Source: Melioribacteraceae bacterium
Lineage (GTDB): Bacteria; Bacteroidota; Ignavibacteria; Ignavibacteriales; Melioribacteraceae
Length of the DNA: 34,991 nt
Assembly: GCA_021740785.1 (NCBI GenBank)
Contig: JAIOZI010000053.1
Coordinates: 1-34,991, forward strand
Direction of reading: 5' to 3'
The notes beneath the pieces are model-generated. The model made no database searches, had not been told where the DNA came from, and was given only the letters and a program-made list of their open reading frames with translations. How positions within the stretch are numbered: position 1 is the first letter of the stretch; each line of letters starts with the position of its first letter. The translations under genes and the position numbers were made by a program. Positions 1 to 34,991 of the stretch are shown here, in pieces.

Positions 1-1
1 T

Positions 2-118
2 TTGAAAAGTGAGTTAAGTAAGTGGTTATTACAAAGGAATAACGAAAAGAAAAAAATCCATTGGACATTTACAAAAGAAGATGCAGATAAAAAACTATCA
101 GAACATTATGTTGCATAA
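2..118 (+). CDS. IS630-like transposase, C-terminal fragment (partial)
   Basis: An open frame runs in from the left edge and stops at TAA 116-118, giving 38 residues. The end reads W-x-F-T-x-E-D-A-x-x-K-L-x-x-x-Y, which matches the usual C-terminal pattern of IS630-family transposases (W.F...DA..KL...Y). The catalytic DDE part would lie outside the window, so it is not known whether the gene is intact. The assignment rests on a short tail and is moderate only. Confidence 0.5.
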   Translation: MKSELSKWLLQRNNEKKKIHWTFTKEDADKKLSEHYVA

Positions 119-354
119 TTAAATTGTTGCTACACTAGGGCATCAAGGCTCACGCCTTGACGTTATAGATGAATATTCCTGTGCTGAAAGTTACCGGGAT
201 TAAAAGAATTACTTGCTAATAATCGATGAAAAATTTGCCGAGGTGGAATTGAGATTTTATTATGTAACGTCCTGGTTATTGTGTCGGGAAATGGTTCCCG
301 ACACCCGAGTATAGCTGCTGAAATGCAGTCTGTTCGTTATGGTAAGCAGATAAA
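119..354. other. Intergenic region with two perfect hairpins
   Basis: I see no gene here. There are two inverted repeats. TCAAGGC/GCCTTGA with a 4-nt loop lies near 143-160. A perfect 10-bp pair, GTGTCGGGAA (281-290) and TTCCCGACAC (295-304), has a 4-nt loop. Neither is followed by a clear T-run. They could be ends of the neighbouring insertion element, a convergent terminator for the transposase and the pao operon, or dispersed palindromes. Confidence 0.5.
281..304. repeat. Perfect 10-bp inverted repeat (hairpin)
   Basis: Arms 281-290 and 295-304 are exact reverse complements around ATGG. The repeat sits about 50 nt beyond the stop codon of the minus-strand FAD subunit gene, between converging transcription units, where a bidirectional terminator would be expected. 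The lack of a T-tract leaves its role open. Confidence 0.55.
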
Positions 355-1326
355 CTAAGCCGAAAAATTATTGAGAATTCTCTTGGTTAGATTTCTGATC
401 AATTGCAGCTTATATTTATTCTTAGACAGTAATTCAGAATCATTAAATATTTTTTTAACGTTAGTTTCTAAGTCGCTTATTTTTGAATTGATAAAAACTT
501 TATTGATATTTTCATCATACCAAGGTTTGGGAGCCGTACCGCCGAATGCCAATTCTACATTATTTATCAATGAACCACTAACATCAGCAACTGCGGCGAT
601 ACTAACCGTCATAAAATCCCATACATCTCTTTCTTTTAGTTTAATGTAAGCGCTTTTTTTGCCGGTCTCTAATTCAGGGATAAAAATTTCAGTAATAGCT
701 TCTCCCGGCTCCAAAATGTTTTCCTTCATCGGGTCGTCTTCGGGAAGAATGAAAAACTCACGGATTGGAATTTCTTTCATTGTGCCGTTAGAATGAATTT
801 TAATCGAAGCATTCAAAGCCGTTAATGCAACTGCCGTATCTGAAGGATGCACAATATAACACGGACCGCCGCCGACGATACAGTGAAATTTATTCTCACC
901 CTCGTAAGCATAACAAATGCCGCCGCCTTTCCGGATGCAGTCGAATTCACCCCTGAAATACCAGCATCTCGGTCGCTGACATATATTGCCTCCTAATGTA
1001 CCGACATTCCGCAGTTGGGGCGAAGCAACTTCTCCGGCAGCCTGTGCCAAAGCGGTAAAATGATTCATAATATCTTCATTTTCAGCGATGTCGGATATTT
1101 TAACAAGTGTGCCAATTGAAATCCCTTCTCCCTTTTTATAAACTATTTTATCCATGTTGGGAAGATTTTTTAGGTTTATCAATCTATCCGGAGAAATTAT
1201 GTTATCCTTCATCAATCCAAGCACATCTGTACCGCCCGCAAAAAGATGTGATGAAACAAATTTCTCTTTTGATAATGTTGAAACTGCGTTTAAAGATCCG
1301 GGTTGAATATATTCGAAGTTTTTCAT
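355..1326 (-). CDS. paoB: Periplasmic aldehyde oxidoreductase, FAD-binding subunit (PaoB-like, with extra [4Fe-4S] site)
   Basis: This is the FAD-binding subunit (subunit M) of a xanthine dehydrogenase-family molybdoenzyme. It would carry electrons between the 2Fe-2S and molybdenum subunits and an acceptor. The FAD-contacting motifs FAGGTDVL (about residues 29-36) and QLRNVGTLGGN (about 105-115) are present, followed by the CO-dehydrogenase flavoprotein C-terminal domain. Between residues 116 and 156 lie six cysteines in a CQRPRCWYFR / CIRKGGG / CYA / HCIVGGGPC arrangement. In E. coli PaoB the equivalent insertion binds an additional [4Fe-4S] cluster (known for the family). I chose ATG at 1326 because family members start MKNFEY; a TTG 12 nt upstream is less likely. 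The gene follows paoC by a short gap and is the last gene of the operon. Confidence 0.9.
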   Translation of the reverse strand: MKNFEYIQPGSLNAVSTLSKEKFVSSHLFAGGTDVLGLMKDNIISPDRLINLKNLPNMDKIVYKKGEGISIGTLVKISDIAENEDIMNHFTALAQAAGEVASPQLRNVGTLGGNICQRPRCWYFRGEFDCIRKGGGICYAYEGENKFHCIVGGGPCYIVHPSDTAVALTALNASIKIHSNGTMKEIPIREFFILPEDDPMKENILEPGEAITEIFIPELETGKKSAYIKLKERDVWDFMTVSIAAVADVSGSLINNVELAFGGTAPKPWYDENINKVFINSKISDLETNVKKIFNDSELLSKNKYKLQLIRNLTKRILNNFSA

Positions 1327-1345
1327 CTTTATGACCAAGCTGTTT

Positions 1346-2638
1346 TTATAAATTATTAATTGCGTTAAGTACTTTATCCGGCGTCATCGGAGCACTTTTT
1401 ATTCTTACACCAATTGCGTTATAAACCGCATTTGATATTGCCGCCGCAGTTGGTATTATTGCCGGTTCACCAACTCCTTTTGCTCCGACCGGACTGATCA
1501 ACGTATCCGTCTCACTTACGATGATCGGAACGATTTCCGGTGTATCTTTAATTGTCGGTACTTTATAATCGTGGAAGTTTGCATTTACCGTTTTGCCCGT
1601 ATAACTATCCATGATGCGTTCTTCGAACAGCGCAAATCCCAATCCCTGTATTACCCCTCCGTGTATCTGGTTATTAAGCGTCATCGGATTTATCGCTCTG
1701 CCGATATCATGTGCGGCAACAATTTTATTTACTTTAATTTTTCCGGTTTCGGTATCCACTTCAACATCTGCAAACTGCGCTCCAAAAGTATTAATTGCGT
1801 ATCCATCCGGATTCGCATTTCTGGCGCCTGTTGTTACAAGAGTACGGGCATTAAGCTCATTAACTATTTTTGAAATATCAATTGTTTTCTGAGGATCATT
1901 CTTAACCGTAAAAATTCCGTTCGAATAGTTAAGTTCATCTTCACTCACTTCTAAGATTGCCGCTGCACCGGATTTGAGTTTATCCATCATCTGCACCGCT
2001 GCATCATAAACTGCCGGAGTCATTGTCGGGGCAGTCATACTTCCGCCGCTTGCTGTTCCGTATGGACCCGTTTCCGTATCACCGAGTGTTACTTGAATTT
2101 TATCCATGGGAATTTCTAAAATTTCAGATGCAACCTGAGCCAGGATTGTATATGTGCCGGTTCCAATATCCTGAGTGCCGGATGATATATTCAAACTTCC
2201 GTCAGAATTTAATTTTAATGTAGCATAGCCTGGAGGAGATCCTCCGCCCCACCAAATCTGAGATGCCATTCCGATTCCCCGTTTTACGGTACCTTCTCCC
2301 GATCCGGGTTTATTTCTTTTTTCCCAGCCAATTGCTTTTGCACCTTGATCATAAGCTTCAATTAATTTTTTTGATGTATATTTTCCGCCCCAATCCGGAT
2401 CAACATCAGTATAATTTATCTTTCTGAATTCAATCGGGTCCATCCCTATTTTTTCTGCAATTGTATCTATCATCTGCTCAAATGCAAAAGTTCCTTGAAC
2501 GTTACCCGGAGCGCGCATTGCTCTAGCTCTGCCCGCATTAGTAAGAACTGAATACTCTTCAATTTTTAAGTTGGGACATTTATAAAGTGACCTAAGCGGC
2601 CAAGAACATCCGGCGCCTGATGGATAAGCTCCAACCAT
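1346..2638 (-). CDS. paoC: Aldehyde oxidoreductase molybdenum-binding subunit (PaoC-like), C-terminal part after frameshift
   Basis: This is the C-terminal 430 residues of a molybdopterin-binding subunit of the xanthine dehydrogenase/aldehyde oxidoreductase family. It contains the cofactor-binding segments NAGRARAMRAPG, SGTQDIGTGTYT and GTASGGSMTAPT, and near the C-terminus GAKGVGEPAI, whose glutamate is the catalytic base in this family. The frame stays open upstream of the first ATG and reads LTALSHYSYG, the expected continuation of the preceding ORF (2665-3639). The two pieces are therefore one gene split by a frameshift near 2668, and translation from the ATG at 2638 is probably not biological. 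Together they give about 760 residues, the normal length of the family. Confidence 0.88.
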   Translation of the reverse strand: MVGAYPSGAGCSWPLRSLYKCPNLKIEEYSVLTNAGRARAMRAPGNVQGTFAFEQMIDTIAEKIGMDPIEFRKINYTDVDPDWGGKYTSKKLIEAYDQGAKAIGWEKRNKPGSGEGTVKRGIGMASQIWWGGGSPPGYATLKLNSDGSLNISSGTQDIGTGTYTILAQVASEILEIPMDKIQVTLGDTETGPYGTASGGSMTAPTMTPAVYDAAVQMMDKLKSGAAAILEVSEDELNYSNGIFTVKNDPQKTIDISKIVNELNARTLVTTGARNANPDGYAINTFGAQFADVEVDTETGKIKVNKIVAAHDIGRAINPMTLNNQIHGGVIQGLGFALFEERIMDSYTGKTVNANFHDYKVPTIKDTPEIVPIIVSETDTLISPVGAKGVGEPAIIPTAAAISNAVYNAIGVRIKSAPMTPDKVLNAINNL

Positions 2639-2664
2639 TCCATAAGAATAATGCGACAGCGCAG

Positions 2665-3639
2665 TTAGTTGCCATCCTTTTTTGCCCCGATTTTAATTCT
2701 TTGAAATGAATCCGGACGATTCCCCACGGCGAGATTCATCTCCTTTCTATCAAGAAAAATCTTCACCGGTCTACCGGTTTCTTTTGCAAGTAGCGCCGCC
2801 ATCACACTGTACTTTCCGCCTTCCAGCTTACTCCCGAATCCACCGCCCATATATTTTTTTAGAATCCGAATTCTACTTTCAGGCATGTTGAGCGCTCGCG
2901 ACATTTCCCGTCTCACGTTAAAAATTGCCTGGGTAGAATCCCAAATTGTTAAGTAATCACCATCCCAGTTTGCAACACTGCAATGAACTTCCGTCGGATG
3001 ATGAATTTCAATCTGCGTGCTGAATTCGTCCTCAACAATTTCATCAGCTTCGGCAAATCCCTTTTCAATATCACCTCTGCTATGTTCGGAAGGTTTTCCA
3101 CCCATTACATTTCCCCAATCGTGAACCTTGGGTGCGTCATCTTTCATCGCTTCGGATGCGCTTACAGTAAAGGGCAGTTCTTCGTATTCTATATTAATTA
3201 GTGAGAGCGCCTCTTCAGCTATTTCCGTAGTTTCGGCAGCTACACAGACAACTTCATCACCTTCATGCCTTACATGTGGATCGAATAACAATGTTGAATC
3301 CCAGTACCATGTGATTTTAGGTATGTTATCTTTATGAATGATTTTCACTACACCTTTCAACTTTTCCGCTTTCGAAGTATCGATCGATTTTATCAAAGCA
3401 TTTGGAAAAGGGGAGCGTAATGTTCTGGCATACAGTATATTAGGTAATTCTTTATCAATAGTATAAATCGCCGAACCGCTTACCTTATCATATCCGTCTT
3501 TGCGTGTGTGTTCCTTTCCAACAATTTTTAAATCAGTCCCTTCAACCCATCCGGTTTGCCTTTCACCCGGAACCTCGGCAATTTTTTCAACGGGATCACC
3601 TTCAAAAATATATTTTGCTTTTATAATTTTGCGGGTCAT
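2665..3639 (-). CDS. paoC: Aldehyde oxidoreductase molybdenum-binding subunit (PaoC-like), N-terminal part, frameshifted
   Basis: This is the N-terminal 324 residues of the molybdenum subunit. It contains the aldehyde oxidase/xanthine dehydrogenase a/b hammerhead domain (about residues 45-165: KVSGSAIYTID, LYARTLRSPFPNA, VVCVAAET) and the start of the molybdopterin-binding domain, including KKYMGGGFGSKLE. The start ATG has a good GGAGA Shine-Dalgarno upstream and lies 21 nt after the paoA stop. The frame ends abruptly at GAKKDGN-stop, in mid-domain. Adding one A in the AAC just before the TAA restores DGKLTALSHYSYG, the family sequence. This is either a true recent pseudogene-forming mutation or a sequencing/assembly error. 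The paoA and paoB genes on either side are intact, which makes an error or a very recent mutation more likely. Confidence 0.88.
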   Translation of the reverse strand: MTRKIIKAKYIFEGDPVEKIAEVPGERQTGWVEGTDLKIVGKEHTRKDGYDKVSGSAIYTIDKELPNILYARTLRSPFPNALIKSIDTSKAEKLKGVVKIIHKDNIPKITWYWDSTLLFDPHVRHEGDEVVCVAAETTEIAEEALSLINIEYEELPFTVSASEAMKDDAPKVHDWGNVMGGKPSEHSRGDIEKGFAEADEIVEDEFSTQIEIHHPTEVHCSVANWDGDYLTIWDSTQAIFNVRREMSRALNMPESRIRILKKYMGGGFGSKLEGGKYSVMAALLAKETGRPVKIFLDRKEMNLAVGNRPDSFQRIKIGAKKDGN

Positions 3640-3660
3640 TAGTTCTCCATGAAATATTTC

Positions 3661-4287
3661 TTATGAATTCATTTTTTTTGCCGCACCTCTTACCGACTTT
3701 ATAATATTCGGATAGGCTGCACATCTGCAAAGATTGCCCGACATTCCCGTCATGATCTGTTCGTCAGTTGGGTTTGGAAATTTTTTTAATAGCGCGTAAG
3801 CTGCCATAATTTGTCCCGGCGTGCAAAACCCGCACTGCAGTCCGTCATGCTCAATGAAAGCTTGCTGCAACGGGTGGAGATTTTCACCGGACATTAATCC
3901 CTCTATTGTAATCACTTCTTTGCCGTTTGCATCCAATGCCAGCAGCATACATGAGTAAACTGCTCGTCCGTCTAAAATTACTGAGCAGCCCCCGCATTCA
4001 CCGTGATTACAAACCACTTTTGTGCCCGTCAGTTCCAGGTAATCACGAAGAAAATCTGCAAGTGTTGTTCGGGGTTCGACTTTACTTTTAACTTTTCGTC
4101 CGTTAATTGTAGTCTCTAAAGTTTCTGTGCGAACAGACTCAAGCACTTCGTCTTTAGGTGATTTAGTGATTTTTGCTTCGCTATCCTTCATTGTAGGCAG
4201 CATCACATAAGAACCGACAATTCCCGTTCCCACTCCCTTGATAAATCTTCTCCGGGATATTCCCTTCATGTTTTTTTCTTCTTTCAT
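3661..4287 (-). CDS. paoA: Periplasmic aldehyde oxidoreductase, 2Fe-2S subunit with Tat signal (PaoA-like)
   Basis: This is the small iron-sulfur subunit of the molybdoenzyme. Residues 11-18 (SRRRFIKG) followed by a hydrophobic stretch form a twin-arginine signal, so the assembled enzyme should be exported folded to the periplasm, as for E. coli PaoABC. The plant-type ferredoxin 2Fe-2S cluster has C93, C98, C101 and C113 (CNHGECGGC...C). The second, all-helical cluster domain has C152, C155, C187 and C189 (CGFC...CRC). The protein is 208 aa, typical for the family. A second ATG six codons downstream (4269) is an alternative start. It is the first gene of the operon paoA-paoC-paoB; E. coli has the order A-B-C. 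The enzyme probably oxidises aldehydes, but the substrate cannot be read from the sequence. Confidence 0.93.
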   Translation of the reverse strand: MKEEKNMKGISRRRFIKGVGTGIVGSYVMLPTMKDSEAKITKSPKDEVLESVRTETLETTINGRKVKSKVEPRTTLADFLRDYLELTGTKVVCNHGECGGCSVILDGRAVYSCMLLALDANGKEVITIEGLMSGENLHPLQQAFIEHDGLQCGFCTPGQIMAAYALLKKFPNPTDEQIMTGMSGNLCRCAAYPNIIKSVRGAAKKMNS

Positions 4288-4462
4288 AAGTTGACTTTTT
4301 ATTATTGTGCTAATAGTATGCTATTATCCAATTTTATAAAAAAAATCGATTGATTCAAGTACCGTTTCAAGAAAATGTTTTATGAAGGTATTACAATCAA
4401 TCTTTCCGTAATTTAATTGATCAAAAATCATTTCGTTGTTTATAAAGAAACAGGAGTAACAA

Positions 4463-5695
4463 ATGAAGATTAGAATTGCCATATTATTGATCAACCTGGT
4501 TTTAGTATCAGCAATATTTGCTCAAACACCGGTTAAGGATAAGGGGAATTTTGTTGAATCGAAAGCCGGGTATTGGGAAGAAATTCAGAAAGGAATTGAT
4601 GAATTTAATTCCACAGAAAAAGAAAGCCGTAAAAGTTTTACTGTTGATTTAAGCGGTTATGATTTACCGAAATCGATTGATGAATTTACTTCTTATTGGT
4701 ATAACGATCCTGTATCACAAGGGAATACCGGCACATGCTGGTCGTTTTCAACCACGTCTTTTTTTGAATCCGAAGTTTATAGAATTCACGGAATGGAAGT
4801 GAAGCTGTCTGAAATTTGGGCGCCATACTGGGAGTATGTTGAAAAAGCAAAAAGCTTTGTTGAAACAAGGGGTAAATCACTATTTGCACAAGGTTCGGAA
4901 GCAAATGCAGTAACTAAAATTTGGAAAAAATATGGAATCGTTCCGCTTGCGGATTTTACCGGTATGCTGCCGGAACAAAAATTTCATGATCACAGCAAGA
5001 TGTTCAATGAAATGCGATCATACCTTCAAAGTGTAAAAGCTGCAAATGCATGGAACGAAGAAATTGTTATTAGTACAATCAAATCGATACTTAATAAATA
5101 TTTGGGAACTCCTCCGGCAAAAATTACAGTTGACGGAAAAGACTATTCTCCACGAGAATATTTAACGAAATATCTTAAACTAAATCTTGATGATTATATC
5201 GACATCCTTTCTTATATGCAGCAGCCATACTACCAACAGGTTGAATATGAAGTTCCGGATAACTGGTGGCACAATAAAGATTACTACAACGTTCCCCTTG
5301 ATGAGTTTATGTCGACTTTAAAATCAGCAGTTAAGAACGGCTATACTGTTAGTATCGGCGGAGATGTTTCGGAAGCCGGTAAAGACTCTTGGGAAGAAGT
5401 TGCAATAGTCCCGACATTTGATATTCCATCGGAATATATTGATGAAAACGCCCGCCAGTTTAGATTTAGCAACGGCACAACAACGGATGATCATGGAATT
5501 CATGTAGTTGGTTTTAAGGAAGATAATGGTAAGGATTGGTACCTGATCAAAGACAGCGGATCCGGAGCAAGAAACGGAAACAACAAAGGTTTTTATTTCT
5601 TTCATGAAGATTATGTGAAACTGAAAATGATGGATTTTATGGTTCATAAGGATGCGGTTGGCGATCTGCTTAATAAGTTTAACCCAAAAAATTGA
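4463..5695 (+). CDS. Exported C1-family (bleomycin hydrolase/aminopeptidase C-like) cysteine peptidase
   Basis: This 410-aa protein has a Sec signal peptide (cleavage expected after A20, ...SAIFA|Q) and a papain-fold peptidase C1B domain. The catalytic cysteine is C92 in SQGNTGTCWSFST, with the oxyanion glutamine just before it. The histidine is H344 in DDHGIHVVG. The third position, usually Asn in KNSWG, is here D364 in LIKDSGSG, so the active-site triad would be Cys-His-Asp. Because of the signal peptide the enzyme should act outside the cytoplasm, unlike cytosolic PepC. The start ATG has an AGGAG Shine-Dalgarno. The gene stands alone and is divergent from the pao operon across a 175-nt A+T-rich promoter region. 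Confidence 0.88.
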   Translation: MKIRIAILLINLVLVSAIFAQTPVKDKGNFVESKAGYWEEIQKGIDEFNSTEKESRKSFTVDLSGYDLPKSIDEFTSYWYNDPVSQGNTGTCWSFSTTSFFESEVYRIHGMEVKLSEIWAPYWEYVEKAKSFVETRGKSLFAQGSEANAVTKIWKKYGIVPLADFTGMLPEQKFHDHSKMFNEMRSYLQSVKAANAWNEEIVISTIKSILNKYLGTPPAKITVDGKDYSPREYLTKYLKLNLDDYIDILSYMQQPYYQQVEYEVPDNWWHNKDYYNVPLDEFMSTLKSAVKNGYTVSIGGDVSEAGKDSWEEVAIVPTFDIPSEYIDENARQFRFSNGTTTDDHGIHVVGFKEDNGKDWYLIKDSGSGARNGNNKGFYFFHEDYVKLKMMDFMVHKDAVGDLLNKFNPKN

Positions 5696-5720
5696 TTGGA
5701 AATAAATTTTTTGCCGGAGA

Positions 5721-5896
5721 CCGCTGATAAAATGTTTTAATAAAACATTTTATGTAGCGGGGTTAACCCCGACAATTTGTAAGAAAAATATTTTACTTAA
5801 ATAACGAATTTCAAAATTTCTATAGGGCTAAGTATCTGATATTTCTTAACTTACAAATTGTCGGCCCGAAGGGCAGATTTTCCAATGAAAAATCTG
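5721..5896. repeat. Composite of nested inverted repeats between convergent genes
   Basis: Several palindromes are packed here. A perfect 13-bp repeat is centred on 5740 (arms 5727-5739 and 5741-5753) and is flanked by CCGCT/AGCGG. CGGGGTTAACCCCG lies at about 5757-5770. A long-range 14-bp pair has arms 5770-5783 (CGACAATTTGTAAG) and 5850-5863 (its exact reverse complement). An 8-bp hairpin, CAGATTTT/AAAATCTG, lies at 5874-5896. The element sits between the 3' ends of the plus-strand peptidase and the minus-strand cyclase, so it may terminate both. The nested design also fits a small mobile palindromic element. Confidence 0.6.
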
Positions 5897-5976
5897 GGTT
5901 TAAAAAGTAATTATAACAAAGCTGCCGGGTTATCTGTTTTTCTGATGGAGAAAGGTGGTTATGATCCGGCGGTTTT

Positions 5977-7914
5977 CTAAATTTTCAGGTTCATTTTCTC
6001 CAACATTTTGAAGTAACGGGGATCATTCATTATATCCGACCAATATCTGCTTGTAATAAATAATAATGCGCCGCTTCGGGCTTCGTATGCTTTTTCAATA
6101 TATTCAAATACTTTATCCAAGTCACCGATGCCTGCATAGATTACGGCATAATCCATTTCAAGAGAGGCTTCGGGATATTTCTTTTGTCTTTCATTCATTT
6201 TTCTGAGGCATTCCTTTGCTTCTTTCATTCTGCCGAGTTTGCCGTAGATATACCCGAGCTGAGTAATTCCTTTCAGCGGGTCGCCTGTTTTTTCCTGTGC
6301 TTCCTTAAATATTTTTAACGCTGCCTCAGCCTGGTTATCCATCCAATAAACCCAGCCCAGAGCATAAATGGCAGCACGGAAACTTGAATCCAATTCAAGT
6401 GTTTTTTCATACCATTCAATTGCGCTTTTGTATTTGCCTAGGTGAGCATAAGCATCACCCACGGATGAATTTATCTTTACAGAGAGGGGATCTAATTCAT
6501 AGGCTTTTAATGCATATTGCAGAGCTTCATCATATTTTCTCATAGAAATTAAAAACATAGAATATACTGAATAGTTCTCTGCCGAATTACTATTTAATTC
6601 AAATGCTCTTTGAAAAGATTCTTCAGTCCCTTCCCAATCCCAATCGAAAAACATCTTTACAATTGCAAGGGCTACATGAGCATCGGAGAGATTTTCGTCA
6701 AGCTCCAGCGCTTTATTCGCAACATTTCTTGCTTCCGAATATGCGGCTTTTGCATTCATATATCCCGCTGCACCCAGGTAAGCATAACCACCGGCTAAAC
6801 GTGCATAGGGAAGCGGAAATTCCGGTTCCATTTCAATTGCTTTCTTATGAAACTCTAAGGATTTTTTAATGCTTTCCGGAGTCCATTTATTCCAGAAGAA
6901 CATTGCTTTCAAATAATTATTGTAAGCGTCAATGTTTTTGGTGTATGATTTCACCAGCGGCACATTTATCGAATTTACGGTTAACTTTTCTCTAAGTTTG
7001 TTTACAATCCTCCTGGAGATTTCATCTTGAACTTCGAAAATGTCTTCTAATTTCCTGTCGTAAGTCTCAGACCAGATATGATAACCATCAAGAGTATTAA
7101 TAAGCTGTGCGGTAATCCTAACTTTGATACCTGCTTTTCTAACACTTCCTTCCAGCACTGTGCTTACGTTCAGTTCTTCTCCAATTTTTCTTATATCCTG
7201 ATTCCTTCCTTTGAATGCAAAAGATGAAGTTCTTGAAGTCACTCGCAGCCCTTCTACCTTGGCTAATGCATTTAATATCTCTTCTGTAATTCCATCGCTG
7301 AAGTATTCGTTTTCTTGATCGGAACTCATATTTACGAACGGAAGAACGGCAATACTTTTATTTAGAGTACCAGTCTTAGCACGAAGTTCTTTTGGCGAGG
7401 GAATAGTGAATCCATCTTCCTTGATTGCAAAAATTTCAATTGGTTTGGCTACATTTTTTAATTCAAATTTGCCGAGTGAAATAGCCTGAAATTCCGGGTG
7501 ATTACAAATCTCATCGTAAACTTTTTCGGAAATTAAAACTCCTCCCGGTGTAGAAATCGATTCAATTCTTGACGCAACATTAACGCCGTCACCGAAAACT
7601 CCCTCGTCTTCATATACGATGTCACCTGTGTGAATACCCAAACGTACCGGAATTTTTGGATCGGAATTAAATTCCCGCTGAATTTCGACAGCGGCTTGAA
7701 CGGCTTCTATTGCACTCCCGAACATGCTTAAAGTGCCGTCTCCGTAATACTGCAATATTGTACCCTGATGCTCACTAATTTTTTCTTCGAGCACTTTTCT
7801 ATGCCGGTCACGCAGAAATTTTGCCTCGGTTTCATCACGCTGAACGAGTTGTGTGTATCCAGCCATATCCGTGAACATTATCGCCGCAAGCAGTCTTAGG
7901 TTTTTGTTTTGCAT
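5977..7914 (-). CDS. Class III adenylate/guanylate cyclase with TolB-like domain and TPR repeats
   Basis: This is a 645-aa multidomain protein without a signal peptide. Residues 8-165 form a class III nucleotide cyclase domain: metal-binding D16 (FTDMAGYT) and D59 (YYGDG), D109 in FGDGVN, and transition-state N112 and R116 (NVASR). The lysine usually found four residues before the GD motif (adenine recognition) is Q55 here, so substrate choice is uncertain. Residues about 185-310 (SIAVLPFVNMSSDQENEYFSDG...) are the TolB/FlgO-like domain often found between a cyclase or CadC domain and TPRs. The rest is a run of TPRs for protein contacts. It would make cAMP or cGMP as a second messenger in response to an unknown protein partner. 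It lies 84 nt downstream of the DUF2459 gene, possibly in one transcript. Confidence 0.9.
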   Translation of the reverse strand: MQNKNLRLLAAIMFTDMAGYTQLVQRDETEAKFLRDRHRKVLEEKISEHQGTILQYYGDGTLSMFGSAIEAVQAAVEIQREFNSDPKIPVRLGIHTGDIVYEDEGVFGDGVNVASRIESISTPGGVLISEKVYDEICNHPEFQAISLGKFELKNVAKPIEIFAIKEDGFTIPSPKELRAKTGTLNKSIAVLPFVNMSSDQENEYFSDGITEEILNALAKVEGLRVTSRTSSFAFKGRNQDIRKIGEELNVSTVLEGSVRKAGIKVRITAQLINTLDGYHIWSETYDRKLEDIFEVQDEISRRIVNKLREKLTVNSINVPLVKSYTKNIDAYNNYLKAMFFWNKWTPESIKKSLEFHKKAIEMEPEFPLPYARLAGGYAYLGAAGYMNAKAAYSEARNVANKALELDENLSDAHVALAIVKMFFDWDWEGTEESFQRAFELNSNSAENYSVYSMFLISMRKYDEALQYALKAYELDPLSVKINSSVGDAYAHLGKYKSAIEWYEKTLELDSSFRAAIYALGWVYWMDNQAEAALKIFKEAQEKTGDPLKGITQLGYIYGKLGRMKEAKECLRKMNERQKKYPEASLEMDYAVIYAGIGDLDKVFEYIEKAYEARSGALLFITSRYWSDIMNDPRYFKMLEKMNLKI

Positions 7915-7998
7915 TGGAAGTCGAAATCTTTTTTACAATATTAAGAATTAAGAAATTAATAAAAAAATATTTTCTAACACTATAAAGTTGTTAACAGC

Positions 7999-8625
7999 TT
8001 ATTTTGTTTTGATTAGTTTACCGGTTTTAATCAACTCATAATATAAATCTTCTGCGGTAATAATCCATGATGAATCAACATTTTTTCCCGCCGCTGTCAA
8101 TGCATCTGCGACCCATGTATTGCAGGTATTTCCCAAATGATATTTATGAATTGATTCGTAAAACTTTACAATGCCGCCGAATTTCTTTGATACAATAACC
8201 GGTTTGTTGAGACTGTCTAATGTAAAAGAATCGTTGATAAATTTATATAATGAATCAAACTCTTCATCTCTCATATCAAAAGAAAATGCATATTCCCGGT
8301 GACTTAAAATATAATCAAGATCATCCCGGTAACCGCGCATGCGGATTACACTATTGGATGGAACCAGAATTGCTTTTGCCGCGAGGAGTAAATCAAAATC
8401 TTCTTCGTTTTGATAAAAATCCGCATCACCCCATCCGATATCAATAAATTTATAATCTAAAAAATCTTCTGCGGCGGATAAGTTGTTGAGAAGTTGTTCA
8501 TCTACTTTTAAAATAATCCCGGTATGCCACGAAACTTTGGCGATTATAACCTCTCTATAAACTTCCTGGTTAATAAATAAAAGAAGCGGGAGAGTAAATA
8601 AATAAATTACATTCATGATTATCAC
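7999..8625 (-). CDS. DUF2459 family protein (TIGR02117-like)
   Basis: This 208-aa protein has a hydrophobic N-terminus (about residues 4-18), so it is probably exported or membrane-anchored. The family signatures WHTGI (about residues 33-37), FIDIGWGDADFY, a VPSNSV segment and, near the C-terminus, GNTCNTWVADAL match DUF2459. The function of this family is unknown; the conserved His, Asp and Cys residues suggest a papain/NlpC-like fold (inference). The upstream T9SS gene is separated from it by a strong terminator hairpin at 8654-8688, so transcription should start in the short gap before it. Initiation may be at ATG 8625 or at the second ATG, 9 nt further in. Confidence 0.78.
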   Translation of the reverse strand: MIIMNVIYLFTLPLLLFINQEVYREVIIAKVSWHTGIILKVDEQLLNNLSAAEDFLDYKFIDIGWGDADFYQNEEDFDLLLAAKAILVPSNSVIRMRGYRDDLDYILSHREYAFSFDMRDEEFDSLYKFINDSFTLDSLNKPVIVSKKFGGIVKFYESIHKYHLGNTCNTWVADALTAAGKNVDSSWIITAEDLYYELIKTGKLIKTK

Positions 8626-8634
8626 AAAGATAGA

Positions 8635-8688
8635 TGTAAATAGAAATAATCAAAGGTATGACCGGAATTATATTTTCCAGTCATACCT
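8635..8688 (-). terminator. Rho-independent terminator of the BNR/T9SS gene
   Basis: The arms are 8675-8688 and 8654-8667. On the minus-strand RNA all 14 positions pair, one of them as a G-U wobble, around a 7-nt loop. A T-rich tract (TTTGATTATTTCTATTT) follows. It lies 28 nt beyond the stop codon of the gene at 8716. Confidence 0.8.
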
Positions 8689-8715
8689 GTTATTAAAAAT
8701 GAAATACATGTAGAA

Positions 8716-11700
8716 TTATTTTATCAGCATCATCTTCTTCACTGATGTATAATTACCTGCCTGCAATTTGTAGAAATATATACCGGTGGTTAAATTACTT
8801 GCATCGAAGGTAGCTTCGTATTCACCTACAGGTTTAAATTCATTCACTAATTCTTTTACCATTCTTCCTAAGACATCATAAACCTTTAACGTAACATAGG
8901 ATGGCTTCACAATAGTAAATCTAATTGTTGTTGTCGGATTAAAGGGGTTTGGATAGTTTTGTATATTCGGATGTAATTCCTTCTCAGTTTTCTTTGTTTT
9001 TTGTAGGTCATTTTCAACAGCGCCTTCAGGAAGTGTTGAGTAATCAAAAATATGACCTAAAGATGCAAATACACCGTTCTCCAGTACTATGTTTTTAATC
9101 CTACAATTACTTTTAATTTTTGTTTGCCCGTTAATTATTCCTAATCCGTTTAGAGGTATTTTAATTGTATTTCTAGTCTCCTCAATTTCCCCATTTCTAA
9201 GATTAAAATCATGTTTAATAGTTCTTAGAACTAAATTCCGTCTGTCGAACAATTTGAAAGCAATTCTCATATGACCGTTATTCTTAAATATATTGTTTAT
9301 TCCACTTCCTGAAATAGAAACATCATATACTATATTCTCAGCATTAATCGGTACATTAGATAGAATTGTTGATGCAAGTGAATCAAAACAATTTGACGGC
9401 GTTAAATTAAAATCACTCAGATCGGAAATAGAGAAATCCAATTTTTGAATTGTACCGTCATTAAGTTCGAAACCTATAGAATGTAATTTAATATTTAGAT
9501 AGGATCCGGTACTATCCAGCAATGAGATTGACCTTGTATAATATTCCAAGGGATCTATTGGATCGGTAAGAGTAAGTGTTTCTGAACTTAGTTCAATATC
9601 ATGAAGCGGATTTGAACCTTCGGTCCAAATATATTTTGCCGAATTACTTCCCATAGATAATGAAGGATATCTGCCAAATGTTGATATTAAGGTTGGCGCA
9701 TTCCAGTAGTGACTATTAAAGTGCATTTTATAACTACTATTTCCGAATTGTTCTGCCATTTGGAATACCAAGTCAATACTAGTTGCAGATTGAGCTGAAA
9801 TTGACGGAGCATCCTGACACTGGTAATATGTCTGAAAATACTCGTTTGGCCATGTGTTATAGTCTGTTGATCTTCGGTGATATATAACATGATCATAATA
9901 ACTGGAACCGGTGCCGGTTAGCTTTTTCCAGGCTGCATGAAGTTCGTGTTCGTTGGAGCCGGGCACATTAGTAATTGAAGGCTGCTTATTAACACCTCTA
10001 CCAGGGACTATGAGAGATAAATTGGTTGGACCTCCTGTCCAAGCAGAATTCCTGGTATCATAATATTCGTAGTAAACATGATCATCATAACTATTTGCGT
10101 AAGCTGCCGGGAAAACAATACCGTCTTGCAAGCCTGTTGTTAATGTTGGAGAATAGGAGGTGCTATAACCTGGTAGATCAGGAGTTCTTCTCCAACTGCC
10201 TGCCGATGGATTTGTAGATTCTGTTAAAAATGCATCAAGACCGCTATTACTCTGTAGAATTATCATTGAATTAGTATACTTAGATTGTATAACAGGTCTT
10301 GGACCTTCTGCAGAACTTCTATTAACCAATACATATTTATTTCCCCAGGTTGAGCCATTATCCGTACTCGCAGCAAAATACACATCGTAATCATTGCCGT
10401 TTGTATTCCTCTGCCACGTTGCATAAATATTTCCGCTGCTCTCTGAAATCGAGGGATAGCTGTTAAATCCGTTGCTTTCACTCAGCCTCACCGGCTCAAG
10501 CCACGAACTTCCTCCATCGGTTGTTTTGTGGTAAAATATTTCTCCGCCCGATGAGAATACAATATGGTAGTTCCCCGAACCATCCCTGACAACTTTTCGA
10601 CCGTTATTGCCAGCAGTTGCATTTTGATCAACGGATTTATTCTCTTCTGAATAATAGTCCAAACTATTGACTAAAGAATAATATATATTCGCAGTGTTAT
10701 CTCTATAATCTGTCCAGACACAATAACTATCCCCTCCAACTGAGTTAAAAATACCGTTATAATGGTTTTTATTTATAGAAACATTTGGATTTGAAATTCC
10801 TGATGACACAAGTATCGGTTCAAGAAAATTATTACCATGATCAAAGGATTCGATAATATAGGTTTTTAAAAATTGTGTATTTGTATAATGAAGAAACATA
10901 ACAGAAAGCTTCCCAGATTTATCAACGCTCATACAAGGCATTAAATGTTGCCCAGCTCCTAAGTCTCCAATTATCATAGGACTTTCCCAATTTTCACCTC
11001 CATTCGTTGAACGCACGAATTTTATCTTTAAATTGGTATTTGATTGTGAATATTGATCTGAATATACTATATAAATATAACCTGTTATAGGGTCAATTGA
11101 TACAAATGATATAAAAGAAGCATACTCAAGTGCTCCATAATTACCAAATCTAAAAGTAAAATTTGATATTGTGATTGGATAGCTAAATGTACGGCCACCA
11201 TCTTGTGATTTAGCCATTTCAAAAATACAACCGTTAAAACCCTGTATGTCATCAGCATCATACCAGAAAACATATAATTCACCATCTGGCCCAACCATTG
11301 GCATTGGGGAACCAACTCTATCTTCAGTAATTATCTTATTGGTTTCAGAAGGATATAAGTCTATATTTCCAGACATCACTGAAGAGCTTTCATCTAGTTC
11401 ATAAGGAGGAGAAATAAAAGATTCTCCACGATCTGATGAATAAGAGAATTTAATGATATCATTGTCCGTTACATCTACCCAGCAAACGTAAATTCTCCCG
11501 TCATAAATGCTACCCGAATTATCTATACACATGAAAGGTTTGTCAACATCATTGTTATCGGGATCTACACTTGTATAATTCCAATATGTACCGTTATTGT
11601 CAGTATAAACGGTATAAACAAGACCTAAAAATTTAGAGCCCTCATTTTGGGCAGGCCTTGCAAAATATGTATAGAATACTCTACCATTATTATCAATTGA

Positions 11701-11991
11701 AACGGAGGGGTCAATTCCAAAATAATAATTTGAATTGGGAGGTCCCCATAAAACTCCTTTATTCCATGTACTGCCCTTATCAGTAGAAAATCCATATCCA
11801 GCTTTGCAATCTGTTCCCCCACTATAATCATGGTAAACTGCAAACACATGTGATTTATTTAGAGGATTAATGCTAATATAAGGCTCAGTCTGATCTGAGG
11901 AGTTGTTGGTGATATTGATATTAATAAATTGAGCTATTACAATTTGAAGTGCTATAAATAAATATAATATAGTTAATATTAAAAATCTCAT
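8716..11991 (-). CDS. Secreted BNR/sialidase-fold repeat protein with T9SS type A sorting domain
   Basis: This 1091-aa protein has an N-terminal signal peptide ending at about A20 (IVIA|Q) and many Asp-box (S-x-D-x-G-x-T-W) motifs: STDKGSTW, SSDRGESF, SQDGGRTF, STNGGENW, TTDGGSSW and STDNGSTW. These mark one or two beta-propellers of the sialidase/BNR fold. I do not see a convincing sialidase arginine triad, so enzymatic activity should not be assumed. The last ~85 residues (NYPNPFNPTTTI ... VYDVLGRMV ... GIYFYKLQAG ... KKMMLIK) are a type A sorting domain that directs T9SS export and surface attachment. The start has an AGGGGG Shine-Dalgarno. It is the middle-sized member of three tandem T9SS cargo genes, probably transcribed separately. 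Confidence 0.9.
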   Translation of the reverse strand: MRFLILTILYLFIALQIVIAQFININITNNSSDQTEPYISINPLNKSHVFAVYHDYSGGTDCKAGYGFSTDKGSTWNKGVLWGPPNSNYYFGIDPSVSIDNNGRVFYTYFARPAQNEGSKFLGLVYTVYTDNNGTYWNYTSVDPDNNDVDKPFMCIDNSGSIYDGRIYVCWVDVTDNDIIKFSYSSDRGESFISPPYELDESSSVMSGNIDLYPSETNKIITEDRVGSPMPMVGPDGELYVFWYDADDIQGFNGCIFEMAKSQDGGRTFSYPITISNFTFRFGNYGALEYASFISFVSIDPITGYIYIVYSDQYSQSNTNLKIKFVRSTNGGENWESPMIIGDLGAGQHLMPCMSVDKSGKLSVMFLHYTNTQFLKTYIIESFDHGNNFLEPILVSSGISNPNVSINKNHYNGIFNSVGGDSYCVWTDYRDNTANIYYSLVNSLDYYSEENKSVDQNATAGNNGRKVVRDGSGNYHIVFSSGGEIFYHKTTDGGSSWLEPVRLSESNGFNSYPSISESSGNIYATWQRNTNGNDYDVYFAASTDNGSTWGNKYVLVNRSSAEGPRPVIQSKYTNSMIILQSNSGLDAFLTESTNPSAGSWRRTPDLPGYSTSYSPTLTTGLQDGIVFPAAYANSYDDHVYYEYYDTRNSAWTGGPTNLSLIVPGRGVNKQPSITNVPGSNEHELHAAWKKLTGTGSSYYDHVIYHRRSTDYNTWPNEYFQTYYQCQDAPSISAQSATSIDLVFQMAEQFGNSSYKMHFNSHYWNAPTLISTFGRYPSLSMGSNSAKYIWTEGSNPLHDIELSSETLTLTDPIDPLEYYTRSISLLDSTGSYLNIKLHSIGFELNDGTIQKLDFSISDLSDFNLTPSNCFDSLASTILSNVPINAENIVYDVSISGSGINNIFKNNGHMRIAFKLFDRRNLVLRTIKHDFNLRNGEIEETRNTIKIPLNGLGIINGQTKIKSNCRIKNIVLENGVFASLGHIFDYSTLPEGAVENDLQKTKKTEKELHPNIQNYPNPFNPTTTIRFTIVKPSYVTLKVYDVLGRMVKELVNEFKPVGEYEATFDASNLTTGIYFYKLQAGNYTSVKKMMLIK

Positions 11992-12025
11992 AGTTGTATC
12001 CCCCTATATCATTATATTATAATGT

Positions 12026-12048
12026 ATTTAATTAGTTACTAATTAAAT
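12026..12048. promoter_or_regulatory. Perfect 11-bp palindrome upstream of the BNR/T9SS gene
   Basis: Arms 12026-12036 and 12038-12048 (ATTTAATTAGT and its exact reverse complement) flank a single T. It lies 35 nt before the BNR gene start and 34 nt after the stop of the LVIVD gene. It could be an operator or part of a bidirectional terminator. A second weak hairpin (12061-12082, ATTTGTTT/AAACAAAT) overlaps the LVIVD stop codon. Confidence 0.4.
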
Positions 12049-12081
12049 CAATAATAACTTATTTGTTTGTCAGGAAACAAA

Positions 12082-14385
12082 TTACTTTAATATCAAAAAC
12101 TTTTTCGTATATATTATATCGCCAGAAGTCATTTTATAGAAATAAATGCCTGAGCATAAATTGTTCGAATCAAATCTAATTTTATACATACCTCTATGAT
12201 ATACTCCAGCCGCAATATTGCCAATTTTCCTTCCAAGCAGGTCAAAAAGCTCGATTGTTATAAAACTTTGTTTTGGTATATAAAATTTAATTACTGTTTG
12301 ATTATTAAAAGGATTAGGATAATTCTGATATAAATAGTATTCATTTGGAATAATATTTTCTGTTAATTTAATTTTTGATATCAGATTATTTTTCAATATC
12401 CATATTCCATAATAACCACGGGTAACTATTAAATTTTCATATATGTTGCAGACATCCAAAGCGGAACCATTATCTTCAACTAAAGAGAGCTCAATGGGAT
12501 TTGTTCTATCTGAAATATCAACAACACCAAAATATCCGTTTGCCCAATAATAGAAATCATCATATACATGTGTATGCAAAGAACTAAATCCACCAAGACT
12601 TCTTCCCATCCGACCTATTATTGAGGGATTAATCGGATCTGAAATGTTCAATATAAATAAAGTATCTAGTCTGTCGGCGTAGGCATAAGAATCATCGACT
12701 TCAATACCCAGGATATGTGTTGAATCTTGAAAAACATTTACTTCATTCGGATATGATGGATCTTTGATATTTAATATTCTTAATCCTCTGTTGGAAGTAG
12801 CTAAGTATAATATTGTGTCTTTTATTGCCGTATTAAATGTGTGATAATTTCCGACCATACAGCTTACAAATTCCGGAGATTGAGGATCAGTTACATCTAT
12901 TATTTCCAAAAGCGTATCATTTTCAGTTCGTGTGACTTGGGTAACTATCAAAAAATTATCTGATTTTGTAATTGAACTAACAAGTATAACATCGTTCCTT
13001 GCTTTATAATGACTTAATATTTCAGGATGTTTAGGATCATTTATATTTATAATCCATAAACCATCGGTTGAATCAGTAGGAAATACATTTTTTTGATTAT
13101 AAACATAAGCTAATGTATCATCAATAAGTAAATTTACTGCACTTCCAGTCGTATTTATATTTGATACCGGTTGAATATCAGTCGAAAGTGTACAATCAAG
13201 AATCCAAAGCCCAGAGAATCCGCAAGTAATAAATGCTAAATTTTCTTTGGTTTCTACCTCAAATACATAACCTCCGGTTGGGAAAAAGGATGAGATATTT
13301 AAATATTCGGGATCGGATGCATCTATTATAAAGAACCCATTCGAAAAAGAAGATAATAAAACATTTTCTGAAAATGTTAGCCCTGTCGAACTTATCCCTT
13401 GTACCATTGGATTCATTAAACTATCCATAATTTCTGGTTGATAAATATCAGAAATATCAATTGAAAGTATTTGTCCTAAGTCTGTTCCAGTAAAAATAAT
13501 ACTTATATCATCATTACAAGTAATCTTAGCAAAATCTTCCGGTGATTCAATTTCAACTTGCCCTAATAATGTAGGTTCATTTGGTAATGAAACATTATAA
13601 ATTTTCAAATAATTTGTTCCCGACCCGTGGATTCCAATAAATAATATTGAATCTTTTAGGCAAGCGGAAAATCCGGAACCATCAACATAGAATTCATTTC
13701 TACTTAATGAATCCGGATTGCTCACATCTACAATATACATCCAAGATATCTCAGGATTACCTACGTATACAGAGTTTTCTTTTACTGCAATGCAATTCGC
13801 TCTTTCTCCGCCTACCGGAATAAATCCTCTTTTTACGGGATTTTGAATATCGGAAAAATCAACTACAAGCATATGTCCGCTAATTGTTGAAACATATGCA
13901 AAATTATTAGATACCGCTAAATTAATCGGTCCGCCGCTTAAACTAATCTCAGATATTTTTCCCGGGTTATCGGGATCACTAATATCAATAAAATGTAATC
14001 CACCTCCCCGGCAAACAACAGCTATTGTATCTAAAAGTCTTATCTCATAAATGTAATTTTCAATCCAAAACTCTCCAATAATATTCGGGTTGGATGGAGC
14101 ACTTATATCAAGCACTTGAAAATTTTGTCCGTTACCTATGTATGCATAATTATCCTTCACTTCTACAGCGCTGCATTCACCCCATGTCCATCTTCCGGCT
14201 AGTGTTAACATACTGTCATCAAAGGTGGTTCTGCTTTCATATTGAGCGTAATCTTGGTTATAATAATCAGGTAAGTGATTTTTATATTGATTGAATTGCG
14301 GATTGTAGTTTTGCTGCTGTGCAATTAGATAAGATTGCAGAAAAAGTGCAATTAAGAAAACCGGTAAGATTTGTTTTAATATCAC
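12082..14385 (-). CDS. Secreted LVIVD-repeat beta-propeller protein with T9SS type A sorting domain
   Basis: The N-terminus (ILKQILPVFLIALFLQSYLIA|Q) is a Sec signal peptide. The main body, about residues 45-660, is a long run of LVIVD-type repeats of about 45 aa, each with a Y(A/V)Y core and a V(L/V)DISDPxNP turn (for example VLDISAPSNP, FIDISDPDNP, VVDISDRTNP), predicted to form beta-propellers. The last ~80 residues (NYPNPFNNQTVI ... FDLLGRKIG ... GIYFYKMTSG) are a T9SS type A sorting domain, so the protein should be surface-exposed. I chose the GTG at 14385 as the start because a GGAG lies 5 nt upstream and the signal peptide then begins properly. The open frame can be extended 21 nt to a TTG. 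The ligand is unknown. Confidence 0.87.
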   Translation of the reverse strand: MILKQILPVFLIALFLQSYLIAQQQNYNPQFNQYKNHLPDYYNQDYAQYESRTTFDDSMLTLAGRWTWGECSAVEVKDNYAYIGNGQNFQVLDISAPSNPNIIGEFWIENYIYEIRLLDTIAVVCRGGGLHFIDISDPDNPGKISEISLSGGPINLAVSNNFAYVSTISGHMLVVDFSDIQNPVKRGFIPVGGERANCIAVKENSVYVGNPEISWMYIVDVSNPDSLSRNEFYVDGSGFSACLKDSILFIGIHGSGTNYLKIYNVSLPNEPTLLGQVEIESPEDFAKITCNDDISIIFTGTDLGQILSIDISDIYQPEIMDSLMNPMVQGISSTGLTFSENVLLSSFSNGFFIIDASDPEYLNISSFFPTGGYVFEVETKENLAFITCGFSGLWILDCTLSTDIQPVSNINTTGSAVNLLIDDTLAYVYNQKNVFPTDSTDGLWIININDPKHPEILSHYKARNDVILVSSITKSDNFLIVTQVTRTENDTLLEIIDVTDPQSPEFVSCMVGNYHTFNTAIKDTILYLATSNRGLRILNIKDPSYPNEVNVFQDSTHILGIEVDDSYAYADRLDTLFILNISDPINPSIIGRMGRSLGGFSSLHTHVYDDFYYWANGYFGVVDISDRTNPIELSLVEDNGSALDVCNIYENLIVTRGYYGIWILKNNLISKIKLTENIIPNEYYLYQNYPNPFNNQTVIKFYIPKQSFITIELFDLLGRKIGNIAAGVYHRGMYKIRFDSNNLCSGIYFYKMTSGDIIYTKKFLILK

Positions 14386-14697
14386 CCCAACTCCAGGTTG
14401 TAACAAAAGTTAAAGTACAATAATTATTTTAAAAGGCAAGGGGAAAAATTATCGCCAACCTACGGGAAGGATTCCTCCTTTGTTGAAACTTCCCCCTACA
14501 CATAAATTGTTTCGGTGGTCAAGGCAGAGGAGAATAGAACAATCCGATCATTGAAGATGATCAACAAAACCTCTTGCAAATTGAAATCTGTTGCTAATAA
14601 TAATTAGTCAATCAAATAACTCCCATTCTCCTTTTCTCCACTTCAAATACAATTTCCAAGAATGAACAGCCTCGTAGAGGCGATATTTTGACAAGGT
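14386..14697. other. Intergenic region between two T9SS genes
   Basis: No gene is seen. It contains a small perfect hairpin, GCCTC-GTA-GAGGC, at 14669-14681, just beyond the stop of the protease gene, and GATCAT/ATGATC at about 14546-14562. The promoter of the LVIVD gene would lie in the A+T-rich part just above 14406. The hairpin has no T-run on the minus strand, so I do not call it a terminator. Confidence 0.5.
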
Positions 14698-17601
14698 CTA
14701 TTTTAACAGCGTCATCTTTTTTGTATCTGTAAAATTATCCGTCTGAAGTTTATATAGATATATGCCGCTTGCTAATTTCGAACCGTCAAATTGAACCTGG
14801 TGAAACCCGGCATCCATTTCTGTATTAATGAGGTCAATTATTTTTTCGCCCAACACATTATAAACGGAAAGCTTTACATTTCCCGGTTCAGTAAGCGAGA
14901 ATTTAATTTTTGTAGATGGATTAAATGGATTCGGGTAATTCTGGAGCAGCTTGTAAGAATATGGAGAAGCATCATCATCAACATTAACGGGTGGAGCCAT
15001 GCCTGCACCGCTGACTGTTAAATCATCAATAAACCATCCGTGTTTCGTGATGGAAACATCCGAGCCGAAATCGAACTTGATTCTAATTTCGTTTCCTTGT
15101 GAAACATACCCGCTGATATCAAACGACACAAATTCCCAGCCGCCGGATGTACCGGTAAACGCTTCTTCACCTGAGAGTGGATTCGAAAAACTGGATGAAA
15201 TTTCACCATCATATCCACCATCCGGTTGAATTATAACATAATTTGCATCATTGATCATAAGTTTAACATTACCTCCGTCATACCCGCTTTCAATATCGTA
15301 CCAATGCCAAAATGAAATAGTGCAGTTGTCATCGAATACTTGAAGAGCTTCTGTTTCCATTGATGAGAGCATTTCGTCGTGATAATCTGTGTTAAGAAGA
15401 GTTCCCCATAAACCCGTTCCGCTGTGAGGTACTGGCGATACAGCAGGTTCGCCCCATTCCCAATCATTATTTGATATCATGCCTCCGTTTGATGTATCGA
15501 AATTATCTTCGTAACTGACGAGATTAACCACATTAAAAAGATAGTAGTTCGATTCACCCGGAAGATATGAATGATTCTGATTTGTAGATGAATCAACGGC
15601 AATCACTCTGTATCGAATTTCATCATCTAATGTAATTTCATCCGGGGTCAATGGGAAAACCGCTTGAAACTCATTTGAAGAATTGATGCGGAGAAGAGGG
15701 AAATCCGTTTCCAATCCGTCGTTATGTTTATACCTAACATATACCGAATCAACACCGACATTATCTGTTACGGCTGCTTTCACATCCGGGGGCCATGTAA
15801 AAATTGATTGCCCGCCAAGCGGTGTATGAATAATTTCGGGAAGGATTTCATCAGGTCCCACATAAAAAGAAAATAGTTCGTTCGGTGCGTTGACCGGCAG
15901 AGTGGATGTAACACCTGAAGCATTTGACGCTTTTATATAATAGTAGAAAGTTCCGCTGTTCCGCGAACTTGGTATGACTGCATCATATAAATTTCCGGTC
16001 CCGGTATAAATCAACGCGGTTGAATCGAATGATAAAGAATCATTAAACGAATAATAAACAAATAGATCATCTGTGTTAATGTCAAGTTCCGATTCGAGAT
16101 TAACATTCACCAAATGTGTCCGAGTCATATCTTCCGTATCGCTTAACGGATCATGAAATATCTGCACTCTGAAATAATTGATTGCTTCAAGAGTATTTAA
16201 AATTCCCCAGCCGTAATATCTATCCGGTGCATCTGCTTGTGATGCGGTATTGCGCATTGCATCTCTAACCTGCATCGGTGTTAAACTTGGGTTTGCACTT
16301 AGTATCAAAGCTGCGACGCCGGCAGAAAGGGGACAGCTAAAAGAAGTTCCGCTTGCCGTAGTATAATCGGATGTTCCGAATGAACTTGCAACAACCACAC
16401 CTGAACCCATCGCCATAACATCGGGCTTTATTCTTCCGTCGGCAGTAGGACCGACACTGCTGAATCCAACACGTTCACCATCCGAATAGACTGCTCCGGC
16501 AGCAATTACACTGTCTCCGTCAGCCGGGGCGACAAGCGTGTTGTGAGTCTCATGATCATATTCATTACCCGCTGAATTGACTACTACAATTCCTTTAGAG
16601 ACGGCAAGGTCTGCCGCAATAGTTATCAATGCTGTGTTTCCATCCATATCTTCCCAAGAATAACTATCATAAGGAGAGTCATAAGTAAAATAGCCTAGAG
16701 ATGTAGAAGTAACATCAACCCCGATACTATCCGCCCATTCCATCGCTGCAATCCAATTGTCTTCCTCAACAGGGGTTTCGCTATCCGTGTTTTCCGTTTT
16801 AGCGATTATGTATGCAGCATTAAAAGCCGGACCGATTAACTGACCTTCTTTAAATCCCCCAATTGTTGATAATGTTTTTGTTCCATGACTTCCTTCGCCC
16901 ATGTCGGATTCATCGCCGACATTGCCGTCGTTGTTTACAAAATCCCATGCTGCGATAATATTCATTTCATCAAAAACTTCATGAGGCAGATTATTGAAAC
17001 CGGCATCCATTACGCAAATAGTAATTCCTTCGCCGGTTATTCCCATATCGTGAACGGCGGGTACATTAATTTGCTGAAGTTGTGTGTATGACGATCCGTA
17101 ATTATAAGTATGGTCATTCGGTCTCTGAGGTTTTAAAATTGATCTGGATTCTTCTGCTGATTCAACATCCTTTTTTACTCTAAACTTTCTAACGATATCT
17201 ATCTTTTTAATAAAGTCCAATGGCGCAATTTCATTTAATAACTGAGGTGATAGATACCCGCTTACGGCATTCAGCCATTTTGAATTATGTTTAACTTGAA
17301 CGCCTCTCTCACTTAAAATAGAGATGTAATTTTCATTAACGGGTAAATCGGAAAACTTAATAGTATTTCCGGGTTGAAGTTTATTTTCTCTTCTTGTAAT
17401 TGATTTTTTTGATAAAAAAGTTTCGGGATTTTCATAGTATGATGTAAGATCAGTACCCTTATCTTTAAAATAAATCCAAACGTGAAGTTCATCTTCAGCA
17501 GTAACAGATTTTTTATGAAGTGCTTGAGTGATTTTTGAATTTTGTGCTGTTAAATTAATTGATAATAATAGCGCTACAACGAATAGAATAAAATACTTCA
17601 T
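14698..17601 (-). CDS. Secreted subtilisin-like (S8) serine protease with T9SS type A sorting domain
   Basis: This 967-aa protein has a signal peptide (1-19, SINLTA|Q), a prodomain of about 130 residues, then an S8 peptidase domain at about 185-475. The catalytic triad is D199 (VMDAG), H239 (GSHGT) and S420 (SGTSFSCP), with the oxyanion asparagine N345 (NSAGN). All are present, so the enzyme should be active. Ig-like or spacer regions follow, then at about 710-870 a jelly-roll domain (SFWHWYDIE ... GNEIRIKFDFGSD ... GWFIDDLTV) like those in immune-inhibitor-A-type proteases. The last ~80 residues (NYPNPFNPSTKI ... VYNVLGEKI ... GIYLYKLQT) form a T9SS sorting domain. It is probably an extracellular protease for nutrient acquisition or processing of surface proteins. 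Confidence 0.95.
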   Translation of the reverse strand: MKYFILFVVALLLSINLTAQNSKITQALHKKSVTAEDELHVWIYFKDKGTDLTSYYENPETFLSKKSITRRENKLQPGNTIKFSDLPVNENYISILSERGVQVKHNSKWLNAVSGYLSPQLLNEIAPLDFIKKIDIVRKFRVKKDVESAEESRSILKPQRPNDHTYNYGSSYTQLQQINVPAVHDMGITGEGITICVMDAGFNNLPHEVFDEMNIIAAWDFVNNDGNVGDESDMGEGSHGTKTLSTIGGFKEGQLIGPAFNAAYIIAKTENTDSETPVEEDNWIAAMEWADSIGVDVTSTSLGYFTYDSPYDSYSWEDMDGNTALITIAADLAVSKGIVVVNSAGNEYDHETHNTLVAPADGDSVIAAGAVYSDGERVGFSSVGPTADGRIKPDVMAMGSGVVVASSFGTSDYTTASGTSFSCPLSAGVAALILSANPSLTPMQVRDAMRNTASQADAPDRYYGWGILNTLEAINYFRVQIFHDPLSDTEDMTRTHLVNVNLESELDINTDDLFVYYSFNDSLSFDSTALIYTGTGNLYDAVIPSSRNSGTFYYYIKASNASGVTSTLPVNAPNELFSFYVGPDEILPEIIHTPLGGQSIFTWPPDVKAAVTDNVGVDSVYVRYKHNDGLETDFPLLRINSSNEFQAVFPLTPDEITLDDEIRYRVIAVDSSTNQNHSYLPGESNYYLFNVVNLVSYEDNFDTSNGGMISNNDWEWGEPAVSPVPHSGTGLWGTLLNTDYHDEMLSSMETEALQVFDDNCTISFWHWYDIESGYDGGNVKLMINDANYVIIQPDGGYDGEISSSFSNPLSGEEAFTGTSGGWEFVSFDISGYVSQGNEIRIKFDFGSDVSITKHGWFIDDLTVSGAGMAPPVNVDDDASPYSYKLLQNYPNPFNPSTKIKFSLTEPGNVKLSVYNVLGEKIIDLINTEMDAGFHQVQFDGSKLASGIYLYKLQTDNFTDTKKMTLLK

Positions 17602-17631
17602 ACTCCCCTCAATATTTTCGAAAAAAAATAA

Positions 17632-17734
17632 ATGAGCCTGCTCTAAAAATGTAAAATTAATAATAAAACTCTTTTATTTCGCAATAAAATCGGAATCAAA
17701 AAAAATCAATTTGGGATTTTTAGAATCGGCTCAT
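17632..17734. repeat. Long-range inverted repeat upstream of the S8 protease gene
   Basis: The segment at 17632-17649 (ATGAGCC, 4 nt, CTAAAAA) is matched in reverse complement at 17717-17734 (TTTTTAG, 4 nt, GGCTCAT). The two lie about 70 nt apart in the leader region. It could fold the 5' leader or be a pair of protein-binding half sites. Confidence 0.4.
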
Positions 17735-17811
17735 AAATATAAAATATATTTTGTTAATATGTAGAATTTACTGAAAAGCGAAGTAAAATTTGCACTTGTG
17801 TCAAAAATAAA

Positions 17812-18114
17812 TTATGCATAATGGTCTTTCTTTAATACAAGTTTCTTGACCTTTGTAAGATTTATTTTTTTTCTTGCACGCCAAAGATTATAATTATTTT
17901 GCATGCTGAGCCAACTTTCCGGGGATCGTCCTAGTGTTTTCGAAAGTCTTAATGCCATTTCCGGACTGATACTGCTCTGACCATTAAGAATACGATTAAA
18001 AGTTGAGGGAGCAACATTTAACATTTCTGCTACTTTCCTATAACTTACCTCTAATGTATCAAGATAAACTTCCTTTATAAATTCACCCGGATGGGGTGGG
18101 TTGTACATATTCAT
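17812..18114 (-). CDS. higA: HigA-family antitoxin (XRE-type HTH)
   Basis: This 100-aa protein starts with HPGEFIKEVYLD, the hallmark of HigA/VapI antitoxins. A helix-turn-helix follows (about residues 25-60, SYRKVAEMLNVAPSTFNRILNG) and then ALRLSKTLGRSPESWL. It should neutralise the toxin encoded just upstream and repress the shared promoter. The toxin stop and antitoxin start share a base (TAATG at 18116-18112), so translation is coupled. Toxin-first order is typical of higBA. It is the last gene before the T9SS cluster. Confidence 0.93.
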   Translation of the reverse strand: MNMYNPPHPGEFIKEVYLDTLEVSYRKVAEMLNVAPSTFNRILNGQSSISPEMALRLSKTLGRSPESWLSMQNNYNLWRARKKINLTKVKKLVLKKDHYA

Positions 18115-18392
18115 TAGTGATAATCCTTATAATCTAATAAAAATACGTTTCCATCTTCAAATTTGAACGTCAGTCGCCAATTATCGCTTACATCGATAGA
18201 CCATAGGTTTTCCATTTTTCCTTTCAATTGATGCAGCCGAAAACCCGGTAAATCCATATCTTTAATTACGTTGGCAGTATGCAAGGCTGCCAAACGCATT
18301 CGTAATTTATTTTTATGGGCATGAAGAATGCCTGACGAATTGCCAGTTTTGAAAAATCTTTCTAATCCTTTGTGCTTAATCGATTTTATCAT
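18114..18392 (-). CDS. higB: HigB-family toxin (RelE/ParE superfamily mRNA interferase)
   Basis: The protein is 92 aa from the ATG at 18392. It is a HigB-type RelE-fold ribosome-dependent endoribonuclease. Family features are KGLERFFKTG near the start, RLAALHTA, DMDLPGFRLHQLKG and the C-terminal WSIDVSDNWRLTFKFEDG with the functional Arg. The open frame extends to a TTG at 18431, but that would put the operator repeat (18415-18442) inside the gene, and family members begin MIKSIKHKGL, so I chose 18392. A TATCTTTC box ends only 5 nt upstream of this ATG, so the mRNA may be almost leaderless. Confidence 0.92.
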   Translation of the reverse strand: MIKSIKHKGLERFFKTGNSSGILHAHKNKLRMRLAALHTANVIKDMDLPGFRLHQLKGKMENLWSIDVSDNWRLTFKFEDGNVFLLDYKDYH

Positions 18393-18397
18393 TATTT

Positions 18398-18442
18398 GAA
18401 AGATATATACATATTGCGCAACACGCAACAATTAATTGCGCA
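18398..18442 (-). promoter_or_regulatory. higBA promoter/operator
   Basis: TATCTTTC on the minus strand (18398-18405) matches 7 of 8 positions of the Bacteroidota -7 element TAnnTTTG. Just upstream lies an inverted repeat, TGCGCAA (18415-18421) and TTGCGCA (18436-18442), with 14 nt between the arms. This is the expected place for HigA autorepression. Confidence 0.55.
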
Positions 18443-18499
18443 GGAGATTATAGATACTCGATTCTTGATACTGATATATTATGATTTATTTGGCAACAT

Positions 18500-18710
<211 letters not shown>

Positions 18711-18712
18711 GC

Positions 18713-19054
18713 TTACGGATTTATCAAAGCATTTATCTTATTCAAAGTGTCTGTTAATACTGCCTTAGGTAACTTACAAATGAACTCAGCCTTTCTTGTT
18801 TTCCAATCAAGACTTTTAACCTGGTCTGATAATATCACACCACTGATTTCTAAATTATCTGGAATCTTTACTTCAAAAGGATATTCTTTTACTTGACTTG
18901 ATATTGGACAAAATATTGCCAAGTTAGTTTTTCCATTATATTCTTGAGGTGAGATAACTAAGGCGGGTCTTCTCCCCGATTGTTCGTGTCCGGTTTGAGG
19001 ATTAAAACTTAGCCAAACTATATCTCCTTTATCAGGAACTTTTGTTTTTACCAA
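18713..19054 (-). CDS. mazF: MazF/PemK-family endoribonuclease toxin
   Basis: This 113-aa protein has the MazF/PemK/CcdB-fold signatures GDIVWLSFNPQTGHEQSGRRPALVIS (residues about 10-35, with the RRPALV loop) and FCPISSQ, and the C-terminal LSDQVKSLDW strand that carries the conserved Ser/Asp of the active site. It would cleave mRNA when free of antitoxin. The start is a TTG at 19054, inside the last codons of mazE (7-nt overlap); no ATG in frame gives the conserved N-terminus. The stop lies right next to dispersed repeat copy A. Confidence 0.93.
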   Translation of the reverse strand: MVKTKVPDKGDIVWLSFNPQTGHEQSGRRPALVISPQEYNGKTNLAIFCPISSQVKEYPFEVKIPDNLEISGVILSDQVKSLDWKTRKAEFICKLPKAVLTDTLNKINALINP

Positions 19055-19290
19055 TGTTCATTTCCAACTTGTTTGCCAAAGTCAATTTCATGATGAAGAT
19101 TTGATTTATTTATTCCGGAAACTAATTCTTTCAATGAATATTTCTTTTCTTCAACTGCTTCAATCACTAACTTGTTTTTTTCTAAAGTAAGATTGACATA
19201 TTGATCTTCACGAATTTTAGATTGAAAGGCAAAAGCTTTGGGAATTCGTAAAGCTAAACTGTTGCCCCACTTTTGAATTTTAATACGCAT
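19048..19290 (-). CDS. mazE: MazE-type antitoxin (AbrB/SpoVT swapped-hairpin)
   Basis: This 80-aa protein begins MRIKIQKWGNSLALRIPKAF, the classic MazE/AbrB DNA-binding barrel. An acidic C-terminal tail that would wrap MazF follows. Antitoxin-first order with a 7-nt overlap to mazF gives translational coupling. It should bind the palindrome just upstream (19312-19330) for autoregulation. Confidence 0.93.
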   Translation of the reverse strand: MRIKIQKWGNSLALRIPKAFAFQSKIREDQYVNLTLEKNKLVIEAVEEKKYSLKELVSGINKSNLHHEIDFGKQVGNEHW

Positions 19291-19311
19291 AACTAAACCT
19301 TTTTATTGATT

Positions 19312-19352
19312 GTATCTACAACAAAGATACATATCCAAAACGTATTTTTCAA
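19312..19352 (-). promoter_or_regulatory. mazEF promoter with TAnnTTTG -7 element
   Basis: On the minus strand, TATCTTTG (19322-19329) exactly matches the Bacteroidota -7 consensus TAnnTTTG. A GTTG (-33 like) ends 20 nt upstream. The -7 element sits inside a GTATC...GATAC inverted repeat (19312-19330), a likely MazE/MazEF operator. Confidence 0.6.
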
Positions 19353-19394
19353 CGAATAATGAAATCGACTTTTGTAGAACTGATCAGGCAGCAA

Positions 19395-19568
19395 ACGATT
19401 TCCATCTTTCACACCCTACTACGTCCGGCAGCTACCGGACTTCGAAGGGCAGGCCTGATAAAAAGCTTTTTGAAATCGATTCCGCCTAACGTAATCATTC
19501 CGGCTCTTTTACATAATTAATTTCTATTTACTTCTGATTGACTTTAATCGGAATGACTGGTTGTTTGC
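19395..19568. repeat. Dispersed island repeat, copy B
   Basis: Block 1 (about 19401-19460) is nearly identical to copies A and C, including GTCCGG-CAGCTA-CCGGAC and GGGCAGGCCTGATAAAAA. Block 2 (about 19504-19566) ends ACTGGTT, 8 nt before the relE stop. On the minus strand it carries TCATTCCG and, about 55 nt later, its complement CGGAATGA, followed by GTTAGGC, a sequence that fits the integron attC R' consensus GTTRRRY. Confidence 0.8.
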
Positions 19569-19575
19569 GATATTA

Positions 19576-19878
19576 TCAACTGTCAAATATTTCATCTTTT
19601 CTTAATAATCTATGAGCTTCAAATACAGTAAGTATATCAATTGATTTTTTCTTTATGATATAAACAATTCGATAATTTTTATGAATTATTTCTCTGATAT
19701 TTTCTATCGATAACTCAGGTACAATTCTTCCTTTTCCTGGTTTATTTACAATTGATTCTCCGGCAGTAATTAATTCATCAACGAAATTTATTGCGGCAGT
19801 TGGATTATCTCTTGCAATATATTCTTCGATCTCGAGTAATCTTAATTGTGATTCTTTTGTCCATAATAATTTCATCAA
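19576..19878 (-). CDS. RelE/ParE-family toxin (copy 1)
   Basis: This 100-aa protein is a type II toxin of the RelE/ParE superfamily. Signatures are the N-terminal LLWTKESQLRLLEIEEYIARDNP helix pair, the central PGKGRIVPELS turn and the C-terminal strands IREIIHKNYRIVYIIKK...ILTVFEAHRLL. Its start overlaps the antitoxin stop by 4 nt (ATGA). It is a clear paralog of the toxin at 20339 (both have GR(I/V)VPE and ENIRE). Whether it is an mRNA interferase or a gyrase poison cannot be decided from the sequence. Confidence 0.9.
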   Translation of the reverse strand: MMKLLWTKESQLRLLEIEEYIARDNPTAAINFVDELITAGESIVNKPGKGRIVPELSIENIREIIHKNYRIVYIIKKKSIDILTVFEAHRLLRKDEIFDS

Positions 19879-20162
19879 GTTTTATCGGCTCGTGATTTTT
19901 TAAGTTCACTTCTAAGCTGCGATGTGGTTAACACTTCTCCTTTTTCTGAATCCGACAAACCTCTTGAAACTGATTCAATGAATAATTTAGTTTGTCTAAA
20001 CTCATCAAATTCTGCAGGTGAAATTAATACACCAGCCGGTTTCCCATTTTGTGTAATTATTAGAGAATTACGTTTGCCTTGTATCTCCTTTAAATACTTA
20101 GCTAAACCAGATTTAAATTGACCAACAGGAATTATATCATTTGCAACTAATATGTCTTTCAT
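19875..20162 (-). CDS. Phd/YefM-family antitoxin (copy 1)
   Basis: This 95-aa protein has the Phd/YefM fold: ANDIIPVGQFKSGLAKYLKEI, then LIITQNGKPAGVLISPAEFDEF, then a charged C-terminal tail for toxin binding. It precedes the toxin with a 4-nt overlap. Autorepression is expected at the TAATAT/ATATTA repeat upstream. Confidence 0.9.
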   Translation of the reverse strand: MKDILVANDIIPVGQFKSGLAKYLKEIQGKRNSLIITQNGKPAGVLISPAEFDEFRQTKLFIESVSRGLSDSEKGEVLTTSQLRSELKKSRADKT

Positions 20163-20195
20163 TTTAGTAACCTTTCCTTGTCTTTATTTAGGACT

Positions 20196-20213
20196 TAATA
20201 TAAACCCATATTA
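20196..20213 (-). promoter_or_regulatory. Operator-like inverted repeat upstream of Phd copy 1
   Basis: TAATAT (20196-20201) and ATATTA (20208-20213) form a perfect 6-bp repeat with a 6-nt spacer, about 35 nt before the antitoxin start. Phd/YefM proteins bind short palindromes like this at their own promoters. Confidence 0.45.
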
Positions 20214-20338
20214 TGACTTTAACAAGATTATTTTCAGAGGAACGGCATAGCCACATTCAAATAGAATATGACCATTTGTTAAACCAAGTTCAGCTTTTTG
20301 CAATAGTGGTTATTGGCAGCGCTTGTTATAACTGCTAT

Positions 20339-20632
20339 TTATTCAATATCTGTATCTGGTAATAATTGTTTGAAATTTCTTATTGTTAATACAGAGATAT
20401 AACTTTTTTCGACTCGATAAATTATTCGATATTCGCCTTCAAATAATTCTCTAATGTTTTCTCGATTTGATTCCGGAACGACTCTCCCCATATTTGGATT
20501 TTCTAATAATGACTCAACTTTTGTAAAAATGTTTTCGGTCAGATCTGAAGCAGCCGTAATATTATCTTGAGCAATGTAATCATAAATATCTTCTAATCTT
20601 TCGACTGCTAGTGGAGACCAAATTACTTTCAT
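20339..20632 (-). CDS. RelE/ParE-family toxin (copy 2)
   Basis: This 97-aa RelE/ParE toxin has VIWSPLAVERLEDIYDYIAQDN, then MGRVVPESNRENIRELFEGEYRIIYRVE and VLTIRNFKQLL. It has the same architecture as the toxin at 19576 but is well diverged, so the two pairs are an old duplication or separate acquisitions rather than a recent copy. It overlaps the antitoxin by 4 nt. The spacer after its stop (20163-20338) does not carry the A/B/C repeat. Confidence 0.9.
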   Translation of the reverse strand: MKVIWSPLAVERLEDIYDYIAQDNITAASDLTENIFTKVESLLENPNMGRVVPESNRENIRELFEGEYRIIYRVEKSYISVLTIRNFKQLLPDTDIE

Positions 20633-20910
20633 GTTTTTGATCTCTTTGCAAATTTCTTTTTAACCTCTGAATGAGAAATACCTTTGTCTTTATCTAACTG
20701 CGATTCCGCTAATTTGATATCTTCTAATGTTTCAAGTTTATCAACCATTTGTTGATACTCTGAAACATCCAATAAAATTGCCGAACTTTTTCCGTTTTGA
20801 GTAATTACTAATGGTCTTTTCGTTTTCTTAACTTGATCAAAATAGAATGATACTTTTGAACGAAATTTTGAAAGCGGTTGAATATCTTTATCTAATTGTA
20901 TTTTATGCAT
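20629..20910 (-). CDS. Phd/YefM-family antitoxin (copy 2)
   Basis: This 93-aa protein has LDKDIQPLSKFRSKVSFYFDQVKK followed by LVITQNGKSSAILLDVSEYQ, the Phd/YefM dimerisation and DNA-binding core, and a lysine-rich tail. It is paired with the toxin downstream by a 4-nt ATGA-type overlap. A perfect operator palindrome lies 15 nt upstream of its start. Confidence 0.9.
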   Translation of the reverse strand: MHKIQLDKDIQPLSKFRSKVSFYFDQVKKTKRPLVITQNGKSSAILLDVSEYQQMVDKLETLEDIKLAESQLDKDKGISHSEVKKKFAKRSKT

Positions 20911-20924
20911 TATAAACTCCTAAT

Positions 20925-20952
20925 AATATTGTACAACATAACGTACAATATT
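20925..20952 (-). promoter_or_regulatory. Perfect 10-bp operator palindrome of Phd/RelE copy 2
   Basis: AATATTGTAC (20925-20934) and its exact reverse complement (20943-20952) are separated by 8 nt. The repeat lies 15-42 nt upstream of the antitoxin start, as expected for autoregulation. Confidence 0.65.
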
Positions 20953-21282
20953 AGGTTCATACCTGCAAGTTATTTTCAGCGGTAGAACAGCGTTGCCGAA
21001 AGGCGGTTTGTCCCGATGTATTGTTTCAGGACACCCCAGCCTGCTTGGGCAGGGCGACCGTTTGAGTACACAATAAAGACCAATCTTTACTCAAAAAGAA
21101 AATGACCTCAGCTATGTTATTCAATTTTTTCAAATTATAGAAAACTAATTATTAACACAAATTCAGTCCTTTTCAATAGTTGTTTTTGGCATTTGCTAGT
21201 TAGTTGGCGCTCTTCACATATATTATCTTCCTTAGATTTGAAAAGGTTTTTAACCACCCCTTCGTTTTCGACCAAGGGCGCA

Positions 21283-21310
21283 GAGTCACTTCGGTGGCTC
21301 TTGCTTTTTT
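21283..21310 (+). terminator. Orphan plus-strand terminator with UUCG tetraloop
   Basis: GAGTCAC (21283-21289), TTCG loop and GTGGCTC (21294-21300) form a 7-bp stem with one G-U pair and a C(UUCG)G cap, followed by TTGCTTTTTT. It has the right polarity for the plus strand, yet no plus-strand gene precedes it. It may be a leftover of a deleted gene. Confidence 0.65.
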
Positions 21311-21317
21311 AAATAAA

Positions 21318-21572
21318 TTATCGATGTTTATGCGAACAATAGTTTATATCGATATCCACGTCTTCAGAAAAGCGTTCTATTAACCCGAACCCTTTTGATA
21401 ATGAAGTGCCGCCCTTAAACACCGCTTGTGCCGCGTATTTACTTTTTGACAATCTTTGCAAAACCAACGATATCCAATAATCTTTTTCAATAAATACTTC
21501 GTTAATGTTTAATTGATCCGCAGCAGCCCTTATTGTATCGCTGAATAATTTCTTGTCTGAATGGAGGTTCAT
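21318..21572 (-). pseudogene. Truncated AbiEii/AbiGii nucleotidyltransferase toxin (N-terminal remnant)
   Basis: The 84 residues include FIEKDYWISLVLQRL and VFKGGTSLSKGFGLIERFSEDVDI, the nucleotidyltransferase signature (GGTSL...SEDVD) of AbiEii toxins. Full-length members are about 250-350 aa; here the frame stops soon after the SEDVDIDI strand, and no continuation is visible below 21318. The catalytic domain is therefore incomplete and the toxin should be dead. It overlaps the AbiEi-like gene upstream by 4 nt (ATGA), the normal operon layout. Confidence 0.85.
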
Positions 21573-22294
21573 TTAATATTCCAATTTTCAGTCGTCGATA
21601 GTACCTTGCTTATTCCGGTAAACTTATAATCTGTAATCGGGTTCAATGATTTCTTTAATGGTTCTATCGGTTTAGTATTGCCTAACTCTTCCATCATCGC
21701 GCCAAGTAAAGCTCTTGTTGATGGGGGATATTTCATGGCTAATCTTACCATTGTTTCCTTATCATAAAGGGACAAGTCTTTTATTATTGCCATTAACCTT
21801 TTGCAAGACGCTGCAAGTGAAGTATCCGGTATTTTTTTTATGTACCTAATTGTATCAAGTATTTGAAGCAAAGGAATATTCTCTTTTGTAATGGTATTTT
21901 TCTGTTTGATAAATGAAATTTTATAACGGTCTCTTTTAAATGCCGGGCGTATTTCATTTTTGCCTATTTGAATGGTATTACTTACTTGTGTTGTTAAACC
22001 CAATTGGTTGTAAATACTGTAGCCCGTTAGATAACCGATCGGTTTGCCTTCCTCTTCCAATAAATCTTTTACTACTTGCCTTTGGTTGGGCGGCAGTTCT
22101 CCAAAAACACTCTTTTCCGGTTTGTAATATTTCCCTTTGGAGAGTTTAGATATTTTACCAGATTTCACCATTCGGTTCAATGCCTTTATTACGGCTTCTT
22201 TCTTTTTCACCTCTGTTATTAAATCTGCATAGGTGAACACGTACCCTTTGGGGAACCGATCTATTGTATACGCTATGTATTCTGCTGTTTTCAT
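21569..22294 (-). CDS. AbiEi-like antitoxin (DUF6088 family)
   Basis: This 241-aa protein has an N-terminal winged helix (about residues 1-60, ending SKGKYYKP), then GYLTGYSIYNQLGLTTQVSNTIQIG, typical of type IV AbiEi/DUF6088 transcriptional antitoxins, and a helical C-terminus with KRLMAIIKDLSLYDKETMVRLAMKYPPSTRALLGAM. It looks intact, while its partner toxin is truncated. It should repress its own promoter at the 8-bp palindrome upstream. Confidence 0.85.
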   Translation of the reverse strand: MKTAEYIAYTIDRFPKGYVFTYADLITEVKKKEAVIKALNRMVKSGKISKLSKGKYYKPEKSVFGELPPNQRQVVKDLLEEEGKPIGYLTGYSIYNQLGLTTQVSNTIQIGKNEIRPAFKRDRYKISFIKQKNTITKENIPLLQILDTIRYIKKIPDTSLAASCKRLMAIIKDLSLYDKETMVRLAMKYPPSTRALLGAMMEELGNTKPIEPLKKSLNPITDYKFTGISKVLSTTENWNIK

Positions 22295-22525
22295 ACTTGT
22301 TTATACAACAAAGATAATAAATTTGTCCAGTATATTAGCATAAAAACTGGACATTTATACTTGTGCCGATTCCAGCCCGAAGCTTCCACAACACCCCGCA
22401 TTTAAACAGGGCAAAGCGTAATTATCTCCAAAGGAGTCCTTCGGACAAGCAATGGTAATCAATGAACTCGGCATCCCATACTGTAAATTATTTACATTTA
22501 ACAATACTTTCAAAGGATTTAATGC
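22295..22525. other. Promoter region and gene-free spacer upstream of the AbiEi-like gene
   Basis: This contains the promoter/operator described separately, then GTCC-TTC-GGAC (near 22437-22447) and other short hairpins. No gene is seen. Dispersed repeat copy C begins at 22526. Confidence 0.5.
22309..22353 (-). promoter_or_regulatory. abiE-type promoter and operator
   Basis: TATCTTTG on the minus strand (22309-22316) is an exact TAnnTTTG -7 element, 14 nt before the ATG. Upstream, TGTCCAGT (22324-22331) and ACTGGACA (22346-22353) form a perfect 8-bp inverted repeat suited to AbiEi binding. The sequence TATCTTTGTTGTA is shared with the mazEF promoter. Confidence 0.65.
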
Positions 22526-22730
22526 TTTCTATCTTTCACACCCTACTACGTCCGGCAGGTACCGGACTTCGAAGGGCAGGCCTGATAAAAAAAGTAGAAC
22601 AAAGCAACTATTTACATGATAAAATACTTAGTGGAATCAATCATGCCAAATTGATTCAATCTTATACCTCTTTTACAAAACTTATTTCTATCTACTTTCT
22701 GTTGACTTTAATCGAAATAACTGGTTATAG
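22526..22730. repeat. Dispersed island repeat, copy C
   Basis: Block 1 (about 22530-22592) is almost identical to copies A and B (TTTCACACCCTACTACGTCC, GGTACCGGACTTCGAAGGGC). Block 2 (about 22668-22728) ends ATAACTGGTTATAG, about 10 nt before the lipoprotein stop. The spacer between the blocks is unrelated to that of A and B. TTATTTC and GAAATAA pair within block 2 where copy B has a different arm pair, which suggests structure is kept while sequence drifts. Confidence 0.78.
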
Positions 22731-22740
22731 TTGAATGTTA

Positions 22741-23352
22741 CTAATTATTAATATATTTAGTGCGCCTTATTGCTAACTGCATCTTAAGTTTGTTCTCTAA
22801 CTCATCTGGCAACAATACTCTCCAGGAATTTTGATGTTTAGCTAAACTCAAAATCATTATCCCACTTAATTCTGTTCCACTTTTTGTAATATTAATTCTT
22901 GTTAAAACGTGTGCTGTATCGAATCCCTCTTTCAGAAATCCTAAGTTAATTATTGAATCAGGCTGAACATTGAGCGATTGTTGTAAGTTTGGATAAACTG
23001 TTTTACAGTATGAATAAAAGAATTCACTATCACTTAATGTTGACGTTTTGTTATTTCTTAAAAAGCTAAATAAAGTATCCACGTGATAGCTTTTTATTGT
23101 GCTAAGAGTATCAAAAGTATCGTCAGCTTTAAAGTTACTATCAGCCATTACAGCTACTGTTAAAATATTTTTTCGAAATTTCGATAAAGAATTTGGATGC
23201 ATTAATTTAGTAATCTTGCTCCAATCCATTTTATAACTTGCCTTAAAATATTCTTTGGCAACTTCATTTGGTGAAAAATTATCTTCTTGGCAGGAAATTA
23301 AGAAGAGGGGAAGAATACTTAGTAATAAAACAATATACTTCATTTTATCCAC
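22741..23352 (-). CDS. Hypothetical lipoprotein
   Basis: This 203-aa protein has a type II signal peptide: a hydrophobic stretch, then the lipobox LFLIS|C at C21 (C18 if it starts at the second Met, 23343). The mature part has an SNTF2-like look (PNEVAKEYFKASYKMDWSKITKLMHPNSL ... WRVLLPDELENKL), reminiscent of DUF4878-type lipoproteins, but I cannot name a family with confidence. It would sit in the inner or outer membrane. It is a single-gene module between two repeat-rich spacers. Confidence 0.75.
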   Translation of the reverse strand: MDKMKYIVLLLSILPLFLISCQEDNFSPNEVAKEYFKASYKMDWSKITKLMHPNSLSKFRKNILTVAVMADSNFKADDTFDTLSTIKSYHVDTLFSFLRNNKTSTLSDSEFFYSYCKTVYPNLQQSLNVQPDSIINLGFLKEGFDTAHVLTRINITKSGTELSGIMILSLAKHQNSWRVLLPDELENKLKMQLAIRRTKYINN

Positions 23353-23644
23353 TCATTTTTTCAAATATGACGTCGTCGCTTTTCACCCAGCTTGCCCAGA
23401 TTATTTTTATCGGGGTCCGCCCAAAACAGCAATGCCGAATAAAATGCTACTGCCAACCTGTCCACCGAAGCTTGTTTATTGCGTAGGTTGATAATTATTA
23501 ACAAATATATTTAATTGAACAATGTTACAAGCAATGCTAATATTTTCACCAAACCCAAAAAATCAATCAATGCCGCATTGAAAAAAACTTGCCCGCCGTA
23601 GTTCGTTTCCCAGACCGAAGGAGGGCAGTCGGGTGCAAAGCTGG
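23353..23644. other. Gene-free spacer with CCAACC...GGTTGG type hairpins
   Basis: No gene is seen. Near 23455-23495 there is a hairpin with CAACCT/AGGTTG arms whose inner part (CCACCGAAGC...TTGCGTAGG) is the reverse of a motif found again at 24896-24990. Near 23598-23640 lies another hairpin-prone stretch (GCCCGCC ... AGGGCAGTCGGG) ending CTGGTTAG at the stop of the next gene. The same CTGGTT boundary is seen at repeat copies B and C. Confidence 0.5.
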
Positions 23645-24379
23645 TTAGTTTGCACTACTCAACTTACCTTGTTTCTTCAAATCAAAACCAAAATCCATTA
23701 AGAATTTTATGTCTTCAAACATTTTTTTATGTATAGTCAATCTTCCACTTTCAAGTAAAAAGAATTCCTTCCATTTATATTTTTTGTTGTGGCTAGATAT
23801 TACGTATACCCAAATAAGACCGCCAAAAGTAAATCTACATAATCTAAAACTATCAACTCTGAAAAGTGCAGGAGGCATAATTAAACCATCAGCAATTTTA
23901 TTGTTATCCATAATAATGGCAAACTGCATACAACCATATTCATAATCCTTTCCGGGATTTTCGGAAAGTAACATTTGTCTAATATTCTCCTCGTGTGGAC
24001 CAAGTTTAACATCACCAAATATTTCTAATGATGAGATGGAAGCACGCCAAAGTATTGAAAGTTGGAAAAGTTTCATTAAAGAATAATTTACATTGTTAGC
24101 TACAAAGACTTTATCATTTTGTTGGATGTCTTTTGCTTCCTTATGATAATAAGTTTGGCTCACATATCTTTCATATTTAGAAATCTGTTGTTCGCAATTA
24201 TCACATAACAAATATTCTCGAACACCTTTTTGATGATATTTTGTTTGTTCTTCTGGGACAGTCGAAATTTGCATGTATCTATTATTCTCATCATACATAG
24301 GTTTATAAAAATATTCTGGAATGATATGAGAATTTTTCAACTCTGATTCTTCCAGACAAAATTTGCATTTACCTTTCAG
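23645..24379 (-). CDS. Zinc-ribbon/HNH-like protein of unknown function, non-ATG start
   Basis: The open frame reads KGKCKFCLEESELKNSHIIPEYFYK, followed about 30 residues later by LLCDNCEQQISKYE. Two CxxC pairs flank a SHIIPE motif, as in HNH-nuclease-like and related zinc-binding proteins of small accessory modules. There is no ATG before the first CxxC. The first ORF-caller start is a TTG at 24340, which would lose that cysteine pair. A CTG at 24379 (or ATT at 24382) with GAGGT upstream restores it, so I extended the gene to the CTG. This could also be a gene with a mutated start codon. Nuclease activity is a guess; the rest of the protein has no motif I recognise. Confidence 0.6.
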   Translation of the reverse strand: MKGKCKFCLEESELKNSHIIPEYFYKPMYDENNRYMQISTVPEEQTKYHQKGVREYLLCDNCEQQISKYERYVSQTYYHKEAKDIQQNDKVFVANNVNYSLMKLFQLSILWRASISSLEIFGDVKLGPHEENIRQMLLSENPGKDYEYGCMQFAIIMDNNKIADGLIMPPALFRVDSFRLCRFTFGGLIWVYVISSHNKKYKWKEFFLLESGRLTIHKKMFEDIKFLMDFGFDLKKQGKLSSAN

Positions 24380-24659
24380 AATTACCTCAAAAATAAACGG
24401 GTGCCGCCCGGCAAAGTTTGTATCCGCTCAATTGCTTTTATTAACGATTTATATTTATCTATAAGATTAGTTCGGTCATTTTCGAAATGTAAAACATGAA
24501 AAATAGTAAATGGATTCAAGTTCCAACTCCCACAAATTCAAAACTGAGCACAAATTAATGTAAATCTCATTTAATTTCAAATCTTTTTTAACTGATATCA
24601 ATATTGGCTTTAGTTTCACGCAGAGCCGCAGAGAACGCAGAGAAAGGCGAAATTGAAAT

Positions 24660-25090
24660 GGACAAGCAGTATCAAGTATCAAGAAACAAGTATCAAGTAT
24701 CAAAAAACAAGTATCAAGTATCAAGTAGCAAGTATCAAATATCAAGTATCAAGAAACCAGAAACCAGAAACCAGAGACCAGAGACCGGAAACAAGTAGCA
24801 AGTATCAAGAATCAAGAATCAAGTATCAAGTAGCAAGTATCAAGTATCAAGTATCAAGAAACCAGAAACCAGAAACCAGAGACCAGAAACCCAACCTACG
24901 CTAAAACCCAGCTTCGGTTGGCAGGCCCACCTACGCTTAAGAACCAGCTCCCACCTACGCAACAATAGCTTCGGTGGACAAGTCGGTGGACAAGAAAAAT
25001 CAAAAGACAAATAAATGACAATGACAAAAAACAAGTATCAAGTAGCAAGTAGCAAGTATCAAGAAACAAGAAACAAGTAGCAAGAAACAC
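24660..25090. repeat. Degenerate CAAGTAT/CAAGAAA/CCAGAAA heptamer arrays
   Basis: From 24662 the sequence is a run of 7-nt units, mainly CAAGTAT, with CAAGAAA, CAAGTAG and CCAGAAA/CCAGAGA variants, to about 24892. After an insert of hairpins it resumes at 25031-25090. Base composition is extremely purine-skewed on the plus strand. The unit length of 7 keeps all frames open, which explains the spurious ORFs. Confidence 0.88.
24893..24990. repeat. Three tandem copies of a CCTACGC...GCTTCGG hairpin motif
   Basis: The motif (C)CACCTACGC, 7-10 nt, AGCTTCGGTGG recurs in imperfect copies, with complementary ends such as CCAACC/GGTTGG and CCACC/GGTGG. The same motif occurs in reverse near 23440-23490. 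It interrupts the heptamer array. Confidence 0.55.
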
Positions 25091-25289
25091 AGGGTAAATG
25101 GTAAAAGGTACAGGGCATAGGGCAAAGGGTGAAAAGCAATGCGGTTCATCTTTCAATAATTGTCAATAGTCAATAGAAAATTTTAATCACCGGTCTGTCC
25201 TACGTAGCTAGACTTCATTAATTGTTACGTTTGGTAATTTTAAACGAAGGGGGGAATCTTTGATGTAGGTAATAGTCAATTTCAAGCCT

Positions 25290-25342
25290 CTTAATAACTA
25301 AATAACCAAATAACTCAATAACTAAATAACCGAATAACTTAA
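25290..25342. repeat. AATAACTA/AATAACCA octamer repeat
   Basis: Six to seven units of AATAAC(T/C)(A/G/C)A follow one another (AATAACTA, AATAACCA, AATAACTC, AATAACTA, AATAACCG, AATAACTT). It is noncoding. Confidence 0.8.
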
Positions 25343-25488
25343 CCAATTCTCCGGGTTTTTCCGCGTTGTTCGTGTTCTATTCCCCGGCGTCAGGAAAATC
25401 GGCGTCAACGTCAGGAAGATCAGTGTCAGACATCCCCTTGGAGAGAATGAAAAATGATTTGTAAAATTTCACATTCACAATGTAGGAG

Positions 25489-25555
25489 ACGAAAACTTTG
25501 CCTTCCGACAGGCGGGTTTTCGTTGAAGAATCCGAAAGCCTTCAAAAGATTCTTC
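25489..25555. repeat. Two adjacent perfect hairpins
   Basis: ACGAAAAC (25489-25496) pairs with GTTTTCGT (25516-25523), with an inner GCC/GGC. GAAGAATC (25525-25532) pairs with GATTCTTC (25548-25555). They lie in noncoding sequence ahead of the small ORF at 25743. No clear T-tract follows. Confidence 0.6.
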
Positions 25556-25742
25556 TCTCCGCTTCGCTTCGATCAGAATGGCGGACAATGGTCTTCTGTT
25601 ACACCCTATTGAGGAAGTATCGAGATACCCATTCAATTGGTAAATCAGATATTTCATGACTTCAGCATTTCTTTGGTTGCTATTAAAAAAAAATCTTGTA
25701 TCTTTAGCTCAAGGTTAAAAAGGGGATTAGATTTAGGGCAGA

Positions 25743-25943
25743 ATGGAAAATAAAATCACAAAAGATGATTTATTTATAAGAACGTATTATCATTCGTTAA
25801 AAGTGCAGTTCTACACTGTTGTAAAAAGGGATGAAGAATTAAAGCAATTTCATCTATCAAGGCAGAATGATCTGATGAAAAAACTCAGCATTCCGGAAAA
25901 AACAAAATTATTCAATCGGTTACTGTTTGAGAATTTAAAGTAA
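25743..25943 (+). CDS. Small hypothetical protein (66 aa)
   Basis: The ORF starts at ATG 25743 and encodes a charged, helical 66-residue protein with no signal peptide and no motif I recognise (ITKDDLFIRTYYHSLKVQFY ... KLSIPEKTKLFNRLL). A TATCTTTA box (about 25697-25704) near a plausible TTTG upstream resembles the TAnnTTTG promoters of this window. Its last 32 nt overlap the 3' end of the convergent histidine kinase gene. The reading frame has normal codon composition, but the evidence for expression is weak. Confidence 0.45.
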   Translation: MENKITKDDLFIRTYYHSLKVQFYTVVKRDEELKQFHLSRQNDLMKKLSIPEKTKLFNRLLFENLK

Positions 25944-27516
25944 AGTTGAATGCCGAACCTTTTCCCGGTTCACTTTCAACCCATAATACACCCCCGTTTT
26001 TTTCAATAAATTCTTTGCACAACATTAAACCCAAGCCGGTACTTGGTTCCCCTTCGGTACCTTTTCTTCTAACCTTGTCGTCTAAATCAAATAGAATTTT
26101 AAGATCAGATTTTGATATTCCCACCCCTGAATCGCGTACTGTCACATGAATCCTATTACCTTTTATTTCTCTTGCCTGAAATGTTATTGTACCTTTCCTC
26201 ATCGTAAACTTAACAGCATTTGATAAGAGATTTCTAATTACTGAATTTATCATATTTGAATCGGCATATACTGTTTGATTGTGCGGAACTTTATTAACCA
26301 CAACAATTTCTTTTGATCTTATATTCTCCTTGTAAGTATCAATTGCATCTTGAATAATACTGTGCATATTAAAATCAGATTGTTCAAAACTCAGAGTTCC
26401 TCGTTGCAACTGTGCCCATTCCAAAAGATTTTCAATTAATTTATACAAATTAGATATCGATGAATAAAAGCTCTTACTGTATTCTAATAATTCATCCCTT
26501 GAAAAATTTTCTATTTCGCTGATTATCAATTCCGACAGACCTAATAAGCTATTAAAGGGACTTTTGAGATCATGCGCCAAAATTGAAAAGAATTTATCTT
26601 TCTCTGCATTTATCTTTCGCAATTCCTTGTTTTTACTCTTAATTTCATTTTCCGCTTTCTTGGAGCTTTCTACTTCGCTCTTAAGCTGATTTACCAACGA
26701 CTTAACTTGCATTGACATTTCGTATAAGCTTTCTCCGAGCGAACCGATCTCATCGGAGGAGTCTATTCTTTTTATTGCATCAAGATTTCCTTTTCTAAAA
26801 TCATCGCTTTGATATTTTAGTTTGGCGATATGTTTTGTGATTGACCTTGCATAAAGTATTCCAATCGCAATGCTCAATATCAACGCAGAGAAACAAATTA
26901 TAATTAAATTCCTGTATGAGGTGTTTATAATATTGAACAGAGAATTCTTTTCATTTTCAAGTCTTTCGGTTGTAAGAGTAATTGCAAGATCAGCAGCGTG
27001 AAGAAAATTTATTTCCGCCATTTCCATTTCTTCTTTTTTTTCTAAAGCTTCTATACCGCCATCACCATCGCTAACCAATCCGATAAACTCATCAGCGTTG
27101 CTTTGAAGCTGTCTTCCCCGTTTTCTAATTTCATTTAGGAAAATTGAATCTTCAGGGAACGACATCATTACTAGTTTTCTATATTTTGAATAGGCTTCAT
27201 GACATGAATTGCATGATTGACTGATTAATCTGTTTTCTTGCTCAATCTGATGTAACTGAGGGATATCATTTTCCGTGGATTTTATGAATGCAAATTCGGT
27301 TGCCGATGATATTAATCGTAAACATGCGAATTTCATATTATCTAAAACCTGAACGAGAGGCAGCGATTTTGTTGATATATGCACATAACCTTTCTCAATG
27401 TCTTTTGTTACTTTTATTCCGAAATAACCGGCAACGGCTACAAAAAGAGAGATGAAAACAAATCCCAAAATCAATTTGTTGCGGATTTTAGAAAATAAAA
27501 TTTCTTTGATTTTCAT
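25912..27516 (-). CDS. Membrane sensor histidine kinase with periplasmic CXXCH (haem c-type) motif
   Basis: This is a 534-aa protein. TM1 is at about 15-35, a periplasmic four-helix-bundle-like sensor at 36-202, TM2 at about 203-223, HAMP at about 224-278, a coiled coil to 305, and HisKA with phospho-acceptor H315 (SILAHDLKSPFNSLLG). HATPase_c has an N box (NLLSNAVKF, 429-437), G1 (DSGVGIS, 462-468) and G2 (STGLGL, 492-497). In the periplasmic part C102-N-S-C105-H106 is a CXXCH haem c attachment motif, so redox potential, oxygen or NO could be the signal (inference). No response regulator is adjacent, so its partner is elsewhere. A 10-bp palindrome lies 60-90 nt upstream. Confidence 0.92.
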   Translation of the reverse strand: MKIKEILFSKIRNKLILGFVFISLFVAVAGYFGIKVTKDIEKGYVHISTKSLPLVQVLDNMKFACLRLISSATEFAFIKSTENDIPQLHQIEQENRLISQSCNSCHEAYSKYRKLVMMSFPEDSIFLNEIRKRGRQLQSNADEFIGLVSDGDGGIEALEKKEEMEMAEINFLHAADLAITLTTERLENEKNSLFNIINTSYRNLIIICFSALILSIAIGILYARSITKHIAKLKYQSDDFRKGNLDAIKRIDSSDEIGSLGESLYEMSMQVKSLVNQLKSEVESSKKAENEIKSKNKELRKINAEKDKFFSILAHDLKSPFNSLLGLSELIISEIENFSRDELLEYSKSFYSSISNLYKLIENLLEWAQLQRGTLSFEQSDFNMHSIIQDAIDTYKENIRSKEIVVVNKVPHNQTVYADSNMINSVIRNLLSNAVKFTMRKGTITFQAREIKGNRIHVTVRDSGVGISKSDLKILFDLDDKVRRKGTEGEPSTGLGLMLCKEFIEKNGGVLWVESEPGKGSAFNFTLNSQTVTD

Positions 27517-28117
27517 TTATACGTTTACCGATTACTTTTAATTCCCAGTAAGTTAATTTGCTGTATCAATATGATGTTGTAAGAGATAAATGGCTTCTCT
27601 TACAATCTTGACAATCAATATACATTTTGTATAAAATGCTGTATCTATGATTTTTTTTCTGATTCAATAAAGGAGTATTTTTAAGATAGCGTTTACTGAC
27701 TAGCGATATTTTACCAGTAAAATTAGCATTAGAACTAAATAAAGCAAGCGATATTTTTTAGGATAAAAAAAACGAAGAAAGAAGGTGAAAAGTTTCCTTG
27801 AAGATATCTTACACTTATTAAGCAGAATAATAAGCAGTCCACTTATAAAAAAAAGTTGAATAACTTTTTGCAATATGGCTGTGTGAGTTAATATGTTATA
27901 CAGGGAGGCATTCAATTATCGGTATCAATTCAAACAAGTAATCGTGGAGAATATCAAGATACAATACTTAAAACGGCAAATCACAACATGAATTAAAATT
28001 TGCGAAAAAAAAATCATGGCGATAAAATTTTTTTAGTTGAGTAGGTTGGGTGTTTAGTGCCATACAGTATCGAAATTATAAATCGTATCCGATTCTGTAT
28101 CTAAAGTATATTTTAAA
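27517..28117. other. Gene-free region between the histidine kinase and the tRNA-derived repeat array
   Basis: The region is A+T-rich. It contains the palindrome 27577-27605, CATTTT-GTAT-AAAATG near 27623-27638, and a TTG-started 71-codon hydrophobic frame (27700-27915, minus) that I do not accept as a gene. I see no clear terminator for transcription coming out of the tRNA/repeat array at its far end. Confidence 0.5.
27577..27605. promoter_or_regulatory. Perfect 10-bp inverted repeat upstream of the histidine kinase
   Basis: TTGTAAGAGA (27577-27586) and TCTCTTACAA (27596-27605) flank a 9-nt spacer, 61-89 nt before the kinase start. The spacing suits a dimeric regulator. It lacks a T-tract, so a terminator is less likely. 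Confidence 0.45.
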
Positions 28118-29885
28118 TACCCACGGCAGGAATTGAATTTACCTGCCGAAGGCAGGCCTGCGACAATAAGGGATGCAAAGTACCCACGGCAGGAATTGAA
28201 TTTACCTTCCGAAGGCAGGCCTGCGACAGTAAGAGTTGAAAAGTACCCACGGCAGGAATTGAATTTACCTGCCGAAGTCAGGCCTGCGACTGAAAGACAT
28301 GCAAAGTACCCAAGTCAGGAATTGAATTTATCTGCCGAAGGCAGGCCTGCGACAGTAAGAGTTGAAAAGTACCCACGGCAGGAATTGAATTTACCTGCCG
28401 AAGGCAGGCCTGCGGCAGCAAGAATTGAAAAAGTACCCACGGCAGGAATTGAATTTACCTTCCGAGGGCAGGCCTGCGACAATAAGGGATGCAAAGTACC
28501 CACGGCAGGAATTGAATTTACCTTCCGAAGTCAGGCCAGCGGCAGTAAGAATTGCAAAGTACCCACGGCAGGAATTGAATTTACCTGCCGAAGTCAGGCC
28601 AGCGACAGTAAGAGTTGAAAAGTACCCACGGCAGGAATCGAATTTACCTGCCGAAGGCAGGCCTGCGGCAGCAAGAATTGAAAAAGTACCCACGGCAGGA
28701 ATTGAATTTACCTTCCGAAGGCAGGCCTGCGACAGTAAGAGTTGCAAAGTACCCAAGTCAGGAATTGAATTTACCTGCCGAAGGCAGGCCTGCGGCAGCA
28801 AGAATTGAAAAAGTACCCACGGCAGGAATTGAATTTACCTTCCGAGGGCAGGCCTGCGACAGCAAGAGTTGAAAAGTACCCACGGCAGGAATCGAATTTA
28901 CCTGCCGAAGTCAGGCCTGTGCCTGAAAGAGTTAAAAAGTACCCACGACAGGACTTGAATTTACCTTCCGAAGGCAGGCCTGCGACAGTAAGAATTGAAA
29001 AGTACCCACGGCAGGAATTGAATTTACCTGCCGAAGGCAGGCCTGCGACAATAAGGGATGCAAAGTACCCACGGCAGGAATTGAATTTATCTGCCGAAGG
29101 CAGGCCTGCGACAGTAAGAGTTGAAAAGTACCCACGGCAGGAATCGAATTTACCTTCCGAAGGCAGGCCTGTGCCTGAAAGAGTTAAAAAGTACCCACGG
29201 CAGGAATCGAATTTACCTTCCGAAGGCAGGCCTGTGCCTGAAAGAGTTAAAAAGTACCCACGACAGGAATCGAATTTACCTGCCGAAGTCAGGCCTGCGA
29301 CTGAAAGACATGCAAAGTACCCACGGCAGGAATTGAATTTACCTTCCGAAGGCAGGCCAGCGACAGTAAGAGTTGCAAAGTACCCACGGCAGGAATTGAA
29401 TTTACCTTCCGAAGGCAGGCCTGCGGCAGCAAGAATTGAAAAAGTACCCACGGCAGGAATTGAATTTACCTTCCGAAGTCAGGCCAGCGGCAGTAAGAAT
29501 TGCAAAGTACCCACGGCAGGAATCGAATTTATCTGCCGAAGTCAGGCCTGTGGCAGCAAGAGTTGAAAAGTACCCAAGGCAGGAATTGAATTTACCTTCC
29601 GAAGGCAGGCCTGCGACAGTAAGAGTTGAAAAGTACCCACGGCAGGAATCGAATTTACCTGCCGAAGTCAGGCCAGCGGCAGTAAGAATTGCAAAGTACC
29701 CACGGCAGGAATCGAATTTATCTGCCGAAGTCAGGCCTGTGGCAGCAAGAATTGAAAAGTACCCACGGCAGGAATTGAATTTACCTTCCGAAGGCAGGCC
29801 TGCGACAATAAGGGATGCAAAGTACCCACGGCAGGAATTGAATTTACCTTCCGAAGGCAGGCCTGCGACAATAAGGGATGCAAAG
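28118..29885 (-). repeat. Tandem array of 28 units (63-64 bp) derived from the 3' end of the adjacent tRNA-Arg
   Basis: The units begin (plus strand) at TACCCA 28118, 28181, 28244 and so on to 29823, and the array runs without a gap into the tRNA gene at 29886. By hand count 24 units are 63 bp and 4 are 64 bp. On the minus (tRNA) strand each unit is a ~19-22 nt linker, then CAGGCCTGCC-TTC-GGCAGG (or GGAAGG), TAAA, then a match to the last 20 nt of the tRNA (TTCAATT T-loop, CCTGC, CGTGGGTA). There are no unique spacers, so this is not a CRISPR. The closest known parallel is the E. coli tyrT locus, where ~178-bp tandem repeats each carry 19 bp of the tRNA-Tyr 3' end (rtT RNA). A transcript of the tRNA reading on would contain all units. 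Confidence 0.95.
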
Positions 29886-29958
29886 TACCCACGGCAGGAA
29901 TTGAACCTGCGGCCTGCGGTTTAGGAAACCGATGCTCTATCCACTGAGCTACGTGGGC
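29886..29958 (-). tRNA. tRNA-Arg (anticodon CCT)
   Basis: The 73-nt cloverleaf reads on the minus strand as follows. Acceptor GCCCACG / CGTGGGT (last pair G-U), D-arm GCTC...GAGC with GG in the loop, anticodon arm TCGGT-TTCCTAA-ACCGC with CCT at 34-36, a short variable loop, T-arm GCAGG-TTCAATT-CCTGC, and discriminator A. CCA is not encoded. The 27-43 pair is a mismatch; everything else is canonical. The 3' end is the first element of the tandem array, so 3' processing must cut at the junction with repeat 1. Confidence 0.95.
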
Positions 29959-30151
29959 AAATATTAATTATCTACTGGTGCTTTTATTCAAAAATTTCAG
30001 CTCGAAAATATAGCTAACTATGCCAATCTATACAAATTTTCTAATCATAATTAAGAAATAATAAATAATTAATCTTGCACAGTCGGTTTAAATTGAATTT
30101 ACATGTCTTTTTTAATAAATTTCAAGATTAAATTTAACAGAACAATCGTAG

Positions 30152-31459
<1,308 letters not shown>

Positions 31460-31484
31460 TTCTAATTAAATAGTTATTAAGAAG

Positions 31485-31510
31485 AGCGTCCTTTACGGGC
31501 GCTTTTCTGT
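31485..31510 (+). terminator. Rho-independent terminator of eno
   Basis: AGCGTCC (31485-31491), TTTAC and GGGCGCT (31497-31503), followed by TTTTCTGTCT, form a 7-bp stem with one G-U pair, extendable by A-U pairs. It lies 25 nt after the eno stop and separates it from glnA. Confidence 0.8.
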
Positions 31511-31541
31511 CTCTATACAAATAAGAAAACACGAGGATATA

Positions 31542-32924
31542 ATGAGTGATACCAATCTTCAGAAAATCAATAGTATGATCAAAAAACATGAAATTGAATT
31601 TATTGATTTAAAAGCGATTGATCTTGTCGGCAGGCTTCACCACATTTCGCTTCCTGTATATCCGGGGATAATGAAAAAGTTGATGAAAGAAGGCGTTGGA
31701 TTCGATGGTTCAAGTTACGGCTTTCGTAAAGTTGAGAACAGTGATATGATTCTAATCCCGGATTTGGAAACCGCAGCAATTGATCCTTTCCGCGAAGCAC
31801 AAACATTAAGCTTTTATTCACATATAGTTCTCACCGATGATGCACATTCGCCTTTTAGTCAGGATGGAAGGTATATCGCAAAACGTGTGCAGCAATTGCT
31901 TAAAGAGAAAACCGGTGTTGATCAATCATGGTGGGGACCGGAATTCGAATTCTACATATTTTCTAAAGTTGATTATGACACACGCACTGCCTCTTCTTAT
32001 TATTATGTTGAACATGAAGAGGAATTTAATCACAAAGCTTATCATGCAGCAAACCCATTCGATTTATACGATGATTTTAGAGATGAAGCTTCACGTTATT
32101 TTAATCAGAATGGAATAGATGTTAAATATCATCATCACGAAGTGGGTGACAGGGGACAGCAGGAGATTGAAACCTATTTCAGTAATCTTTTAGCCTCTGC
32201 CGATAATATTGTTACGGCAAAATATATTTTATTTAATCTTGCTAAAGAAAAAGATCTGGCTTTGACTTTCATGCCGAAACCTATGTATCAGCAGTCAGGC
32301 AATGGAATGCATCTTCACATGTACTGCACAAAGAACGGAAGAAATGCATTTTATAAAAAAGGCGAATACGGGAATATAAATGATTTGGGCAGATATTTTA
32401 TCGGTGGAATGTTGAAGCACGGAGCGGCTCTATCTGCGTTTACAAATCCAAGCACAAATTCATACAAAAGGTTAGTCCCCGGGTTTGAAGCTCCGGTAGC
32501 GCTGACATATGGAAGAGGCAACCGTGCATCGGCAATCAGAATACCTAAGTACATATCCAATCCTCAGGAAACCCGCTTTGAATACCGTCCTCCGGATGCG
32601 ACTGCAAATCCTTATCTTTGCTTAAGTGCCATGCTGCTAGCCGGAATAGATGGTGTCGTAAATAAAATTGATCCGGTTAAAGAAGGTTTCGGACCGTTTG
32701 ATAAAAAAGATATCGATAAAGAAGATGCGGCACACATAAAGTTCCTGCCCCGCAACTTAACCGAAGCTTTGGATGCATTGAAAGCTGATAATGATTTCCT
32801 TAGACTTGATGGTGTATTCACTGATGAACTTTTAGATCAGTGGGTGAAAATAAAAGAGGATGAAATAAAAGCAATCGGTACAATGCCTCATCCGTTTGAG
32901 TATAAGATGTACTTTACTTTGTAA
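31542..32924 (+). CDS. glnA: Type I glutamine synthetase
   Basis: It makes glutamine from glutamate, ammonia and ATP. The 460-aa GS-I subunit has the beta-grasp N-domain ending GVGFDGSSYGF, the ATP/metal region WWGPEFEFYIF, the HHHEVGDRGQQEIE catalytic segment, NGMHLHMY, NPSTNSYKRLVPGFEAPV and RFEYRPPDATANPYL. The adenylylation loop sequence (NLYDLPPE) of enterobacterial GSI-beta is absent; the equivalent part reads IDKEDAAHIKFLPRNL. The enzyme is therefore probably of the GSI-alpha kind, regulated by feedback rather than by adenylylation (inference). It has its own start after the eno terminator, with an ACGAGG ribosome site. Confidence 0.97.
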   Translation: MSDTNLQKINSMIKKHEIEFIDLKAIDLVGRLHHISLPVYPGIMKKLMKEGVGFDGSSYGFRKVENSDMILIPDLETAAIDPFREAQTLSFYSHIVLTDDAHSPFSQDGRYIAKRVQQLLKEKTGVDQSWWGPEFEFYIFSKVDYDTRTASSYYYVEHEEEFNHKAYHAANPFDLYDDFRDEASRYFNQNGIDVKYHHHEVGDRGQQEIETYFSNLLASADNIVTAKYILFNLAKEKDLALTFMPKPMYQQSGNGMHLHMYCTKNGRNAFYKKGEYGNINDLGRYFIGGMLKHGAALSAFTNPSTNSYKRLVPGFEAPVALTYGRGNRASAIRIPKYISNPQETRFEYRPPDATANPYLCLSAMLLAGIDGVVNKIDPVKEGFGPFDKKDIDKEDAAHIKFLPRNLTEALDALKADNDFLRLDGVFTDELLDQWVKIKEDEIKAIGTMPHPFEYKMYFTL

Positions 32925-32979
32925 AAATTTCGCTTAACTTGTATAAAAAAAAATTGTTTGGGAGAAGTGTATTCGTATT

Positions 32980-33008
32980 ACTTATTGAGCTAATAAGTCA
33001 CGTTTTTT
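32980..33008 (+). terminator. Probable terminator downstream of glnA
   Basis: ACTTATT (32980-32986), GAGCT and AATAAGT (32992-32998), followed by CACGTTTTTTATT, form a 7-bp A+T-rich stem with a T-run 3 nt later. It lies 55 nt past the glnA stop. Confidence 0.5.
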
Positions 33009-33070
33009 ATTCTTTAAAATATCAGGTCGCCCAAAGTAGTTATAGGCTGAGTTAAATGGAGTATTTAAGC

Positions 33071-33099
33071 TTGACAAATCTTAGGAACTTTAGTAGGTT
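33071..33099 (+). promoter_or_regulatory. Possible sigma-70-like promoter of the A+T-rich operon
   Basis: TTGACA (33071-33076), 17 nt, TAGGTT (33094-33099). The -35 is perfect and the -10 is weak. It lies 36 nt before the first gene of the operon. It differs in style from the TAnnTTTG promoters of the TA island, which would fit a foreign origin. Confidence 0.35.
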
Positions 33100-33134
33100 A
33101 TTACTGTCAAAAACACAACAGACCATAAATAACT

Positions 33135-33734
33135 ATGAATAATATGATTACTGATAATAATGTAGTAATGATATCAGATGACCTGAATCCTGTAACTATT
33201 TCAGAAAAATATTTTATTGATGCAGGTATCATTCAAAATGAGAAAGAAATAGATTTAGAAAAAATAATAAGATCACCATTTCATTCGAATTATGAATTCA
33301 AAGATGGAATAATATTTCAACTAAGTCATGGGAGATTATTAATAGGGAAAAAAAATGAAAGTGATAGACCATACGAAATTGGTGAGATTTATTTGAACTC
33401 TTTCCCATATTACAGGTTAACAGCATTAGGTATTAATATACAGTACAATGTTGACGGTATTATTCCAGAGGATTTCTTTAAATTGTATGAATCTATCAAT
33501 CATATTAGAGATTATAAAATTCAACAGATTAGCTTAAGATATAAAGTAGGTTATTCTGATTGTAATTTAACAATCGGAAGGATAGAAAATAGTTTATCTT
33601 TTCGATTTAATTTCGATTATCAATTAAAGGGGGAATTATTTAAATCAGTTGACTTAAAATTGGCTGAAGAATATAAAAAAGATAAGATTGAATCTGAAAA
33701 CTTTTTAAATGAATTTTTGGAGAAATATAACTAA
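33135..33734 (+). CDS. Hypothetical protein, first gene of an A+T-rich three-gene operon
   Basis: This 199-aa soluble protein has no signal peptide or membrane segment. A segment at about 85-105 (SFPYYRLTALGINIQYNV) resembles the Y-x-A-x-G-(I/L)-N strand of some sporadic families such as TIGR04255, but the match is too short to assign a family. The rest alternates beta-strand-like and charged stretches (DGIIFQLSHGRLLIGKK; CNLTIGRIENSLSFRFNF). The stop overlaps the next start (TAATG). No strong Shine-Dalgarno is seen. The gene is visibly richer in A+T than eno and glnA beside it. Confidence 0.7.
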   Translation: MNNMITDNNVVMISDDLNPVTISEKYFIDAGIIQNEKEIDLEKIIRSPFHSNYEFKDGIIFQLSHGRLLIGKKNESDRPYEIGEIYLNSFPYYRLTALGINIQYNVDGIIPEDFFKLYESINHIRDYKIQQISLRYKVGYSDCNLTIGRIENSLSFRFNFDYQLKGELFKSVDLKLAEEYKKDKIESENFLNEFLEKYN

Positions 33735-34381
33735 TGTTCGCAACAGAGAATAATAATGATTTTTCAACGTTGATCTTTGGCAAGTTACTTAAAAATCAAA
33801 ATTTAATATATCCAGATTTTGGTGACAAAACAACTGGTGTTTTTAATCAAAGTAATGAAGCTGATTTAATTATAGCAAAGATTAATTATGATTATCGATC
33901 TGAACAAATAAAAAAAGGTAAAATATTTGAAAAGTTTGAGGAAATTTTGAATGAGAATTTGGACAAGATCACAGATTTAGTCAGAAATATACCTGGAATT
34001 AAAAATGCTTCGCTCAGAATAACAAATTCTGAGAGTATCTATGTTAAATTAAAACTTGAGCATGGTAGAAAAATTTATTTTGAGGTTTTCTTTGGAGATA
34101 CAGAAAATTCAGAAGAGACAATTAACTTTGCATACAATATTATTCAAGATAAAACGATAATAGATAATGAATTTGGTATGATTGATGAAATGATTATCAA
34201 ATTAAAAGAAAAATTTATTCCAAAACTAAAGTTTCTTCGATCAAATATTTTGGTCTCAAGTGCATTAACAATATCAACAGAAGAAGATATTGATATATCG
34301 AGCGATGGTACAACGGATGATACTATTTTTGCATTATTAATGAACACACCGAATAATGTTTCTTATGATGTATCCAGCTAG
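33734..34381 (+). CDS. Hypothetical protein, second gene of the A+T-rich operon
   Basis: This 215-aa protein begins at the ATG that shares a base with the previous stop, with a GGAGAAA ribosome site. A central part (IPGIKNASLRITNSESIYVKLKLEHGRKIYFEVFF) looks like a beta-meander, followed by helices (MIDEMIIKLKEKFIPKL). I do not recognise the family. There is no signal peptide or membrane segment. It is translationally coupled to both neighbours: its last 26 nt overlap the start of the next gene. Confidence 0.7.
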   Translation: MFATENNNDFSTLIFGKLLKNQNLIYPDFGDKTTGVFNQSNEADLIIAKINYDYRSEQIKKGKIFEKFEEILNENLDKITDLVRNIPGIKNASLRITNSESIYVKLKLEHGRKIYFEVFFGDTENSEETINFAYNIIQDKTIIDNEFGMIDEMIIKLKEKFIPKLKFLRSNILVSSALTISTEEDIDISSDGTTDDTIFALLMNTPNNVSYDVSS

Positions 34382-34907
34382 ACTTTTACCTCAAAAAAAT
34401 TGTATTATTATTAAAAATATTGATCCAACACACCATCTAATAAGAGGGGTAGATTTTACTGATGAAATTTTTGATGATGATGGTGAACTTCAAGCTGATG
34501 CAATTGAATTAAAGAGAGTTCCAGGTTTTTCTACAAATAAAATTCCATTTTCAGTAATTGATGATATAAAATTTAGGGTTACCAATGGTGAAAAAAATAA
34601 ATATTGGAATCCTGGTGATGACCCTGCTGTTATAAGTGATGAAGATTATGAATACCTACCTGACAGGAAGTTTTTTTTCTTAAAAATCTCAGATATTTAT
34701 GCCGTTGACGCTAAAGCTACTCGTTATGATCAAAAAAAAAAGCATGAATATGAGGTTAATTTAGAGATTACTGTTTCTCACAAACCTACCATTTCAAATT
34801 ATTGGCACTGTGAATTTGACTTATTCTATAAAGACAATGATACAAAAAATATGATTAACCCAACTTGGCAAATCGGGGGTATAAGTTGTGTAAAAACAAC
34901 CACTTAA
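34356..34907 (+). CDS. Hypothetical protein, third gene of the A+T-rich operon
   Basis: This 183-aa acidic protein is rich in aromatic and Asp residues (FDDDGELQADAIELKRVPG, YWNPGDDPAVISDEDYEYLPDRKFFFLKI, NYWHCEFDLFY). The family is unknown; it is predicted to be mostly beta. The start could be ATG 34356, 34365 or 34368. The last two reduce the overlap with the previous gene and begin M(M)YPARLLPQ, which I find more natural. It ends the operon. Confidence 0.68.
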   Translation: MFLMMYPARLLPQKNCIIIKNIDPTHHLIRGVDFTDEIFDDDGELQADAIELKRVPGFSTNKIPFSVIDDIKFRVTNGEKNKYWNPGDDPAVISDEDYEYLPDRKFFFLKISDIYAVDAKATRYDQKKKHEYEVNLEITVSHKPTISNYWHCEFDLFYKDNDTKNMINPTWQIGGISCVKTTT

Positions 34908-34912
34908 AGATT

Positions 34913-34991
34913 TCAGTGGTACACTACATATTTTTTGACTGCTTTTTGAGTCTCTTTACATAGAGCTGCATCATAAATTTGTTTGGCTTCT
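34913..34991 (-). CDS. Possible C-terminal end of a minus-strand gene (partial)
   Basis: An open frame enters from the right edge and stops at TGA 34915-34913, giving 25 residues (EAKQIYDAALCKETQKAVKKY...) with a helical, protein-like composition. If real, it converges with the operon to its left, leaving only 5 nt between stop codons. It is too short to assign. Confidence 0.3.
   Translation of the reverse strand, partial: EAKQIYDAALCKETQKAVKKYVVYH

Follow-up and report, generated by a model that had tools for sequence, protein, structure and literature searches.

An arginine tRNA gene in the genome of a Melioribacteraceae bacterium (GCA_021740785.1) is followed without a gap by 28 tandem units, 24 of 63 bp and four of 64 bp, each of which is the 3′ part of that tRNA split at the T-loop by a 15-nt palindrome plus TAAA. 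The same design was found beside other tRNA genes of the family, with or without a small GIY-YIG nuclease gene in the unit, and the rtT repeats of Escherichia coli share the split. The best reading, in which we are moderately confident, is that the array is an amplified satellite, without a gene of its own, of a family of selfish GIY-YIG elements which enter tRNA loops and restore the tRNA with a piece they carry; cleavage, homing and mobilization in trans are inferred, and no trace of the nuclease gene was found in the unit of this array.

The window, i.e., the whole stretch of DNA analyzed, is 34,991 nucleotides long and is an entire contig (JAIOZI010000053.1) of a draft genome of 4.85 Mb in 115 contigs. 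The observation made in the earlier note, a tRNA-Arg(CCT) gene running directly into 28 repeats of its own last 20 nt, was confirmed. When split in register, a 73-nt tRNA and exactly 28 units account for 1841 bp, although the order and number of units rest on an assembly of unknown read length. All 28 units end in a copy of the last 20 nt of the tRNA, of which 16 are exact and 12 differ by one or two bases; eight units bear TTCGATT in this tail, seven of them with no other change, and the tRNA itself has that form in several relatives. The unit occurs nowhere else in the genome, a search of which gave 28 matches, all on this contig. The features are listed in the table below.

Coordinates of the features in the window and the evidence for each
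Position	Strand	Feature	Evidence
29886-29958	-	intact tRNA-Arg(CCT) gene, 73 nt, CCA not encoded	ARAGORN (29885-29958) and Rfam RF00005 (29886-29958), 70.7 bits
28118-29885	-	array of 28 tandem units (24 x 63 bp, 4 x 64 bp), directly after the tRNA	TRF (28.3 copies, period 63, 28118-29905, score 2651); split in register
29867-29885	-	unit 1: 19-nt spacer, the most variable part of the unit	sequence; comparison of the 28 units
29862-29866	-	unit 1: copy of the 5′ strand of the T-stem (GCAGG)	sequence; alignment to the tRNA
29847-29861	-	unit 1: 15-nt palindrome inserted at the T-loop, the presumed element/tRNA junction	sequence; alignment to the tRNA; genome-wide search for the palindrome
29843-29846	-	unit 1: TAAA following the palindrome	invariant in 28 of 28 units and present at the four other tRNA loci used in the covariance model
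29823-29842	-	unit 1: copy of the last 20 nt of the tRNA (T-loop, 3′ T-stem, 3′ acceptor strand, discriminator)	exact in 16 of 28 units
28118-28137	-	last tRNA tail at the far end of the array, presumed original host 3′ end, followed by unrelated flank	sequence; the role is inferred
30167-31459	+	enolase gene, divergent from the tRNA	Pfam; a regular expression for the enolase N-terminus hit upstream of 12 of 30 tRNA-Arg(CCT) loci examined, own included
24668-25089		heptamer repeats (AGTATCA, AGAAACC, CAAGTAG types) over about 420 bp	TRF
18599-18646		12 perfect copies of the tetranucleotide AATC inside a plus-strand open frame (18372-18896); a possible phase-variable repeat	TRF; open reading frames
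21569-22294		DUF6088/AbiEi-like protein in a cluster of small minus-strand ORFs (17.8-25 kb) that may be toxin-antitoxin genes	Pfam; open reading frames

The unit is not a plain copy of the tRNA end, and this anatomy was missed in the earlier note. The unit also carries the 5′ strand of the T-stem (about t46-53) and, between this and the 20-nt tail, the palindrome and TAAA (19 nt together) at GG^TTC of the T-loop; when aligned to the tRNA, the best unit is t46-74, 29 of 29 identical, with a 19-nt insert after t53. The six-pair stem of the palindrome is fully intact in only 5 of 28 units, two of its pairs being broken in 14 and 9 units, so that the palindrome is here a mark of origin rather than a maintained RNA structure. 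The palindrome is not a dispersed repeat in this genome, as only 28 matches with up to one mismatch were found, 22 of them in the array. A search against Rfam returned no family other than the tRNA at gathering score.

The exact unit was found in one of 79 family genomes and in no other. A search of the same 79 genomes with the pattern GGTAAATTCRANYCC alone hit 33 of them, but of 30 loci inspected most had no tRNA nearby and look like chance hits in genes; those beside a tRNA provided the leads. Of ten further places chosen from weak DNA hits, only one, in a single-contig relative of 3.3 Mb (G049), gave an array, and another (in family genome G060) gave a tRNA-Arg without one. In G049, tRNA-Met/Ile(CAT) is followed by five 110-bp units with the same kind of hairpin plus TAAA at the same T-loop position, whilst tRNA-Val(GAC) is preceded by about five 136-bp units (locus L040, 1284-2003) made of its 5′ half with the anticodon arm replaced by a palindrome, the mirror image of the array in the window. 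tRNA-Lys(TTT) of two genomes of one genus has one and two units with this junction, which like the units at tRNA-Met are without a GIY-YIG gene, and tRNA-Leu(CAA) of another family genome (G031) has two, in which the unit contains an open GIY-YIG gene.

A covariance model built from these junctions hit 16 of 391 genomes of the class, 14 of them in this family and five of the 16 being the sources of the model. Of 11 new loci inspected, five have a same-strand tRNA, one an opposite one and five none, three of the latter with the match near a contig start. One of these loci is tRNA-Arg(CCT) of another genus (G035), with three 54-bp units without a gene at the same site and with the same TAAA; absence of an array of this design from every related genome, which had been set beforehand as a condition that would refute the note, was therefore not what was found. 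At tRNA-Leu(CAA) one 20-nt palindrome, without TAAA, at the same site marks units with an open gene in one family genome (G064) and units without an open gene in another (G054). Gene remnants were sought in gene-less units, however a 17-residue tblastn match in G054 (E 0.003 for one of 55 queries) was not borne out by a profile search (2.8 bits; the best of 100 shuffled regions reached 4.2), and the link between units with and without the gene rests on the shared site, palindrome and family, not on a decayed gene.

In the genome containing the array, 16 matches to PF01541 were found, two of them in long genes of 610 and 566 aa. Of the 14 small ones, 11 lie beside or in tandem with tRNA-Lys(TTT), Ser(GCT), Ser(CGA), Leu(CAG), Ala(GGC) or Ser(TGA), with tandem units of 363, 445 and 315 bp that overlap the tRNA end at three of these; one more, at the end of contig C20, repeats the Ala(GGC) unit, and two are elsewhere. 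None sits at tRNA-Arg(CCT). Gene-less units also occur at tRNA-Thr(GGT), where about five 65-bp units after the tRNA (locus L129, 1880-2420, contig C77) have the T-arm replaced by the palindrome ATCCCGATTTTAATCGGGAT and form a second gene-less array in the same genome, and, cut by a contig end, at tRNA-Pro(TGG). Among 55 small GIY-YIG genes in nine family genomes, which are not all of those detected there, 0 of 15 with a W.R-type tail lie near a tRNA against 31 of 40 others; in this comparison the tails were flagged by hand, tandem copies were counted apart, and at least two of the nine misses also look W-tailed by eye. Two W.R-tail genes of the own genome (loci L085, 1300-2000, and L082) are not at tRNAs; L085 lies among intergenic repeats of the CATTCTGAGCG type. 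Such genes may have another target. An Rfam search of eight loci with GIY-YIG genes not beside a tRNA gave nothing at gathering score. PADLOC gave only weak matches.

A wider scan of the GTDB species genomes with four such proteins gave 286 relatives, of which the best 80 were kept. In 68 of these 80 a tRNA lies within 700 nt, in 61 within 100 nt, and in 68 of 68 it is on the same strand, whilst 12 of 80 had none. The records of loci with a tRNA span Bacteroidota, Ignavibacteria/Chlorobiota, Patescibacteria, WOR-3, Omnitrophota and Marinimicrobia. However, the scan used proteins already known to be tRNA-associated and so the fraction holds for this subfamily only; in addition, related loci are not independent, and two of the 80 appear to be loci already seen in the family. 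The residues Y6, Y17, R27 and E63, to which a catalytic role is ascribed, are invariant in 17 of 17 proteins aligned; the proteins resemble UPF0213 and SLX1 structures and, in 8 of 17, the group I intron endonuclease model.

The tRNA was then aligned with the far side of the GIY-YIG gene at 98 loci (20 of the family and 78 of the 80 from the wide scan, leaving out two that repeat family loci), of which 85 had a same-strand tRNA within 500 nt and enough flank. A partial copy of the tRNA scored 30 or more in 74 of 85, and 66 of these 74 displaced pieces carry an insert of 12 nt or more. Of 81 inserts, 68 have a stem of at least five pairs against 88 of 405 control windows, and 62 fold with z below -2 against 32 of 405. 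Elements upstream of the tRNA have the insert in the D-loop (42 of 49) and those downstream in the T-loop (18 of 32), with 71 of 81 at loops or linkers where half would be expected. Again, related loci are not independent, and the alignment lets long inserts pass cheaply. One palindrome, CCTGCCTGCCGGCAGGCAGG or one letter off, recurs at Arg, Leu and Gln tRNAs across phyla, while the tRNA letters around it follow the local tRNA, so it seems to travel with the element. A second scan, around the tRNAs of two genomes, found such pieces (score 34 or more) at 5 of 40 tRNAs of the own genome and 12 of 43 of G049, against 0 and 0 in a reversed-tRNA control; this cut-off missed own loci where the GIY-YIG gene is present, such as Lys(TTT) at 33, and one further own tRNA, Asp(GTC), is borderline at 34.

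Among 30 family tRNA-Arg(CCT) loci examined (of 51 matches), one has the array, 28 do not, and one (L274) ends 5 nt after the tRNA and could not be judged; the second array, in G035, is in a genome not among the 30. Enolase lies upstream in 11 of the other 29 loci, giving presence and absence at one syntenic site, although no comparison within a genus was possible, and two of the 28 have a 5′-type displaced piece instead. The Val-Leu-Met cluster is kept in three family genomes (G054, G051 and G046), where no tandem array of period over 40 was called.

This pattern is what remains if an element made of a tRNA piece, a small SLX1/UPF0213-like GIY-YIG gene, a second tRNA piece and a palindrome, in the orientation of the tRNA, enters a loop of a tRNA gene. 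In this view one carried piece would complete the host tRNA, which stays intact, and the displaced host half would be left on the far side of the gene with the palindrome at the junction, mostly in the D-loop when the element lies upstream and the T-loop when downstream. As the tRNA, and so the presumed target, is restored, cutting and recombination could repeat and give tandem arrays, and units that lost the gene would stay amplifiable in trans; the gene-less unit of the window would have reached 28 copies in this way. The analysis demonstrates the anatomy, the association with tRNAs, the strand rule, the junction palindromes, the existence of units with and without the gene at the same tRNA and site, and loci without an array, whereas cleavage by the nuclease (of tRNA genes or palindromes), repair by homing, loss of the gene, its supply in trans and the role of the palindrome are inferred. 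The unit of the window has the split displaced piece, the shared strand and the intact tRNA, but it holds no GIY-YIG gene or trace of one (best tblastn match E 0.07; profile score -3.2 bits), and is hence called a satellite and not a full element. Decay from a gene-bearing unit is not proven anywhere, no mobility event was seen within a species, and the model does not explain what would spare the restored tRNA from being cut again. Furthermore, the array shows no polarity (tail mismatches against distance: rho -0.18, p 0.37) and neighboring units are no more alike than random pairs; stepwise growth at the tRNA end is therefore not supported, and later shuffling, or assembly error in the order, must be allowed for.

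The earlier note's interpretation was only partly supported. It was right that the array is contiguous with the tRNA and downstream in its direction of transcription, and its E. coli tyrT/rtT precedent turned out to be closer than was supposed. Its suggestion of a serial target for elements that use the tRNA 3′ end points the right way, but the element found is a GIY-YIG nuclease cassette and not an integrase island. The proposed sponge for RNase Z, RNase P or the CCA-adding enzyme, or source of tRNA-like fragments, is not supported: the T-loop is broken by the insert in every unit and the palindrome is imperfect in 23 of 28, and so a conserved RNA mimic is unlikely.

Of the ALTERNATIVES considered, plain tandem duplication survives best, although it is unlikely. 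Here a replication or recombination accident would have duplicated the tRNA 3′ end, which slippage or unequal crossing-over then expanded, the nuclease genes beside other tRNAs being unrelated. The lack of a gene or gene trace in the unit agrees with this, and copy number and mosaic order fit unequal exchange, which probably helped to expand the array in any model. Duplication explains growth but not the shared junction, i.e., the palindrome plus TAAA at the same T-loop position at six tRNA loci of four isoacceptors in six genomes (two of them of one genus), the same junction with a GIY-YIG gene in the unit, or the mostly palindromic inserts in displaced tRNA pieces next to GIY-YIG genes. A functional non-coding RNA, in which read-through from the tRNA gives a long repeat RNA or small fragments that bind tRNA-processing or modifying enzymes or act like rtT RNA, is less likely still. 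The array lies in the sense direction, no terminator-like site was found in 27500-30170, which leaves read-through possible, the unit folds better than shuffles (z -4.3 and -2.5 in two registers), and an RNA (RttR) is annotated for the E. coli repeat. However, the hairpin decays as described above, the T-arm is split in every unit, selection on the hairpin as RNA was not supported, the junction of the G049 Met unit does not fold better than shuffles (z -0.2), the exact unit is confined to one of the 79 family genomes, and several related arrays consist of 5′ tRNA halves upstream of the tRNA, which cannot mimic a 3′ end. Serial scars of tyrosine-recombinase islands are very unlikely; tRNA 3′ ends are usual attachment sites and each unit repeats the last 20 nt, but no integrase domain was found among the ten window proteins scanned (the smaller ORFs not included), there is no gene in the unit, the repeated tRNA part is interrupted in 28 of 28 units, unlike a plain attachment duplication, mirror-type arrays repeat 5′ halves upstream, and the gene in related units is a GIY-YIG nuclease. 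An assembly artefact, whether a collapsed or chimeric repeat, is the least likely. In its favor, the genome is a draft in which several related units end at contig ends, so assembly trouble at such loci is real, and the order of units shows no autocorrelation; against it, only four pairs of units are identical and the single-contig relative carries the same kind of arrays. Copy number and order may be off, but existence hardly.

The closest known system is the rtT (RttR) repeat of E. coli tyrT/tyrV. In the K-12 record three 178-bp units follow tyrV, and the best-aligned one, the first, holds t54-85 of tRNA-Tyr, 32 of 32 identical, split after t67 in the T-loop by a 68-nt palindrome-rich insert. 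This is the same split as in the window, without the gene, as no GIY-YIG gene is annotated there; the longer unit, the annotated small RNA and small ORF (tpr), the lack of TAAA after the insert and the different phylum set it apart, and the resemblance is compatible with shared descent or with shared mechanism only. A change in rtT copy number between two Salmonella Paratyphi A strains is in print (PMC2658671). Free-standing SegB of T-even phages is likewise a small GIY-YIG nuclease encoded beside tRNA genes, and in phage T6 it drives tandem amplification of the tRNA segment by recombination, with microhomology between the tRNA 5′ end and the segB 3′ end (PMC13096335), showing that such a nuclease can do this; there, however, whole tRNA genes are amplified with segB in a phage genome, with no carried tRNA halves or junction palindromes mentioned in the text consulted. 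A mobile GIY-YIG ORF in the mitochondrial atp6 of Allomyces reportedly duplicates the 3′ part of its host gene and so brings a replacement for the gene end it displaces, but this is a protein gene in a mitochondrion, in single copy, and palindromes are not known there. REP/RAYT systems also link short palindromes to a small nuclease-type gene, although of another enzyme fold, and the palindrome here is not a dispersed high-copy family.

GIY-YIG nucleases beside tRNAs are known in phages and repeats after tyrT are known in E. coli, but in a partial search confined to open-licence papers, which took in neither subscription journals, preprints nor the original tyrT papers, nothing found (including PMC13096335, PMC1564403, PMC2658671 and, on palindromic repeats, PMC3733652) joins the two or describes GIY-YIG cassettes nested in tRNA genes of bacterial chromosomes. 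What differs from the free-standing homing-type element already known is the nesting in the tRNA, with carried tRNA pieces and junction palindromes, and there is a fair chance that this deserves a class of its own. A bolder reading is possible, though somewhat less likely than not: that these cassettes are a widespread, undescribed class of bacterial mobile element that lives inside tRNA genes without breaking them and spawns gene-less satellite arrays, that the E. coli tyrT/rtT repeats are a fossil or satellite of the same class, and that the palindrome would be the cleavage or protection signal read by the SLX1-like nuclease.

The findings also warn that such arrays coincide with contig ends in drafts, as contig ends fall inside or beside the tRNA-linked units on five contigs of the own genome (C17, C20, C56, C64 and C107), so draft assemblies of such genomes seem to break there. 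If the reading proposed here is right, a group of tiny nuclease genes that draft annotations would list as stray GIY-YIG proteins are parasites of tRNA genes with a recognizable anatomy in several bacterial phyla, and arrays of tRNA pieces, the E. coli tyrT repeats included, get a common origin.
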